DNA of 64,000 bases from Sanguibacter suarezii NBRC 16159 (GTDB lineage Bacteria; Actinomycetota; Actinomycetes; Actinomycetales; Cellulomonadaceae), in assembly GCF_001552735.1 (NCBI RefSeq), contig NZ_BCRT01000021.1, positions 248,001 to 312,000 on the forward strand, in the 5' to 3' direction. A model generated the notes under the pieces. That model made no database searches. It worked only from the letters and a program-made list of their open reading frames with translations, and was not told where the DNA came from. Shown here piece by piece: positions 1 through 64,000 of the stretch; the stretch's first letter is position 1, and every line of letters starts with the position of its first letter. The translations under genes were made by a program, and so were the position numbers.

Positions 1-491
1 TCCTCGACGAGCCCTCCAACGACCTCGACACCGACATGCTCGCGGCGATGGAGGACCTGCTGGACTCCTGGCCCGGCACGCTGCTCGTGGTCTCCCACGA
101 CCGGTACCTGCTCGAGCGGGTCACCGACCAGCAGTACGCGTTGCTGGACGGGGAGTTCCGCAACGTGCCCGGCGGGGTGGACCAGTACCTGGAGATCCTC
201 AAGGCACGTCCGGCCAGCGGCAAGCCCGCGGTGACCACCACCGGGAAGTCCTCGTCCGGGTCGTCGTCCTCGAGCGCTGAGGCCCGGGCCGCCCGCAAGG
301 AGCTCAGCGCCGTCGAGCGCAAGCTCACCAAGACCACGGACCAGATCGCGGCGCTGCACGAGAAGATGGCTGCCCACGACCTGGAGGACTTCACCGGGCT
401 CACTGCCCTCAACGACCAGCTCAAGGCGCTGCAGAGCGAGGTCACCACGCTCGAGGAGCGGTGGATGGAGCTCGCCCAGCTCGTCGACTGA
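1..491 (+). CDS. ABC-F family ATP-binding protein, C-terminal fragment
   Basis: The open frame enters from the left edge (first full codon at base 3) and ends at TGA 489-491, so only the last ~162 residues are present. They begin within the Walker B motif LDEPSNDLDTDML of the second ABC domain, followed by the H-loop segment VVSHDRYLLERV. A Ser-rich linker and a predicted C-terminal coiled coil (ERKLTKTTDQIAALHEKM onward) match the Uup-type ABC-F architecture. Family members are soluble, ribosome-associated ATPases without membrane domains that rescue stalled ribosomes or confer antibiotic resistance. Which subfamily this is cannot be decided without the N-terminal half. It converges on ispE with a 33-nt gap. 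Confidence 0.9.
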   Translation, partial: LDEPSNDLDTDMLAAMEDLLDSWPGTLLVVSHDRYLLERVTDQQYALLDGEFRNVPGGVDQYLEILKARPASGKPAVTTTGKSSSGSSSSSAEARAARKELSAVERKLTKTTDQIAALHEKMAAHDLEDFTGLTALNDQLKALQSEVTTLEERWMELAQLVD

Positions 492-524
492 CGGACGCTC
501 GGCGCTCGGCGCTCGGCGCTCGGG

Positions 525-1463
525 TCAGACGACGACCCGTGCGCCGGGCACCGGCCCGGAGGCGCAGACCGCCGACTCGCACACACCGGCGACGGTAAGG
601 GCGGCGGCGATGGCCAGGGCGTGCTGGCGGCTGCGGCCGAGGGCGGCGATCGTGGGTCCCGACCCGGAGACGATCACACCCAGCGCACCCGCCGTCCGCG
701 CGGCGGCCATCGTCTCGCGCAGGTCGGGAGCCAGGTCGAGCGCGGAGGCCTGCAGGTCGTTGGACAGCGCCGCGCCCAGCCGCTCCGCGTCTCCGGCGCG
801 CAGAGCCGACATGAGGGCGGTGTCGGCGCCGTCGGGCATGTCGTGGTCGTTCTCGGTGATCGCGTCGAAGTGCCGGAACACCGCGGGGGTGGACAGTCCC
901 TCGCTGCGCAGGGCGAAGGCCCAGTGGAACTGACCGTGGACCATCGCCGGGGTGAGCGTGTCTCCCCGCCCTGTCCCCACGGCCGTGTGCCCGGTCAGGG
1001 CGAAGGGCACGTCGGCGCCGAGGGTGGCACCGACCGCGCACAGCTCCTCACGCAGCAGTCCGGTCCCCCACAGCGCGTCCAGGGCGACGAGGGTCGCAGC
1101 GGCGTCGGCTGACCCGCCGGCCATCCCGCCGGCCACCGGCACACCCTTGGTGATCTCCAGGTGGGCTCCCTGCTCGACGCCGGTGTGCTCGGCCAGGGCT
1201 CGCGCTGCCCGCAGCGCGAGGTTGCTCTCGTCCGTGGGGACGAGCTCCGCGCCCGGACCCTGGACGGCGAGGGTGAGGTCCTCCGACGCCGTGGCGCGCA
1301 CGTCCTCATAGAGGGACACCGCCTGGAACACCGTGACCAGCGGGTGATACCCGTCCGGGCCCACCGGCCCCACGTGCAGGGAGAGGTTGACCTTGCCCGG
1401 AGCGCGCACCAGGACCGAGGCGGGCTGCTCGCCCACGCTGCTCAGGTGCTTGAGGGTGGTCAC
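525..1463 (-). CDS. ispE: 4-diphosphocytidyl-2-C-methyl-D-erythritol kinase
   Basis: 312 residues, the usual length. IspE phosphorylates CDP-methylerythritol at the 2-hydroxyl using ATP in the MEP isoprenoid pathway. The N-terminus carries the substrate motif [13 protein letters not shown], and the GHMP-kinase ATP loop is [14 protein letters not shown] near residues 108-121. A C-terminal GSGPTIAAL motif (third GHMP motif) is also present. The start is GTG 1463, overlapping the rsmA stop as GTGA, so translation is probably coupled to rsmA. The order rpfB-rsmA-ispE is the conserved actinobacterial arrangement. Confidence 0.96.
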
Positions 1464-2350
1464 TGGTCCGTCGCGGCGGCGCGGGCCGCGGCGGCGTCGT
1501 CGAGCGCCTCGGCGATCCGGGCGAACTCCTCGACGGTGAGCCGCTCGCCGCGGGCGCCCGGGTCGATGCCGGCCGCCTCCAGCGCCTCCTGGGCCAGAGC
1601 CGGTGAGCCGGCCAGGCCGGCCAGCGCCCCGCGCAGGGTCTTGCGACGCTGGGCGAAGGCCGCGTCGACCACCTGGAAGACCCGTTCCCGGCTCGCGCGG
1701 GTCTGCGGGTGCTCGCGGCGCTCGAGCAGCACCAGGGCGGAGTCGACGTTGGGCACGGGCCAGAACACCGAGCGGCCGATGGTCGCGGTGCGTCGCGCCG
1801 TGGCGTACCAGGCGGCCTTGACCGAGGGGATGCCGTAGGTCCGGTTCCCCGGCGGCGCGGCCAGGCGGTCGGCCACCTCGGCCTGGACCATGACGAGCAC
1901 GCGGTCGAGGGTGTCGAAGCGCTCCAGGAAGGTCAGCAGCACCGGGACGGCGACGTTGTAGGGCAGGTTGGCCACGAGGGCGGTGGGCGGCGGTCCAGGC
2001 AGCTCGGTGACCGTCAGGGCGTCCTGCAGGACGACGGTGAGGTCGCCGGCGCGCTCGGGGGCCATGGTCGCGATCGTGTCAGGCAGCTGGGCGGCGAGCA
2101 CCGGGTCGATCTCGACCGCGACGACGCTCATCCCGGCCTCGAGCAGCCCCAGGGTCAACGACCCCAGCCCGGGGCCCACCTCGACGACGCGCTGGCCCTC
2201 GGTGAGCCCGGCGGCACGGACGATCTTGCGCACCGTGCCGGCGTCGTGCACGAAGTTCTGGCCGAGGGTCTTGGTGGGCCGGACGCCCAAACGCCCTGCC
2301 AGGTCACGGATCTGGGCCGGACCGAGCAGGGCGTTCGAGGTATCAGTCAT
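1460..2350 (-). CDS. rsmA: 16S rRNA (adenine1518-N6/adenine1519-N6)-dimethyltransferase
   Basis: 296 residues. RsmA (KsgA) dimethylates two adjacent adenines in the 3'-terminal hairpin of 16S rRNA during late 30S assembly, using SAM. Visible motifs are the N-terminal LGQNFVHD, the SAM motif [13 protein letters not shown], the acidic motif [10 protein letters not shown], and the catalytic motif [13 protein letters not shown]. It lies just downstream of rpfB on the same strand but has its own likely promoter: a TAGGCT hexamer ends 7 nt before the ATG and no Shine-Dalgarno is seen, suggesting a leaderless message. It overlaps ispE by 4 nt. Confidence 0.97.
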
Positions 2351-2357
2351 ACGGATG

Positions 2358-2363
2358 AGCCTA
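2358..2363 (-). promoter_or_regulatory. -10 box of rsmA (leaderless spacing)
   Basis: TAGGCT on the minus strand, 7 nt before the rsmA ATG. No purine-rich ribosome site lies between them. Confidence 0.55.
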
Positions 2364-2396
2364 AAGGTTCATCCGCAGTGCTGCGTCAAGGGTGCG

Positions 2397-3944
2397 TCAC
2401 CGCAGCCCGAGCTTGGAGGAGCAGTGCGGCCACTGGCCCCAGCCCGAGCGGGCCTGGAGAGCCTGGGCAAGGCGGGTCTGCTCGGCCGCGCTGGCCTGCG
2501 AGGGCAGACCGGAGCCACCGAGGGACTGCCACGTGCCCACCGAGAACTGGTAGAGGCCGTGGTACAGACCGTTCTTGGAGACGATCGAGGGGTTGCCCCC
2601 CGACTCGCACTGCGCGAGCTTGCTCCACACGTCACCGGCGGCAGCGACCGTCGGTGCGGCCGAGGAGGCGGTCTCACCGCTCCCGGAGGCAGCCGGAGCC
2701 GGTGCCTCGGAGGAGGCGGCCGGAGCCTTGGCAGCCGGGGCTGCCGGTGCGGGCGCCGGCTTGACGACCGGACGCTCCTTGGTGCCCTTGACGACCACCT
2801 TGTTCACGGGGGCGACGGACACCTCGTCGGAGACGAGGGTGCGGGACTCCTCGACGCCGTCGACCGTGGTGACCGAGTGGACCGTGGTCTGCTGGCCCTC
2901 GACGCCCTCGACCGTGGTCACCGGGTCGAGGTCCTTGAAGCGGTTGGGGTCTTCCTCGATGACGGTCTCGAAGGGGATCGGCGTGGTGACGGTCTCCTCC
3001 GCGACGGCGACGCGGTTGATGACGATCGCCAGCTCGGTGTCGTCCAGACGCGGGTCCGCGATGACATCGCTGGTGGCGTCCTCGGCGGCAGGGGCCGCGT
3101 CCACGGACGCGGTCTCCACGCCGGCCTCGGCAGGCGCAGCCTCGGTCCCGGCCGCAGCGGCGGCAGCCGCCTCAGCCTCGGCCGCGGCAGCCGCCTCGGC
3201 GGCCTCCCGCTCGGCCTGAGCCTGCTGGGCTGCGAGAGCCTCGGCGGTGGGGACGTGCTGGACCGAGACGCGGTCCAGCTCGCCGACCTGGACGCCGTGG
3301 TCCTCGAGGACGTCGGAGACGTCCTGAGCACCGCTGGGCACCTCGGTCTCGCCTCCGTCCACCTTGAGCTTGACGGGGCCGTCGATGGACAGCCGCAGGC
3401 CGAGGTCGACACGACCGTCACCCTCGGACCGCGAGGCCACGAGGGAGACGTCGTCGGCGCGACCGGCGTAGGCGGCGAGCACCTCGTCGGCGTCGACCGC
3501 GGTGGTCGTGATGGTCGTGGGCACGCCGTCCTGCTGGATGGTGACCTCGCGGGCGTAGCGCACCACGATGTCCGCGTCGTCGCTCAGGGCGGCGTTCTGG
3601 GAGGGGGCCACCACGTCGTCCGAGCCGACGGTGATGCCACGCTCCTCGAGCAGGCCATCGACGGACCCGGCGAAGGTGGAGATGGTCTGGACGTTGCCGT
3701 CGACGTCCAGGGTGACGGTCTTGTGGGCGTTGGCGTACACGGCGGTTCCGCCTGCGACGAGGGCTAGGGCCAGTCCACCGGCGATAGGCCAGGTGCGGCG
3801 CCTCGTGCGGCCGCTGCTGCGGCTGGGTGCGTCGGTGTCGACGCTGTCGGAGGTGATGGCTGGGTCAGTGAGGTTGAGAGTCTCACCAGGCTCTGTCGGT
3901 TGCGCGCCTGAGCGCGCCGAGAAAGCACTGAAGGGATTTTTCAT
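2397..3944 (-). CDS. rpfB: Resuscitation-promoting factor (DUF348-G5-Rpf domain)
   Basis: 515 residues. Rpf proteins are secreted or membrane-anchored muralytic transglycosylases that help restart growth of dormant actinobacteria. An N-terminal cytoplasmic tail precedes one membrane segment (about residues 52-70). Three YabE-type DUF348 ubiquitin-like repeats follow, then an Ala/Glu-rich segment (~residues 230-290), a G5 domain (~310-385) and a Pro/Ala linker. The C-terminal Rpf catalytic domain (~440-515) contains the catalytic Glu in QCESGGNP and a second Cys in WPHCSS for the domain disulfide. The start is ATG 3944, without a strong Shine-Dalgarno. Its promoter lies ~190 nt upstream. The rpfB-ksgA-ispE order matches what I recall for M. 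tuberculosis Rv1009-Rv1011. Confidence 0.95.
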   Translation of the reverse strand: MKNPFSAFSARSGAQPTEPGETLNLTDPAITSDSVDTDAPSRSSGRTRRRTWPIAGGLALALVAGGTAVYANAHKTVTLDVDGNVQTISTFAGSVDGLLEERGITVGSDDVVAPSQNAALSDDADIVVRYAREVTIQQDGVPTTITTTAVDADEVLAAYAGRADDVSLVASRSEGDGRVDLGLRLSIDGPVKLKVDGGETEVPSGAQDVSDVLEDHGVQVGELDRVSVQHVPTAEALAAQQAQAEREAAEAAAAAEAEAAAAAAAGTEAAPAEAGVETASVDAAPAAEDATSDVIADPRLDDTELAIVINRVAVAEETVTTPIPFETVIEEDPNRFKDLDPVTTVEGVEGQQTTVHSVTTVDGVEESRTLVSDEVSVAPVNKVVVKGTKERPVVKPAPAPAAPAAKAPAASSEAPAPAASGSGETASSAAPTVAAAGDVWSKLAQCESGGNPSIVSKNGLYHGLYQFSVGTWQSLGGSGLPSQASAAEQTRLAQALQARSGWGQWPHCSSKLGLR

Positions 3945-4143
3945 GAGTGTCCAGACGTCGTCCTATCCGGGCACAGAACTGTGGCTGCGGGATTGCACCG
4001 CGGCCCTCCGGCGGAGGGCGCCACGTCGATTCTGATCCGGCCGTCGCCGGCGACCCATGGACGGTGTTCCATCCAGTAGCACCGGCATCGCCACGGTCTG
4101 GGGGGTCGTGGGACCTCACAGAAATGCACCATGGCGACGTTCG
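3945..4143 (-). promoter_or_regulatory. Long untranslated leader of rpfB
   Basis: About 190 nt separate the predicted promoter from the rpfB start. The leader holds a 7-bp hairpin GCCCTCC-GGC-GGAGGGC (4003-4019) and a 12-bp perfect palindrome GTCGCCGGCGAC (4043-4054). I looked for the c-di-AMP riboswitch known to precede rpf genes in other actinobacteria and did not find its conserved blocks. No convincing small gene is seen. Confidence 0.4.
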
Positions 4144-4172
4144 ACCGTAACCGATCCGTGACCCTGAGCCAA
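4144..4172 (-). promoter_or_regulatory. Sigma-70-type promoter of rpfB
   Basis: On the minus strand TTGGCT (-35, 4172-4167) is followed after exactly 17 bp by TACGGT (-10, 4149-4144). This is the best vegetative promoter match in the rpfB upstream region and predicts a start near 4137. The rest of the gene-free stretch (4173-4378), up to the stop of the neighbouring G5 gene, shows no further gene and no clear terminator. Confidence 0.5.
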
Positions 4173-4378
4173 CTTATCCACGGCATCTTCACGAGGTCCA
4201 TCGGCGGTTCGGCTTGCGTCCAGATGCCACGAGAGACAGTGTTCTCGCTGCTCAGATCCCAGGAAGAGGGTGGCTCACGGGGTGGCTCGGCACGTCAGAT
4301 CACGGTCTCGGCCGGGGCCACGATCTGCGACACACGCGGCAGAAAGGACGGTCCGTGCCGGCCATTCCTGGCGAGGGA

Positions 4379-5560
4379 CTAGTACCAGCCCGTGCTCTTG
4401 GAGTGGGCCCACGCCCCGCACGGGGTGCCGTAGCGACCCTCGATGTACCCCAGCCCCCAGGTGATCTGGGTGGCAGCGTTGGTGCGCCAGTCAGCCCCGG
4501 CGCTGGCCATCTTCGAGCCGGGGAGAGCCTGCGGGATGCCATAGGCGCCGCTCGAGGCGTTGGCGGCGCTGGCGTTCCACTTGCTCTCCTTGGTCCACAG
4601 CGACTCCAGGCAGGCGTACTGGTCGTCGCCCCAGCCCTTCTCGAGCGCCATCGACTGCCCGAGCGCCCGTGCCGTCCCTGGGTCCACCTGGACCAGAGCC
4701 GGGTCAGGCAGCTCCATGGTCCCCAGGTGAACGATCTCGTTGCGCGCCTCGACGGTGATCTGCTGGGCCACCACGACGCGCGAGGCCTCCACGCCGTCCA
4801 CGAGGGTCACGTCGTAGGTGGTCACGGCCTGCCCCACCCGCCCGGTCTGCTTGACCAGACGCTGACCGACGACGAGCTTGGGGTCCTCGATCTCTTCGAC
4901 AGTGAAGGGCAGCACCTCGGTGAGCACGGTGGCGGACTCCCCGGCCCGGCCGACGGTGATGACCTGCCCTGTCTCGATGGCGCTGGACAGGTCCGCCGAG
5001 ACCACGTCACCGGGGAAGAGCACGACGCCGGCGTTGGCCAGCACGGCGCGCACGGACTCCTCGGTGGTGACCACCGGGATCTGCTGACCGTCGATCGCGA
5101 TGGTCACGTCCTTGAGCGTGGAGATCTTCAGCGGGTTGCGGCCCACGGCCTCCGAGCGGGAGGCGGAGACGTCGGCGCCGGCTGCGCGGGGGCCGATCTC
5201 GTCGAGGACCTCGCCGACGGTCAGTGCCGTGGACTGGATGGACTGGGGTGTGCCGTCGATCTCGACGTCGACCGTGCGCATGGTCCGCACGACGATGAGG
5301 TCACCGTCGGAGACCGAGCTGGCGGAGGAGGGGAAGACCTCGTCCTGGTCTCCCAGGACCACCTGGTGGCTGGCGAGCACGTCGTTGACGGTCGACCCGA
5401 AGGCCGTCACCGTCCGGACGTCGCCGTCGACCTCGATGGTGATGGTCTTGTGCATCGTGGTGAAGGCGGAGGTGCCGGCGACCAGGGCGACGAGGACAGA
5501 GCCTTGGATCACCCGACGGGCGGGCAGGCGCAGGGCGCTGACGTGGCGATTCGCGCTCAA
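4379..5560 (-). CDS. DUF348-G5 protein with Apf/SLT-like transglycosylase domain
   Basis: 393 residues from TTG 5560. The domain order parallels the adjacent rpfB: short cytoplasmic tail, one membrane segment, DUF348 repeats, then a G5 domain (~residues 250-320). The C-terminal domain differs, however. It is an aggregation-promoting-factor / lytic-transglycosylase-like module with the likely catalytic Glu in LWTKESKWNASAAN and a GAYGIPQALPGSKM motif, ending in Trp-Tyr. It probably cleaves peptidoglycan outside the membrane. Start choice: TTG 5560 follows a strong AGAGGAAGG site by 7 nt. ATG 5632 behind a GGAGG is the alternative and would add 24 residues. Confidence 0.85.
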   Translation of the reverse strand: MSANRHVSALRLPARRVIQGSVLVALVAGTSAFTTMHKTITIEVDGDVRTVTAFGSTVNDVLASHQVVLGDQDEVFPSSASSVSDGDLIVVRTMRTVDVEIDGTPQSIQSTALTVGEVLDEIGPRAAGADVSASRSEAVGRNPLKISTLKDVTIAIDGQQIPVVTTEESVRAVLANAGVVLFPGDVVSADLSSAIETGQVITVGRAGESATVLTEVLPFTVEEIEDPKLVVGQRLVKQTGRVGQAVTTYDVTLVDGVEASRVVVAQQITVEARNEIVHLGTMELPDPALVQVDPGTARALGQSMALEKGWGDDQYACLESLWTKESKWNASAANASSGAYGIPQALPGSKMASAGADWRTNAATQITWGLGYIEGRYGTPCGAWAHSKSTGWY

Positions 5561-5735
5561 GCCGGGCCTTCCTCTCGTCACGGTCACGGTGTACGCGGAC
5601 AGTCTGGCACGGACGGCCCGCAGAGTCCGCATCGCTGCGACCTCCACTGATGTCATCGGCACGTCGAGGGCACGACTCCAGCACTCACCGAGACAGATCG
5701 CTGCGGCGACCGTCAGTGCCTGGCGCGAGCCCCGA

Positions 5736-6653
5736 TCACCACTCCCCGTAGACCTGCAGGGAGGTCACCTCGACCGCCCGGCAGGCCTCCTCGAGGGAGA
5801 CCTCCTGGACCGAGGCGATCGTCGCCATGGTCACCGCGGCGAGGTAGGGGGCGTTCGGCCGCCCCCGGAAGGGGTGGGGCGTGAGGTACGGCGCGTCCGT
5901 CTCCACGAGCACCTGGGACAACGGGACCGCGCGCAGCGCCGCCCGCAGCCCGTCGTTGGCGGCGAAGGTCACCGGACCGGCGAAGGAGAGGTACCAGCCC
6001 TGGTCGGCGCACAGCCGGGCCATCTCCTCGTCGCCGGAGAAGCAGTGGAAGACCGTCCGCTCGGGCGCGCCGTCCGCGGCCAGGATGTCCAGCACCTCGG
6101 TGTGGGCGTCGCGGTCGTGGATCTGCAGCGCGAGGCCGAGCTCCTTGGCGAGGGCGATGTGCGCCCGGAAGGAGGCCCGCTGCGCGGCCAGCCCCGCCTC
6201 CCCGGTCCGGAAGAGGTCCATGCCGGTCTCCCCGATGGCCCGGATCCGGTCGTTGCCGCGGGCGATCGCGGCGATCTCGGCGATCGCCTCGTCCAGCCCG
6301 ACGCCGTGCCGCTCGGCGGGGCTGGGCGGCAGACCGTCCGGGCCGACGTCGAGCACCCCGGCGTGCAGGGGCGCCTCGTTGGGGTGGATGGCCACGGCCC
6401 CGACGAGCTCGGGGTGCTCGCGCACCACCGCGTCGGTCCAGCGGGCGGCCGGCAGGTCGCAGCCCACCTGGACCATCCGGGTGATGCCGGCGGCCCGGGC
6501 CGTCGCCACGTGCTCCGCGACGGTGGGCACGGTGGCCCCGTCGGGGAGCACGTGGGCGATCGACTCGAGGTGGGTGTGGTTGTCCACCACCGGCCACGGC
6601 AGCGCCGAGGGCGCCGGCGGCCAGCTCAGGTCACGCTCACGCTTCCTGGCCAC
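5736..6653 (-). CDS. tatD: TatD family metal-dependent hydrolase
   Basis: 305 residues. TatD proteins are TIM-barrel amidohydrolases acting as metal-dependent deoxyribonucleases, with a suggested role in DNA quality control. All ligand motifs are visible: NHTHL (HxH), AIGETGMDLFR (Glu), QIHDRDAH (His), VFHCFSGDEE (His) and VETDAPYLTP (Asp). The gene starts 3 nt after the metG stop, so the two are co-transcribed. metG-tatD-rpfB is a conserved actinobacterial order. Confidence 0.93.
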   Translation of the reverse strand: MARKRERDLSWPPAPSALPWPVVDNHTHLESIAHVLPDGATVPTVAEHVATARAAGITRMVQVGCDLPAARWTDAVVREHPELVGAVAIHPNEAPLHAGVLDVGPDGLPPSPAERHGVGLDEAIAEIAAIARGNDRIRAIGETGMDLFRTGEAGLAAQRASFRAHIALAKELGLALQIHDRDAHTEVLDILAADGAPERTVFHCFSGDEEMARLCADQGWYLSFAGPVTFAANDGLRAALRAVPLSQVLVETDAPYLTPHPFRGRPNAPYLAAVTMATIASVQEVSLEEACRAVEVTSLQVYGEW

Positions 6654-6656
6654 GTC

Positions 6657-8306
6657 TCAGGCCTTGGCGGCGTCGTCCAGCCGCGGGAAGAGCGAGGGCA
6701 CCTTGGTCACCTGCGTGCCTGGGGCCAGCGACCCGAAGGTCGCAGCGCTGGCCACCGGCTGGTCGGCGAGCAGGCCGAGCTGCTCCGCTCCGCCCAGCGA
6801 CGTCCACAGGCCTTCTGCCGCCTTGGGGATGACCGGGTTGAGCAGGATCGCCAGGGTGCGCAGCGCCTCGGCCGCGGTGACCAGGATGGTCGCCAGGCGG
6901 CCGCCCTCCACGCCCAGGCCGTCCTCGCCGGTCTCACCGGGGAGCTTGGCGACCTTCCACGGCTCGGTCTCGGTGAGGTACATGTTCGTGGCGTCCACGA
7001 GGGTCCACACCGCGTTGATCGCCTCGTTCGGGGAGATCCGGTCGATCGCGGCCTCGGCGTCGGCCACGGCCTTGGCGGCGACGGCCGCGAGCGCGGTCTC
7101 GGCGTCCCCGAGGGTCCCGGTCCGCGGCAGCGTGCCGCCGAAGTTCTTGACGATCATCGCCGCGACCCGCGAGGCGAGGTTGCCGAAGCCGTTGGCCAGC
7201 TCGGCGTTGTAGCGCGCGGCCAGGTCCTCCCAGGAGAAGGAGCCGTCCTGGCCGAAGGGGATCGCGCGCATGAAGTAGTAGCGGAAGGCGTCCGAGCCGA
7301 ACTCGTCGATGATCTGGCTCGGGGCGATGCCGGTGAGCTTGGACTTGCTCATCTTCTCCCCGCCCACCAGCAGCCACCCGTGCGCGAACACCGTCGTGGG
7401 CAGGGGCAGCCCGGCGGCCATGAGCATGGCCGGCCAGATCACCGCGTGGAAGCGCAGGATGTCCTTGCCCACCAGGTGCACGTTCGCCGGCCACAGCTCA
7501 GCGAAGCGGGCCTGGTCGGCCGGGTCGTCGGAGTCGAGCCCGACGGCGGTCGCGTAGTTGAGCAGCGCGTCGAACCACACGTACAGCACGTGGGTGGGGT
7601 CCCACGGGATGGGGATGCCCCAGTCGAAGGTGTTGCGGGAGATCGACAGGTCCTGCAGCCCGCCCTTGACGAAGGCGAGCACCTCGTTGCGGGCGCTGGC
7701 CGGCTGGACGAACTCGGGGTGCTCCTCGTAGAGGGCGAGCAGCCGGTCGGCGTACGCGCTCATCTTGAAGAAGTAGTTCTGCTCGGAGAGCATCTCCACC
7801 GGCTTGGAGTGGATCGGGCAGAGCTTGAGGCCCTCGTACTCCCCCGTCCCGTCGACGAGGTCGCCGGGGAGCTTGTACTCCTCGCAGCCCACGCAGTACG
7901 GGCCCTCGTAGGAGCCGGCGTAGATCTCACCCTTGTCGTGCAGGTCCTGGATGAAGGCCTGGACCCGCTCGGTGTGGCGCGGCTGGGTGGTGCGGATGAA
8001 GTCGTCGTTGCGCGCGTCCAGGGTCTCCAGGACCGGCTTCCAGGACGACTCCACGAGGCGGTCGGCCCACTCCTGGGGGGTGACCCCGTTCTCCTCGGCG
8101 GTACGCATGACCTTCTGACCGTGCTCGTCGGTCCCGGTGAGGAACCACACGTTCTCCTGCCGCTGGCGGTGCCAGCGGGTGAGGACGTCCCCGGCGACCG
8201 TGGTGTACGCGTGCCCGATGTGCGGGGCGTCGTTCACGTAGTAGATCGGCGTGGTGAGGTAGAAGGACTGCGCCCCAGCGGGCGCTGCGTTCTCGTCGTG
8301 AGCCAT
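6657..8306 (-). CDS. metG: Methionyl-tRNA synthetase
   Basis: 549 residues. It attaches methionine to elongator and initiator tRNAs in the cytoplasm. The class-Ia signatures are HIGH (in NDAPHIGHAYTT) and KMSKS (in GGEKMSKSKLTG). The connective peptide has a CVGC knuckle and a CPIH pair. There is no C-terminal EMAP/Trbp111 domain, giving the short form usual in actinobacteria. Start choice: ATG 8306 (MAHDEN) lies 7 nt behind a TAACAT -10 hexamer, so a leaderless message is likely. The in-frame ATG at 8315 lies inside that hexamer and is less plausible. Confidence 0.96.
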   Translation of the reverse strand: MAHDENAAPAGAQSFYLTTPIYYVNDAPHIGHAYTTVAGDVLTRWHRQRQENVWFLTGTDEHGQKVMRTAEENGVTPQEWADRLVESSWKPVLETLDARNDDFIRTTQPRHTERVQAFIQDLHDKGEIYAGSYEGPYCVGCEEYKLPGDLVDGTGEYEGLKLCPIHSKPVEMLSEQNYFFKMSAYADRLLALYEEHPEFVQPASARNEVLAFVKGGLQDLSISRNTFDWGIPIPWDPTHVLYVWFDALLNYATAVGLDSDDPADQARFAELWPANVHLVGKDILRFHAVIWPAMLMAAGLPLPTTVFAHGWLLVGGEKMSKSKLTGIAPSQIIDEFGSDAFRYYFMRAIPFGQDGSFSWEDLAARYNAELANGFGNLASRVAAMIVKNFGGTLPRTGTLGDAETALAAVAAKAVADAEAAIDRISPNEAINAVWTLVDATNMYLTETEPWKVAKLPGETGEDGLGVEGGRLATILVTAAEALRTLAILLNPVIPKAAEGLWTSLGGAEQLGLLADQPVASAATFGSLAPGTQVTKVPSLFPRLDDAAKA

Positions 8307-8313
8307 GCAGCCC

Positions 8314-8319
8314 ATGTTA
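8314..8319 (-). promoter_or_regulatory. -10 box of metG (leaderless spacing)
   Basis: TAACAT on the minus strand, 7 nt before the preferred ATG at 8306. Confidence 0.55.
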
Positions 8320-8342
8320 AGGCGTCCGGCGGCTCGTGCCGG

Positions 8343-10691
8343 TCAGCGGTCGTCGTCGTGGACAGCGCCGATGCTCGCCTCGAGCTCGTCCCACACGGGC
8401 CCGTAGCCGAGCCGGGCCTGCTCGGCGGTGACCACCTGACGGGCAAGCTGGGCCTCGCTCACGTCGACCGCGCGCACAGCCCCCGCAGCCAGGCTCGACT
8501 CGCGGACGTAGGCGTCAAAGAGCCGGGACTTCTCGGTGAGGAGCTCGCGGATCCGCTCGTCGACGCTGTCCTCGGCGAGCAGCCGGTGCACCCGGACGGT
8601 GCGGACCTGCCCCATCCGGCGGACCCGGGCGACAGCCTGGTCCTCCGCGGCTGGGGTGAGGGCGGGCTCGCAGAGCACCACCACGCTCGCGGCCTGGATG
8701 TTGAGCCCCACCCCGCCGGCCTGGATCTGGGCGACGAGCACGGCGCCCGCCGGGGCGGCGGTGAAGTCGTCGACGACCTGCTGGCGGCCGGCGGCAGGGA
8801 CGTCCCCGGTGATCGGGCCGTGCACGGGGTGCCCCTCGCTCGCGGCGGTGGCTGCCACCAGCTCGATCACCTGCCGGAAGAAGGAGAAGACGACAACCTT
8901 GTGCCCGTTCTCGGCTGCGTCGGCGAGGATCTCCACGAGCCGTCCGAGCTTGCTCGACTCGGCGGGGTCCGCGGTGGCGAAGGCCGCCCGGCGCATGGCC
9001 ATGAGGTTGCCCGAGGCCACGGCGCCGGCGTAGACGGCCCGCCCGGCGGGGGTGAGCTCCTCCCACTCGTCGACCTCGACGAGGTCGGGGAGCTCCATGA
9101 GCACCTCGACCTGGTTGCGGCGCAGGTACACCCCGGACATCGTCGCGCGGAAGGCGTCCGCGCCGGCCAGCCCGACGTGTCTGGGCACCCGCTCGACGAC
9201 GTCAGGCTGCAGGTGGGCCACGAGCGCGAGGAACTCCTCGAGCCGGTTCTCCATCGGCGTGCCGCTCATGTAGAGCACCCGCCAGCACCGTTCCGCCCAG
9301 GCCAGCACGTCGCGGGTGCGCCGCGCCCGCGGGTTCTTGATGAGGTGCGCCTCGTCGACGACGAGCATCGCGACGCGCGGCCCGGCGGCGGGAGCCGGCT
9401 GGTCACCGGTGGGAGCAGGTTCGGCGCCGCTCGAGGCCGGTTCGGCGCCGAGAGCGGCCGGTTCGGCGCCGAGAGCGGCCGGCGGCAGCGAGAGATGCTT
9501 GAGCCCGTCGAAGGTGGTCACCGCGACCCCGCCCTCGGCCGTCCAGTCCGCGAGCGCCTGCTCCCGGCCGCTGCCGTGCACCCGGTGCGCCGCCAGGTGG
9601 GAGTGCACACCCACCTCGCGCACCCAGCTGACCAGGACGCTGGCCGGGCACACCACGACGAAGTGGGTGTCCCCCTTGGCCGCGCAGTCGGCCATGGCGG
9701 CGATCGCCTGGACGGTCTTGCCCAGGCCCATCTCGTCCCCCAGCAGCACCCGGCCCTGGTTGAGCACGAACTTCGCACCGAAGGCCTGGTAGCCGCGCAG
9801 GTGCGCCCGCAGCAACGACTCGTCCAGCGGGTACGTGCTCACCCGCTCGGCGAGCTCGTCGGGCAGCATGCCGTGGGCCGCGGCGCTCTCGGTCACCCAC
9901 GGCACGATCGTCGCGAGCACCGCGTAGTACGACGCCGCCCGCAGCTCGAAGTCGTCCCACAGCCGCACCGGCCCGGGCCCGGGGGTCGCGGCCGCCGCGC
10001 TCAGCCGGGCGACGGCGTCAGGCAGGGCGGTGCTGGCCAGCCAGGCGTCCCAGCCGGGCAGCGAGGCGAGGGCCGCCGTGGCGGCGTCCTTGGTGCGCCT
10101 GCGGCTCAGGGCGAAGCCCAGGCGCCGGGTCGCCGGGCGGGCGAGCGGCAGCAGGGAGGCCATGGCGCCGATGTAGTCGGTGAGGTCCTCACGGTGCGGC
10201 TCGACGAGCGGGCCGAGCCGGCGCACCCGCTCGAGCAGCGAGAGCAGGGTGGTGGTCGCCGCGTCGGTCGGGTCCGTCTCGATCCGGGTGGACAGGCCCG
10301 ACCGGATCACGTCGGCCAGCTGCTGCGCTGCGGCGACGGCGCCGCGCGCGGTGTGCGGGCCCACGCCGTCGAGCTCCTGGAGGTCGCTCACCCGGGCCTC
10401 GAGCAGCGGCAGGACCGTCGTGTACCCGGCGTCCAGCAGCGCGCGGACCCGCAGGTTCTTGTCGGTCACCTCATTGAGCCGGTCGATGGTGATCTCGGCG
10501 AGCTCACGGCGCACCCGCACGTCACGGTCCGCCTCGACGAGCCGGATCACCTCGGCCCGCGCGCCGTCCAGCTCGGCCAGCACCGCGGCGGCCTGCTCGG
10601 CGAGGCGGTGGTGCGCGGCGACCAGGTCACGGGCCGCGCGCCCCGGCTCGGGCGGGGGCGCGCCGGCGGCCAGCCCCGGGTGAGAGATCAC
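8343..10691 (-). CDS. SNF2/RapA-like DEAD-box helicase
   Basis: 782 residues. The N-terminal half has a helix-hairpin-helix-like segment (LQELDGVGPHTARGAV, ~residues 105-120). The SNF2 ATPase core then follows: Walker A GDEMGLGKT (~residue 320), DEAH box VVDEAHLIKN (~430), motif III YMSGTPMENR, and C-terminal helicase motifs QAGGVGLNIQAA and AVARVRRMGQ. It probably translocates on double-stranded DNA; the substrate is unknown. Between Walker A and the DEAH box sits a low-complexity insert encoded by 21-bp tandem repeats. The start is GTG 10691, 3 nt after the stop of the upstream gene. No nuclease or methylase partner is adjacent. Confidence 0.88.
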   Translation of the reverse strand: MISHPGLAAGAPPPEPGRAARDLVAAHHRLAEQAAAVLAELDGARAEVIRLVEADRDVRVRRELAEITIDRLNEVTDKNLRVRALLDAGYTTVLPLLEARVSDLQELDGVGPHTARGAVAAAQQLADVIRSGLSTRIETDPTDAATTTLLSLLERVRRLGPLVEPHREDLTDYIGAMASLLPLARPATRRLGFALSRRRTKDAATAALASLPGWDAWLASTALPDAVARLSAAAATPGPGPVRLWDDFELRAASYYAVLATIVPWVTESAAAHGMLPDELAERVSTYPLDESLLRAHLRGYQAFGAKFVLNQGRVLLGDEMGLGKTVQAIAAMADCAAKGDTHFVVVCPASVLVSWVREVGVHSHLAAHRVHGSGREQALADWTAEGGVAVTTFDGLKHLSLPPAALGAEPAALGAEPASSGAEPAPTGDQPAPAAGPRVAMLVVDEAHLIKNPRARRTRDVLAWAERCWRVLYMSGTPMENRLEEFLALVAHLQPDVVERVPRHVGLAGADAFRATMSGVYLRRNQVEVLMELPDLVEVDEWEELTPAGRAVYAGAVASGNLMAMRRAAFATADPAESSKLGRLVEILADAAENGHKVVVFSFFRQVIELVAATAASEGHPVHGPITGDVPAAGRQQVVDDFTAAPAGAVLVAQIQAGGVGLNIQAASVVVLCEPALTPAAEDQAVARVRRMGQVRTVRVHRLLAEDSVDERIRELLTEKSRLFDAYVRESSLAAGAVRAVDVSEAQLARQVVTAEQARLGYGPVWDELEASIGAVHDDDR
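9415..9477. repeat. Three 21-bp tandem repeats inside the SNF2 gene
   Basis: Two identical 21-bp units at 9436-9456 and 9457-9477 follow a diverged one at 9415-9435. They keep the frame and encode repeated ALGAEPA heptads in a disordered linker between helicase motifs I and II. The copy number is likely to vary between strains. Confidence 0.8.
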
Positions 10692-10694
10692 GGC

Positions 10695-11891
10695 TCAGGA
10701 AGCAGGGCTGACAGTGACGGTCAGGAGGTGGTCGTCGCCCGGTCGCGGGGCGCCGCGGCCGTCGGTGTTGTTGGTGAGCACCGCGAGCGAACCGTCCTGG
10801 GCGACGGCCACGGCGCGCAGACGCCCGTGCTCGCCGGTGAACAGCTCCTGCGGCTCGCCCACGCCGCGGGCGGCCAGCGGAACCCGCCACAGCCGTTCCC
10901 CGCGCAGCCCCGCGAGGTAGACCCCTTCGTCGGTGACGGCCAGGCCCGAGGGCGAGGCGTCCGACGTCGGCCACGTGGCCAGCGGGTCGATGAAGCCGTC
11001 GTCGGCTCCCCCGGCTCCCTCGACGTCCGGCCAGCCGTAGTTGCCGCCGGCGACGATGAGGTTGAGCTCGTCGACGGTCTGCTGGCCGAACTCCGAGGCG
11101 AACATCCGTCCGTCCGCGGCCCAGCCCAGACCCTGGACGTTGCGGTGGCCCAGGGACCACAGCGGCGAGCCGGGGACCGGGTTCCCGGCCGGGACGTCCC
11201 CGTCCGCGGTGATGCGCAGGATCTTGCCGGCGAGAGAGTCTGGGTCCTGGGACAGGTCGCTGTCCCCGGCGTCGCCGGTGGTGATGTAGAGGTAGCCGTC
11301 CGGACCGAAGGCCAGCCGGCCTCCGTTGTGGTTGCCCGCGGCGGGGATCTCGCTGACGAGGGTGGTCAGCGGCCCGAGAGTCGTCCCGTCGAGCTCGCCC
11401 CGGAGCACCTCGTTCCCCGACTCCGCACGGCGGTAGACGAAGACGTGGCTGTCCTCGGCGAAGGTCGGGGACAGCGCCACGCCCAGCAGCCCTGCCTCGC
11501 CGTCGCTGATGGTCCGGTCGGCGAGGTCGTCGGCGCCCGCGCCGGTCACCGTCGTGGGCGCGGAGCCGTCAGCGGGGACCACGAGCATCGTGCGGTCGTC
11601 GCGCTGGGTGACCAGCCAGTCGCCGTCGGGCAGCTGGGCCAGCCCCCACGGCGCGGCCAGGCCCGTCGCGGTGACGCCGGTGACCGTCGCGGTGACCACC
11701 GGGACGGGGGGCGGGTCGTCGGTGGGGACGGCCGGCTCGGTCGTGATGTCCTCCGGCTCGGTGGCCGTCGCGGTCGCCGAGGCGGCGGGCGCGGACGGGG
11801 CGGCGGACCCGCCGTCGTCGTCCGAGCAGGCCGCGAGCAGGCAGACGGCGACCGCGGTCGCGAGGACGAGGGGGCGCCGTCCGAGGGTCAC
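10695..11891 (-). CDS. Lipoprotein, PQQ-type glucose/sorbosone dehydrogenase family
   Basis: 398 residues. A lipoprotein signal peptide ends in LLAAC, so the mature protein should be lipid-anchored outside the membrane. An acidic, Ser/Ala-rich linker follows. The beta-propeller has family signatures PWGLAQLPDG, GEAGLLGVALSP, HNGGRLAFGPDGYLY and GHRNVQGLGW. The family oxidises sugars with pyrroloquinoline quinone, but many actinobacterial homologues have unproven substrates. The start is GTG 11891, overlapping the aminotransferase stop as GTGA, which gives a clear signal-peptide start; a longer upstream frame only reads across the neighbour. Confidence 0.88.
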   Translation of the reverse strand: MTLGRRPLVLATAVAVCLLAACSDDDGGSAAPSAPAASATATATEPEDITTEPAVPTDDPPPVPVVTATVTGVTATGLAAPWGLAQLPDGDWLVTQRDDRTMLVVPADGSAPTTVTGAGADDLADRTISDGEAGLLGVALSPTFAEDSHVFVYRRAESGNEVLRGELDGTTLGPLTTLVSEIPAAGNHNGGRLAFGPDGYLYITTGDAGDSDLSQDPDSLAGKILRITADGDVPAGNPVPGSPLWSLGHRNVQGLGWAADGRMFASEFGQQTVDELNLIVAGGNYGWPDVEGAGGADDGFIDPLATWPTSDASPSGLAVTDEGVYLAGLRGERLWRVPLAARGVGEPQELFTGEHGRLRAVAVAQDGSLAVLTNNTDGRGAPRPGDDHLLTVTVSPAS

Positions 11892-13081
11892 AGCAGGGTC
11901 AGTCCCTTCTTCAGGCCGCGGACGGCCTGGCCGATGCGGTGCTCGTTCTCGATGAGGGCGAAGCGCACGAACTCGTCCCCGCCGGCGCCGAAGCCGACGC
12001 CGGGCGAGACCGCCACGTCGCAGGTCTCGATGACGTGCTTGGCGAACTCGATCGAGCCCATCGCCCGGTAGGGCTCGGGGATCCGGGCCCACACGAACAT
12101 GGTGCCCTGCGGCTTGTCGATGGCCCAGCCGATGCGGTTCAGGCCATCACAGAGCGCGTTGCGCCGCGACTCGTAGACCTCGGACACCTCGGCCGGGAAG
12201 TCCGTGGCCTCGTTGAGGGTGACCGTCGCGGCGATCTGGATCGGCTGGAAGGTGCCGTAGTCGAGGTAGCTCTTGAGCTTGCCGAGGGCGCCGACGACGT
12301 CCTCGCGCCCGACGAGGAACGCGACCCGCCACCCGGCCATCGAGTACGACTTGGTCATCGAGTACAGCTCGACGGCGACCTCGGTCGCCCCCTCGCACTG
12401 CATGATCGACGGCGGGGTCCACCCGTCGAAGCTCATGTCGGCGTAGGCGAGGTCGTGCACGAGCACGACGTCGCGGTCCTTGGCCCAGTCCACGAGCCGC
12501 TGCAGGTCGCTCAGCTGGGCGATGGTGGTGGTCGGGTTGTGCGGGAAGGACAGCACGATCACGCGCGGCTTGGGCCAGCCCAGCTCCCAGGCCTCCATGA
12601 CCCGGTCGATGAAGCCTGCGGCGTCGTCGCCGTCACCGATGGGCACCTGGCGGGCGTCCGCCCCGGCGAAGTACGGTCCCCAGATGTGGATGGGGTAGCT
12701 CGGCGTCGGCACGATGGCCGCGTCACCAGGCTGCAGCAGCACCCACATGAGGTGGCTGAAGCCCTCCTTGGCCCCGATCGTGGAGATGATCTGGGTCTCC
12801 GGGTCGAGGGTCACCCCGAAGCGGCGCTGGTAGAGGTCGGCGACGGCCTGGCGCAGCTTGGGGATGCCGCGGGAGGAGGAGTAGCGGTGGTTGCGCTGGT
12901 TGTGCGCCGCCTCGGTGAGCTTGTCCACCGCGATCTGCGGGCTTGGCAGGTCCGGGTTGCCGAAGCCGAGGTCGACGATGTCGCGCCCCTCGCGGCGCGC
13001 CGCGAGCTTGAGCGAGTCGATGATCGTGAAGACGTACGGCGGGAGGCCAGGGATGCGGCGGAACTCGATCTCACGGGGCAT
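11888..13081 (-). CDS. AlaC-like class I/II aminotransferase
   Basis: 397 residues. A fold-type I PLP enzyme close to the AlaC/YfdZ group, which makes alanine from pyruvate and glutamate. Visible motifs: DLGFGNPDLPSP near the N-terminus, SFPHNPTT (the aminotransferase NP motif), HDLAYADM (PLP-contacting Asp/Tyr), and the PLP lysine in SMTKSYSMAGWR (~residue 240). Substrate preference cannot be read from sequence with certainty. The ATG lies 6 nt behind TACGCT with no Shine-Dalgarno, suggesting a leaderless message. It is divergent from pncA and its stop overlaps the lipoprotein gene start. Confidence 0.9.
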   Translation of the reverse strand: MPREIEFRRIPGLPPYVFTIIDSLKLAARREGRDIVDLGFGNPDLPSPQIAVDKLTEAAHNQRNHRYSSSRGIPKLRQAVADLYQRRFGVTLDPETQIISTIGAKEGFSHLMWVLLQPGDAAIVPTPSYPIHIWGPYFAGADARQVPIGDGDDAAGFIDRVMEAWELGWPKPRVIVLSFPHNPTTTIAQLSDLQRLVDWAKDRDVVLVHDLAYADMSFDGWTPPSIMQCEGATEVAVELYSMTKSYSMAGWRVAFLVGREDVVGALGKLKSYLDYGTFQPIQIAATVTLNEATDFPAEVSEVYESRRNALCDGLNRIGWAIDKPQGTMFVWARIPEPYRAMGSIEFAKHVIETCDVAVSPGVGFGAGGDEFVRFALIENEHRIGQAVRGLKKGLTLL

Positions 13082-13087
13082 GGGGGA

Positions 13088-13093
13088 AGCGTA
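13088..13093 (-). promoter_or_regulatory. -10 box of the aminotransferase gene
   Basis: TACGCT on the minus strand, 6 nt before the ATG at 13081. Confidence 0.5.
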
Positions 13094-13159
13094 ATACCGC
13101 CCCAGGTCACGTGCTGTGAGATCTCAGCGGCGGTTCGCCGGCCGGGGGTAGGCCAGGGA

Positions 13160-13165
13160 TACATT
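13160..13165 (+). promoter_or_regulatory. -10 box of pncA (leaderless spacing)
   Basis: TACATT ends 6 nt before the pncA ATG. The intervening GGGACC leaves no room for a ribosome site. Confidence 0.55.
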
Positions 13166-13171
13166 GGGACC

Positions 13172-13774
13172 ATGACGACCGTCGCCACCCACCGTGCTCT
13201 TCTCGTCGTGGACGTCCAGCCCACCTTCTGCGAGGGCGGGGCACTCGCCGTCGCCGGCGGCAACGCGACCGCCCACGCCATCGCGGCCTTCGCCCAGGCC
13301 CGCCGGGGTGACTACGACCTCGTGGTCACCACCCAGGACTGGCACGTGGACCCGGGTGAGCACTTCTCCGACACCCCGGACTTCGTCGACACCTGGCCCC
13401 CGCACGGGGTGGCCGGGACGCCCGAGGCCGAGCTGCACCCCGCCCTCGCCCAGCTCGCCCCCGAGGTCAGCGTGAAGAAGGGCGAGCACGCCGCCGCCTA
13501 CTCCGGCTTCGAAGGACGCGACGGCGACGGCAACCTGCTCGCCGACATCCTGCGTGCGGAGCAGATCACCGACGTGGACGTCGTGGGCATCGCGGAGTCG
13601 CACTGCGTCAAGGCCACGGCCCTGGATGCGCTCGCCCTGGGCCTGGCGACCCGGGTGCTCACCGACCTCACCGTGCCGGTCACCGCCGACCAGGGCGCCC
13701 AGGCCCGCACGGAGCTCGCAGCGGCCGGGGTGGTGCTCGCGCAGTCTGGCGACGGCGTCCTCTCCGCTGACTGA
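13172..13774 (+). CDS. pncA: Nicotinamidase
   Basis: 200 residues. It hydrolyses nicotinamide to nicotinate for NAD salvage, and homologues activate pyrazinamide. The isochorismatase-fold catalytic triad is visible: Asp14 (VVDVQPTF), Lys103 (VKKGEHAAAYSGF) and Cys145 (AESHCVKATA). Metal ligands are Asp56 and His58 (TTQDWH) with His64 (GEHFS). The start is ATG 13172, behind a -10 hexamer at leaderless spacing. It is divergent from the aminotransferase gene and convergent with rsmI. Confidence 0.95.
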   Translation: MTTVATHRALLVVDVQPTFCEGGALAVAGGNATAHAIAAFAQARRGDYDLVVTTQDWHVDPGEHFSDTPDFVDTWPPHGVAGTPEAELHPALAQLAPEVSVKKGEHAAAYSGFEGRDGDGNLLADILRAEQITDVDVVGIAESHCVKATALDALALGLATRVLTDLTVPVTADQGAQARTELAAAGVVLAQSGDGVLSAD

Positions 13775-13775
13775 A

Positions 13776-13793
13776 GGCTCCGCTGACTGAGCC
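13776..13793. terminator. Small hairpin between pncA and rsmI
   Basis: GGCTC and GAGCC form a 5-bp stem with an 8-nt loop in the 31-nt gap between two convergent genes. It is weak as a terminator and has no T-run. Confidence 0.25.
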
Positions 13794-13805
13794 GCTGGTC
13801 GCTGC

Positions 13806-14666
13806 TCAGCTCGTGGCGCGGGGCCCCTTGGCGGGCTTCGCTGCGAGGGCCGCGGCGTAGAGGTCACGCTTAGGCACCCCGGCCGCGGCGGCGACCTCGG
13901 CGACAGCCTCCTTGAGCCGCTCGCCGGCGTCGGCGCGGGTGAGCACCTCGGCGACGAGCTCGGCCGTGGTGGCGGTGACCCGCTCTGGGGCACCGGCCAC
14001 GACGACGCAGATCTCCCCGCGCAGCTGCTCGGCGCCCGCGCGCTCGGCCAGCTCGCGCAGCCCGCCGCGGATGACCTCTTCATAGGTCTTGGTGAGCTCA
14101 CGGCAGATGGCTGCCGGACGGTCGTCGCCGAAGGCGTCGGCCATCGCCGCCAGGGTCACGTCCACGCGGTGCGGGGACTCGAAGAACACCATGGTGCGGC
14201 GCTCGCCCGCGAGCAGCTCGAAGGCCCGGGCCCGCTCCCCCGGCTTGCGCGGGGGGAAGCCCTCGAAGCAGAACCGGTCGGTGGGCAGCCCGGAGACGGC
14301 CAGCGCGGTGAGCACCGCGCTAGGCCCGGGGGCGGACGTCACCGGCAGCCCGCGCTCGATCGCCCGGGTGACGATCCGGTAGCCGGGGTCGGAGACGCTG
14401 GGCATGCCGGCGTCGGTGACGATGAGCACCGTGCCGCCGTCGGCGACGACGTCGAGCAGCTCGTCGGCCCGCGCCGACTCGTTGTGCTCGTGGTAGCTGA
14501 TCACCCGGCCACCGGGCTTGAGCTCGAGGCGCCCGGCCAGCGCGTGCAGGCGGCGGGTGTCCTCCGCCGCGATCACGTCCGCCTCGACGAGGAGACGGCG
14601 CAGACGCGGGGAGGCGTCGTCGACGTCGCCGATGGGTGTTCCAGCAAGAATGAGGCGGCCTGTCAT
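13806..14666 (-). CDS. rsmI: 16S rRNA (cytidine1402-2'-O)-methyltransferase
   Basis: 286 residues. RsmI 2'-O-methylates C1402 in the ribosomal decoding centre. The tetrapyrrole-methylase fold shows [12 protein letters not shown] (SAM loop), [31 protein letters not shown] and FEGFPPRK, all characteristic. The usual RsmI C-terminal extension is present. The gene is divergent from pmt with only ~26-35 nt between the starts, as in other actinobacteria where the two are neighbours. Confidence 0.95.
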
Positions 14667-14688
14667 GGGGCAAGCCTGCCACGTCCCC

Positions 14689-14694
14689 TACGAT
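14689..14694 (+). promoter_or_regulatory. -10 box of pmt (leaderless spacing)
   Basis: TACGAT overlaps the upstream ATG at 14693 and ends 7 nt before the in-frame GTG 14702. This argues for GTG as the real start. Confidence 0.5.
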
Positions 14695-14701
14695 GGCTGG
14701 C

Positions 14702-16405
14702 GTGACGGGGACTGAGAAGGCCGACGACGCGGTCGTCGCACGGGGGCAGGACGCGGCAGCAACCGGTGGCGGTCCGACGACGCCGGGCATCCCCACGCCG
14801 GGCGCCACGCCGGGCGCCACCGAGGCCGACCTGCTCACCCGGTTGTTCTCGTCGCGCGCTCTCGCCCTGGGCACCACCGCCTCGGACCGCTTCTGGTCGT
14901 GGATGGGCCCGGCGCTGGTCGCCCTGCTCGCCGCTGTGCTGCGGCTGGTCAACCTCGGCCACCCGCGCACCCTCGTCTTCGACGAGACCTATTACGTCAA
15001 GGGCGCGTACACCCTGCTCAGCGCGGGCTTCGAGGCGGAGTGGCCGGAGGACGCCAACCCCAGCTTCGAGTCCGGCAACCAAGACATCTACCTCGACTAC
15101 GCCGACTACGTGGTCCACCCGCCGGTCGGCAAGTGGATGATCGCGCTGGGCATGCGGCTCGGCGGCCCGGAGAACTCCTGGGCGTGGCGCCTGGCACCGG
15201 CGATCGTCGGGGTCGTCGCGGTGTTCCTGCTGGCCCGCACGGCCCGGCGGCTCTTCGGCTCGACGGCCTTCGGCGTGATCGCGGGGGGCCTGTTCGCGAT
15301 CGACGGCGTCGCGATCGTCCACTCCCGCACCGCGCTGCTCGACGTCTTCCTCATGTTCTGGGTCGTGGTCGCCTTCGCCTGCCTGGTCGCCGACCGCAGC
15401 TGGGCACGACGCCGGCTCGCGGCGCGGGCGGCCACCCTGCTGGACTCCGGGGCAGGGCTGGGCCGGTTCGGCCCCACGCTGGGCTTCCACTGGTGGCGCT
15501 TCGCGGCGGCGGTCGCCCTCGGGCTGGCCTGCGGCACGAAGTGGTCCGGGCTGTACTTCTTCGCCGTCTTCGCGGTCGTCTCTGTGCTGTGGGACGCGAC
15601 GGCTCGCCGCGCCGTCGGCGTCGAGCGCTGGGTGCTCGCCGGCCTCGTGCGCGATGCGCTACCTGCGGCTGCGGTCATGGTGCCCACGGTGGCGGCCACC
15701 TACCTCGCCTCGTGGTGGGCGTGGTTCGCCAACCCCTCCTCCTACGACCGGGACTGGTGGACCGAGCACCCGGTCGCCTACCCCGGGTGGCTGCCGGACG
15801 TCGTGGCGTCCTGGGCCGACGCGCTGCGCTCGCTGTGGGCCTATCACGAGGCGATGTGGGCCTTCCACACCACGCTGACCAGCGAGCACACCTACATGGC
15901 CAACCCGTGGGGCTGGCTGCTCCAGCTCCGTCCCACGTCCTTCTACTGGGACAAGGTCGCCGACGGCACGGGTGGCTGCGGGGCGCAGACCTGCGTGCAG
16001 GCCGTGACGTCGGTGGGCAACCCCCTCATCTGGTGGCTGGCCACGGCGGCGCTGCTGCTGGCGGTCTACATGCTCGTGCGCCGCTACGACTGGCGGGCCG
16101 GTGCGGTACTGGCCGGGCTGCTCGCCGGCTGGGTGCCGTGGCTGCTGATCACCGACCGCACCATCTTCACCTTCTACACCATCGCCTTCGCGCCGTGGAT
16201 GTACCTCGCGCTCACCTACGCGCTCGTCGTCGGCTGGGAGCAGCTCTCCCACGACCCGGTCCGACGACGCCGTGCCCGGTGGGCGATCGGGGTGCTGCTG
16301 GGCGTGATCGCTGCGGTCAGCGTGTTCTTCTACCCGGTGTGGGTGGGGATGAACGTGCCGTACGAGTTCTGGCACGTGCACATGTGGATGAACAGCTGGG
16401 TCTGA
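14702..16405 (+). CDS. pmt: Dolichyl-phosphate-mannose-protein mannosyltransferase (PMT, GT39)
   Basis: 567 residues. An integral membrane enzyme that transfers mannose from polyprenyl-phosphate-mannose to Ser/Thr of secreted proteins, working together with Sec export in actinobacteria. A disordered Gly/Pro/Thr-rich tail precedes about ten predicted membrane helices. The first extracytoplasmic loop carries the catalytic acidic pair in VFDETYYVK, followed by HPPVGKWMIALG, and the C-terminal part has WGWLLQLRPTSF. GTG 14702 is preferred over ATG 14693 because the latter overlaps the -10 box. A 13-bp hairpin terminator follows. Confidence 0.92.
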   Translation: MTGTEKADDAVVARGQDAAATGGGPTTPGIPTPGATPGATEADLLTRLFSSRALALGTTASDRFWSWMGPALVALLAAVLRLVNLGHPRTLVFDETYYVKGAYTLLSAGFEAEWPEDANPSFESGNQDIYLDYADYVVHPPVGKWMIALGMRLGGPENSWAWRLAPAIVGVVAVFLLARTARRLFGSTAFGVIAGGLFAIDGVAIVHSRTALLDVFLMFWVVVAFACLVADRSWARRRLAARAATLLDSGAGLGRFGPTLGFHWWRFAAAVALGLACGTKWSGLYFFAVFAVVSVLWDATARRAVGVERWVLAGLVRDALPAAAVMVPTVAATYLASWWAWFANPSSYDRDWWTEHPVAYPGWLPDVVASWADALRSLWAYHEAMWAFHTTLTSEHTYMANPWGWLLQLRPTSFYWDKVADGTGGCGAQTCVQAVTSVGNPLIWWLATAALLLAVYMLVRRYDWRAGAVLAGLLAGWVPWLLITDRTIFTFYTIAFAPWMYLALTYALVVGWEQLSHDPVRRRRARWAIGVLLGVIAAVSVFFYPVWVGMNVPYEFWHVHMWMNSWV

Positions 16406-16440
16406 GCAGCTCGTCGTCGAGCAGACAGAAAGCAGACAGA

Positions 16441-16472
16441 GAGGCTCGGTCCCGATGATGGGACCGAGCCTC
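16441..16472. terminator. Bidirectional hairpin terminator
   Basis: A perfect 13-bp stem (GAGGCTCGGTCCC / GGGACCGAGCCTC) with a 6-nt loop lies between the convergent pmt and desaturase genes. There is no long T-run, as usual in high-GC actinobacteria. Confidence 0.8.
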
Positions 16473-16526
16473 TGGTGTCAGCGCCTCAGCGCGTCCTCAG
16501 CGCCACTCAGTGGTGCTCAGCGATGC

Positions 16527-17636
16527 TCAGCGCGCCGACCGGTACTGGGCGGTGAGCGGGCACTGGAAGGGGTCACGCGAGGCGATGCCGACCCGGTTGA
16601 GGTAGTCGATGACGATGCGGTAGGACTCGACGAGGGTGGTCTCGGTGTACTTGATCCCGCGCGAGGCGCAGAACTCGATGACCATCGGGCGCACCTGGCG
16701 CAGCGCCGGGCTGGGCATGGACGGGAAGAGGTGGTGCTCGATCTGGAAGTTGAGACCGCCCATGAAGACGTCCACCCAGCGACCACCGGTGATGTTGCGG
16801 CTCATGAGCACCTGACGACGCAGGAAGTCGATCTTCACGTCCGGGGCGATGACCGGCATGCCTTTGTGGTTCGGGGCGAAGGACGCCCCCATGAGCAGGC
16901 CGAACACACCGAGCTGGACGCCGAGGAAGGCGAAGCCGATGCCCACCGGCATGAGCAGGAACACTGCGGCGGCGAAGCCCACCAGGCGGATCATGACGAA
17001 GGTGATCTCGATGCCGCGGCGCTTGACCGGCTCCTTGCCGAGGATCGTCTTGAGGCCGTTGACGTGCAGGTTGAGGCCTTCGAGCAGGAGCAGCGGGAAG
17101 AACAGGTACCCCTGGTGCGCCGCGAACCAGGCGCGGACGCCGGTGGTGGGCGTCTCGAGGGTCTCGGTCTCCCAGACCAGGACGCCGTTGAGCATGTCCG
17201 GGTCGGTGCCGAGCACGTTGGGCTTCTGGTGGTGCTTGGAGTGCTTGTGCATCCACCAGCCGTAGCTGAGTCCGCCGAAGAGGTTGGCGATGACCAGGCT
17301 GGCCCAGTCGTTCCACTTGCCGGACTTGAAGATCTGGCGGTGCGCGGCGTCGTGACCGAGGAAGGCCATCTGGGTGAACAGGACGCCGAGCGCTCCGGCG
17401 ATGGCAAGCTGCCACCAGGAGTCGCCGAGCAGGACCATGCCGGCGCCACACGCGGCGAGCAGGACGACCAGGGCCGTGAAGCGCGCCCAGTAGTAGGCGT
17501 AGCGGCGCCGCATGAGTCCGGTCTCTTGGACTGTGCGAGTCAGCGCGGAGAAGTCGCTCACCTGGCGCTCGCGCGCCGACAGCGGTCGCGCTTGCGTGTC
17601 GTCGGGGCCCGTCACCGTGCTGGTAGCCGTCATCAT
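16527..17636 (-). CDS. Membrane fatty acid desaturase (front-end type)
   Basis: 369 residues. A di-iron membrane desaturase with the three histidine boxes HDAAH, HSKHH and QIEHH; the Gln in the third box is typical of front-end (delta-5/6-like) enzymes, although no cytochrome b5 domain is fused. Four predicted membrane helices flank the boxes. It probably introduces double bonds into acyl-lipids or acyl-CoA, affecting membrane fluidity. No ferredoxin or reductase gene is adjacent. The upstream region contains a perfect CTACGG-AA-CCGTAG palindrome and a G/C hairpin, so the gene may be regulated by a TetR-type repressor. The two tandem ATG codons make the start ambiguous by one residue. Confidence 0.92.
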   Translation of the reverse strand: MMTATSTVTGPDDTQARPLSARERQVSDFSALTRTVQETGLMRRRYAYYWARFTALVVLLAACGAGMVLLGDSWWQLAIAGALGVLFTQMAFLGHDAAHRQIFKSGKWNDWASLVIANLFGGLSYGWWMHKHSKHHQKPNVLGTDPDMLNGVLVWETETLETPTTGVRAWFAAHQGYLFFPLLLLEGLNLHVNGLKTILGKEPVKRRGIEITFVMIRLVGFAAAVFLLMPVGIGFAFLGVQLGVFGLLMGASFAPNHKGMPVIAPDVKIDFLRRQVLMSRNITGGRWVDVFMGGLNFQIEHHLFPSMPSPALRQVRPMVIEFCASRGIKYTETTLVESYRIVIDYLNRVGIASRDPFQCPLTAQYRSAR

Positions 17637-17687
17637 CGTCCGCTCGTCGTGGGAGACGGGCGCCAGGAACGGCGCCCTGCGGCGACT

Positions 17688-17701
17688 CTACGGAACCGTA
17701 G
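17688..17701. promoter_or_regulatory. Palindromic operator candidate upstream of desaturase
   Basis: A perfect inverted repeat CTACGG-AA-CCGTAG, 52 nt before the desaturase start. Just upstream, 17714-17728 holds GGGGG-TTGT-CCCCC, and a TATAAG -10-like box lies near 17756-17761 on the minus strand. The first palindrome is typical in size for a TetR-family site. Confidence 0.4.
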
Positions 17702-17849
17702 GTTAGCGATCCAGGGGGTTGTCCCCCCTATCTGGCAGTAAGTTCGTGCGGCGTCCTTATAGATGCTGGACGGTCGCCAGTCGCGTCCGCGGGCGGCTGG
17801 CGCCGCACCCGTCCTGCAGGCGGAGCGCCGGAGGAACGCTAGAGGCGCG

Positions 17850-18140
17850 TCAGGTGAGCCGCTGCTCGAGCCTGATCCGGACCTCGTCGCCCGCGGCATC
17901 CTTGCCGATCGCCTGACGCAGGGCTGCGCGCAGCGGGAGCCAGTGCGGCCCGCTGCCCGAGGGCATGAGCGTCGCAGCGAAGGGATGGCCGTCGATGGTC
18001 CCGGTGACCTTCACCGCCTTGCGCGTCCCCAGCAGCTCGGCCGACCCGGGGACTGTGAGAAAGGTGTCGAAGGCTCCGTCCTTCTCCAGCGGCGCAGTGA
18101 ACTCGTGCTTAAGGGCGAGCGGGGTCTCCAGCAGTGCCAT
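17850..18140 (-). CDS. DUF1905 domain protein
   Basis: 96 residues. It matches the small DUF1905 fold: FTAPLEKDGAFDTFLTVPG near the N-terminus and the conserved KVTGTIDGHPFAATLMPSG centre, ending in EVRIRLEQR. The biochemical function is unknown; these proteins are small soluble beta-barrels often linked to bacteriocin-protection (YdeI/OmpD-associated) domains. The start is ATG 18140, behind GGGAGGAG. It is divergently separated from other genes and probably monocistronic. Confidence 0.8.
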   Translation of the reverse strand: MALLETPLALKHEFTAPLEKDGAFDTFLTVPGSAELLGTRKAVKVTGTIDGHPFAATLMPSGSGPHWLPLRAALRQAIGKDAAGDEVRIRLEQRLT

Positions 18141-18234
18141 CGCGGTCTCCTCCCGAGCAGGTCCGACGCGGCTTGGCCGGATCGTCATCACACTAGCGGC
18201 TGACGTGCGGGACGGGGAGGCATACCCGGGAACG

Positions 18235-18270
18235 ACTCAGGGCCGCTCTCCGAGGAGAGCGGCCCTGAGT
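18235..18270. terminator. Hairpin terminator downstream of tRNA-Ala
   Basis: A perfect 16-bp stem (ACTCAGGGCCGCTCTC and its complement) with a CGAG loop, 28 nt after the 3' end of the minus-strand tRNA gene. Confidence 0.8.
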
Positions 18271-18298
18271 GACGATGCTGGTGATGCTGAACTGCTGG

Positions 18299-18371
18299 TG
18301 GAGCTAAGGAGATTCGAACTCCTGACCTCTTCGATGCGAACGAAGCGCGCTACCAACTGCGCCATAGCCCC
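18299..18371 (-). tRNA. tRNA-Ala(CGC)
   Basis: 73 nt read on the minus strand. The acceptor stem GGGGCTA/TAGCTCC contains the G3:U70 wobble pair that marks alanine tRNAs. The D-arm carries GCGC/GCGC, and the anticodon stem CTTCG/CGAAG encloses loop TTCGCAT, giving anticodon CGC (codon GCG). The T-arm is AGGAG-TTCGAAT-CTCCT. CCA is not encoded. A 16-bp hairpin follows. Confidence 0.97.
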
Positions 18372-18502
18372 TCCACTCACAGGAGCGAACTCCCGAAGCG
18401 TTATCTAGGTTAGCACCACAGACAGCCTGCTGAGCACCACAGCACCGACCGGTCCGGGCAGGCCCGCGCCGACGGCAGCGGACCGACGGCGTGGGAGCAC
18501 CG

Positions 18503-19738
18503 TCACTCCCCCGCAGCGCGGCGGCGTGCGAGAACAGAGTTGAGGTTGACTCCGAGGCTGTCGCTGGACGCCTCCGACTCGGCCGAGGCTGACGCCTCGT
18601 CCTCGGGCTGCTCGACGACGAGCGTGACCACCGCGGCGCCGTCACCGGCGGCGAGCTCGGCGCGGCGCGCCAAGGTGATCTGGGCCATCTCCGCGGTGAG
18701 CGGGGCGGGCTCCCAGCGGGGTGCCGCGGACTTCATCGTGTAGACGGGGCGCGGCACCGGGACGGAGGTCCACTCGGTGGAATCGCCCGCAGCGGCGGTC
18801 TGGACCGGGGTCGCCGAGGCGGGGGCCTCGCTCGTCGCTGCGCTGCTCCCACGCTCACGGGCGGTGGAGGCTGCGGCACCTGCGCCTGCCGGGGCAGCAG
18901 ACGACGCAGCCCGCGGAGCGCTGATCGTGGCCACGAGACGAGCGCGCTCGAGCGAGGGCTCGGACGCCGCGGGCTCAGACGAGCCGGCGCCCTCGCCGGG
19001 CGGGCGCACCCGGGCGATCATCTGGGTGTGGGACTGCGAGGACTTCACGGCGCGGCCGGTCACCCGCGGGCGGACCACCGGTGCGGGGCGGCCCGCGAGC
19101 CGCACGTCGTCGGACGCAGCTGCGGCTGCGCGGCGGGCACGCTCACGGGCCTCCCACGCGGCGTCGGCCCGGGCGTTGGCGCGCACGGCGCGGCGTCCCA
19201 GAGCGAGGACGGCGAGAAGGAGCGCGGCGGGGGCGAGCACGAACCAGGCGGACAGCGCGGTGGTGGCCGCGAGCACGCCGGTGACGGCTGTGAGCAGGAG
19301 CAGGGTCACGGTGAGCAGCGCGCGGCGGCGCGCGGCAGCCGCACGACGGGCGTGCAGACCTGACCGCGCAGGGACGACCGCGAGAGTCGGGGAGATCGTG
19401 TGCTCCATGTCCTGCTCTCCTTCCGGGGGGTGGCGCCTGGGCCGCACGGTCATCCCGTGAGGCGGGGTCAAGAGTGGTGCGTTGACGCTGGACGTCGTCG
19501 TGCAGTCACCGTGGGAATGCAGCGCCACAGCGGCCGAACGTCGACCGAGCTTCCGCGTCGACGCAGTCGGAGCCGCGGCGTCCGCGGTCGCGACTGCGAG
19601 CACCCGGAGGTTCCCGGAGAACCGGTCGTTGACCCGCGATTCGAGCATCTGCTGCCGTTGGCGCAGCCGGTGCGGGACCAGGTAGGCCAACCACAGACCG
19701 ACCACTGCCAGAACAGCGATGCCGGCTAGTGAGTCCAC
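18503..19738 (-). CDS. glpR: GlpR-like membrane receptor of gephyrin-like protein Glp
   Basis: 411 residues. An N-terminal membrane segment (GIAVLAVVGLWLAYLVP) is followed by the conserved basic patch HRLRQRQQMLESRVNDRFS. A variable loop leads to a closely spaced pair of membrane helices (~residues 140-180), and then a long cytoplasmic Ala/Ser/Pro-rich tail. The position (glp, rimJ-like gene, then this gene) matches the corynebacterial locus where this membrane protein is the receptor for Glp at the division site and pole (recalled from literature on C. glutamicum). The start is GTG 19738, 6 nt behind TAACGT, suggesting a leaderless message. Function is inferred from synteny and architecture. 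Confidence 0.72.
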   Translation of the reverse strand: MDSLAGIAVLAVVGLWLAYLVPHRLRQRQQMLESRVNDRFSGNLRVLAVATADAAAPTASTRKLGRRSAAVALHSHGDCTTTSSVNAPLLTPPHGMTVRPRRHPPEGEQDMEHTISPTLAVVPARSGLHARRAAAARRRALLTVTLLLLTAVTGVLAATTALSAWFVLAPAALLLAVLALGRRAVRANARADAAWEARERARRAAAAASDDVRLAGRPAPVVRPRVTGRAVKSSQSHTQMIARVRPPGEGAGSSEPAASEPSLERARLVATISAPRAASSAAPAGAGAAASTARERGSSAATSEAPASATPVQTAAAGDSTEWTSVPVPRPVYTMKSAAPRWEPAPLTAEMAQITLARRAELAAGDGAAVVTLVVEQPEDEASASAESEASSDSLGVNLNSVLARRRAAGE

Positions 19739-19744
19739 ACGATG

Positions 19745-19750
19745 ACGTTA
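19745..19750 (-). promoter_or_regulatory. -10 box of glpR (leaderless spacing)
   Basis: TAACGT on the minus strand, 6 nt before the GTG start of glpR. Confidence 0.5.
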
Positions 19751-19841
19751 GGTGAGGCGACTCACCCTGACGCGGACGCGCCCCGGTGTGTCGCCCGGAC
19801 AAGTTACACGTGTGCAATTCTTCCACAGGCCCTCTCCCGGC

Positions 19842-20495
19842 TCAGCGCGAACGCCACCGGGCGAGCAGCCCACCTGGGACTTCTTCGGCTGTGAGCGCGA
19901 AGGTCCGGTGGTCGCACCAGCGTCCCTGGATGTGCAGGAACGCCACGCGCAGCCCCTCGTCACGCAGACCCAGCTTGGTCACCACGCGCAGGCTCGGCGC
20001 GTTCTCGGGGCGGATGTTCACCTCGACCCGGTGCAGACCCAGCTCCTCGAAGCAGTAGTCGGTGGCCATCGCGACAGCCGTGGGCGCGACCCCGCGCCCG
20101 GCGACGTGCTCGCTGACCCAGTACCCGATGCTCGCCGAGCACATCGAGCCGTAGGTGATGGAGGAGACCGTCAGCTGCCCCACGAGCTCGCCGTCGAGCT
20201 CGATCGCGAAGGGCAGGGTCGTGCCGTCGCGGCCTGCGGCGTCGAGCAGGCGGACGTACTCCCGGAAGGTGGGGGCGGGGCGCCGGGGCGGGGCCCCACG
20301 GGTGCCCGGACGCGCCTCGGGGATGGTCGCCTCCCACCGGTCGAGCCACACCGCGTTGTGCTCGCGCAGGTCCATCCACTCGTCGCGGTCACTGCGGACG
20401 AGCGGGCGCAGCACGAGCGCTCCACCGGGCAGGTCGCGGAGGGAGTCGTCACGCAGCGTGACCGGCCACGTCCGCGACCGCCAGCGCACGCTCAC
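19842..20495 (-). CDS. GNAT acetyltransferase, RimJ/RimL-like
   Basis: 217 residues. A GNAT-fold N-acetyltransferase of the group that acetylates the N-terminus of ribosomal proteins. Conserved elements are LVLRPLVRSDRDEW, the acetyl-CoA loop region YWVSEHVAGRGVAPTAVAM (R/QxxGxG/A type) and NIRPENAPSLRVVTKLGL near the C-terminus. Its GTG start overlaps the glp stop by 4 nt (GTGA), so it is coupled to glp. The same gene sits between glp and glpR in other actinobacteria. The target protein is unknown. Confidence 0.88.
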   Translation of the reverse strand: MSVRWRSRTWPVTLRDDSLRDLPGGALVLRPLVRSDRDEWMDLREHNAVWLDRWEATIPEARPGTRGAPPRRPAPTFREYVRLLDAAGRDGTTLPFAIELDGELVGQLTVSSITYGSMCSASIGYWVSEHVAGRGVAPTAVAMATDYCFEELGLHRVEVNIRPENAPSLRVVTKLGLRDEGLRVAFLHIQGRWCDHRTFALTAEEVPGGLLARWRSR

Positions 20496-21778
20496 GCCTC
20501 GAGGACCAGGCAGTGCACGCGGTCGCCGAACCGCACCTCGGTGTCCCCCTCGGAGACCACGGCCAGGGCGTTGGCTCCCGCGAGCGCGGCCATGGAGAGC
20601 TCCTCCAGACGCGTGGGGTCACCGACCGGTGTCACCTGGTAACCCTCTTCGGGGGTCCCGACGAGGGTCGCCGGCACGAACTGGCGGATGCCCGCGGGGC
20701 TGCGCCAGCCGACCGCCGCGTGCGCGGCGACGGAGGGGCGGTAGATCTCGGTGTACCCGGCCATCGCCCGCAGCGCCGGGCGGACGAAGACCTCGTAGGA
20801 GATCTGCGCGGCCACCGGGTGACCGGGCAGGGAGAAGACCGGGATGGTGTCCCCGGGGGCGCCGGTGTCCACCCCGATCCCGGCGTAGAGGGTGCCCAGG
20901 CCCTGGTTGCGGCCCGGGATCATGGCGACGTGGTCGAAGCGGACCGTGCCCAGCGGGGCGAGGACGTCCTTGAGCGTGTCGTGGGAGCCTTCGCTGAGCC
21001 CCCCGGTCGTGATGAGCAGGTCGGCTCGCACCAGCTGGTCTTCGATCGCGTCGCGCAGGCGCGCCTGGTCGTCGCTGACCGGGGCGACCTGGATCGCGAT
21101 CGCGCCGGCGTCCTGGACCGCGGTGCGCAGCGACGGACCGTTGGCGTCGAAGACGCCAGGCTTGTTCGAGCCGGGCTGGACGAGCTCATCGCCGACCGGG
21201 AGGATGACCACCCGCGGGGCGGGGTGGACCCGGATCCGGGCGTAGCCCAGGCTCGCGGCGAAGGCGAGCTGGCGCGCGTCGAGGCGGATGCCGGCGCGCA
21301 GCGCGACGGACCCGGCTGTGCCGTCCGCCCCCACCGCGCGGACGTTGGACCCCTGACCGAACTCGGCTGTGATCCGTACCTTGGCCTCGCCGCGGTCGGT
21401 GGCCCAGACCGGCACAAGGGTGTCGGCCCCGATGGGCATCGGGACGCCGGAGCTGAGCAGCACGCTCTGCCCGGGCACCAGACGGAAGGGTTCGTCCGCG
21501 GCAGACCACACGTCATGGATCACCGGGAGCAGGACCGGCTCCTGCGCGCTGGCGCCCACGAGGTCCTGGGCGAAGACGGCGTACCCGTCGCAGGTTGCCA
21601 GCCGGCGGGCCGGGATGTTCTCGGCGACGACGATGTCTGCCGCGAGGATGCAGCCGGCCGCATCGGTGAGCACCACGTCGAGGGCCGGGACGGGCGTGGC
21701 TACGGCGAGAACAGCAGCGAGCTGGTCCTGAACACTCTTCACCGGGGCACCCGGAGGGAGACGGTCGGCAGCGGGCAC
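20492..21778 (-). CDS. glp: Gephyrin-like molybdotransferase family protein Glp (MoeA-like)
   Basis: 428 residues. MoeA fold: N-terminal CDGYAVFAQD, the molybdopterin-binding domain with VGDELVQPGS, LITTGGLSEGSHDTL and SLPGHPVAAQ, and a C-terminal beta domain. Classical MoeA inserts molybdate into molybdopterin. In corynebacteria the orthologue in this neighbourhood (glp-rimJ-glpR) instead binds FtsZ and a membrane receptor to coordinate division. No other molybdenum-cofactor gene lies in the window, which favours the division role here, but an enzymatic role is not excluded. The start is GTG 21778, behind AGGAA; an in-frame GTG 13 codons later (KSVQDQL) is possible. Confidence 0.85.
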   Translation of the reverse strand: MPAADRLPPGAPVKSVQDQLAAVLAVATPVPALDVVLTDAAGCILAADIVVAENIPARRLATCDGYAVFAQDLVGASAQEPVLLPVIHDVWSAADEPFRLVPGQSVLLSSGVPMPIGADTLVPVWATDRGEAKVRITAEFGQGSNVRAVGADGTAGSVALRAGIRLDARQLAFAASLGYARIRVHPAPRVVILPVGDELVQPGSNKPGVFDANGPSLRTAVQDAGAIAIQVAPVSDDQARLRDAIEDQLVRADLLITTGGLSEGSHDTLKDVLAPLGTVRFDHVAMIPGRNQGLGTLYAGIGVDTGAPGDTIPVFSLPGHPVAAQISYEVFVRPALRAMAGYTEIYRPSVAAHAAVGWRSPAGIRQFVPATLVGTPEEGYQVTPVGDPTRLEELSMAALAGANALAVVSEGDTEVRFGDRVHCLVLEA

Positions 21779-21882
21779 AGCGTTCCTGCAGTCATGAGGG
21801 ACAGGCTAGTGCAGAAAATCGCATCCCCGGCGAACATCGGCAGGAGACACCATGCGCACCATTTCTTTGAGATACTTTGACC

Positions 21883-22518
21883 ATGAGTGGTCCAGCGCAG
21901 CCCTACCCTGTCCACGCATCTCTCGACGTCGAGGATGCCAAGATCGCCCTGCGCGGGGCTATCCGCGCCGCCCGTGACGCTCGCAGCGAGCGACGCCGGG
22001 ACGAAGCCGCCCACCAGCTCGCCGAGGTGCTGCTGACCATCCCCGAGGTGCGTGCCGCGCACCGCGTGGGACTGTATGCCGCACGCCCCAACGAACCTGG
22101 CACCAAGCCGCTCATGGCGGCCCTCGACTCCCTCGGCAAAGAGATCCTCCTGCCGGTGCTCGGGGCGGGCCTGCAGCGGGACTGGGCCCTGTACGCCGGA
22201 GAGGACGACCTGCTCCAGCGGGCTCCCGGGCGCCCGCCCGAACCGTCCACCGAGGCGTTGGGCGCCGCCGCGCTCGAGACGGCCGACGTCGTCATCGCCC
22301 CCGCACTCGCGGTCGACACGGACGGCAACCGGCTGGGTCAGGGCGGGGGCTGGTACGACCGGGCACTCGCGCACGTACGACCCGGGGTCAAGATCATCGC
22401 CGTGGTGTTCCCCGACGAGATCTATGACGCCAGCGAGCGGCCACTGCCCCGCGAGGCCCACGACCACCCGGTCGACGGCGTGGCCACCCCGCTGGAATGG
22501 CACTGGATCACCCGCTGA
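21883..22518 (+). CDS. 5-formyltetrahydrofolate cyclo-ligase
   Basis: 211 residues. It converts 5-formyl-THF to 5,10-methenyl-THF with ATP, recovering stored one-carbon folate. The family signature GNRLGQGGGWYDRAL is intact, preceded by DVVIAPALAVDTDG and followed by VVFPDEIYD. ATG 21883 lies 4-6 nt behind GATACTTT and has no ribosome site. It is divergent from glp and convergent with the penicillin acylase gene. In M. tuberculosis galU lies between this gene and glp, as I recall; here it is absent from the spot. Confidence 0.93.
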   Translation: MSGPAQPYPVHASLDVEDAKIALRGAIRAARDARSERRRDEAAHQLAEVLLTIPEVRAAHRVGLYAARPNEPGTKPLMAALDSLGKEILLPVLGAGLQRDWALYAGEDDLLQRAPGRPPEPSTEALGAAALETADVVIAPALAVDTDGNRLGQGGGWYDRALAHVRPGVKIIAVVFPDEIYDASERPLPREAHDHPVDGVATPLEWHWITR

Positions 22519-22523
22519 CGACC

Positions 22524-22550
22524 GGCGGGCGAGCACTGGTGCAGCCCGCC
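22524..22550. terminator. Hairpin between convergent genes
   Basis: GGCGGGC and GCCCGCC form a 7-bp stem with a 13-nt loop in the 46-nt gap between the 5-FCL ligase and penicillin acylase genes, followed on the plus strand by CGCTCTTCCT. Confidence 0.5.
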
Positions 22551-22564
22551 CGCTCTTCCTCAGG

Positions 22565-25249
22565 TCATGAGGTCAGCGTCAGCGTGTCCGAGCCTGCCGC
22601 GGTGACCGCGGCCTCGGTGAACCCCCAGGGGAAGGACTCCCCCGCCGCCCATGCGCCCAGCTGGTCGGCGTAGTGGGAGCTCGCCGGGTGCCCGGAGGTC
22701 CCGCTCACCACGACCCAGGTCGAGCGGTCCAGGTCGGCGAGGTCGACGACCATCCGCATGGATGGCCCCGACGTCACGTCGAAGGACCCTGACGAGGCGT
22801 CCCAGGCCGTCGCGTTGACGATCGAGGACCCGCCGCCCATCTCGACCGGGCTGGGGTTGACGAAGCCGCGGACCACCGCGGGGATGCTGTCACCGCCGAG
22901 CACCGGGTGCTTGAGAGCGAGCCGGTGCAGCTTGCCCCACTCCCACTCGTCGGCCTCACGGCCGAGCTTCTTGGTGAGCTCTTCGCGGGCTTTGACGAGC
23001 GCCTGGGTGAAGATCTCGTCCCGGGTCTCCACGACGTTGACGGTCGTGCGGTCGTCCCACCACGGGCTCGTGGGGTCGTCCAGGTGCGTGCGCACGACCT
23101 CGAGCCACCGGCTGCCGCCGTCCGGGGACGACGCCTCGGAGAGCTCGTCGTCGAAGCTCAGCGCGAGCAGCTCGACCCACACCGCGGAGAAGTACGCGGC
23201 CGCGGCGGAGTCGGCGTCCTGGGCGTAGTCCCACCCGACGAAGAGCTCTTGGCCGGCCCGGTCGAAGGCGTTCGGGATCTTCTGGGCCAGCAGGGTGGGG
23301 ACGAGCACCTCGGCGTAGGGGTTGACGGTGTCGTTCTGGATCCGGGTCATCGTCTCGACCGTGACGGGACGACCGGCGTCGATCTCGGTCTGGAGCATCG
23401 ACTGGATGCGCTGGGAACGGTAGCCGTAGTCCCAGTCCGACGTCAGAAACGGACCTGCGCCGGCCGGGGCGACCGCCTGGTTGGCCGCGACGATGTACCC
23501 CTGAGCCGGGTCGAGGACGGCGGGCATGGCTGCCGGCTCCACCCATCCCTGCCAGTCGTACCGCGAGTCCCAGCCGGGCCGGGGCCAGGTGCCGTCGGAG
23601 GGCACCGGGCCGGAGACCTCGCCGCGCACCGGGATGCGACCCGGTGCCTGGTAGCCGATGTGACCGTCGACGGTCGCGAAGATGATGTTCTGCGAGGGCA
23701 CCTCGAAGTACTCGGCCGCGGCCTTGATGTCCTCGGCGGACGTGGCGGTGTCCATCGCGAAGATCGCCTGGGCGGTCAGGCCCGGGTTCAGGGCTGTCCA
23801 TCCGAGCGAGACCTCGTAGTCGGTCCGGCGGATCGGTGTGCCCTCGGTGGTCTCCACCGGGGTGGCGTCTGCCTCGTCGAGGCTGAGCACGTCCGAGACG
23901 ATGGGGCCGTGCCCGGTCGAGCGGACCACGAGCTCGATGTCTTCGCCGCCGTTGACCTTGATCGTCTCGGTGCGGCTGGTGACCGGCAGCCACGTCCCGT
24001 CCACCTCGTAGCTGGCGCCGCTGACCCGCTCGAGGAAGAAGTCCGTGACGTCCGCGCCGAGGTTGGTGATCCCCCAGGCCAGCTTGTCGTTGTGACCGAT
24101 GATGACACCAGGGAACCCTGCGAAGGAGAACCCGGACACGTTGAAGGGGCACTCCTCGTTCACGGTCTCGCAGTGCAGGCCCACCTGCGCCCAGATGCTG
24201 GGGGCACCGAGGCTGAGGTGCGGGTCGTTGGCCAGCAGCGGGCTGCCGGTGTCGGTGTGGTTCCCGGAGACGACCCAGGAGTTCGAGCCGATCCCCTCTC
24301 CCTCGCCGACGAGCACGGGCACGGCGTCGATGGCCCGCGCGGCAGAGGCGACGGCCTCACCCAGGCCAGCGTCCTCGGGGTCGTAGAGAGAGGCCGCCGC
24401 GGAGGCGTCGGCGGGGCTGGCTGCGTCGGTGACGCTGGTGGTCGTGCTCGTCGTGCTCGTCGCGCTCGGAGTGCTGCTCGCGCCGGCTGCCGCGCGCTGG
24501 GAGGCTGCGAGGGCGTCGGCGTTGGCGCTCGCCTGGTCGGCGTCGAGGATCGGGGCGTTGAGCGCCTCGGGGTAGACCGGGAAGAGCTCGTTGACCCGGG
24601 CCACGTCCCGCACGCTGGAGAAGGCCTGGGCGCGGCCGAGCTCGTCGTCGTAGTTCCCGCGCAGGTCCCAGGCCATCGCCTTGAGCCATGCCAGGGAGTC
24701 GACCGGGGCCCAGGGCTCGGGTGCGGTGACGTCGACCTGCATGCCGAGCACGGTGTACTCGAAGGCCACGTCCCCGGGAGCGCGTCCGTCGAGGTAGGCG
24801 TTGACGCCGTCGGCGTAGGCGGCGAGATAGGACTGGGTCTCGGCGTCGAGGAGGTCCCATTCCTGCTCGGCGACGTCGCGCCAGCCGAAGGTGCGGATGA
24901 CCTTGTCCGCCTCGATCGCGTCGGGGTTGTCCCCGACGAGCTCGGCGAGGCGGCCGGCGGTCACGTGCCGGCGGTAGTCCATCTCGAAGAACCGGTCCTG
25001 CGCCTGGACGAAGCCCTGTGCCCGGAAGAGGTCCTCCGCGGTGGAGGCGTAGATGTCCGGCACGCCGCGGGAGTCGCGGACGACGCGCACGCTTCCGTCC
25101 ATCCCGGCGACGGTGACCTCCCCGTCGGCGGAGGGCAGCGGACGGCGGGTGACGACCACGGCGGCTACGACCGCCGCGACGAGGGCGAGCACGACCAGGA
25201 CGGCAACCGTGACGAGGGAACGACGAAGGATCACATGGCGATGGGACAC
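22565..25249 (-). CDS. Penicillin acylase family (Ntn) amidohydrolase
   Basis: 894 residues. An N-terminal membrane anchor or signal (residues ~12-34) precedes the alpha subunit (GVPDIYASTAEDLF, QAQDRFFEMDYRRHVTAG). A Ser/Thr-rich spacer (~245-275) leads to the autocatalytic site GIGSNSWVVSG near residue 320; the Ser before Asn-Ser-Trp becomes the N-terminal nucleophile of the beta subunit. LLANDPHLSLGAPSIW and the beta-subunit Asn region follow, ending with NPSPVEMGGGSS and GTSGHPASSHYADQ. Homologues hydrolyse beta-lactam side chains or acyl-homoserine lactones; the substrate here is unknown. The start is GTG 25249 without a strong ribosome site. Confidence 0.92.
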   Translation of the reverse strand: MSHRHVILRRSLVTVAVLVVLALVAAVVAAVVVTRRPLPSADGEVTVAGMDGSVRVVRDSRGVPDIYASTAEDLFRAQGFVQAQDRFFEMDYRRHVTAGRLAELVGDNPDAIEADKVIRTFGWRDVAEQEWDLLDAETQSYLAAYADGVNAYLDGRAPGDVAFEYTVLGMQVDVTAPEPWAPVDSLAWLKAMAWDLRGNYDDELGRAQAFSSVRDVARVNELFPVYPEALNAPILDADQASANADALAASQRAAAGASSTPSATSTTSTTTSVTDAASPADASAAASLYDPEDAGLGEAVASAARAIDAVPVLVGEGEGIGSNSWVVSGNHTDTGSPLLANDPHLSLGAPSIWAQVGLHCETVNEECPFNVSGFSFAGFPGVIIGHNDKLAWGITNLGADVTDFFLERVSGASYEVDGTWLPVTSRTETIKVNGGEDIELVVRSTGHGPIVSDVLSLDEADATPVETTEGTPIRRTDYEVSLGWTALNPGLTAQAIFAMDTATSAEDIKAAAEYFEVPSQNIIFATVDGHIGYQAPGRIPVRGEVSGPVPSDGTWPRPGWDSRYDWQGWVEPAAMPAVLDPAQGYIVAANQAVAPAGAGPFLTSDWDYGYRSQRIQSMLQTEIDAGRPVTVETMTRIQNDTVNPYAEVLVPTLLAQKIPNAFDRAGQELFVGWDYAQDADSAAAAYFSAVWVELLALSFDDELSEASSPDGGSRWLEVVRTHLDDPTSPWWDDRTTVNVVETRDEIFTQALVKAREELTKKLGREADEWEWGKLHRLALKHPVLGGDSIPAVVRGFVNPSPVEMGGGSSIVNATAWDASSGSFDVTSGPSMRMVVDLADLDRSTWVVVSGTSGHPASSHYADQLGAWAAGESFPWGFTEAAVTAAGSDTLTLTS

Positions 25250-25309
25250 GGAGCGAGACTACTTGCTCACGCTGACATGGCGCGCTTCCACCGGGTCCGT
25301 GGTGCGGCG

Positions 25310-25315
25310 TATGAT
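25310..25315 (+). promoter_or_regulatory. -10 box of the FmdB/Ruc-like gene
   Basis: TATGAT overlaps the first base of the CIRCE element, so repressor binding would block initiation. No good -35 is visible. Confidence 0.55.
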
Positions 25316-25341
25316 TAGCACTCAGTTGCTTCGAGTGCCAG
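25315..25341 (+). promoter_or_regulatory. CIRCE element (HrcA operator)
   Basis: TTAGCACTC, then 9 nt, then GAGTGCCAG. The consensus is TTAGCACTC-N9-GAGTGCTAA: the left arm is perfect, the spacer length is exact, and the right arm matches at 7 of 9 positions. It overlaps the predicted -10 and transcription start of the FmdB/Ruc-like gene about 70 nt downstream. HrcA repression, relieved on heat or misfolding stress, is the predicted effect. Confidence 0.85.
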
Positions 25342-25411
25342 GCCTCGAGCGCGTGCGACATCCTCGCCGCGACCGGTCGGCACCGACCCCTACAGGACCT
25401 CAGGAGACTTC

Positions 25412-25783
25412 GTGCCCCTCTACGCGTACACCTGCACCGCGTGCGGCCACAACTTCGACATCCACCAGTCCTTCGCCGACGACGCGCTGACCGTCTGCCC
25501 GGAGTGCGACGGCCTGCTGCGCAAGGTCTTCTCCCCCGTCGGAGTGGTGTTCAAGGGCTCGGGCTTCTACCGCACCGACAACAAGGCTGCCTCGAAGTCG
25601 ACGTCATCGACCTCCTCCAAGTCCTCGGACTCCGCGTCGTCCTCGACCTCGACGAGCTCGGCTCCCGCGCAGTCCACCGGGTCGGCGGCCAGCTCCACGC
25701 CGTCGTCCTCCGGCTCGTCGTCCTCCGGCTCGTCGTCGGCTTCATCGTCGTCGTCATCGAGCTCCGCACCCACGTCGAAGTAG
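25412..25783 (+). CDS. FmdB family zinc-ribbon protein, Ruc-like chaperone
   Basis: 123 residues. Residues 1-55 form a zinc ribbon with two CxxC pairs (CTACGH and CPECDG). The remaining ~65 residues are almost only Ser, Thr, Ala and Lys and must be disordered. This matches M. tuberculosis Rv0991c (Ruc), described as a zinc-binding chaperone activated by oxidation; the assignment rests on recalled similarity. The start is GTG 25412, 8 nt behind AGGAGA. The upstream CIRCE element supports a heat-shock function. Confidence 0.85.
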   Translation: MPLYAYTCTACGHNFDIHQSFADDALTVCPECDGLLRKVFSPVGVVFKGSGFYRTDNKAASKSTSSTSSKSSDSASSSTSTSSAPAQSTGSAASSTPSSSGSSSSGSSSASSSSSSSSAPTSK

Positions 25784-25909
25784 TCCGCCGACCCCTGACC
25801 TGAGCGGAGTCCTCGCGCCACCGGCTCAGGGACTCCCCCACAGCGCGGCGTCGTCGTCAGCGCGTCCCCAGGGGGACCGGCCGGCCAGCGGGCGACCAGG
25901 CAAGGCTCG

Positions 25910-25915
25910 TAGCGT
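25910..25915 (+). promoter_or_regulatory. -10 box of the SAF-domain gene
   Basis: TAGCGT ends 6 nt before the ATG at 25922. No ribosome site is present. Confidence 0.5.
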
Positions 25916-25921
25916 GCGCGG

Positions 25922-26653
25922 ATGACCCCGCTCTCGCCCCGCCCCGCCCGCCCGGTGCCTCGCGCCCTCGCCGCCCAGCGCGCCCGACGCCGGGTCCGCG
26001 CCGTGGTCTGGAAGGCGCGCTTCCTGCTCGCCGCCGGCACCCTCGGCCTCGCCGCAGCGGTCACCGTCGCCCAGCTGCAGCCGCCTCCCCCAGCACAGGT
26101 CACGATCGTCGTGGCGGACCGGAGCGTGCCCGCCGGGACCCCGCTCACCGCAGACGACCTGCGCACCGCACGCGTCCCGCCGCAGGCAGCCCCGGCTGAC
26201 GCGCTGCGCGACCTGGCCGCGGCCCTCGACCGGGTCCTCGTCGTCCCGGTCTCGGAGGGCACGATCGTCAGCGAACCGGTCCTCGTGCCACCCGGGGGCG
26301 GACCGCACGGCCCGCCCGGCACGGTGGTCGCGGCCGTCCGGCTGGGAGACCCGGCCCTCGCCCAGATCCTGGGCCCGGGCATGCACGTCGACCTCCTCGC
26401 ACCGTCAGCGTCGGGGTCCTTCTCCTCCGCCGAGCTCCCCTCGCCGGACGCGGTGGCGGCCCTGCACCTCGCCCGGCGGGCTCTGGTCCTGCCGGGGCCG
26501 TTCATCACCCCGCCCTCCTCCGGCGGCCTCCCGCTGGCACCGGCCCCTGACGAAGCCACCGACCTGATCCTCGTGGCGGTCACCCCGGAGGAGGCATCGT
26601 TGCTGGCCAACGCCGGAGGATGGGGTGCGATCACCGCGGTCGTCGTGCAATGA
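25922..26653 (+). CDS. SAF-domain (CpaB/RcpC-like) membrane protein
   Basis: 243 residues. A basic N-terminal tail and one membrane helix (~residues 36-55) are followed by a SAF domain (VTIVVADRSVPAGTPLTADD ... VRLGDPALAQIL). This domain also occurs in the Flp pilus assembly protein CpaB. No tad/flp pilus genes lie nearby, so a pilus role is not supported by context. It sits between the FmdB/Ruc-like gene and mscL, an arrangement I recall in related Micrococcales. The function is unknown. Confidence 0.75.
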   Translation: MTPLSPRPARPVPRALAAQRARRRVRAVVWKARFLLAAGTLGLAAAVTVAQLQPPPPAQVTIVVADRSVPAGTPLTADDLRTARVPPQAAPADALRDLAAALDRVLVVPVSEGTIVSEPVLVPPGGGPHGPPGTVVAAVRLGDPALAQILGPGMHVDLLAPSASGSFSSAELPSPDAVAALHLARRALVLPGPFITPPSSGGLPLAPAPDEATDLILVAVTPEEASLLANAGGWGAITAVVVQ

Positions 26654-26759
26654 TCGGTGCGACGGAGCCCGGCTTTGACGCCCGTCACGTGCCCGGGCGC
26701 CCACGGCGTGTCCCAGGTCTCACGGCCTCCGGCCCTTCACCCCGTAGAGAGGGACACTC

Positions 26760-27230
26760 ATGAAGAACGTGCTCACCGGTTTCAAGGACTTCATCGTCCG
26801 CGGGAATGTCATCGACCTCGCGGTCGGCATCGTCATCGGTGCGGCGTTCTCCGAGGTCGTCAACGCGCTCGTCAAGGGCTTCGTCAGCCCGCTCATCGCG
26901 ATGCTCTTCGGCAAGCCGGACCTCAACGGTGTCTTCAACTTCACCATCAACGGGGCGCACTTCAGCATCGGGCTCATCCTCACTGCGCTGCTGAACTTCC
27001 TGTTGATCGCGGCCGCGCTGTACTTCTGCGTCGTCCTTCCGATCAACCACCTGCACAAGCTGCGCAAGCGCGGGCTGGTCGCCGAGCCGAAGGCACCGTC
27101 CGAAGACGTCCTGCTGCTCCAGCAGATCCGCGACCTGCTCGCTGCTCAGAATGGCGGCCAGGGGCCGACCGGGCAGGGACCGACCGGGCAGGGCGGCCCC
27201 GTCGCACCGGCCCCGCCTGTCGGCTACTGA
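26760..27230 (+). CDS. mscL: Large-conductance mechanosensitive channel
   Basis: 156 residues. MscL opens under membrane tension to release solutes during hypo-osmotic shock. The amphipathic N-terminus MKNVLTGFKDFIVRGNVIDL, the pore helix AVGIVIGAAFSEVVNALV, a short periplasmic loop, the second helix and the cytoplasmic bundle (LLLQQIRDLLA) are all present. The C-terminal tail has a GQGPT repeat. The start is ATG 26760, behind GAGAGGGA. A strong hairpin follows. Confidence 0.97.
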   Translation: MKNVLTGFKDFIVRGNVIDLAVGIVIGAAFSEVVNALVKGFVSPLIAMLFGKPDLNGVFNFTINGAHFSIGLILTALLNFLLIAAALYFCVVLPINHLHKLRKRGLVAEPKAPSEDVLLLQQIRDLLAAQNGGQGPTGQGPTGQGGPVAPAPPVGY

Positions 27231-27292
27231 CCCGCTGGCACTCCCGGCTGGTGCGCATGAGCACCGCAGCCACCGAAGTTCCTCGAGAACGA

Positions 27293-27325
27293 GACGAGCG
27301 GGCGACCACAGGTCGCCCGCTCGTC
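27293..27325 (+). terminator. Hairpin terminator of mscL
   Basis: A perfect 15-bp stem (GACGAGCGGGCGACC and complement) with an ACA loop, 62 nt after the mscL stop. Confidence 0.8.
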
Positions 27326-27335
27326 GTGCGTGGTG

Positions 27336-27364
27336 CGTGATGCGTGATGCGTGATGCGTGATGC
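27336..27364. repeat. Four 7-bp tandem repeats (GTGATGC)
   Basis: GTGATGC is repeated four times in a row just after the mscL terminator and outside any gene. It is a simple sequence repeat with likely length variation. Confidence 0.75.
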
Positions 27365-27416
27365 GCTCGTCGTACGTGTCAGGCGAGTCATGCGCGTCTC
27401 AGCGCCCCCGCCCACC

Positions 27417-27665
27417 TCACCAGTGCGGTGGGACGTCCCGTCGCAGCTGGTCGTCGTTGCTGTCGTCGCGAGAGGCCTGCGACTCCGACCACCCGGCCGG
27501 TGTCTCGTCCCCGCTCAACCCCGACACGGCCTCGGTCTCGGCCCCCGGGCGCACGACCCGACGGTGCCGCCGCGGCCGAGCCTGCCCGGTCCCCGGCGAT
27601 GCCGCCGGCCCTGCTGGTCGTTCCGCTGCTGTGCTGTCGTGCTGTCCGTCCATGCCCTCAATCAT
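27417..27665 (-). CDS. Small protein coupled to the degenerate helicase
   Basis: 82 residues, rich in Ser, Asp, Arg and Pro, with no domain I recognise and probably disordered. Its ATG overlaps the stop of the upstream 1,415-residue gene as ATGA, which implies translational coupling. It ends in a compact acidic/basic tail, RDDSNDDQLRRDVPPHW, which looks like a conserved short motif rather than random coding. The overlap is the main evidence that it is a gene. Confidence 0.55.
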   Translation of the reverse strand: MIEGMDGQHDSTAAERPAGPAASPGTGQARPRRHRRVVRPGAETEAVSGLSGDETPAGWSESQASRDDSNDDQLRRDVPPHW

Positions 27666-30600
27666 CCACCGAGCAGACGACGCACCGCGCCGGCGACCGC
27701 AGTGTCCACCCGGGTGTTGCGTCGCGTGACACCCAGCTCGGCGCGCAGCGCGCCGGCCAGCTGCTCCTCGTCGCGCACCACGTGGTCGCTGGCGATCCAG
27801 GCGACGAGCTCGTCGAGCTCGTTGTCGCCGTAGGCAGAGATCGGCAGGCCCGGCTCGACGTCCGGACGCTCAGTCCGAGCAGTCGCGCGAGCCCCCAGCG
27901 TCATCCCACCGGCCGGAGCCACCCCGGCACCGGTACCCACCGGTGCGGCGACCGGCGCCGACGGGTCGACGAGGTCCTCCGCCCCGGTGCCCTGGGCGTC
28001 CTCGAGCACGCCCAGGGCCGCGTCGTCCAAGGTGACCATCGGCAGCGCGCCGGTGACCGGCTCGAGGGCGGCACGGCGTCGGGACTCGATCTCGAAGACG
28101 GCCTCGCGGATGCGGTTCGCCTGACCCTCCGGGTCGAGGAACAGCGAGACCGACCACACCTGGATGACGTGCCAGCCCAGGCGCTCGAGCCGCTCGGCGC
28201 GCTGGCGGTCACGGACCCTGATGCTCGGTTCGTCGGTGTACCGGGCGTCGTCGGTGAGCACAGCAACGAGCAGCTCACCGGGCAGGTTGGGGTGCCCCAC
28301 GACGAGCGGGATCCGCTCGCCGCCGTCGGCCCCGTGCTGGGTCTCGACGGTCAGGCCGGTGCGCCACAGCCGCTCGGCGAGGTCGATGACCAACCGGTCA
28401 GGGTGCGGCTGGGCGGGCTGAGACGCCGCGTCCTGCGACGCCTGGGCAGAGTGCGGGTCGGTGCGGTGCTCAGCGAAGTCGAGGAGCGCACCCAGGAGCT
28501 GCGCACCGGTGCCGCGCAACCGCTCAGGGTCGAGGTCCTCGGCGCCGAAGCAGCTGACCACGGACAGCCGACGGCGGGTCGCGCCGACGGCGTTGAGCAG
28601 GAGCGCCTGGCCGGAGGGACCGGAGATGTCGCCGAAGCGGTGCAGCACCCGTCCGTGCGGGGTCCGCCCGAAGCCCACCGAGAAGATGACGGCCTCACGG
28701 GTGAGACCGGCGACGCTCTTGAGGTCGGTGATGACGACCGGCTCGCGCCGACGCGGGTCGAAGAACGGCCCGAGCGCGGCGTTCTGGCGGACCTGGGACA
28801 AGATCGCCTCCCGCACCCGGTCGGCGTGCACCCGGGATCCGGTGATGATCGCGAGGGACTCCTCGGGGCGGTCGAGGGCGTGCGTGATCGCCAGCTCCAC
28901 CACCCGGTCCACCTCCACCTGGGTGGACTCGACGGCGCCGGAGACGGCGTCGGGCATACCCGCGCCGTCGACTGCGTCGAAGGTGACCAGGCGTTCGGCC
29001 GAGGGCAGCGGCATGGGCCGCAGCACGCCCTCGTAGCCGTTGTCGATGAGGAATGCCGTCAGCAGCGGGTCCCGTCGTGAGGCGTCACCGGCCAGGGCGA
29101 CCGTGGGCAGCAGGGCTGCCAGGGCCGGCACCGCCTCGCCGGAGGCGCAGCGGGCGTCGCCGACGACGACCACCTGACGTCCGCGGGCGATCGCCGAGAG
29201 GACCGACTCGACCGGCAGGTGCTGGGCCGCGTCGAGGATGACGAGGTCGACCGTGCGGTGGGCGGGCAGCAGGTGCGGGACCAGGGTGGGCGAGGCGATG
29301 AGGCAGGGGCGCAGCTTGCGCAGCACGTCCCCGAACTCCTCATGAGCGGCGCGCACGCTGGTCAGGGACTCTTCGACGAGCTGGGCGAACAGGCCCTCGG
29401 CCTGGTCGCGGTTGTCCCGCAGAGCGCCGTGGATCTGGTTGATCGCCGCGGCTCGCACGGGGGTGCTCAGGGAGGCCACGTGCGCCCGGTCGAGGCGGCG
29501 GAACCGGTCCGCGAGCGCCTCGATCCCCTGCCCGTCGACCTCCGCAAGGTGCGGGTCCGCGGCAAGGATCTGCTCGAACACGGAGCTCCACCAGGCGAGG
29601 TCTAGCTCGGCCTCCACGAGGCCCACCTCGACCCGGCGGGCGGCCAGGTCGTCGAGCAGCGGCCCGAGGCCCACGAAGGCCAGCTCGCGCATGAGCCGGG
29701 TGCGCTCGGGCAGGCTGGTGAGCGCGGCGCGGTCGTCGAGGAGCTTCTGCAGGCGCTCGGTGAGGTCGCCCAGCGGGAGGTCAGCCAGGCCCGCACCGCC
29801 CGGGGTGGTGGCCAGCACGGCGTCGAGCGCGGTGAGGTCGGCGACGACGGAGGCGTAGGTGGCCTCCATCCCGGCGAGCCCTTCGGGCAGGCGCGGCCAG
29901 CCGCCGCTGGGGCAGTGCGCAGCCCACGTCTCGCGCTGGGCCTGCACCTCCAGGAGCCCGGCGTGCAGGTCGGCGATGCGGGTGCCCGGGCGGATCATGT
30001 CCTTGGCGCGCTTGACCAGACGGCGCCGGTGCAGACCGCTCATCTCGATCCCGTTCTCGGTGCGCCACTGGCGCGTCGCGGTCGCCGCGACGAGGTCGTC
30101 GGCGGTCCGCTCGAAGACCATCGGCTGGAACACGTCGAGGGTGGTGCGCATGCCCGCGAGCATGGTCAGCTGCTCACCCCACTGGCTCACGCTGCGGGGC
30201 TGGAGCACCCCGGTCTCCTCGGCGACAGTGCCGAGCTGCGTGCGCAGGTCGTTGAGGGTGCGGTCGAGCAGCCGGGTGATCCGCTCCACGACGTCGGTCG
30301 CCGCCGCGTCAGTCTCCAGGTCCGCCCCGAACCACGGGGTGGACGTGGGGCGCAGGGTGAAGGCCTCGAGGTTGGCTGCCCGGACGAGGTCGCCCCCGAC
30401 GGCGGCGCGGGTGGCGGCGATCCGCGCGAGCGGTCCCGCCTCGAGCCGGACCAGCGTGGCCGGGGACGGCCGCTCGGAGGTGAGGCGGGCGAGGGCCTGC
30501 AGTGCGTCGTAGGCGGAGATGCCCCACGGCGCGCGCACCTGGTGCAGGCCGTCCATCGTGCGGGTCAGCCGGGTCCGGGTCTCCACGAGCTGCAGGCGCA

Positions 30601-31909
30601 GGTCAGCCAGGGCAGCGGCGTCGATCGGCGGCGCCTCCAGGGTCATCGCCCCGAGCAGCCGGCGCGAGACGCCGGAGCGCCAGCTCGGCTGCGGGGTGAC
30701 GTCGAGGACGAGGTCGTCCAGGCCGAGCTCGGCCAGGCGCAGGCTCAGCGCGTCGGCGGCGCGCCGGTGACCGGGGACGTAGAGGACGCTGCGCCCGATC
30801 GCGGCCGCCTCGGCGACCACCGCGGCGATCGCGCCGGTGGAGTCGGCGCCGACGGGGGCGTCGATGAACAGGTGGCTTCCGGTGGCCAGGGCGTCGAGCA
30901 CGGCACGCCCGGAGGGGTCGAGGTCACCGACGCCGCGCTCCATGTTCGGCTCGGCGTCACCGGTGTGCGGGGTCTGCACCGGCTGGGAGAGCGACTCGAT
31001 CGCTGCCGGGTCACCGGCCAGCGCGGCGATGATCTCGTGGCGTTCCAGCCCGACGAGCAGGTCGTCCAGGTCGTCGACGAGCATCTGCCCCGGGTGCACG
31101 AAGGTGCCCACGAGGAGCTTGTCGACCATGGCGAAGTCGCTCAGGACCGCCCCGCCGAGGGAGTTGATGCGGTCCAGCGCGGTGGACGGGTCGAAGCCGG
31201 AGCCGGTGAACGCACCGCGAGCCAGCGCGGCGGGGTCCAGCAGGGCACCGCGCGAGCGCAGCGCCCGGGCCAGGACGGGGTTGATCTCCGCGGTCGGCTC
31301 GAGGGTGAGCTCGTAGTCGGACTCCCCACCGCCGCGGGCGACGATGGTGATCGGACGCAGCAGGACCGGTGCGCGGACGGTGCGGACGGTGTCGTGAGCC
31401 GGGGCGTCGTCGTACACGCCCTGCCCTGCGGGCTGGCCGCCGGTCACCCGGGCGAGGGCCGCGACGTCGTCGGCGGCCTCGTCGACGACCTGCTCGGTCC
31501 ACGTCGCGACGCCGATGGCCAGGTAGGTCGGTGCGATGCCGAACCGCTCTCCCTGCTCCTGCGACCGCTGCGCAACAGCCCGTGCCCGACGCCGGGCCAC
31601 CGGCAGCGAGCTGCCCTCGCGGAAGACGTTGGCCAGGCGGGTGCTGCGGCCGGCGAAGAGCTGGGCGATGCCGGAGGGGTGTGCGGCGGTGAGGTCGAGC
31701 ACGGCGTCGCCGAGCAGGGAGACGTCGGCCAGCGTCGAGCCGCCTGCGAGCGCGACGAGGGTGGTCCGCCACCTGTCGACGGCTGCTCCGACGATGTCCC
31801 CGGTGGTCGCTGGCTTGACGATCGTGGGAGCGGCGTGGGCGCCTGCTCCCGCGGTCGGGTCGAGCGGGGCGCCTGCCGCGGACTGGTCGGTCGCGGTGCT
31901 CTGAGTCAT
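27662..31909 (-). CDS. Degenerate SF1 helicase fused to Vsr-like nuclease domain
   Basis: 1,415 residues. The layout follows large DUF4011-type SF1 helicases: an N-terminal region, the helicase core from ~residue 335, a helical insert (~400-860), the second core half (~880-1,120), then a Vsr/MTES_1575-like PD-(D/E)XK domain (~1,165-1,270) with RVRDRQRAERLERLGWHV and VWSVSLFLDP. Every ATPase motif is altered. Motif I reads DAPVGADSTGA where GPPGTGKS is expected, motif II LDAAQ instead of DEAQ/DEAS, and motif VI LLNAVGATRRR instead of an AxTRAR form. The reading frame is intact over 4.2 kb, so the protein is maintained. The ATG has GGAGAG upstream. The function is unknown; a DNA-binding scaffold or defence role is conceivable. 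Confidence 0.75.
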   Translation of the reverse strand: MTQSTATDQSAAGAPLDPTAGAGAHAAPTIVKPATTGDIVGAAVDRWRTTLVALAGGSTLADVSLLGDAVLDLTAAHPSGIAQLFAGRSTRLANVFREGSSLPVARRRARAVAQRSQEQGERFGIAPTYLAIGVATWTEQVVDEAADDVAALARVTGGQPAGQGVYDDAPAHDTVRTVRAPVLLRPITIVARGGGESDYELTLEPTAEINPVLARALRSRGALLDPAALARGAFTGSGFDPSTALDRINSLGGAVLSDFAMVDKLLVGTFVHPGQMLVDDLDDLLVGLERHEIIAALAGDPAAIESLSQPVQTPHTGDAEPNMERGVGDLDPSGRAVLDALATGSHLFIDAPVGADSTGAIAAVVAEAAAIGRSVLYVPGHRRAADALSLRLAELGLDDLVLDVTPQPSWRSGVSRRLLGAMTLEAPPIDAAALADLRLQLVETRTRLTRTMDGLHQVRAPWGISAYDALQALARLTSERPSPATLVRLEAGPLARIAATRAAVGGDLVRAANLEAFTLRPTSTPWFGADLETDAAATDVVERITRLLDRTLNDLRTQLGTVAEETGVLQPRSVSQWGEQLTMLAGMRTTLDVFQPMVFERTADDLVAATATRQWRTENGIEMSGLHRRRLVKRAKDMIRPGTRIADLHAGLLEVQAQRETWAAHCPSGGWPRLPEGLAGMEATYASVVADLTALDAVLATTPGGAGLADLPLGDLTERLQKLLDDRAALTSLPERTRLMRELAFVGLGPLLDDLAARRVEVGLVEAELDLAWWSSVFEQILAADPHLAEVDGQGIEALADRFRRLDRAHVASLSTPVRAAAINQIHGALRDNRDQAEGLFAQLVEESLTSVRAAHEEFGDVLRKLRPCLIASPTLVPHLLPAHRTVDLVILDAAQHLPVESVLSAIARGRQVVVVGDARCASGEAVPALAALLPTVALAGDASRRDPLLTAFLIDNGYEGVLRPMPLPSAERLVTFDAVDGAGMPDAVSGAVESTQVEVDRVVELAITHALDRPEESLAIITGSRVHADRVREAILSQVRQNAALGPFFDPRRREPVVITDLKSVAGLTREAVIFSVGFGRTPHGRVLHRFGDISGPSGQALLLNAVGATRRRLSVVSCFGAEDLDPERLRGTGAQLLGALLDFAEHRTDPHSAQASQDAASQPAQPHPDRLVIDLAERLWRTGLTVETQHGADGGERIPLVVGHPNLPGELLVAVLTDDARYTDEPSIRVRDRQRAERLERLGWHVIQVWSVSLFLDPEGQANRIREAVFEIESRRRAALEPVTGALPMVTLDDAALGVLEDAQGTGAEDLVDPSAPVAAPVGTGAGVAPAGGMTLGARATARTERPDVEPGLPISAYGDNELDELVAWIASDHVVRDEEQLAGALRAELGVTRRNTRVDTAVAGAVRRLLGG

Positions 31910-32401
31910 GTCGGGGTTCTCTCCGTGGACGGGTCTGGCGTGGAGGAGCGCACCCGCGTCCGGTTCAAGGAGGCGCCCCGGTGCCCCGGCGCGTGCTCGC
32001 GACCGGGACGTGTCACCCTGGCACGCTAACGGGCCGGGCGGAGAAAAGAGCCCTGACGCGCCGACGGCCGGTCAACCGGTGGCGCGGAGAGCTGCAGGCC
32101 GCTGGGGGCATCGGCTGGAGAGGAACGCCGGCGACGGATCAGCGGACGTGGGGCGGGGACGGTCGGCTGCCGCTCGACGCCACGGTGTGCGTCGCGACCG
32201 CTCGTGGCCGGCCGTCCGGGACGGGGGCAAACTCCCTGGTCAGCCAATGGTCACGTCCGGAGATGAGAACAGTGCGTGCCGCGCAGGGGGCAGGCGGCAC
32301 GCACTGTCGTGTGAAAGTGTGCCCTCTCCCGTCAGCGGAGTCAATGTTGGCTGAGCGACACCGCAGAGCCCCTGTCACCCCTGTCCTGTCCGCACATCGG
32401 G
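31910..32401. other. Gene-free stretch between helicase-like gene and tRNA-Arg
   Basis: About 490 nt without a convincing gene; open frames here have no ribosome site, no recognisable domain and shadow-type composition. It contains a 13-bp inverted repeat (32269-32307). The promoter of the helicase-like gene must lie at its left end on the minus strand and that of the tRNA at its right end. Confidence 0.5.
32269..32307. repeat. 13-bp inverted repeat, unexplained
   Basis: ACAGTGCGTGCCG (32269-32281) and its perfect complement (32295-32307) are separated by 13 nt. It is placed between two divergent promoters rather than after a gene, so it does not fit a simple terminator role. Confidence 0.7.
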
Positions 32402-32407
32402 TACCCT
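32402..32407 (+). promoter_or_regulatory. Probable -10 box of tRNA-Arg
   Basis: TACCCT, 13 nt before the first base of the mature tRNA. No clear -35 is visible. Confidence 0.35.
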
Positions 32408-32419
32408 GATCAGGCTCAC

Positions 32420-32495
32420 GCGCCCGTAGCTCAGGGGATAGAGCACCGCTCTCCTAAAGCGGGTGTCGGCAGTTCGAATCTGCCCGGGCGCACCA
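32420..32495 (+). tRNA. tRNA-Arg(CCT)
   Basis: The mature body is 32420-32492, and the CCA tail is encoded at 32493-32495. The acceptor stem is GCGCCCG/CGGGCGC. The anticodon stem CCGCT/AGCGG encloses loop CTCCTAA, giving anticodon CCT (codon AGG). The T-arm is GGCAG-TTCGAAT-CTGCC. Confidence 0.97.
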
Positions 32496-32591
32496 GGATG
32501 TTCATCGAGGTCAGGCGCGTAGATGAGGTGCCACGGGGCTCCGAGATAATCTCGGCGTCTCAAACTCTCGCCCCTGTCGCGGGTCGGGTGC

Positions 32592-32597
32592 AAGAAT
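32592..32597 (+). promoter_or_regulatory. -10 box of osmC-family gene (leaderless spacing)
   Basis: AAGAAT ends 7 nt before the ATG at 32605. It is a weaker hexamer than the others but has the same spacing. Confidence 0.4.
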
Positions 32598-32604
32598 CGA
32601 CTGC

Positions 32605-33117
32605 ATGACTGATGCGACAGTGATCTCCCGCGAACCCGTCCGCGAACCTGCCCCCGAGCATCGTGCCGATCAGCCGGCCGCCGATCAGCCGGCGCTGTGG
32701 ATCGAGCGGACCGGCACCCGCCGGTACGTCGGCTACTCCGAGCGTGGTGGTGTGGTCCAGATCGGTGGCTCCCAGGCCGACGAGACCTTCACCCCTGGTG
32801 AGCTCCTGAAGATCGCCCTCGCTGCCTGCACCGGCCTGTCCTCCGACGCCGCCTTTGCCCGCCGCCTCGGCGACGACTACCCCGCCACGATCCACGTCTC
32901 GGGGGTCAAGGACGCCGAGGAGGACCGCTACCCCACCCTCGTCGAGCGCCTCGAGGTCGACCTGAGCTCCCTGGACGAGGCTGCTCGTGAGCGCCTCATC
33001 ACCGTCGTCACCCGCGCGATCGACCAGTCCTGCACGGTCGGCCGCACCCTCAAGGCTGGCGCGACGATCGAGCTGGACATCCACTCGGTCGACGAACCGG
33101 CAGGCGCGTCCTCATGA
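32605..33117 (+). CDS. OsmC family peroxiredoxin-like protein
   Basis: 170 residues. OsmC/Ohr proteins reduce organic hydroperoxides with two cysteines. Both are visible: ALAACTGLSSD (first Cys, on the long helix) and IDQSCTVGRTL (second Cys). The N-terminus has a short DQPA repeat. It is the first gene of a three-gene operon joined by ATGA/GTGA overlaps with the EcsC-like and SRPBCC genes. It fits an OsmC rather than Ohr role by its motifs, but the substrate is not defined. Confidence 0.9.
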   Translation: MTDATVISREPVREPAPEHRADQPAADQPALWIERTGTRRYVGYSERGGVVQIGGSQADETFTPGELLKIALAACTGLSSDAAFARRLGDDYPATIHVSGVKDAEEDRYPTLVERLEVDLSSLDEAARERLITVVTRAIDQSCTVGRTLKAGATIELDIHSVDEPAGASS

Positions 33118-33938
33118 AGCGCGGGCGCCAGGACGCCGCTCCGAAGGCGTCGTACGCCGTCCAGGGGCAGCCACCCAAGGACGGCGATGAGTCGCGCCGC
33201 GGCGCCCTCGCCGCGTCCGCGCGGCGCACCCCGCTGCTCGACGACGCGATCGACCAGGCGGTGACCATCCCGGCGTCGACCATCCGCGCCCACGTGGACA
33301 GCCTGCGTCGGCGCAACCCCGAGGCCTCCCCGCAGCGCATCATCGACCTGCTCACCCGCCGGTACACCCTCTTCATGCAGGGCACGGGCGGGGCCGTGGG
33401 CACGGCCGCCGTGCTCCCCGGCGTGGGCACCGGGGTGAGCCTGGCTCTGAGCACAGCGGACATCGCGGCCTTCTTCACCGCGTCCTCGGCCTACGCCCTC
33501 GCCGTCGCCGAGGTCCATGGCATCGAGGTGCACGACGTCGAGCGGCGGCGCGCCCTGCTGCTCGCCGCGGTGCTGGGCGACTCGGGCGCACGCGCCGTCG
33601 CCGAGGTCTCCGGCAAGCCGGTGGCCGCCTGGGGGACGGTGCTGCTCACCGCCATGCCCACCTCGACCATCCGGCAGGTCAACCAGGTCCTGACCGGCCG
33701 GTACGTCAAGCGGATGGTCGTCAAGCAGAGCTCGCTGGCGCTGGGCCGGGTGATCCCCTTCGGGATCGGTGCCGCCGTGGGCGTGCTGGGTGGCCGGGCG
33801 CTCTCGCGCACCGTCATCCGCCAGACCACCCGCGCCTTCGGACCCCCTCCGGCCACCTTCGCCTCCCCGGTGGGACCGAAGGGCTCGAAGGACTCGACGG
33901 TGGTCGTCGAGCAGCCGCCCGCACCACCCGCGCCGTGA
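33114..33938 (+). CDS. EcsC-like membrane-associated protein
   Basis: 274 residues. A charged N-terminus is followed by an EcsC-type glycine-rich hydrophobic region (GTAAVLPGVGTGVSLALSTA), a helical section containing HGIEVHDVERR, and a second glycine-rich hydrophobic stretch (VIPFGIGAAVGVLGG). The tail is Pro-rich. The EcsC family is linked loosely to protein secretion or processing; the molecular role is unknown. ATG 33114 overlaps the upstream TGA, so translation is coupled to the OsmC gene. Confidence 0.7.
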   Translation: MKRGRQDAAPKASYAVQGQPPKDGDESRRGALAASARRTPLLDDAIDQAVTIPASTIRAHVDSLRRRNPEASPQRIIDLLTRRYTLFMQGTGGAVGTAAVLPGVGTGVSLALSTADIAAFFTASSAYALAVAEVHGIEVHDVERRRALLLAAVLGDSGARAVAEVSGKPVAAWGTVLLTAMPTSTIRQVNQVLTGRYVKRMVVKQSSLALGRVIPFGIGAAVGVLGGRALSRTVIRQTTRAFGPPPATFASPVGPKGSKDSTVVVEQPPAPPAP

Positions 33939-34432
33939 CCGAGACGACGCCGGCGCTCCTGGCGCGGCTGCGATCCCGGGATCCCGCGCCGCGTCGCGTC
34001 AGCGTGAGCCGCGACGTCGACCTCGACGCGGCGACGACCTTCCGCATCCTCGCCGACGTGCGCAACCACAGCCGGTGGATCCCGCTCACCCGCGCCGTCC
34101 TGCCGTCGGCACCGGAGGGCCCGCTGCCGGTGGGCGCACGGTTCACCATGGTCTCCGGGCCGGCCATGCCCGACCGGATGGTGGTGACGGAGCTGACCGA
34201 GCTGTCCATGACCCTGCGCAAGGCGGGGCCGGTGCTGCTCGGGACTGCTGGCATCACCGTCCAACCGCTCGGCGAGCACCGCTCGCGTGCGATCTGGTGG
34301 GAAGATGCGTACCTGGCGGGACCGTTGCCGGCCCGGGTGACCCGGGCCGTCGTCGGACCGGTGCTGGCCGCGATGATGCGGCTCGCCCTGGCCCGGTTCG
34401 CTCGTGAGGTCGCAGCGCGTCCGCCGGGCTGA
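33935..34432 (+). CDS. SRPBCC / polyketide-cyclase-like protein
   Basis: 165 residues. The START-like fold is indicated by VSRDVDLDAATTFRILADV and NHSRWIPLTR at the N-terminus, a central VGARFTMVSGP strand and a long C-terminal helix. Such proteins bind hydrophobic ligands; no catalytic function can be assigned. The GTG start overlaps the upstream stop by 4 nt (GTGA), making it the third gene of the operon. Confidence 0.78.
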   Translation: MTETTPALLARLRSRDPAPRRVSVSRDVDLDAATTFRILADVRNHSRWIPLTRAVLPSAPEGPLPVGARFTMVSGPAMPDRMVVTELTELSMTLRKAGPVLLGTAGITVQPLGEHRSRAIWWEDAYLAGPLPARVTRAVVGPVLAAMMRLALARFAREVAARPPG

Positions 34433-34465
34433 CCCACCCGCAGGACCGGTCCACCAGGAGGAGAC

Positions 34466-35743
34466 ATGGCAGTCCCGCACTCCGTAGCCCCGCAGTCAGT
34501 CCCGCAGCCAGCCCCGCACGTCGCGGTGGCGCACGCCGCGCGACTGGCGCACAACTACGACCCGCTCCCGGTGACCATCGCCACCGCGCAGGGGTCCTGG
34601 GTGACCGACACCTCGGGTGAGCGGTACCTGGACATGCTCGCGGGCTACTCCGCGCTGAACTTCGGTCATCGTCACCCGGCGCTGCTGGCCGCCGTCACCG
34701 CCCAGCTCGACCGGGTCTGCCTCACGTCGCGGGCCTTCATGCACGACCGGCTGGAGCCCTTCACCGAGGCGCTGTGCGCACTGACGGCGGACTCTCTGGC
34801 CCTGGAGGGCACCTCTCCCATGATGGTGCCGATGAACACCGGCGCCGAGGCGGTCGAGACGGCCGTCAAGGCAGCCCGCAAGTGGGGGCACGAGCGCGGG
34901 GTGGCTGAACCGACGATCATCGTCGCGGCGGGGAACTTCCACGGGCGCACCACGACGATGGTCTCCCTGTCCTCAGACCCCGAGGCGCGCGAAGGGTACG
35001 GGCCGTACACCCCCGGCTTCCGGGTGGTGCCCTTCGGAGACGCCCAGGCCGTGGCCGACGCGATCGACGAGAGCACGGTGGCGGTGCTCATGGAGCCCAT
35101 CCAGGGCGAGGCCGGTGTCGTCGTGCCTCCGCCGGGCTTCTGGGCGAGCCTGCGCTCGGTGTGCGACGACGCAGGCATCCTGCTCATCGCCGACGAGGTC
35201 CAGTCCGGGCTGGGACGCACCGGCACCACGCTGGCCTGCGACCTGTGGGACGTGCGGCCGGACCTGGTGACCCTGGGCAAGGCCCTGGGCGGCGGGATCG
35301 TGCCGGTGAGCGCCGTCGTCGGGCGGGCGGACGTGCTGGAGGTGTTCACCCCGGGGACCCACGGGTCGACCTTCGGGGGAAGCCCGCTGGCCTGCGCGGT
35401 CGGCCTCGCGGTGGTGGACCTGCTGGCCACCGGCGAGGTGCAGGAGCGCGCGCGGGTGCTCGGGGACCACCTGCAGACGCGTCTGGACGACCTGGTGACC
35501 GACGAGCTCGTCGCCGAGGTGCGCGGAGCGGGCCTGTGGGCAGGGATCGACCTGATGCCCGGCTGGGGGTCGGGACGGGACCTGTGCCGTGCGCTGGCGG
35601 AGGTGGGGGTGCTCATCAAGGACACCCACGGCGCGACCGTCCGCCTCTCCCCCGCCCTGACCATCGACGCCGAGGACCTGGACCTCGGCGTGGACCGGCT
35701 CCGGCAGGTGCTCGAGTCACGGGAGGCGAGCGAGGAGCTGTGA
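34466..35743 (+). CDS. rocD: Ornithine aminotransferase
   Basis: 425 residues. A class III PLP aminotransferase that converts ornithine and 2-oxoglutarate to glutamate-semialdehyde and glutamate in arginine catabolism. Signatures: YLDMLAGYSALNFGHRHP, MMVPMNTGAEAVETAVKAAR, FHGRTTTMVSLS, the PLP Asp in IADEVQSGLGRTG, and the PLP Lys in VTLGKALGGG. The start is ATG 34466, behind AGGAGGAG. No arginase or proline gene is adjacent. Confidence 0.93.
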   Translation: MAVPHSVAPQSVPQPAPHVAVAHAARLAHNYDPLPVTIATAQGSWVTDTSGERYLDMLAGYSALNFGHRHPALLAAVTAQLDRVCLTSRAFMHDRLEPFTEALCALTADSLALEGTSPMMVPMNTGAEAVETAVKAARKWGHERGVAEPTIIVAAGNFHGRTTTMVSLSSDPEAREGYGPYTPGFRVVPFGDAQAVADAIDESTVAVLMEPIQGEAGVVVPPPGFWASLRSVCDDAGILLIADEVQSGLGRTGTTLACDLWDVRPDLVTLGKALGGGIVPVSAVVGRADVLEVFTPGTHGSTFGGSPLACAVGLAVVDLLATGEVQERARVLGDHLQTRLDDLVTDELVAEVRGAGLWAGIDLMPGWGSGRDLCRALAEVGVLIKDTHGATVRLSPALTIDAEDLDLGVDRLRQVLESREASEEL

Positions 35744-35824
35744 CGCGGTCGCGCTGGCGTCGCTGAGACCCCACGGGACCCCGCGGTGCCGCGGCGCGCT
35801 CAGCCTGCGGCGCCAGTTCCAGGG

Positions 35825-36742
35825 TCAGTCCGCGGGGACGTCGCAGCGCTTGTTGACCACGAGGACCGGGCACTGGGAGTGGTGCAGCACGGCCTGGCTG
35901 GTCGAGCCGAGCAGCAGACCGGCGAAGCCGCCCCGCCCGCGCGAGCCGACGACGAGCAGGTCGCTCGCGTTGGAGAACTCGGTGAGCAGCTCGGCGCCGG
36001 TCCCGTCGAGCACGATCCGTCGGATCGTCACGCCCGGGTTGGCCGCCTCGGCCTTGTCGACGATCGTGTTGAGCCCGTCGGTGACGTCGGAGAGCACCTG
36101 CTCGTGGTCGATCGCGGCCGGCAGCCAGGCGAGCAGCCCCGCCCCCGAGCCCACCGGGACACCAGCGACAGCGACGAGCTCGGCGTCCCAGAGCCGGGCC
36201 TGCTGGATCGCCACGTGCAGCGCACCGTAGGCGGACGGCGACCCGTCGACGCCGACGACGATCCGTCGCAGTGGCTGGACCTTGGCGGTGGCGCCGGAGT
36301 CGTCGTCGCCGCGGAAGGGCACCACCACCGTGGGGCAGTGAGCGTGCGCGGGCAGGGCTGAGGACACCGTGCCGAGGAGCCGTTCGGCGAAGCCGCCCCG
36401 GCCGCGGGTCCCCACGACTGCGAGCGAGTAGCTGCGCGACATCTCCACGAGCACCCCGGCAGCGTCGCCGGTGGCGATCTGGGTGGTCACGTCCACGCCG
36501 GCGCGGGCAGCGCGCTCCTTGGCCTCGTCGAGGACCGCACGGGCCCCTTCCTGGATCGCGGAGTCGTCCAGGGCGGCGTACCCGCCGTCGAGGGACGCCG
36601 CAGCGAAGGAGGGCAAGGAGTAGGTGCACACGACGGTCAGCGGCAACCCGCTGCGGGCGGCTTGGGCGGTGGCCCAGTCCAGCGCGTGCAGGCTCGACGC
36701 CGAGCCGTCGACACCGACAAGGATGGCATCTGCGTGCGACAT
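35825..36742 (-). CDS. Tandem universal stress protein
   Basis: 305 residues made of two Usp domains (about 1-145 and 158-300). Each has the ATP-binding loop G-2x-G-9x-G(S/T): GTRGRGGFAERLLGTVSS and GSRGRGGFAGLLLGSTSQ. Double-domain Usp proteins in actinobacteria bind ATP and respond to hypoxia or growth arrest. The ATG is preceded by AGAGGGAG. It is monocistronic, facing away from the NlpC/P60 terminator. Confidence 0.93.
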   Translation of the reverse strand: MSHADAILVGVDGSASSLHALDWATAQAARSGLPLTVVCTYSLPSFAAASLDGGYAALDDSAIQEGARAVLDEAKERAARAGVDVTTQIATGDAAGVLVEMSRSYSLAVVGTRGRGGFAERLLGTVSSALPAHAHCPTVVVPFRGDDDSGATAKVQPLRRIVVGVDGSPSAYGALHVAIQQARLWDAELVAVAGVPVGSGAGLLAWLPAAIDHEQVLSDVTDGLNTIVDKAEAANPGVTIRRIVLDGTGAELLTEFSNASDLLVVGSRGRGGFAGLLLGSTSQAVLHHSQCPVLVVNKRCDVPAD

Positions 36743-36878
36743 CGTGAACTCCCTCTGCAGGACGTATCAGTGACTGTGCTTGTAGTAGACATTACCCGGT
36801 CATGACGCTGAGCAGGGGCATTCCCGACGCCGATGGCGCCGGGAGTCCTCTCTGCTCACGGCATACCCCGCAGACGCA

Positions 36879-36911
36879 AAGAACCCGAGCCGCTGGGCGG
36901 CTCGGGTTCTT
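36879..36911 (-). terminator. Intrinsic terminator of the NlpC/P60 gene
   Basis: A perfect 14-bp stem (AAGAACCCGAGCCG and complement) with a 5-nt loop, followed on the minus strand by TTCTTTG. It lies 23 nt after the stop of the hydrolase gene. Confidence 0.85.
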
Positions 36912-36934
36912 CACTCATGCACGGTGCTACTGGT

Positions 36935-37774
36935 TCAGCCGATCCGGATGAAGACCGGGTTCGACTGCCAGATGTCGCGGAACTGGATCGTCTTGCCGGG
37001 GCGCGGCGCGTCGATCTGGGTGTTGCCACCGGCGTAGATCGCGATGTGTCCAGGCGAGAAGATCAGATCGCCCGGCTGAGCCTGGTCACGGGAGATGACC
37101 GTGCCGGCGTTGCGCTGCTCACCCGAGGTGCGCGGCAGAGAGATGCCGGCCTGGGCGAAGACGTAAGACGTGAAGCCCGAGCAGTCGAAACCGTTGGGGG
37201 TGGACCCACCGGAGACGTACGGGACGCCCACGTAACGGCTGGCGATGTCGATGATGGAGCTGCCCGCTGCGGAGGCGGGTGCTGCGGTCGCCGGAGCAGC
37301 AGCCTGGACGGCCGGAGCCGCCTCGGTGGTCGCAGCTGCGGTGGCGGTGGCCGTAGAGGTCGCCGCAGCCGGGGAGGTGCGCTCGGCGGTCCGCGAGGCG
37401 GCAACCGCCGTACGCGTCGGCGTGACGACCTTGACGGGCTCAGGAGCCGGGGTGACCGAGATCTCGGTCTGCTCCACGGTCCAGGACGCGTCGGCCGCGA
37501 CCGTGACGGTGGGTGCGGTGCTCAGTGCGGCGCGCGCCTCGGAGGCGAGAGCTGCGACGTCGACCGAGGCGACCGCTGCATCACTGGTGATGTTCGCTGC
37601 GGAGGCGGGGGCTGCTGCCATCAGCGAGACAAGGAGTCCCGAGGATGCAGCGACGATGGCTGAACGCTTGCCGACAGAGATGACGTTGTCGGACGCAGCG
37701 CTTGCCAGCATCGTCAGCGGCGTGATCGGCCGCCGTGCCGCGCGGTGGCGGGCACGAGTGGTGCTAGAAGTCAT
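36935..37774 (-). CDS. Secreted NlpC/P60 peptidoglycan endopeptidase
   Basis: 279 residues. A long signal peptide ends near SLMAAAPASAA (~residue 60). An Ala/Thr/Pro-rich linker leads to a C-terminal NlpC/P60 domain (~172-279) with catalytic Cys198 (FDCSGF) and His243 (SPGHIAIY). It should cut stem peptides of peptidoglycan outside the cell. ATG 37774 is preceded by GGAG, placed right behind a c-di-AMP riboswitch. The message would therefore be turned down when c-di-AMP is high, as known for actinobacterial wall hydrolases. Confidence 0.93.
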   Translation of the reverse strand: MTSSTTRARHRAARRPITPLTMLASAASDNVISVGKRSAIVAASSGLLVSLMAAAPASAANITSDAAVASVDVAALASEARAALSTAPTVTVAADASWTVEQTEISVTPAPEPVKVVTPTRTAVAASRTAERTSPAAATSTATATAAATTEAAPAVQAAAPATAAPASAAGSSIIDIASRYVGVPYVSGGSTPNGFDCSGFTSYVFAQAGISLPRTSGEQRNAGTVISRDQAQPGDLIFSPGHIAIYAGGNTQIDAPRPGKTIQFRDIWQSNPVFIRIG

Positions 37775-37785
37775 GTTTGCTCCAA

Positions 37786-37952
37786 TACGCCTGCGAGGTC
37801 AGCTGTCGGGTTCGGGTAGGAGTACACCCGGCCCTGCGAACCGGAGTTCGTAGGGCTTCACCCCAAGGACGCTGCGAGCAGCGCCCAGATTTGGGTCCCC
37901 CGTCCCTGCCAGCGGGTTGTAGGCAACCTTGAGCGGTGGCAGGGTTTGGCGT
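37786..37952 (-). ncRNA. c-di-AMP riboswitch (ydaO-yuaA class)
   Basis: Read on the minus strand, the conserved blocks appear in order: GGGGGACCCA, TTGGGGTGAA, GTACTCCTACCCGAACCCG and ACAGCTGACCTCGCAGGCG. P1 closes by ACGCC (near 37952) pairing with GGCGT (near 37786). The element ends 12 nt before the ATG of the NlpC/P60 gene, so P1 formation can influence access to the ribosome site. In actinobacteria this class controls cell-wall hydrolase and rpf genes. The rest of the 37775-38062 gap holds no other feature that I can identify. Confidence 0.9.
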
Positions 37953-38062
37953 CCGCTCAAGCACTTCCCCGGCGGTTAATCCGAGGAAGCAAGTCGAAGG
38001 TACATCAGGTGAACACCGGATGTCACGTTCTGATTACGACGAGTTTCTGCGTGTTGGTGCGG

Positions 38063-40050
<1,988 letters not shown>

Positions 40051-40130
40051 CCCCGCGGCACTCCCGCTCCGGTCTCCGCCCTCCCTGGCCGAACCCACCC
40101 TCTCCCCTCCCCGGGCCGACCCCGCCCTCT

Positions 40131-40252
40131 CCGCCGAACTCGTGAACCACCCGCCGAACTCGTGACCCTTCAGCCGAACTCGTGAGCGAGGGCCGTTTCT
40201 CGGGGCGGTCCCGGGCCTGGCTCACGAGTTCGCGGATCGCTTCACGAGTTCG
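40131..40252. repeat. Left array of 20-bp repeats (three direct, two inverted)
   Basis: The core CGAACTCGTG occurs at 40135, 40155 and 40175 in forward orientation, then as CACGAGTTCG at 40223 and 40243. Units step by exactly 20 bp, and a 38-nt centre separates the two halves. Around the centre CGAACTCGTGAGC (40175-40187) pairs perfectly with 40220-40232, so a large hairpin is possible. The TGA in the three forward units falls in three different frames. Apart from the array, the 329-nt gap 40051-40379 holds only GC-rich sequence and the start region of the nuclease gene. Confidence 0.9.
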
Positions 40253-40379
40253 GGGAGGGGTGGGCACGGGTGCGGGTGCAGGTGGGTACGGGTTGTGCAC
40301 AGGGCGGGCGGGGGCGGCGTCGTGCACCGTGTGCCCGACGCCGGGGCTCGCTCGAGGGTGTGCGGCGCACCGTAGGTGG

Positions 40380-41309
40380 ATGCGCACTCTCCTTCCGCTG
40401 CCGCCGCGACCCTTCGAGGGCCTCGCGCCCACCATCCTCGCGCCCGGGTCGCCGCGGCGGCCCTATCGTCCGGGAACGGTCACGCCGCTCTATCGAGGGT
40501 GGTCCTGGGTCCGGCCACCGGGGCCGTCCAAGAGCACCGGGCTCGCCGCACGGGCTCAGTCGACCGCGACGATCGCGGCCGTGCACGCCGGTCTGCGCAC
40601 CGAGCACTGGTTCTACGCAGAGTCCGCCGCGCTCATCTGGGGCTGCGACGCCGTCGGCCTGGACGGGCAGGTCCACCTCGTGCAGCGCCACAACCAGCAG
40701 CGCGGAGCGCATCCCGATGTGCGGCGCCACTCGGTGACGCTCACGGCGGGCGAAGTCTGCATCGTGGACGGCTATCCGGTCACCACGCTGGGGCGCACAG
40801 TCGTCGACTGCGCCCGTCTGCTGCCCCCGCACCGGGCCGTGGTCATCGCCGACTCGGCGCTGCGACGCGGGCTGACGGTCGAGGACCTCGCCGAGTCGCT
40901 CCGCCTCGCAGCCGGGCGGCGCGGGATCTGCCGCGCCCGCGACGTGCTGTCTCTTGCTGACGGGAGAGCGGAGTCCCCCGGGGAGTCGTGGCTGCGCCTC
41001 GTCGCCGCGCACGGAGGCCTGCCCGCGCTCGAGCTGCAGATCCCGGTCCACACGCACCTCGGGCTCAAGTACGTCGACCTGGGCTGGTCGGAGTCCAAGG
41101 TGGCGGTCGAGTTCGACGGGCGGGTCAAGTACGAGGGCGGGGATGGTGGAGCGGCGTTCTACCAGGAGAAGCGGCGTCAGGACGCCTTGGAGGAGCGTGG
41201 GTGGCTCGTCGTCCGCGTCATGTGGGAGGACCTCCACCAGCCCGACGCCGTCGTCACCCGCCTCTGGGAAGCCCTCCGCTCACAGCAACGCCGTCGCGCC
41301 TCCCGCTGA
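40380..41309 (+). CDS. AbiEi-like / DUF559 (Vsr-like) endonuclease-domain protein
   Basis: 309 residues from ATG 40380. The N-terminal ~190 residues resemble the AbiEi-type antitoxin family (WFYAESAALIWG, TTLGRTVVDCARLL, VIADSALRRG). The C-terminal ~110 residues form a Vsr/DUF559-type PD-(D/E)XK domain with Glu202 (GESWLR), Asp233 (YVDLGW) and Glu244-x-Asp246 (AVEFDG), followed by KRRQDALEERGW and VVRVMWEDL. The nuclease residues look intact. No toxin partner is adjacent. Both sides carry mirror-image 20-bp repeat arrays, which makes this look like a self-contained element. No ribosome site is evident, and longer starts inside the left array are possible. Confidence 0.8.
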   Translation: MRTLLPLPPRPFEGLAPTILAPGSPRRPYRPGTVTPLYRGWSWVRPPGPSKSTGLAARAQSTATIAAVHAGLRTEHWFYAESAALIWGCDAVGLDGQVHLVQRHNQQRGAHPDVRRHSVTLTAGEVCIVDGYPVTTLGRTVVDCARLLPPHRAVVIADSALRRGLTVEDLAESLRLAAGRRGICRARDVLSLADGRAESPGESWLRLVAAHGGLPALELQIPVHTHLGLKYVDLGWSESKVAVEFDGRVKYEGGDGGAAFYQEKRRQDALEERGWLVVRVMWEDLHQPDAVVTRLWEALRSQQRRRASR

Positions 41310-41322
41310 CCAGCAGCCCCCA

Positions 41323-41440
41323 CGAACTCGTGAAGCGGACGCCGAACTCGTGAGTGAGCAGTCTTGCGCCAGATTCAGACGGCCCTGGCGCACGAGTTCG
41401 GCAAACGGTTCACGAGTTCGGCGGATGGCGCACGAGTTCG
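41323..41440. repeat. Right array of 20-bp repeats (two direct, three inverted)
   Basis: The same core lies forward at 41323 and 41343, and inverted at 41391, 41411 and 41431, again with 20-bp steps and an identical 38-nt centre. It is the mirror arrangement of the left array. In two of the inverted units the T before CACGAGTTCG is replaced by G. The centre holds an 8-bp inverted repeat TGCGCCAG / CTGGCGCA (41365-41392). Confidence 0.9.
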
Positions 41441-41486
41441 GGAGGGGGAGTTCGGGAGAGGGGCGGATCGGGTCGGGTGGGGCGGG

Positions 41487-42854
41487 TCAGGCGATGGTGG
41501 TGCGGTCTTTGGCTTCTTGGACGCCTAGGCCGTCGGCGACCTCGCGGCGCTTGCGGGGCTCGTCGGGGCGGGCCGGGCCTGCGGGGAGGGCGCCGGGGGT
41601 GGCGTAGGTGACCTCGACGTGGGGGCGGTGGAACATCTGGTACTTCACCGTGTACTCCCAGTTACGACGAGTCCAGATCGCGGCGCCCACGGCCACCAGG
41701 ATCGCGGTGATCGACCCGATGCCGATCGACCAGCGTGGTCCGAAGGCCTCGGCGATCCACCCCACGATGGGCGAACCGATGGGCGTCGCGCCCATGAAGA
41801 CCATCATGTAGAGCGCCATGACCCGGCCGCGCATCTGCGGGTCCGTGGTCATCTGGATGGTGCTGTTGGCCGCGGTCATCATGGTCAGGCTCGCGAAACC
41901 GACGGGGATGCTGGCCAGGGCGTAGGTGAGGTACGTCGGCATGAGCGCCATCGCTCCAGCGGCCACGCCGAAGGCGAAGGCCGACCCGATGACCAGGCGC
42001 ACTCGCGGGCGCTCGCGGCGCGCGGCGAGCAGGGCGCCGGCCAGCGACCCGATCGCCAGGATCGACCCGAGCACCCCGTACTCCCCCGCACCCTTGCCGA
42101 ACTCCTCGGTCGCCATGACCGCCGACGTCAGCTGGAAGTTCAGGCCGAAGGTCGAGACCACGCAGACGACCACCATGATGACGATGATGTCGGTGCGGTT
42201 CTTGACGTAGCGCATCCCTTCGCGGATCTGTCCCTTGGCGCGCGGGGCGATCGGGAGCCGGTTGAGCTCGTCGACGCGCATCCGCGTCATGGCGAAGATC
42301 ACCGCGGCGAAGGTCAGGCCGTTGATGACGAACATCCAGCCCGGGCCGAAGGCCGCGATGAGCAGACCGGCGAGGCCAGGCCCCACCAGGCGCGCGGCGT
42401 TGAAGCCCGCGGAGTTGAGGCCGACGGCGTTGGAGAGCTTCTCGGCCGGGACCATCTCGGCGACGAAGGTCTGACGCACCGGGTTGTCGAAGGCGGTCAC
42501 GCACCCGAGCAGCGTCGCGAAGATGTAGACGTGCCACAGCTCCGCCTTGCCGGAGAGCACCAGCAGACCGAGGGCGAGGGCGAGCACGCCCAGCGCCGTC
42601 TGGGTGAACATCAACAGCTTGCGCCGGTCGACCCGGTCGGAGACGACGCCCGCCCATGCAGAGAGGAACAGCACAGGCGCGAACTGCAGTGCGGTCACCA
42701 CACCGACGGCCACCCCGGAGTGGTCGGTGAGCACCGTGAGCACGAGCCAGTCCTGGGCGACACGCTGCATCCAGGTACCGACGTTGGCCACGAGGGCGGC
42801 GCCGAACCACAGGCGGTAGTTGTAGTACCTCAGGGAGGCGAAGGTGGGACTCAT
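41487..42854 (-). CDS. MFS transporter (EntS/MFS_3 type)
   Basis: 455 residues with twelve predicted membrane helices. The loop-2/3 motif is GVVSDRVDRRKLLM, and motifs NVGTWMQRVAQDWLVL and FDNPVRQTFVAEMVP are typical of the MFS_3 / enterobactin-exporter-like family. The C-terminal ~50 residues are a polar cytoplasmic tail. It is co-transcribed with and overlaps marR (ATGA), so it is probably a MarR-controlled efflux pump. The substrate is unknown. Confidence 0.88.
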   Translation of the reverse strand: MSPTFASLRYYNYRLWFGAALVANVGTWMQRVAQDWLVLTVLTDHSGVAVGVVTALQFAPVLFLSAWAGVVSDRVDRRKLLMFTQTALGVLALALGLLVLSGKAELWHVYIFATLLGCVTAFDNPVRQTFVAEMVPAEKLSNAVGLNSAGFNAARLVGPGLAGLLIAAFGPGWMFVINGLTFAAVIFAMTRMRVDELNRLPIAPRAKGQIREGMRYVKNRTDIIVIMVVVCVVSTFGLNFQLTSAVMATEEFGKGAGEYGVLGSILAIGSLAGALLAARRERPRVRLVIGSAFAFGVAAGAMALMPTYLTYALASIPVGFASLTMMTAANSTIQMTTDPQMRGRVMALYMMVFMGATPIGSPIVGWIAEAFGPRWSIGIGSITAILVAVGAAIWTRRNWEYTVKYQMFHRPHVEVTYATPGALPAGPARPDEPRKRREVADGLGVQEAKDRTTIA

Positions 42855-43288
42855 TGACTGGCGATCCTCGTGAGCAGCTCGCTCGCGTCGGCAAGCGTCT
42901 GCCGTTCTTCAGGGGTCAGCTGACCCAGCTTCTTGGTCAACCAGGCGTCACGACGCCGCCTGGTCACCGCAATCTCGTTGAGCCCGGCCTCGGTGAGCTC
43001 GACGACGACGAGCCTCTTGTCGCTCTCGTGGCTGGCCTTGGCGACCAGCCCCAGGTCGACGAGAGTGTTCACGGTCCGTGTCATCGACGGCGGGCGGATG
43101 TTCTCGTGCTCGGCGAGGGCACCGGGGGTCATGGGTCCGTGGCGCTTGATGGAGGCCAGGACAGCGAACTGACCGTCGGTGAGATCAGCCTCACCGCGCT
43201 GCGCGCGGAGCTTGCGCGCGATGCGCTGGAGCGAGACCCGCAGCTGCCCACCGAGCGTTCCAGGGGTGCAGGGGTCCGATTCACTCAT
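42851..43288 (-). CDS. MarR family transcriptional regulator
   Basis: 145 residues. A winged helix-turn-helix with MTPGALAEHENIRPPSMTRT as the recognition region and a wing containing ASHESDKRLVVVELTEAG. MarR proteins are usually repressors released by small phenolic or toxic ligands. It precedes and overlaps the MFS gene, the common efflux arrangement. The ATG lies 7 nt behind TAAGGT (leaderless spacing), and TTACC/GGTAA repeats overlap the promoter, so autoregulation is likely. Confidence 0.92.
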   Translation of the reverse strand: MSESDPCTPGTLGGQLRVSLQRIARKLRAQRGEADLTDGQFAVLASIKRHGPMTPGALAEHENIRPPSMTRTVNTLVDLGLVAKASHESDKRLVVVELTEAGLNEIAVTRRRRDAWLTKKLGQLTPEERQTLADASELLTRIASQ

Positions 43289-43295
43289 ACCCCTT

Positions 43296-43320
43296 ACCTT
43301 AACTCATTACCTTGGGTAAC
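43296..43320 (-). promoter_or_regulatory. marR promoter and candidate operator
   Basis: On the minus strand TAAGGT (43301-43296) ends 7 nt before the marR ATG. TTACC-TTG-GGTAA (43308-43320, plus-strand reading) is a perfect 5-bp inverted repeat, and the half-site TTACCTT also occurs at 43294-43300. Repressor binding would cover the start of transcription. Confidence 0.5.
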
Positions 43321-43353
43321 GACAAGGGTCTGGGTCGGGTGTCCGCTACCTGG

Positions 43354-44583
43354 TCAGGCGTATGGCACGTACGCCACCACGACCGAGCCTGCCCCCACCA
43401 AGGTGACCTGCCCGGCGTCGTGCCCGACGAAGACGGACTCCCCCTGCGCCACCCGCACGACCGGACCGAGGAGACCGTGGATCTCCAGCTCTCCGTCCAG
43501 GCACAGCGCGATCCGCGGGCCGGTGTGCGTGATGAGCGCCTCGCCACGGACCTCGCCATAGACCAGGGCGAACTCCTCCACGGGAGGCCGGTAGCCGGTG
43601 AGGCCCCCCGGCTCGGCACGCAGCACGGGGTGCTCGGGCGGGCGCGGCACGAAGGAGGCGCAGCGCAGCAGCACGTCGACGTCGACCCGCTTGGCCGTCA
43701 GCCCGGCGCGCAGCACGTTGTCCGAGCTCGCCATGATCTCGATGCCGACCCCCGACAGGTAGGCGTGCACCTCCCCCGCACCCAGGAACACCGCCTGGCC
43801 CGGCGCGAGGGAGACCCTGTTGAGCATGAGCGAGACGAGCGCGCCGGGGTCGCCCGGGAAGGACTTGGCCAGGTCGACGGCCGTCTGGTCCCCGCGGGAG
43901 GTGGACTCCCCCCGATCGAGCCGGGCGCGGATCGAGTCGATCGTGCAGGTCAGGTCCGCGGTGCAGTCACCCTCACGGGCGGCGAGGGCCACCTCGAAGG
44001 CGGCACGGACCCCGTCAGCGGTGGGCCGAGCCTGGAGGGCGGAGCGCATCTGGGCGACCGTGTCGCCGTCGAGACCGTCCAGGAGAGCGAGGATGCGCGC
44101 CGGGCGACGAAATCCGCACAACCCCTCGAAGGGCGTCAGCGCCACGAGCATCTCGGGCTTGTGCTGGTCGTCCTTGAAGTTGCGCTCGGCGGCCTCCAGA
44201 GCCAGCCCGGCGGCGTTCTCGTGGGAGTACCCGGCACGTGCCACGTGCGGCTTGGGGTGCACCTGCAGGGACAGCGGCTCCGCCGCGGCGAGGACCTTGA
44301 GCAGGTAGGGCAGGCGGGGGCCGTAGGCCTCGACGACGGAGCGCCCGAGCAGGCGGTCCGGCTCTGCGCGGAGCAGGTCCGGGAGGGCGCGCGGCCCGGG
44401 CGTCGCGTCCGGGGCGGGCACGGCGTCGGCCATCGAGGGGCCGAGCGCATGCGCGCCGAGCCACATCTCCGCGACCGGACGGCCGTCCCCGACCGCTCCG
44501 AGGAGGGCGGGGATAGCCGTCGTGGACCCCCAGGCATAGTGCTGCAGCTGGTTGGTCAGGCGGTAGATGTGGCTCGGCGTCAC
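43354..44583 (-). CDS. manA: Mannose-6-phosphate isomerase, class I
   Basis: 409 residues. It interconverts fructose-6-phosphate and mannose-6-phosphate, feeding GDP-mannose for glycans, including the donor used by PMT. The type I PMI zinc site is visible: QHYAWGS near the N-terminus, LSLQVHP (zinc His) and KPEMLVALTPFEGLCGF. The cupin C-terminal half has a DNVLRAGLTAKRVD signature. GTG 44583 lies 6 nt behind TAAGGT, suggesting a leaderless message. Confidence 0.95.
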   Translation of the reverse strand: MTPSHIYRLTNQLQHYAWGSTTAIPALLGAVGDGRPVAEMWLGAHALGPSMADAVPAPDATPGPRALPDLLRAEPDRLLGRSVVEAYGPRLPYLLKVLAAAEPLSLQVHPKPHVARAGYSHENAAGLALEAAERNFKDDQHKPEMLVALTPFEGLCGFRRPARILALLDGLDGDTVAQMRSALQARPTADGVRAAFEVALAAREGDCTADLTCTIDSIRARLDRGESTSRGDQTAVDLAKSFPGDPGALVSLMLNRVSLAPGQAVFLGAGEVHAYLSGVGIEIMASSDNVLRAGLTAKRVDVDVLLRCASFVPRPPEHPVLRAEPGGLTGYRPPVEEFALVYGEVRGEALITHTGPRIALCLDGELEIHGLLGPVVRVAQGESVFVGHDAGQVTLVGAGSVVVAYVPYA

Positions 44584-44589
44584 GGGCTG

Positions 44590-44595
44590 ACCTTA
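44590..44595 (-). promoter_or_regulatory. -10 box of manA (leaderless spacing)
   Basis: TAAGGT on the minus strand, 6 nt before the GTG at 44583. Confidence 0.55.
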
Positions 44596-44621
44596 CGTCA
44601 GACCCGCAGGGGCGTGCTCGA

Positions 44622-46109
44622 TCAGAAGGCGCCCACGGCGTCGGCCAGCGGGCCGCGCACGAAGTAGAGCACGAACATGGCGGCAGCGACCCACATGAGG
44701 GGGTGGATGACCTTGATCTTGCCCACGAACACCTTGATGAGCACGAAGGCCACGAAGCCCGCGCCGATGCCGGCGGAGATCGAGTACGTGAACGGCATGA
44801 TGACGATCGTCAGGAAGGCCGGGATGGCGACCTCGTAGTTCTTCCAGTCGATGCCGGAGATCTGCATGAACATGAGGAAACCGACGACCACGAGCGCGGG
44901 GGTGGCGGCCTCGGAGGGCACCATCTCCACGATCGGGGCGAAGAGCGTGGCGAGCAGGAAGGCGATACCGGTGACCACGGAGGCCAGACCGGTGCGCGCA
45001 CCGTCGCCGACACCCGCGGCGGACTCGACGTAGCTGGTGTTCGAGGACACACCACCCATGCCACCGGCCATCGCGGCGACAGAGTCGACGACGAGGATCT
45101 GGCGGGTCTTGGGCAGCTCGCCGTCCTTGTCGACGAGACCGGCCTCGGTGCCCACGGCCACCATGGTGCCCATGGTGTCGAAGAAGTCAGCGAGCAGCAG
45201 CGAGAAGACGAGCAGGATGACCGCGACGGCGCCGATCTTCTCGAAGGAGCCGAAGAGCGAGAACTGACCGAGCAGGGAGAAGTCAGGGACCGAGACGATG
45301 CTGTCCGGCGCGGTCGGGACGTTGAGCTTCCAGCCGGACGGGTTGGTGGAGCCGTCGGCACCGAACATGCCGCCGATCTTCGCGACGGCCTCGATGATCA
45401 CGGCGAGCACGGTCGAGGCGACGATGGAGATGAGGATGGCGCCCTTGACCTTGCGGACCATGAGGACGATCGAGGTGAACAGACCGAAGACGAAGATGGC
45501 CAGCGGCCAGCCGGAGATGGACCCGGCGATGCCGAGCTCGACCGGGGTGGACAGGGAGGCGGGGATCCGCACGAAGCCGGCGTCGACCATGCCGACGAAG
45601 GCGATGAACAGACCGATGCCGACGCTGATCGCGGCCTTGAGCTCAGCCGGGACGGCCTTGAAGACGGCCTCGCGGAACCCGGTGAGGACGAGCAGCAAGA
45701 TGATCAGACCCTCGAGGACGACGATGCCCATGGCATCGGCCCAGGTCATGTCCGGCAGGCTGGCGATCGAGTAGGCGACCACCGCGTTGAGCCCCATGCC
45801 CGCGGCCAGCGCGAGCGGGAAGTTGGCCACCAGGCCCATGGCGATCGACAGCACACCGGCGATGAGAGCGGTCGCGGCGGCGATCATCGCGATGTTCGGG
45901 CCGTCACCTCCGCCGAGGAACTGACCGGTGCCGTCTGCCACGTTGCCGAGGATGATCGGGTTGAGCACGATGATGTAGCTCATCGCGAAGAAGGTTACGA
46001 GGCCTCCGCGGATCTCCGACCCGATGGACGAGCCACGTTCGGTGATCTTGAAGAAACGGTCAATTGCGCCCTTAGGCGGCGCTTTGTCAATGGTCTGGGT
46101 GTTCGCCAT
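44622..46109 (-). CDS. AzgA/PbuG-type purine permease (NCS2)
   Basis: 495 residues from ATG 46109. It has the AzgA-subfamily N-terminus RFFKITERGSSIGSEIRGGL and FFAMSYIIVLNPIIL, with 12-14 predicted membrane helices. The substrate-site motifs are LADFFDTMGTMVAVG and SSNTSYVESAAGVGDGARTG. It is likely a proton symporter for adenine, guanine or hypoxanthine. A frame extending 17 codons upstream to 46160 lacks a ribosome site. The ATG follows CAATATTTCTC, so the transcript start may lie very near. Confidence 0.92.
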   Translation of the reverse strand: MANTQTIDKAPPKGAIDRFFKITERGSSIGSEIRGGLVTFFAMSYIIVLNPIILGNVADGTGQFLGGGDGPNIAMIAAATALIAGVLSIAMGLVANFPLALAAGMGLNAVVAYSIASLPDMTWADAMGIVVLEGLIILLLVLTGFREAVFKAVPAELKAAISVGIGLFIAFVGMVDAGFVRIPASLSTPVELGIAGSISGWPLAIFVFGLFTSIVLMVRKVKGAILISIVASTVLAVIIEAVAKIGGMFGADGSTNPSGWKLNVPTAPDSIVSVPDFSLLGQFSLFGSFEKIGAVAVILLVFSLLLADFFDTMGTMVAVGTEAGLVDKDGELPKTRQILVVDSVAAMAGGMGGVSSNTSYVESAAGVGDGARTGLASVVTGIAFLLATLFAPIVEMVPSEAATPALVVVGFLMFMQISGIDWKNYEVAIPAFLTIVIMPFTYSISAGIGAGFVAFVLIKVFVGKIKVIHPLMWVAAAMFVLYFVRGPLADAVGAF

Positions 46110-46210
46110 GAGAAATATTGTGCCCGATTCTCGGACGCGCCGACGCCACTCCCCTCGCACATCACCCGCACATCTGGTAGAAGTACGCCCCCGAGGGCGG
46201 ATCAGCCCAC

Positions 46211-46216
46211 TAGGGT
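46211..46216 (+). promoter_or_regulatory. -10 box of DUF2530 gene (leaderless spacing)
   Basis: TAGGGT ends 6 nt before the GTG at 46223. Confidence 0.5.
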
Positions 46217-46222
46217 GGGGAT

Positions 46223-46537
46223 GTGCGCTCCATGTTTGATCTCTTCCTCCACCCGGAGCGGCGCCGTCCCGGCCCGCAGCCCCTCCAGGTGGACCTCCGA
46301 CGCACCATCGTGGTGGGCATCGCCCTGTGGATCGTGGCCATCATCGTCCTCGTGGTCCTCGCGCTGACCGTCGACGCCGACGTCGCGAGCAAGCTCGTGG
46401 TCTGCGCGACCGGACTGGGCCTCGGGCTGCTCGCCCTCGTGTGGGAGCACACCAACCGCCGCCGCTATCGCGCCGTCGCCGAGACCCGCGACGTCGTCAT
46501 CGACCTGCCCGACGACGCCGGCACCCCGCCCGCCTGA
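46223..46537 (+). CDS. DUF2530 membrane protein
   Basis: 104 residues with two membrane helices (about 30-50 and 57-75) and a short basic loop, HTNRRRYR. It matches the actinobacterial DUF2530 family of unknown function (VDLRRTIVVGIALWIVA). GTG 46223 has leaderless spacing; an in-frame ATG 3 codons later is the alternative. It is divergent from the purine permease and ends at a 16-bp hairpin. Confidence 0.8.
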   Translation: MRSMFDLFLHPERRRPGPQPLQVDLRRTIVVGIALWIVAIIVLVVLALTVDADVASKLVVCATGLGLGLLALVWEHTNRRRYRAVAETRDVVIDLPDDAGTPPA

Positions 46538-46558
46538 CCGCATCCGGGTGCACCGACC

Positions 46559-46606
46559 AGTGCGGTCGACCCGCAGCCGGACGTCAGGCAGCGGGTCGAC
46601 CGCACT
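46559..46606. terminator. Hairpin terminator between DUF2530 and che genes
   Basis: A perfect 16-bp stem (AGTGCGGTCGACCCGC and complement) with a 16-nt loop, between two convergent transcription units. Confidence 0.75.
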
Positions 46607-46657
46607 CAGCCACACTCAGCCGCGCGAGGGCGGCAGGGCGACTGCGGCGATGACGTG

Positions 46658-47143
46658 TCAGAGCACGAGCACCGAGAGACTCCCGGGACCGTAGCCGGTG
46701 ATCTCGCACTCGAGGTCGATGCGGGCCACATAGGCCATCACCCAGGGAGCGACGTCCGTGGGCAGCGACGTGTTGGGCGCGTGCACGGCGTTGAGCCGCA
46801 GGTGCGGGGCGCCGTCGGCGTTGAACAGCGACGCCAGGACGTTGAGGATCTCCCCGGCGTTCTCCAGCAGCACGTCGGTCAGCTCGCCGTCGGCGACAGC
46901 CGCCTCCGAGGCGCTGGAGGGCATGAGGGCGATCGCGGCGCCCGCCCGCGCGGCCATCGGCAGGTCCATGACCACGAGCGCCGCCAGGCGCATCTGGTCG
47001 GAGACGTACTCGGCGACGACCGCTCCGCCGGGCCCGGCCGGGTCGACCATCGGACCACCGGTGAGCACGGTCATCTCGCGTCCGAGCAGCCCTTCCACGA
47101 CCTCACGGGTCTGCAGGGCGTTGGGCAACGGCGTGGTGCTCAT
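46658..47143 (-). CDS. CheX/CheC-like protein, possible CheY-P phosphatase
   Basis: 161 residues. It is not clearly assigned by motifs alone, but the helix LLENAGEILNVLASLFN contains Glu98-x-x-Asn101, the spacing of the CheC/CheX/FliY phosphatase site. Its ATG overlaps the cheY1 stop as ATGA, so the two are made together. A dedicated phosphatase or localiser for the first CheY is the best guess. It is the last gene of the locus, ending near a 16-bp hairpin. Confidence 0.6.
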   Translation of the reverse strand: MSTTPLPNALQTREVVEGLLGREMTVLTGGPMVDPAGPGGAVVAEYVSDQMRLAALVVMDLPMAARAGAAIALMPSSASEAAVADGELTDVLLENAGEILNVLASLFNADGAPHLRLNAVHAPNTSLPTDVAPWVMAYVARIDLECEITGYGPGSLSVLVL

Positions 47144-47499
47144 GCCAGGACCGGCTCGAGGACCTCGCGGAAGGACTCCGCGGTGAACGGCTTGGCGACG
47201 AGGAACAGCGCGCCGGCGGCCTCGGCCTGGTCGCGCATCTCCTGAGAGCCCTCGGAGGTGACGAACCCGAAGGGGATGTCACACCCGGCCTGACGCAGAG
47301 CGGTCAGCGCCTCGATCCCGGTGGCGTTGGGCATGTTCCAGTCGGAGAGGATCAGATCGGGCTGCTCTGCGAGCGCCAGGTCGTAGACCTCCTGACCGTC
47401 AGCAGCCTCGATGATCTTCCAGTCGTAGCCGGCCTGGCGCAGCGTGCGGATCACGATCTGGCGCATGACACGGCTGTCATCGGCGACGAGGACGTACAT
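47140..47499 (-). CDS. cheY1: Chemotaxis response regulator CheY (first copy)
   Basis: 119 residues, a single receiver domain. The phosphorylation site is Asp53 (LSDWNMP); acidic pocket ADDS, Thr81 (VTSEG) and Lys103 (AKPF) complete the active site. Phosphorylated CheY binds the flagellar switch. The ATG follows GGGAGG. It starts after a 93-nt gap from cheX and is coupled to the downstream CheX-like gene. Confidence 0.92.
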   Translation of the reverse strand: MYVLVADDSRVMRQIVIRTLRQAGYDWKIIEAADGQEVYDLALAEQPDLILSDWNMPNATGIEALTALRQAGCDIPFGFVTSEGSQEMRDQAEAAGALFLVAKPFTAESFREVLEPVLA

Positions 47500-47592
47500 G
47501 GGGTTCCCTCCCTTGTTTCAGTTCAACAGCTTGTCTCAGCCACGCGACAGGATCGCCGCGCAGCCGACGTCGTTCCGGCGGAGCCTCGCGGC

Positions 47593-48059
47593 TCAGCCGA
47601 TCAACCACAGCGAGACCACCAGGGTGTACCCGCGCCAGTCGACGGTGAGGTCTTGCATGAACTGGCTCTGGGCCAGCTCCGGTGGGTGCGCGGCGACCGT
47701 GGGCAGGCTGAGCACGGCCGGGGCCGCCAGCAGCGACTTCACGTTGCCGCCCACGACGTTGGCGAGCTCACCGAAGGCGTCGACGAGGTCCTCGGGGCCC
47801 ACGGCCTCGTCCGGGCCCATCATGAGCAGCGCCCGCGTGAGCTCGTGCGCGGCCGCCGTCTCGGTCCGCACGACGGCGCGCGCGCCGAGCCCGAGCAGCT
47901 CGACGGTCATGTCCACCCAGGCGCAGACCGGGTCGGCGAAGTCTCCCGCCGGCCCCTCCTGCTCGGTGACCAGCACCTCGCCGCCGTCGATCATCGCCGC
48001 GAAGACGTCCTGCGTGATGGTCAGGATCTGGTCCCTGCCGACGGCTACCAGTGTGGTGC

Positions 48060-48063
<4 letters not shown>
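47593..48063 (-). CDS. cheX: Chemotaxis phosphatase CheX
   Basis: 156 residues from ATG 48063. It contains the CheX signature GELANVVGGNVKSLL with Glu99 and Asn102 as the residues that attack CheY-P. No CheC, CheD or CheZ is seen in the window, so this is the main candidate for signal termination. ATGA overlap with cheY2 shows co-translation. A small GAGCC-GGCTC hairpin overlaps the stop. Confidence 0.82.
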
Positions 48064-48448
<385 letters not shown>

Positions 48449-48452
<4 letters not shown>

Positions 48453-49270
48453 GCTGCGCTCCCTGAGTTCTGATAGATCGAGCTACGGCCCACCTGGACC
48501 CGGGTCCACGCGTCGTCGACGCCGACGGTGGTCTCGGCGGCCCCCAGGACGAGGAACCCGCCACGACGCATCGCCATCCGCAGACGCCGCAAGATGTCTC
48601 GCTTGACGTCCACGTCGAAGTAGATGAGGACGTTGCGCAGGAAGACGATGTCAAAAGGTCCGCCCAGTGGCGGCGGCGAGAGGAGGTTGTGCTTGCTGAA
48701 GCGCACCATCGAGCGCACGTCGTCGCCGATCGCCCACTCGGCGCCCTGCTTGGTGAAGTGCTTGACCAGGAAGGTCACCGGGAGCCCGCGGTTGATCTCG
48801 AGCTGGGAGTAGACCCCCCGCTCGGCCTTGGCGAGGACCTCCCCCGACAGGTCCGTCGCGGTGATCTCCACCCGGCGCGAGGCCGCGAGCTGCTCCTGCA
48901 CGGTCATGGCGATCGAGTACGGCTCCTGGCCGGTCGAGCAGGCAGCCGACCAGATGCGCAGCGGCGCACCGGCCGGCAGGGCCGCGACCGCCTCGGGCAG
49001 CATGTGCTCGGTGAGCGCCTGGAAGGGCAGCGCATCACGGAACCAGCTGGTCTCGTTCGTGGTCAGCGCCTCGACGATCAGCTCGGCGTCGAGCAGGTTG
49101 GGGGCCACGCGCTGCTGGCGCACGTAGTCGTCCACGCTCACACCGCGGCGCCGCGCCAACGGCATCAGGCGGCTCTCGACGAGGTACTCCTTGCCCGGGG
49201 CCAGGTGGATCGCGCTGCGCCGGCGGACGAGGTCCGCGACGAAGGTGAAGGTCTCTGCGGTCAGGCTCAT
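48449..49270 (-). CDS. cheR: Chemotaxis protein methyltransferase CheR
   Basis: 273 residues from ATG 49270. It methylates glutamates on the receptors with SAM. Motifs: TTNETSWFRD (CheR N-terminal), IWSAACSTGQEPYS (SAM loop), ITATDLSGEVLAKA, and the catalytic region FDIVFLRNVLIYFD. ATGA overlaps with cheB and cheY2. The three receptors in this window end without a CheR-docking pentapeptide. Confidence 0.95.
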
Positions 49271-50376
49271 CGGGTTACCTCGTTGATGGTGGAGCTGGCT
49301 TTCACGAGGCCCGTGACGGCGTGGCCGATCTCCAGGACCGGCAGGATGCGGTGGGCGAAGCCCGCGGTGGCCGTGGACCCGGGCATCCCCCACACGACCG
49401 AGCTCTGCTCGTCCTGCACGACGACGGTCCCGCCCGCCTCCGCGATGGCCCCGGCACCGGCCTTGCCGTCCGCGCCCATCCCGGTGAGGATCACCGCGAG
49501 CAGGTCCGGGCCCACCACGTCGAGGGCGGAGCGGAAGAGGACGTCGACCGAAGGACGGCAGAAGTTCACCGGTGGGGTGTGCGTGATCCGCGCCCGCAGC
49601 CGGCCCGGCTTGCCCTCGACCTGGAGGTGCGTGTCGCCCGGGGCGATGTAGATGCCGCCCGGCACCAGCGGCTGACCGTCCTGGGCCTCGTAGACCTGGG
49701 AGGGTCCGAGGCGGTCCAGGCGGCCGGCCAGCTGTCGGGTGAACACCGCGGGCATGTGCTGGACGACGAGCATGGGGACCGGCAGCGGTGCGGTGAAGCG
49801 TTCGATCACCCGGGACAGCGCCTCGGGGCCTCCGGTGGAGCAGCCCAGGACGACGGCGCGGATGGGGTGGCGCCGGATGTCCTGGCGCAGCTGGGCGACC
49901 GGCCGGGCCATGGTGGCTGCGCGCACCGGGGCGACCGAGCGCGCGGGCGCCGTCCCGGGACTCCGTCGCTGCGGGGGTACCAGCGCGCGGATCTTCGGGA
50001 TGAGCTGGTCGGCGACCGCAGCAAGCGACTCGCTGATGCTGCCGACGTTGGACGGCTTCGCGACGTAGTCCGAGGCACCGGCGGACAGGGCGTCCAGGGT
50101 CGCGGTGGCACCGCGCTCGGTGAGGGTGGAGAACATGATGATCGGCATCCGGTGACCGCGCTTGCGCAGCTCACGGACCGCCTCGACGCCGTCGAGCTCG
50201 GGCATCTCGATGTCCATCGTCACCGCGTCCGGGGCGTACTGGTCGACCTTGGCCAGGGCCAGCTTGCCGTTCGCCGCCGTCGCCACGACCTCGACCTCGG
50301 GGTCGCTCTCCAGAGCCTGCACCACGAGTCGGCGGATGACGACCGAGTCGTCGACCACCAGGACGCGGATGGTCAT
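49267..50376 (-). CDS. cheB: Chemotaxis response regulator / methylesterase CheB
   Basis: 369 residues. An N-terminal receiver with Asp55 (TMDIEMP) controls a C-terminal methylesterase with the Ser180 (GCSTGGPE), His207 (VQHMP), Asp303 (GMGADG) triad. It removes methyl groups and deamidates receptor glutamines. It is co-translated with cheR. The linker (~132-168) is Arg/Pro-rich. Confidence 0.95.
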   Translation of the reverse strand: MTIRVLVVDDSVVIRRLVVQALESDPEVEVVATAANGKLALAKVDQYAPDAVTMDIEMPELDGVEAVRELRKRGHRMPIIMFSTLTERGATATLDALSAGASDYVAKPSNVGSISESLAAVADQLIPKIRALVPPQRRSPGTAPARSVAPVRAATMARPVAQLRQDIRRHPIRAVVLGCSTGGPEALSRVIERFTAPLPVPMLVVQHMPAVFTRQLAGRLDRLGPSQVYEAQDGQPLVPGGIYIAPGDTHLQVEGKPGRLRARITHTPPVNFCRPSVDVLFRSALDVVGPDLLAVILTGMGADGKAGAGAIAEAGGTVVVQDEQSSVVWGMPGSTATAGFAHRILPVLEIGHAVTGLVKASSTINEVTR

Positions 50377-50422
50377 GAGCCTGCTCCCGCGCCCTGGTCA
50401 GTCAGGTCTGCGTCCTGGGTCA

Positions 50423-51655
50423 TCAGATCGTGAAGTGCGCGACCCGCTGGCGCAGGTCGGTGGACGTGGCGGCCAGCTCGGCGACGGCTGCGCCCACGTG
50501 TGTGACCACGTCAGAGGTGGCGGCGGCCGCGGAGGCGACGCCAGTGATGTTCGTGGCGATCTCCCCCGCACCGGTGGCCGCCTCGGTCACGCTGCGCGAC
50601 ATCTCGTTGGTGGTGGCGGTCTGCTCCTCGACCGCCGAGGCGATGGTGAGCTGGAAGTCGTTGATGCTCGCGATGATCGCGGAGATCTCGCCGATGGCGG
50701 CGACAGCCGAGCGGGTCTGGGACTGCACCTGCGTGATCCGGCGGGCGATGTCCTCCGCGGCCCGCCCGGACTCCGCGGCGAGGTCCTTGACCTCGCTGGC
50801 CACGACCGCGAAGCCCTTGCCGGCTTCTCCGGCGCGCGCGGCCTCGATGGTCGCGTTGAGCGCCAGCAGGTTCGTCTGGGCGGCGATGCTCGTGATGACC
50901 TTGACGACGTCGCCGATGGCCTGGGAGGACTCCCCCAGCGCGCCGACGGTGGTCGCGGTCGAGTTGGAGAACTCGACCGCCTGGCTCGCGACCTTGACGG
51001 CCTGGTTGGCGTTGGTGGCGATCTCCCGGATGGAGATGCCCATCTGCTCGGCGCCTGCCGCGATCGTGTTCACGTGCGTGTCGACCGTCTCGGCGGCGGC
51101 CGCTGCGAGGTCGGCACGCTCGCTTGTCTGGGCGGCGCCGCCAGCCACCTGGTCGTTCGCCGCAGCGAGGTCGGCTGACTTCAGCGCCACCGTGCGTGCC
51201 GCGCCGACGACGTCGGTGAGCGTGCTCCGCAGAGCCGCCCGGGCACCGTTGAAGGACTCGATGATGGACCCCAGCTCGTCGTGGTCGACGAGCGCGACGT
51301 CGTGGGTGAGGTCACCGGCAGCGAGCTGGTCGATCGAGCGACGCAGGTCGGCGATGGAGCGGCGCACCCGGCGGTTGACGGCGATAGTCAGGACGGCGCA
51401 GAGGACTGCCCCGACGACGAAGGCCACCGCGAGGATCATGAAGGTCCTGCTGGCCTCCGCCTCGGCCGCGGAGGCGAGGATCTCCGCCGCAGCGACGTCG
51501 GGCTCCTGAGAGACCACACGGAGATTGTCGGCGGAGCTGCGCAGGGCGAGCGCGCCCAGGCCGCCGACGACGGCGAAGACGACTCCCATGAGCACCAGGG
51601 GTGCGGAGAACTTCACGCCCACGGGGCGATTCCAGAACCACTGCATCGTGCTCAA
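50423..51655 (-). CDS. Methyl-accepting chemotaxis protein (short sensor)
   Basis: 410 residues. Two membrane helices (about 15-37 and 72-92) enclose a sensor loop of only ~35 residues, too small for a usual ligand domain. A HAMP domain ([16 protein letters not shown] region) and the cytoplasmic signalling domain follow. The hairpin tip [20 protein letters not shown] is nearly invariant. It could sense membrane state, or signals via partner proteins. A sigma-28-like promoter lies upstream (51719-51746). Confidence 0.93.
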
Positions 51656-51718
51656 CTCCTGCTGTCGGACATCGAGATCCAGCCGCAGTGGTGCGGCCGG
51701 ACCGGCAAAGCTGTCTTC

Positions 51719-51746
51719 CTATCGGCACGCACGGCTCAGGTGTGAG
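51719..51746 (-). promoter_or_regulatory. Sigma-28 (FliA)-like promoter of the short MCP gene
   Basis: On the minus strand CTCAC (51746-51742), then 15 nt, then GCCGATAG (51726-51719). The -10 agrees with the flagellar sigma consensus GCCGATAA at 7 of 8 positions. The remaining gap 51656-51830 contains no gene. Confidence 0.6.
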
Positions 51747-51830
51747 GATGTGCCGTCACGCGCCCGGTGTGATCCCGGTCGTCCCGCCCCTCGCCCGCCT
51801 GCTGCGGGCTCGGATCAGGACCGTGGTCGG

Positions 51831-53576
51831 TCAGAACGCGAACTGCGCGACCTGTCCGTCCAGCTCGACCGAGGTGCGCTGCAGGTGCTCCACGCTCACG
51901 CCCATCCGGTCGACGATCTCGCTCGACGTCTCTGCGGCCCGGGCGACCCCGGTGATCGTCTCGGCGATGTCTCCTGAGCGGTGTGCGGCCTCTCCCACGC
52001 TGCGTGCCATCTCCGCGGTGGTCGCGGTCTGCTCCTCGACGGCGGAGGCGATCGTCACCTGGTACCCGTCCACGGACTCGATGATCCGGGCGATCTCGGC
52101 GACGGAGGCCGCAGCGGCAGCCGCCCCGGCCCGGATGGCTTCCACCCGGGCGATGATCTCCTCGGTCGCCTGCCCGGTGGCCCCGGCGAGGTCCTTGACC
52201 TCCCCGGCGACGACGGCGAAGCCGCGGCCGGCCTCACCGGCGCGCGCGGCCTCGATGGTTGCGTTGAGCGCGAGCAGGTTCGTCTGGGCCGCGATCTTGG
52301 TGATCGCCACGACCACCCCGCCGATCCGCTCGCTCGACTCGCTGAGCTCGGTGATGCTCTGCTGGACGGAGTGGGCCACGGCCGAGGCGCCACGGGCGAC
52401 GTCGGCGGAGGCATGAGCGTTGGTGGCGATCTCCCGGATGGAGGCCCCCATCTGCTCCGCGCCGGCCGCTGCCGTCTGCGCGCTCGCGCTCACCTCGCCG
52501 GCGGCTGTGGCGACGGCGCCGGCCTGGGCGCTCGTCTGCTGCGCCTCCCGGGCCACCGACTCGTTGGCCTGCGACAGGTCAGCCGCAGCCTCCCGCACCG
52601 TGGCCGAGGCCGCGGCGACCTTGGTTACCAGGGCGCGCAGGTTGTCCTGTGCGGTGCTCAGCGACTGGGCCAGCACACCGACCTCGTCGCGACCGGTGAC
52701 CTGCGACCGCGCAGTGAGGTCCCCTTCACCCAGCGAGGTCACTGCGCTCTGCACGTCACGCAACCGGGCACGCACAGACCGAGCCACCAGGGTCGCCAGG
52801 ATCATCGCTGACAGCGCTCCCACCACCGTGGCTGCAACGATCGTCCAGGTGGAGCGCACGCTCGCGTCGTGGATCTGCGCCGAGCGCTCGGCCACCCTGG
52901 CCGAGTGCGCCGCCATCTCCCGTTGGACCGGGTCGACGACGGCCGCGCTCAGCGGCTGGATCGTCGCCTCGACGTAGGCGCCGTAGGCGGTCAGGTCCGC
53001 GCCGTAGGACAGCGGGAACAGCCCGGCCCGGGCGGTCGAGTGGTAGTTGCGCAGACCGAAGGCCACCGTGTCCGCGTCCTTGGCCACGATCGAGAACGCC
53101 GAGTACCTCGCGATGAGCCCTTCCAGCTCCTCGAGGCTGTCCTTGAGCTCGGTGCGCAGCACCTCACGCTTGGCCTCGTCGGCGACCCCGTACTGGATGA
53201 TCCGGGCACGGTCCGCCTGGAAGCCCTGCTGGAAGGTGGAGAGCATCTCCATCGGCACGACGTCGTGGTCGTAGAGCTCGGCGGCCTGGCGGTCCACCTG
53301 TGCGAGAGATACGGCTCCGGCCAGCCCGGCCAGCACCGCTGCGACGGCCATGACCGAGACCGCCACCATGATCTTCGTGACGATCGACAGATCGGTCCAG
53401 CGCCTGCGCCGGCCCGGGGACCCGCTGGGGGCGATCGGCTCCGCGGCGCTGCGCCCTGGGGCGCGCCGACGCAGACCAGTCCACCGCGGGCGACCCGTGC
53501 CGCGGCGACGCGGGACGGGCCACCGGCGCCGGGTGGCGAGGGCGGTGGCGGAGAACAGGGACCGTACAGAGCTCAT
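51831..53576 (-). CDS. Methyl-accepting chemotaxis protein with four-helix-bundle sensor
   Basis: 581 residues from ATG 53576 (behind GAGG). A long basic N-terminal tail (~75 residues) precedes the first membrane helix. A periplasmic ~170-residue helical sensor (4HB_MCP type) contains [23 protein letters not shown] and signalling domains follow, with the conserved hairpin [18 protein letters not shown] and [19 protein letters not shown]. The basic tail before the membrane helix is unusual for an MCP. An upstream in-frame start at 53630 is less likely. Confidence 0.92.
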
Positions 53577-53646
53577 CGTTGACCTCGGTCGTGAGTAGGA
53601 CGTGCGGGACGCCGGAGGACGTCGCCGCACGGGGGACGTCGCAGGC

Positions 53647-55329
53647 TCAGTACGTGAAGCTTGAGACCTTGAGGCGCAGCTCGTCGGCGATCGCCGCGAG
53701 CTCGCGCACCCGCACGCTCATGTCGAGGACGACACCGTTCGACGTCTCGGCGGTGACCGCGACCCCGGAGATGGTGGCTGCGATCTCGCCGGACCCGGTC
53801 GCGGCTTCTCCGACCGACCGCGTCATCTCGTTCGTGGTGGCCGTCTGCTCCTCGACCGCGGAGGCGATCGTCAGCTGGTAGTCGTTGATCGTGGCGATGA
53901 TGGTCGAGATCTCCGCGATCGCCTCGACCGCCGAGGCGGTGTCCACCTGGATCGCGGCGACGCGGCGTGCGATGTCCTCGGTCGCCTTCGCCGTCTCCTG
54001 GGCGAGGTCCTTGACCTCGGAGGCCACGACCGCGAAGCCCTTGCCGGCCTCGCCCGCCCGGGCCGCCTCGATGGTGGCGTTGAGGGCGAGGAGGTTGGTC
54101 TGCTCGGCGATCGAGGTGATGACCTTGACCACGTTGCCGATCTCCTGGCTCGACGTGCCGAGCTTGGCAACCGTGAGGTTGGTCGACTCGGCGACGGTGG
54201 TCGCGGTCTGGGCGACCTTGGTTGCTTCGTTGGCGTTGGTCGCGATCTCGCGGATGGACGCCCCCATCTCCTCGGCGCCCGCGGCGACGGTCTGGACGTT
54301 GCGGGAGACCTGCTCGGCGGCGGCCGCTACGACCCCGATCTGCGCGCTGGACTCCTGTGCGCTCTCGGTCATCTGCTGCGCTCCGGCGGCCATGTCCTGG
54401 GCGGAGTCGTTGACGTGCCGCGCCACATCCACCACGCCGGTGAGGGTCAGGCGCAGGTTGGCCCTCGCCTCGTTGAGGTCGGCAGCCATGACACCCATCT
54501 CGTCACGCGAGCTGACGGTCGCCGGCACGGTGAGGTCACCGCGCGCCATGGCCTGCAATGACGACTGGACCGCGCGGATCGAGCGACGGATCGACGTCGC
54601 CACCACGAGGCCCGCGGCGATGGTCAGGACAGCACTGACCAAGCTCACGAGGAAGATCAGCAGCTGGGTGGACTGGGACGTGCTCTCGGCGTCGTCGGCG
54701 AGGGTGCGCATGTGCGCCAAGAACTTCTCGGAGGCTGCGTCCATGTCCGCGACATAGGCGTCGATCAACGGCTGGGACACCTCCTCCTGAACCTTCATGA
54801 AGGCTGCAGCGTCGTTCTTGAGCGCGGCGGGCACGATCGTCGCGTCACGGGCGACACGCCACTTCTCGAAGTTTGCGACGAAGTCTCCCAGGAGGGGGTC
54901 GTCACCCAGGACTGTCTCGAGGTGAGTGATCGCGGCGTCGGTCTCGGCGTCGTTGAGCGCTTGCTGGTCGAACCACGTGTTGGCCGCGCTCTTGTCGGGG
55001 GACGCCGCGATCTGGGCGACGATCATCTGCGCCTTGAGCTGGTTCTGGCGGACGACGTCCATCGGCTGCGAGACCGCTGCCTGAGCATTGGCCAGCGAGG
55101 CGGACTCGTCGCTCAAGCTGCTGGTTCCGATGGTAGCGATGGTCGCGACCACCACCAGGACGAGGACGAAGGCAGCGATGAGCGCGCCGATCTGTGCGCG
55201 TATCCCGAAGCGGACCGTCGGTCGGACGGGCGAGGGCGCGACGACCGGGGAGGTCGACTCGCCCTCGGCGCCGGTGCGGTCCGGGGCCGGTGACACGACG
55301 GGCGGCCGGGTGGGTGCGGAGATGGCCAT
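53647..55329 (-). CDS. Methyl-accepting chemotaxis protein with four-helix-bundle sensor
   Basis: 560 residues. A Pro-rich cytoplasmic tail (~40 residues), a membrane helix, a ~145-residue helical periplasmic sensor, a second helix, HAMP ([18 protein letters not shown]) and the signalling domain with [18 protein letters not shown]. Its signalling domain is more similar to the short MCP than to its direct neighbour, suggesting duplication within the locus. It lies 105 nt downstream of cheW, behind a hairpin. Confidence 0.92.
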
Positions 55330-55354
55330 GAGGATCCTTAGGGTGACTAGGAGT

Positions 55355-55382
55355 GAGGGCGGCCTGTGGTCAGGCCGCCCTC
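55355..55382 (-). terminator. Hairpin between cheW and MCP gene
   Basis: A perfect 12-bp stem (GAGGGCGGCCTG and complement) with a 4-nt loop, 52 nt after the cheW stop. It may end or attenuate the csrA/cheA-cheW transcript. Confidence 0.65.
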
Positions 55383-55434
55383 GGGCACTACGACGTTGTC
55401 GTGCGTGGCGTCTCGGTCTCGAGGGGGCGAGGTC

Positions 55435-55854
55435 TCAGGCGGCGAGGGCCGCGTCGACGTCGAGGGTGAGCAGCAGGCCGGTCTCGAGCTTGTAGGCACC
55501 GGTGATGAGCTCGCGCAGGTCCGCGCCGAGGGTGTCCGGCGGGGACTCGAACTGGTCGTCGTCGAGGGTGAGGACCTCGCCGACCTCGTCCACGAGCAGG
55601 CTGATGGAGTCGTCGTCGACCTCGACGACGACCATCATCGACACGGCGTCGGGGGCGAGCGGGGCGAGGCCCAGACGCGGGCGCAGGTCGACCGTGAGGA
55701 CGACCTGGCCGCGGAGGTTGACCAGCCCGGCGATGCCCGCCGGCGCGAGGGGCACGGGGGTGCGGGGGTGGTGCCCCAGGGTCTCGGAGATGCGCATGAC
55801 CTCGACGCCGTAGAGCGCCTCACCGATGCGGAACGTCACGTACTGGGTCGACAT
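55435..55854 (-). CDS. cheW: Chemotaxis coupling protein CheW
   Basis: 139 residues with the CheW beta-barrel signatures QYVTFRIGEALYGVEVMR, GIAGLVNLRGQVVLTVDLR and VDEVGEVLTL. CheW links the receptors to CheA. Its ATG overlaps the cheA stop by one base (TGATG), so translation is coupled. Confidence 0.95.
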   Translation of the reverse strand: MSTQYVTFRIGEALYGVEVMRISETLGHHPRTPVPLAPAGIAGLVNLRGQVVLTVDLRPRLGLAPLAPDAVSMMVVVEVDDDSISLLVDEVGEVLTLDDDQFESPPDTLGADLRELITGAYKLETGLLLTLDVDAALAA

Positions 55855-58193
55855 CAGACACCCACCATCTCTGCGCTGCGTGAACCGGCGTGCAGGGCCT
55901 CGCCGGTGGTGAGGTCCACGGGGGCCTCGTCGTAGAACCGCGGGTCGACCTGGGCCAGGGCGGCCGGGACGTCGAGGAGCTCGGTGACCCGTCCGGACAG
56001 GACGATCGAGCCGAGCAGGCCCCGGTCGTCGACCGTGCTGCGCTCGGCGCCGTCGTCGGAGACGATCTCGACGATCTCGGAGACGACCATCGCGACCGTG
56101 CGGCCGCCACGGGTGAACACCACGAGCGGGATCTCCTCGCCTGCGTCGTCGTCGTAGGCGCCCAGCGTCCGGGCCAGGCGGGTGATCGGGACGATCGCGT
56201 CGCGGTACTGGATGACCTCGTGGCCACCCACCACCTCCAGGCGGTCGGGGGCGATGAGCTCGAGCCGGGTCACCAGCGCGAGCGGGATCGCCACGCGGCG
56301 TCCGGAGCCGATGCCCACCACGAGCAGCTCGGTCACCGGGACCGAGGAGACGGCCCGCCCGGAGGCGGCGTGCTGGTCGACGTCGGCGACCTCGCCGGTG
56401 AGGGTGCGGCGGGCGATGGCCTGCACGTCGAGGATGAGTGCGACCTGCCCGTCGCCCATGAGGGTCGCCCCGGCGAAGATGCCGATGGACTTCAGCTGCG
56501 CGGCGAGAGGCTTGACGACGATCTCCTCGTTGTTGAGGACCTTGTCCACCACCAGGCCGAAGCGTTGGTTGTCAGCCTGGAGCACGGCGATGACGGCGGA
56601 CTCCGCCTCACCGCGAGGCTGGCCGAGCACGTCGGAGAGGCGCACGAGCGGCAGCAGCGACCCGCGCAGGCGGTAGACCTCCGCGGTGCCGATGTGCTCG
56701 ATCGCCTCCTGCGTCTTCTGCGTGTCCAGGGCTACGAGCTCCTGCAGGCTGACCTGAGGGATGGCGTAGATCTCCGCGCCGCTGCGCACGGTGAGCGCCG
56801 GCATGATCGCCAGGGTCAGCGGGATCCGCAGGCGCCACGTGGTGCCGCGACCGACCTCGCTCTCCACCTCGACCGCGCCGCCGATCGACTCGATGTTGGA
56901 CCGCACGACGTCCATCCCGACGCCGCGGCCGGAGACGTTCGTGACCGTCGCCGCAGTCGAGAAGCCGGGCAGGAAGACGAGGTTGAGGAGGTCGCCGGTG
57001 GCCATGGCCTCCAGCTGCTCGACCGTCTTGAGCCCTCGTTCGAGCGCCTTGGCGGCGACCCGCTGGGGGTTGATCCCCGCGCCGTCGTCGCGCACCTCGA
57101 CGATGACCTGGCCACCGGCGTGATAGGCACGCAGGGTGAGCACGCCGGTGGCGGGCTTGCCGGCCGTGACGCGGTCGTCGGGGCCTTCGATGCCGTGGTC
57201 GATGGCGTTGCGGACGAGGTGGGTGAGCGGGTCCTTGACGGACTCGAGCAGCGAGCGGTCGAGCTCGGTGTCTCCGCCGACCATGTCCAGGCGCACCTCA
57301 CGCCCGCAGGACGAGGCGAGGTCGCGCACGATCCGCGGCATCTTCGACCAGATGTGGTCGATGGGCTGCATGCGGGTCTTCATGACCCCTTCCTGCAGCT
57401 CGGAGGCGATGAGGCTGAGGCGCTGGGAGGACCGGGTCAGCTCCGGCTCGGCGTCCGAGCCGGCCAGCTGGGCGATCTGGTTGCGCACCAGGACGAGCTC
57501 GCCGACCTGGCGCATGAGCGCGTCGAGGAGGTCGACGTCGACGCGGATCGAGGAGTCGGAGGTGCCGCGCGAGACCGATGCTTCGGGGACGTCGGCCGGG
57601 GCCGGCGCCGGGAGCGCGAGTGCGGGCACGACCGCGGGAGCGGGTGCCGGAGCCGGAACCGGAGCCGGTGCAGCAACGACGACGACGGGCGAGACGTCGG
57701 GCTCGGCGTCTGCACTCACGGACTCCGCAGGCGCGCTGTCCGCAGGCGAGATGTCCGCAGCCGCGGCCTCGGCAGCCGGCTCGGCCACGTCCGTCCCACC
57801 GAGGTCCGTCCCGTCGAGGGCGGCCTGGATGACCGCGACGACCGCGTCGACCTCGACGCCGCTCTCCGCGCCGGTGGACTCGATGCGACCGAGCAGGTCG
57901 CGGATCGTGTCGACCATGCGCAGCAGCACGTCGGTCGTGTGGTGGTCCATCTGGCGTCGGCCGTCACGCAGCTCGACGAGCAGGCTCTCCCCCACGTGCG
58001 CGACCCTCTCGAGGTCGCTGAAGGCGAGGAAACCGCTCGTTCCCTTGATGGTGTGGATCGTGCGGAAGACGCTCGAGAGGAGGTCCCGGGAACCAGGTGC
58101 ACCCTCCAACGCGACAAGGTCTTGGTCCAGCTGGTCCAAGTTCTCGTAGCTCTCGATCAGGAACTCCCGAACGATGTCGTCAATGTCATCCAC
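55854..58193 (-). CDS. cheA: Chemotaxis histidine kinase CheA with two CheW-like domains
   Basis: 779 residues. The HPt domain carries His47 (RTIHTIKGTSGF). A long Ala/Pro-rich linker (~150-240) stands where a P2 domain would be; none is recognisable. The dimerisation domain, then the ATPase with VRNAIDHGIE (N box), DDGAGIN (G1) and VSGRGVGMDVV (G2). The C-terminus contains two CheW-like (P5) domains, about 480-620 and 630-760, instead of the usual one. GTG 58193 follows GGAGGGAG. A FliA-like promoter lies upstream. Confidence 0.95.
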   Translation of the reverse strand: MDDIDDIVREFLIESYENLDQLDQDLVALEGAPGSRDLLSSVFRTIHTIKGTSGFLAFSDLERVAHVGESLLVELRDGRRQMDHHTTDVLLRMVDTIRDLLGRIESTGAESGVEVDAVVAVIQAALDGTDLGGTDVAEPAAEAAAADISPADSAPAESVSADAEPDVSPVVVVAAPAPVPAPAPAPAVVPALALPAPAPADVPEASVSRGTSDSSIRVDVDLLDALMRQVGELVLVRNQIAQLAGSDAEPELTRSSQRLSLIASELQEGVMKTRMQPIDHIWSKMPRIVRDLASSCGREVRLDMVGGDTELDRSLLESVKDPLTHLVRNAIDHGIEGPDDRVTAGKPATGVLTLRAYHAGGQVIVEVRDDGAGINPQRVAAKALERGLKTVEQLEAMATGDLLNLVFLPGFSTAATVTNVSGRGVGMDVVRSNIESIGGAVEVESEVGRGTTWRLRIPLTLAIMPALTVRSGAEIYAIPQVSLQELVALDTQKTQEAIEHIGTAEVYRLRGSLLPLVRLSDVLGQPRGEAESAVIAVLQADNQRFGLVVDKVLNNEEIVVKPLAAQLKSIGIFAGATLMGDGQVALILDVQAIARRTLTGEVADVDQHAASGRAVSSVPVTELLVVGIGSGRRVAIPLALVTRLELIAPDRLEVVGGHEVIQYRDAIVPITRLARTLGAYDDDAGEEIPLVVFTRGGRTVAMVVSEIVEIVSDDGAERSTVDDRGLLGSIVLSGRVTELLDVPAALAQVDPRFYDEAPVDLTTGEALHAGSRSAEMVGV

Positions 58194-58243
58194 TGACGCA
58201 CTCCCTCCACCTCACGACGGGTGGGACTACCCGTCAGGAGAGC

Positions 58244-58271
58244 AGATCGGTCGAGGGCGCGCGGATATGAG
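58244..58271 (-). promoter_or_regulatory. Sigma-28 (FliA)-like promoter of cheA
   Basis: On the minus strand CTCAT (58271-58267), then 15 nt, then ACCGATCT (58251-58244). The spacing is identical to the MCP promoter in this window; the -10 is weaker. Confidence 0.45.
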
Positions 58272-58332
58272 GAATGCGCGCGCACGAGGGCGCGCCGGAG
58301 GGGATGAAGAAATGGGGCTCTGCGGGCCTGGC

Positions 58333-58581
58333 TCAGGCCAGGTCGGAGCGCGGGGGCGCGGACACGAGCCGGATGAGCTCGTCCTCGGCTGCCGCGTCAC
58401 CCGTGGTGGCTGCGACGTTCGACTCCTTGACGGCCTCGACCACCTCGGCGCGGTTGACCCGCGTCGAGCGGGGGGCGTCGATGCCGATGCGCACGCCGTC
58501 GCCCCGGGAGTCGAGGATCGTGACGACGATGTCGTCGCCGATCAGGATCTGTTCTCCCACGCGTCGACTCAGCACCAGCAT
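58333..58581 (-). CDS. csrA: Carbon storage regulator CsrA
   Basis: 82 residues. The RNA-binding core MLVLSRRVGEQILIGDDIVV and RIGIDAP is intact, with an ~22-residue acidic C-terminal extension. CsrA binds GGA motifs near ribosome sites; in Gram-positives it controls flagellin together with FliW. fliW is not in the window. The ATG lies 6 nt behind TAGTCT with no ribosome site, so its own message is likely leaderless and cannot be blocked by the usual SD-masking feedback. Confidence 0.95.
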   Translation of the reverse strand: MLVLSRRVGEQILIGDDIVVTILDSRGDGVRIGIDAPRSTRVNRAEVVEAVKESNVAATTGDAAAEDELIRLVSAPPRSDLA

Positions 58582-58587
58582 GGACCG

Positions 58588-58593
58588 AGACTA
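58588..58593 (-). promoter_or_regulatory. -10 box of csrA (leaderless spacing)
   Basis: TAGTCT on the minus strand, 6 nt before the csrA ATG. Confidence 0.5.
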
Positions 58594-58634
58594 CCCCAGG
58601 GCGTCCCCCTGCCCGGCGCACGACCGCCCCGGCA

Positions 58635-59912
58635 TCAGTCCCACTGCGGGTCCGACAGGTGCTCGCTGAGTAACGCCGCCCACACCGGTGCCGAGGCGGG
58701 CAACGTGTCGATGATGCCGACGGGCGTGTCGAAGTCCAAGATCGCCGCCGGGGCGCTCGTGCTGGCGACTTTGGAGGCGATGATCGCGTCGTAGCGACGG
58801 ATCTCGCTCGTGGCGGCCATCCACCGGCGCACGTCGAGGACGTTGCGGTCCGCCTCCACGACCGCCCACACCTGGTCCGGGTCGAAGGCGGCAGCGAGCG
58901 CGGACGCGATCGCCCAGTCCGAGGCGTCCGTGCCGACCCCGAGCGCGACGACGAGCGGCGACTCCGCCTCGACCGTCGCGGCTCGCAACCGGCGCGCCGA
59001 GACGCTCGTGAGCACCCAGGGCCCGTAGCCGGTGTGCGGTGCCAGGCGTCCGGCGAGGGCGATGCCGGAGTCGGTCACCCCCAGCCGGCGTGCCACGACC
59101 GCGGCCGCGGCGACCACCGCCTCCCCCTGCCCGGCGACGATGACCACGGCGGCCGGGTCGCGCACCGGTTCGGGGGCGCGGGGGACGTAGGACAGCACCT
59201 CCGAGAGCGTGTAGCGCCCCTGGGTGGGCGGCAGCAGGGCGAGGATCCGGCGTGGCACCCCGACCGTCTCGAGCTCCTTGAGCGTGGCGCCGTTGCGCCG
59301 CACGACGACGAACTCCGCCGGGGTCACCGTCTTGCCCAGGACCTCCCCGCGCACCACCGGGCCGCTCGACGGCCCACCCGTGCGGAGACCACCGGCTCCG
59401 CGACCGTAGCCGCCCGCGTCGCGGGCGCCGGCAGCGTCGGCGGCGGTCGTCTCGTAGGCGAGCTGTCGGACGGAGTCCAGCACCGTGGCGAAGGTGTCCT
59501 GCTCGGTCGAGACCTCGCGCTCCACCCCCGCTCCGGCGTCCCCGGGAGCAGGGGTGCGGGCTGCGGCCGCGCCGTGGCGGTCGGCGGCGTCCGCGGCGGC
59601 GAGCAGGGCGTCCAGCCCGACCGCGGTCACGGACTCGGCGTCCACACCCGAGGCGGGCGGCGCCGTGGTCGCCGTGGTCGCCGCGGTCGGTGCCGCGGTG
59701 AACCGGGGCGCCGCGGGGGTGCGGCCCCCGACCGGGACGTCGTCGGGCACGTCGACGGTGAGCTCGAAGCGTTCCTTGGCGAAGAACCCGCCCACCCCGC
59801 CCGAGCGCACCCGCTCCGCCTTGACCACGCGGGCCCGCGGGCCCAGCTCGGCCCGCACGCGGATCATGAGCGCCTCCAGATCGGTGCCCTCAAGCAGCAA
59901 TCGCCTCGACAT
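58635..59912 (-). CDS. FlhF-like protein with degenerate GTPase domain
   Basis: 425 residues. The N-terminus has the FlhF B-domain form MSRRLLLEGTDLEALMIRVR and GGFFAKERFEL. A disordered Ala/Thr-rich linker follows, then an SRP-GTPase-like C-terminal half. The P-loop position reads VVIVAGQGEAVVAAAA instead of GxxGxGKTT, and no DTAGR or TKxD motif is found, so GTP hydrolysis is unlikely. FlhF normally sets flagellum position and number. It overlaps the flhA stop by 23 nt. The ATG 59912 is preferred; GTG 59915 is adjacent. Confidence 0.75.
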   Translation of the reverse strand: MSRRLLLEGTDLEALMIRVRAELGPRARVVKAERVRSGGVGGFFAKERFELTVDVPDDVPVGGRTPAAPRFTAAPTAATTATTAPPASGVDAESVTAVGLDALLAAADAADRHGAAAARTPAPGDAGAGVEREVSTEQDTFATVLDSVRQLAYETTAADAAGARDAGGYGRGAGGLRTGGPSSGPVVRGEVLGKTVTPAEFVVVRRNGATLKELETVGVPRRILALLPPTQGRYTLSEVLSYVPRAPEPVRDPAAVVIVAGQGEAVVAAAAVVARRLGVTDSGIALAGRLAPHTGYGPWVLTSVSARRLRAATVEAESPLVVALGVGTDASDWAIASALAAAFDPDQVWAVVEADRNVLDVRRWMAATSEIRRYDAIIASKVASTSAPAAILDFDTPVGIIDTLPASAPVWAALLSEHLSDPQWD

Positions 59913-61947
59913 CACGAACCACCCCCACAGCCTCGATCGTCACACCGGATCCGGTGACCTCGGAGTAGGACAGCACCGGCGCCTCGCCGTGGTGCATGGC
60001 GATGAGCGAGCGCAGGGCCGGGCGCAGCGCCGGGGCGCACACGAGCACACCGGTGCTGCCCTGGTTCTCGATCGTGGTGCGCAGCACCGCGAAGGAGCGC
60101 AGCATCCCCTCGAGGCGGTTCGGGTCGAGCAAGATCTGGCTGCCCTGCTCCCCCGGCCGCAGCCCTTCCAGGAGGGCCTGCTCCAGGACCGGGTCCAAGG
60201 TCATCACCCGCAGCACACCCTCGCGGGCGTGCTGGGCGGTGAGCGCCGGTGCCAGGGTGCCGCGGGCGGCCTCGACCAGGCCCTCGGCGTCAGTGCTGAC
60301 CTTGGCGCGCAGGGTGAGCGCCTCGTAGATCCGTCCGAGGTCGCGGATGGGGACCTGCTCGGCGAGCAGCCGCTGCAGCACGCGCTGCACCTCACCGAGG
60401 CTGAGCAGGCTCGGCACGAGCTCGTCGACGACGGCTGGGTTGACCTGCTTGACGCCTTCGGTGAGCACGCGCACGTCCTCGCGGCTGAGCAGCCGGTCGG
60501 CGTTCTCGGCGATGACGCTGCTCAGGTGGGTGATGAGCACCGAGACGCGGTCGACGACGGTCGCCCCGGTCATCTCGGCGGCGAAGCGCATCTCGGCCGG
60601 CACCCACTTGCCGGGCAGGCCGAAGACCGGCTCGTGCACCTCGGTTCCGGGCAGCGACCCGAGGTCGTCGCCGAGGGCGAGGACCCGCCCCGGCGGCACC
60701 TCGCCGCGCGCCGCCTCGACCCCGGAGATCCGCAGCACGTAGGTGGCCGAGGGCAGCTCGACGGAGTCGCGGGTACGCACCGGGGGCACGACGATGCCGA
60801 GCTCGAGCGCCACCTTGCGCCGCAGCCCACGGATCCGGGCGAGCAGGTCGTCGTCGGACCCGGCGTTGACCAGGTCGACGAGGTCGGGGGCGAGCAAGAT
60901 CTCCAGGGCAGAGACCCGCATCTCCTCGATGAGCTTCTCGGGGGTGTCGGCCGCGGGGCCGACGGTGGCGATGGCGGCGTCGAGCAGGACGTCCTGGGCC
61001 TCCTTGGCCGCCCGGGCCTTGATCTGCTGCGCCGCGAGCAGCAGCATCGCGCCGGTGAGCACGAAGGGCAGCTTGGGCATGCCGGGCAGCAGCCCGAGGG
61101 CCAGGGCCGCGCAGCCCGCGATGAGCAGCGACGTGCGGGACTGGCCGAGCTGCTTGCTCGCCGAGGACCCCAGGTCGGACTCCGCGGTGGCGCGGGTGAC
61201 GATGAGGCCGGTCGAGACGGACATCAGCAGTGCCGGGATCTGGGTGACGAGGCCGTCACCGATGGTCAGCAGCGAGTATGTCTCGATCGACTCGCCGATC
61301 TCCATGCCGCGCTGCAGCAGGCCGATCGCGATACCGCCGACGAGGTTGATGAGCGTGATGATGATGCCGGCGATGGCATCACCCTTGACGAACTTGGACC
61401 CACCGTCCATCGCTCCGTAGAAGTCCGCCTCGGCGGCGACGTCGGCGCGCCGTTGGCGGGCCTGGTCCTCGGTGATCAGGCCGGAGTTGAGGTCCGCGTC
61501 GATGGCCATCTGCTTGCCGGGCATGGCGTCGAGGGTGAAGCGCGCTCCGACCTCGGCCACGCGGCCGGCGCCGTTGGTGATGACGACGAACTGGATGACC
61601 ACGAGGATGAGGAAGATCACCAGGCCGATGATGAGCGAGCCGCCCACGACGAAGTGGCCGAAGGCGTCGATGACCTCCCCGGCGTAGCCGTCGCGCAGCA
61701 CGAGCCGGGTCGAGGCCACGTTGAGCCCCAGCCGGAACAGCGTGGCGATGAGCAGCAGCGAGGGGAACACCGAGAAGTCGAGGGGGCGCTGCACGTACAT
61801 CGTGGTGAGCAGGATGACGAGGGCCCCGACGATGTTGACCACGATGAGGATGTCGAGGAGCCACGCCGGCAGCGGGACCACCAGGAGCATGACGATCCCG
61901 ACGACGCCGACCGGCACCGCCAGCTTGCCTAGGTCGCGAGCCTTCAT
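59890..61947 (-). CDS. flhA: Flagellar export protein FlhA
   Basis: 685 residues from ATG 61947, behind GGAGG. Eight N-terminal membrane helices include the FHIPEP-type region RLGLNVASTRLVL and GRVAEVGARFTLDAMPGKQM, followed by the large cytoplasmic domain that docks substrate-chaperone complexes. FlhA is the main energy-coupling component of the flagellar type III export gate. An in-frame extension toward 62079 lacks a start signal. Confidence 0.97.
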   Translation of the reverse strand: MKARDLGKLAVPVGVVGIVMLLVVPLPAWLLDILIVVNIVGALVILLTTMYVQRPLDFSVFPSLLLIATLFRLGLNVASTRLVLRDGYAGEVIDAFGHFVVGGSLIIGLVIFLILVVIQFVVITNGAGRVAEVGARFTLDAMPGKQMAIDADLNSGLITEDQARQRRADVAAEADFYGAMDGGSKFVKGDAIAGIIITLINLVGGIAIGLLQRGMEIGESIETYSLLTIGDGLVTQIPALLMSVSTGLIVTRATAESDLGSSASKQLGQSRTSLLIAGCAALALGLLPGMPKLPFVLTGAMLLLAAQQIKARAAKEAQDVLLDAAIATVGPAADTPEKLIEEMRVSALEILLAPDLVDLVNAGSDDDLLARIRGLRRKVALELGIVVPPVRTRDSVELPSATYVLRISGVEAARGEVPPGRVLALGDDLGSLPGTEVHEPVFGLPGKWVPAEMRFAAEMTGATVVDRVSVLITHLSSVIAENADRLLSREDVRVLTEGVKQVNPAVVDELVPSLLSLGEVQRVLQRLLAEQVPIRDLGRIYEALTLRAKVSTDAEGLVEAARGTLAPALTAQHAREGVLRVMTLDPVLEQALLEGLRPGEQGSQILLDPNRLEGMLRSFAVLRTTIENQGSTGVLVCAPALRPALRSLIAMHHGEAPVLSYSEVTGSGVTIEAVGVVRDVEAIAA

Positions 61948-62041
61948 GCTCGGGCCTCCTTCAGGGAGCGGGGGGTCAGGGTCGGTCGCGGCGGCGCGTG
62001 GCCCGCGCGGTGGGCGCGGGCGGCGCGGTGCGGGGTGGGGA

Positions 62042-63172
62042 TCATGCGGCGACCTTCGGTTCGGGCGGGGTGGGGACAAGGGTGGGGGTAGCCATGGTGC
62101 GGATGCCGTCGGTGGCCCCGCCGCGACGCTTGAGCGCCATGACGAAGGCCAGCACCTGGGCGACGGCGGTGTAGAGGTCGGCGGGGATCTCCTGGCCCAG
62201 CTCGCAGGCCCCGTGCAGGGCCCGGGCCAGGGGGATGTCGGAGATCATCGGCACCCGGGACTCGGCGGCCTTCTCTCGGATGCGGGTGGCCACGTGCCCG
62301 GCGCCCTTGGCCACCACGCGCGGTGCGCCGGTCCCGGGCTCGTACTTGATGGCCACCGCGACGTGGGTCGGGTTGACCAGCACGACGTCGGCGTCGGCCA
62401 CCGCGGAGATCATCCGGTTGCGGCTCATCGACAGCTGCTTGGACCGGATCGCGCCCTTGAGCTGGGGATCGCCCTCGGAGGACTTGTTCTCCTGCTTGAT
62501 CTCGTAGCGCGACATTCGCGTCTTCTTGCGGTTGCGGCGCATGATGACGATGATGTCCGCGATCGCGAGGGCGATGCCCGCCGCGATCGCGCTCCACAGC
62601 AGGGTGGCGATGCCGCCGCCGGCCGCGGAGAGGAGCGACGCGACCGACAGTCCGCCGGCGGTGAGCAGCACCGGCATGAGGTTCTGGATGGCGAGGTAGA
62701 GCACCCCGCCCACGACCGCGGTCTTGGCCAGCGCCTTGACGCCCTGCCACAGCGCCTGGCCGCCGAAGGTGTTCTTGATCCCCTTGGCGATGTTGAACTG
62801 GGTGAACCGCGGCTTGAGCTTCTTGGTGGAGATGTGGAAGCCGCCCTGGGCGCCGTTGGCGATGATCGCGGCGAGCACGACGACGACGAGCATCGGCGTC
62901 AGGGACCGCAGGATCGTGTCCAGGCCGTCCCCGAGCAGGTCGACGAGGACGAGCGGATCGGGGTTGGCGATGACGTCGCGGACCTGGATGAGCTGGCTGG
63001 AGGCGGCCTCGCTGGCGTTGGAGAGGACGGTCGGCAGCATGACGGCCGCCGCACCGATGCCCAGCCACGAGCTGAGGTCCTGGGACTTCTGGAGGGAGCC
63101 GTCCTTGCGGACCTCCTTCATCCGCTTCGGTGTGGCCTTCTCGCTCTTCTCTCCGGAGTCGCCGCCGCTCAT
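62042..63172 (-). CDS. flhB: Flagellar export switch protein FlhB
   Basis: 376 residues. Four membrane helices are followed by a cytoplasmic domain with the autocleavage motif NPTH (VLVNPTHVAVAIKYE). Cleavage switches export from rod/hook to filament subunits. It overlaps fliR by ATGA. A 94-nt spacer separates it from flhA. Confidence 0.97.
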   Translation of the reverse strand: MSGGDSGEKSEKATPKRMKEVRKDGSLQKSQDLSSWLGIGAAAVMLPTVLSNASEAASSQLIQVRDVIANPDPLVLVDLLGDGLDTILRSLTPMLVVVVLAAIIANGAQGGFHISTKKLKPRFTQFNIAKGIKNTFGGQALWQGVKALAKTAVVGGVLYLAIQNLMPVLLTAGGLSVASLLSAAGGGIATLLWSAIAAGIALAIADIIVIMRRNRKKTRMSRYEIKQENKSSEGDPQLKGAIRSKQLSMSRNRMISAVADADVVLVNPTHVAVAIKYEPGTGAPRVVAKGAGHVATRIREKAAESRVPMISDIPLARALHGACELGQEIPADLYTAVAQVLAFVMALKRRGGATDGIRTMATPTLVPTPPEPKVAA

Positions 63173-63927
63173 GAGGTCACCCCCACGATGGTTGACAAGG
63201 ACGTCCCGGTCAGGGACTTCACGATCCTGGGCAGCGCCAGGAAGGTCAGCGAGGACAAGGTGAGGGTGAGCAAGATCTTCAGCGGGAAGCCGAGGGCGAA
63301 GGCGTTGAGCGCGGGGGCGACCCGGGTGAGCAGGCCCAGCCCGACGTCGGCCAGGAAGAGCACGACGACGATGGGCCCGGCGATCTGCAGGGCTGCCAGG
63401 AACATCCCGGTGAGGCCTTCGGTGACGGCCGTGCCCATCCGGGCGAGGTCGAGGGTGGCACCCAGGGGCATCGCGTCGAAGGTCCGCACCAGGCCCAGGA
63501 TGACGAGCTGGTACCCGTCCGAGGCGAAGAGCAGCACGATCGCGGTGAGCTGGTAGAGACGGGCGAACTGCGCGCCGTTGACCTGGGTCATCGGGTCGAA
63601 GCCCTGGGAGAGGGAGAAGCCGCCCATGAGGTCGATGAGCGCGCCCGCGGACTGCACGGCGGAGAAGACGAGGGAGACGAGGAAGCCGAGGGCCGCGCCG
63701 ATGACGACCTGCTGGACGAGGGAGCCCATGTACGCGGCGGTGTCCGCCGCAGCCGGGGCGCTGACCCGTGGGGAGACCGCCAGAGCCAGGCCCATCGCGA
63801 GCATGACGCGGACCGTGGAGGGGATGCCCTTGTGCGCGAACGGCGGGGCGATCACCAGGAAGGCGATCATCCGCACGCTCACGAGCATGAGTGACTCCAG
63901 GGTGGCCAGCGACAGGCTCAGCGTCAT
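63169..63927 (-). CDS. fliR: Flagellar export protein FliR
   Basis: 252 residues with about six hydrophobic helices and typical FliR sequences (RMIAFLVIAPPF, LIDLMGGFSLSQGFDPMTQ). FliR forms the export gate core with FliP and FliQ. It begins 4 nt after fliQ and overlaps flhB. Confidence 0.95.
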   Translation of the reverse strand: MTLSLSLATLESLMLVSVRMIAFLVIAPPFAHKGIPSTVRVMLAMGLALAVSPRVSAPAAADTAAYMGSLVQQVVIGAALGFLVSLVFSAVQSAGALIDLMGGFSLSQGFDPMTQVNGAQFARLYQLTAIVLLFASDGYQLVILGLVRTFDAMPLGATLDLARMGTAVTEGLTGMFLAALQIAGPIVVVLFLADVGLGLLTRVAPALNAFALGFPLKILLTLTLSSLTFLALPRIVKSLTGTSLSTIVGVTS

Positions 63928-63931
63928 GAGG

Positions 63932-64000
63932 TCAGCCGCCCAGCAGGCCGGGGATGCGCGCGAAGAGCTCGTGGGTGAAGGCCACCATCTCCGAGATCAT
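63932..64000 (-). CDS. fliQ: Flagellar export protein FliQ, C-terminal fragment
   Basis: Only the last 22 codons before TGA are in the window; they read MISEMVAFTHELFARIPGL, like FliQ C-termini. Identification depends on position just before fliR and on this short match. Confidence 0.7.
   Translation of the reverse strand: MISEMVAFTHELFARIPGLLGG

Follow-up and report, generated by a model that had tools for sequence, protein, structure and literature searches.

The window analysed in this study is a stretch of 64,000 nucleotides from Sanguibacter suarezii NBRC 16159 (genome G000, contig C21:248001-312000). It carries a nuclease gene that is flanked on both sides by an array of the word CGAACTCGTG and lies between serC and an MFS transporter gene. 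The features are as follows.

38923..40050, + strand: serC (phosphoserine transaminase), left neighbour and border of the site; adjoins the MFS gene in four congeners
40132..40255, no strand: left dyad array (>>><<), three forward copies (40135, 40155, 40175) and two reverse copies (40223, 40243) of CGAACTCGTG
40380..41309, + strand: nuclease gene, 309 aa, with an AbiEi-like middle part and a C-terminal REase_MTES_1575/DUF559-like part
41320..41443, no strand: right dyad array (>><<<), two forward copies (41323, 41343) and three reverse copies (41391, 41411, 41431) of CGAACTCGTG
41487..42854, - strand: MFS transporter gene, right neighbour and border of the site; convergent with the unit

The outer borders of both arrays were placed 3 nt outside the words, and the words alone span 40135-40252 and 41323-41440. 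A sequence-only reading of this stretch had reported ten exact copies of CGAACTCGTG around one gene, three plus two on the left and two plus three on the right, with steps of exactly 20 bp inside every run. All ten were found at the claimed positions with the claimed steps, and 48 bp were measured across each centre. When up to one mismatch was allowed, CGAACTCGTG matched 21 times in the window against 7.6 expected, a number that was reached by 0 of 100 shuffles. The two centres had been described as identical; they share the length of 38 nt but not the sequence. The description of the arrays as inverted counterparts was confirmed, as the arm at 40134-40196 is complementary to that at 41379-41441 at 86% of 63 positions. 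In an ungapped comparison, the arrays were 73% alike when inverted versus 58% when direct. The word, its fixed spacing and the dyad suggest protein sites lined up on the same face of the helix.

The nuclease gene most likely starts at the ATG at 40380. This start is backed by the aligned start of a 68% identical ortholog, and longer open starts would extend into the left array. The gene had been read as a Vsr-like PD-(D/E)XK protein of the AbiEi/DUF559 type. The AbiEi assignment held up, with a match to the PADLOC AbiEi models (E 1.5e-11, residues 94-184) that was stronger than the nuclease matches, which were weak and under the Pfam cut-offs (MTES_1575, E 9e-6; DUF559, E 0.0016). In an alignment of 37 homologs, D233, E244, D246, E263, and R266 were invariant, and G247, Y251, G274, D284, and R294 were also kept. 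The PADLOC AbiEi models matched all 37 homologs. A Pfam scan of the same set (E 0.01 or better) found REase_MTES_1575 in 26, DUF559 in 4, AbiEi_4 in 8, and AbiEi_1 in 1; the sole other family was DUF2378, and the Y1 (HUH) transposase domain of the IS200/IS605 type was absent from these matches. A search of solved structures with the protein gave no sensible match (ribosomal S20 near E 0.03). A structure model built from two sequences had a pLDDT of 36, and the DNA-binding part was not visible in it.

We compared the serC-MFS site among the congeners. S. gelidistatuariae ISLP-3 (G005) has the identical order serC-array-nuclease-array-MFS, and the identity between G000 and G005 is 68% for the nuclease, 91% for serC, and 89% for the MFS protein. 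Both nuclease loci known in G000 are common to these two genomes. In all four other congeners (G001-G004), serC lies directly beside the MFS gene, and both a nuclease match and an array are missing between them. Syntenic genomes without the whole unit, which the sequence-only reading had proposed to look for, thus exist. The empty site holds no array in any of the four, and these congeners carry arrays with other words elsewhere, such as CGAGTTCGTGA in G003. The suggestion of a self-marked defence gene found no support: the neighbours of the window gene are serC and the MFS gene. A toxin partner, the nucleotidyltransferase AbiEii, is not among these neighbours.

Arrays were also found beside homologs in other genomes. 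We examined 28 homolog loci from other genomes of the family, which were picked by similarity alone with at most 10 candidates scored per genome. Their flanks carry arrays at 19-20-bp steps with differing words, including CGAGGTCGTC, CGAGATCGAC, CGAGTTCGGC, CGAGATAGAA, CGAGTACGAG, CGAGCAAGCG, and more. A strict motif-free detector found an array beside the gene in 23 of the 28 loci and on both sides in 13, compared with 1 of 560 shuffled flanks and 2 of 123 other genes. The negative loci were L123, L134, L135, L137, and L138. The detector misses degenerate arrays, some of which are visible by eye at L134, L138, and L148, and its positive call at L133 depends on an unusual word. The 28 loci are not independent because L143 and L144 are 99% identical and many loci represent one syntenic locus. 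Within a locus, the upstream word is the same as the downstream word, and words differ between loci. Among distant homologs obtained by profile search in eight genomes, 14 of 25 loci had no array. The occurrence of the gene without arrays in relatives, raised by the sequence-only reading, is therefore found mostly among distant homologs, and close relatives mostly have arrays. In the genome G037, a distant homolog (L171, C1:44115-44762) has TGTGGAGCGTT at 20-bp steps on both sides, and a close homolog (L152, C20:18864-19739) has GCCGTACAT upstream. A match in a Rhodospirillaceae MAG was a plain 10-bp tandem with no dyad and was discarded.

Many of these 28 homologs occupy the same chromosomal place, which is kept across genera. 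In the genus g20, the flanks are mostly 89-96% identical, and the nuclease genes are often unalignable as DNA. We examined the relationship between word and enzyme at 12 syntenic loci, two of which come from a different genus or from further away and have flank identities of about 80%. Word distance correlated with nuclease distance at r 0.50 versus 0.13 with flank distance, and a partial Mantel test of word and nuclease given flank gave r 0.53 and p 0.0002; this set omits the syntenic loci L123 and L133, which have no clear word, and one pair has no flank value. Over 28 of the 37 aligned homologs, word and nuclease distance correlated at r 0.51 (p 0.0005), with L043, L044, L048, L050, L051, L123, L133, L135, and L137 omitted. 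The words for both tests were read by eye from the flanks of the loci. An exchange of the gene could carry its flanking arrays along, and solo arrays are therefore a stronger support than the distance test.

Dyads consisting of two words and a mirrored half were searched genome-wide in Sanguibacter, and 22 were found in G000, 20 in G005, and 0 in the other four congeners. For the sequence-only reading, arrays scattered widely with no link to this gene family would have counted against its interpretation. The scatter is present, but the link is not missing, as the arrays are tied to the nuclease family. Among 119 genomes, a same-direction pair of the word matched only in G000 and G005, and a backward control gave 0 matches. 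Arrays of the window's family have three to six words each, and the centre including its words measures 58 nt in G000 (19 of 22 arrays) and 57 nt in G005 (20 of 20). This one-base shift from G000 to G005 runs through the whole genome, shared sites included.

Solo arrays with the word of a resident nuclease were found in G000, G005, G155, and G156 (two families each) and in G003. G155 is a complete genome in which we found 14 arrays of CGAGGTCGTCGGTT, counting the flank of the nuclease at 258.7 kb, and 30 arrays of CGAGATCGGTCG, counting the flanks of the nuclease at 1748.5 kb. G156 has at least 15 CGAGTTCGCCGGTT arrays, together with CGAGATCGGTG around a second nuclease match on C111. The second pair in G000 is CGAGGTCGTCTATC with a nuclease on C7, and the ortholog in G005 has the altered word GGGTCGTCTATT. 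All six arrays found for family B in G005 lie within 131 kb of contig C17, and two of them border its nuclease; the 62-nt core is the same in four of the six, and a fifth has one base changed. The word CGAGGTCGAGGGTT occurs in G155 and G156 with no cognate among the nuclease matches listed there, and it flanks the nuclease of G181. We read the CGAGGTCGAGGGTT arrays in G155 and G156 as relics.

The position of the solo arrays was examined as well. In G155, 4 of 13 solo arrays in one family (p 0.008) and 4 of 28 in the other (p 0.11) lie within 150 kb of their own nuclease, which is significant for one family, and the median distances to the nuclease were not significant (0.08 and 0.17). For the comparison of filled and empty solo-array sites, the three spacers with an array in one of G000 and G005 and no array in the other were too diverged for a useful alignment, and no target duplication was seen at them. 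In the close pair G217 and G218, three arrays compared by position (two on one stretch and one further) are present in both genomes, and none is polymorphic; the G217 array at C4:447379 could not be placed in G218. Two borders with family-A arrays in G000 C6 (L064:4955-7055) hold family-B arrays in G005 (C17:153819 and 159584; L215 and L216). The DNA between these two arrays is about 2 kb in G000, with an AraC-type regulator and a short-chain dehydrogenase, and about 5.7 kb in G005. Further paralogs with a one-sided array-like repeat are L050 (G000 C8:59324-60085) and L051 (G005 C13:103989-104708), with the other words TGCGTGACTT and GTGCGTGCAT.

We searched 221 genomes of the family for a general pattern in which two CGAGNTCG copies at a distance of 18-21 bp are followed by their inverted form. 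A match was found in 198 genomes; 79 genomes had at least ten matches and 47 at least twenty, and the median was 6. These counts are matches and not arrays, one array yielding up to three, and chance matches contribute to the low counts, some of them evidently in coding-like sequence. A backward control, which does not mimic codon use, gave 18 matches in 10 genomes. Genus g20 contributed 81 genomes. A close ortholog, defined by a cut-off of E 1e-57 that was chosen from the data, occurs in 11 of them, and their match counts range from 55 to 126 (median 90). The median was 8.5 in 32 genomes with a weaker match and 3 in 38 genomes with no match at 1e-40 (rank test of 11 versus 38 genomes, p 6.7e-7). 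The exceptions are G188 (75 matches) and G193 (70), which have no close nuclease, and G137 (116), which is in the weaker-match group. In the genus of the window, G001 has 53 matches (20 forward and 33 reverse), and its best nuclease homolog reaches only E 1e-11; the enzyme may have been lost with the arrays left behind, or there may be a gap in the 110-contig assembly. G001, G187, G188, G189, G193, and G196 are known by match counts, not by individual arrays. The pattern was also present in 106 stretches of viral contigs, 0 of which were confirmed as relatives, and a phage origin was set aside. One unnamed PHROGs family matches 4 of the 37 homologs.

The sequence-only reading had compared this organisation with REP/BIME sites around RAYT transposases. 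It has been reported that RAYT genes are flanked by two REPs, coevolve with them, stay at fixed places, and diverge faster than their neighbours (PMC2817692). The RAYT enzyme is described as single-copy and vertically inherited (PMC8049555), and REPs as placed between convergent or unidirectional genes (PMC3733652). The comparison proved apt in that gene and repeat are linked and diverge fast together, each enzyme has its own word, and solo copies occur at other places. In both systems, the gene lies between two copies of a repeat whose cognates are abundant elsewhere, one repeat type belongs to one enzyme, enzyme and repeat coevolve, and the enzyme at a fixed locus outpaces its neighbours in divergence. 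However, the enzyme here is AbiEi plus PD-(D/E)XK-like, whereas RAYT is a Y1 (HUH) transposase of the IS200/IS605 type. The words begin with CGAG or CGAA and lack the GT(A/G)G head, and the arrays are multi-site dyads without arm compensation. REPs, in contrast, are reported to stay palindromic. The system is thus like REP/RAYT in its working but not a member of it, because its enzyme is not the Y1 transposase and its arrays are not the compensating hairpins that define REP/RAYT.

Two other known systems share parts with the unit. For AbiEi proteins, binding to inverted repeats of 23 bp has been shown, with a single pair of repeats in one instance and two pairs in a second (PMC7319586). An AbiEi-type protein, matched by PADLOC in 37 of 37 homologs, connects the unit with type IV AbiE toxin-antitoxin systems. 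Unlike those antitoxins, the protein has a nuclease-like C-terminus and no toxin partner beside the window gene, and its putative sites occur genome-wide at gene 3' ends rather than solely at its own promoter. The homologs resemble Vsr-like/DUF559 nucleases by their REase_MTES_1575 (26/37) and DUF559 (4/37) matches, although the window protein itself scores below the Pfam cut-offs. We consider it probable that the array-nuclease-array unit is the home of a dedicated enzyme together with its DNA element, in a REP/RAYT-like partnership built on an unrelated nuclease.

The array positions also bear on an unlikely alternative, in which the arrays would be host sites that act as operators, as insulators, a role also raised by the sequence-only reading, or at the transcript ends of convergent genes. 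The AbiEi-nuclease would then be a dedicated regulator, also of its own gene, and the arrays would have multiplied by ordinary recombination. In G000 and G005, 30 of 49 arrays lie between convergent genes; of the 237 spacers without an array in these stretches, 28 have such a position (odds ratio 11.8, Fisher p 1.6e-12). The 49 are clusters with two or more words, with four single-word clusters excluded. The corresponding numbers in G155 are 21 of 41 versus 6 of 73 (p 4.5e-7), the 41 excluding two arrays that fall inside a called gene, and 13 of 19 family-B arrays in G000 and G005 lie between convergent genes. Gene orientation was taken from a simple unvalidated caller, which puts the start of the window gene at 40581 and not at 40380.

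This placement fits host sites, as does the binding of AbiEi proteins to inverted repeats in their own promoters (PMC7319586). The persistence of pattern matches in G001 without a close nuclease points the same way. Exact words are also kept at about nine sites common to G000 and G005, though the rest of the array at seven of them is no more alike than at unrelated sites (p 0.23), a result that both descent and re-insertion fit. On the other hand, invariant catalytic-type residues and a rapid turnover of words between close species would be odd for a host regulator. The identical arrays of G005 point to recent copying, and the whole unit is missing at the serC-MFS site of the congeners.

Less probable still is a selfish homing-type nuclease that cuts arrays or array-like sites. 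Repair would copy the gene in, the gene would end up between two arrays, and the solo arrays would be landing pads or footprints. Homing endonucleases of the Vsr-like fold are known in phages, which lends this explanation some support. At three loci, the upstream and downstream arrays match at 100% identity (64 bp at L046 and 69 bp each at L140 and L146), and beyond this stretch the match is lost within about 4 nt. At one locus, the nuclease alleles of L121/L122 and L125/L129 differ by 35-48% of residues and the flanks by 3-5%, as if the gene had been replaced. However, L125 and L126 are alike in both (nuclease 6% and flanks 4.5% different), the gene stays at the same locus in different genera, both nuclease loci are common to G000 and G005, and no viral relative was confirmed.

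We also examined whether the two arms of an array vary together. Within-array matches numbered 175 versus 182.7 in shuffled arrangements for G000 (19 arrays), 185 versus 191.3 for G005 (20 arrays), and 256 versus 276.6 for G155 (21 arrays). Since no compensatory arm pairing was found, the arrays look like double-stranded DNA sites and not like RNA hairpins. An Rfam search of 8 loci gave four microRNA matches only, all below the family cut-offs (best E 4e-8, a long palindrome). That the arrays are RNA hairpins, serving as bidirectional terminators or mRNA-end stabilisers with an incidental nuclease link, is highly improbable: they do sit at gene 3' ends and their outermost palindromes could fold, but the arms in three array sets, the Rfam result, and a nuclease link far above control stand against it. 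In the CGAGATCGGTCG arrays of G155 (L173-L192 and L212), own arms were less alike than foreign arms, with 99% of shuffles at or above the observed value. These arrays look as if perfect palindromes were avoided.

In the partnership of a dedicated enzyme with its DNA element, which we prefer, the enzyme would bind, cut, and copy the arrays. The AbiEi-like part would read the array words, about two helical turns apart and mirrored about the centre, as double-stranded DNA. This reading would position the PD-(D/E)XK part on the array. A cut or nick at the array, followed by host repair, could occasionally place a copy of the array (about 70-120 bp) at other sites, and new copies would survive mainly at gene 3' ends. 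The enzyme would be inherited at fixed places and change fast, the word would change with it, and solo arrays of earlier words would stay behind.

There is about an even chance that these arrays form a class of interspersed repeats in Actinobacteria that is driven by an enzyme and arose independently. In such a class, a nuclease with an AbiEi reader would copy its own dyad arrays, the word would be repeatedly replaced at a fixed locus, and orphan arrays would record earlier words. In the literature covered, which was full text largely from outside subscription journals, we found no description of such arrays or of their link to an AbiEi-nuclease. We also found no paper joining DUF559 with AbiEi, nor one joining DUF559, inverted repeats, and Actinobacteria. 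A REP survey counts palindromes by tool in a few Actinomycetota, and Cellulomonas is missing from its text (PMC12306157). Arrays of this kind may sit among the counts of that survey in other genomes (PMC12306157).

REP/RAYT is the known lasting partnership of an enzyme with small repeats. If our reading is true, a second, unrelated enzyme has entered a genome-wide partnership with repeats, such partnerships arise repeatedly, and why they last becomes testable. The partnership would be frequent in one actinobacterial family, with at least ten pattern matches in 79 of 221 genomes. The pairs of enzyme and word that vary by species at one locus are a ready set for working out an AbiEi-type recognition code. 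Many of the intergenic repeats in these genomes would also be explained.
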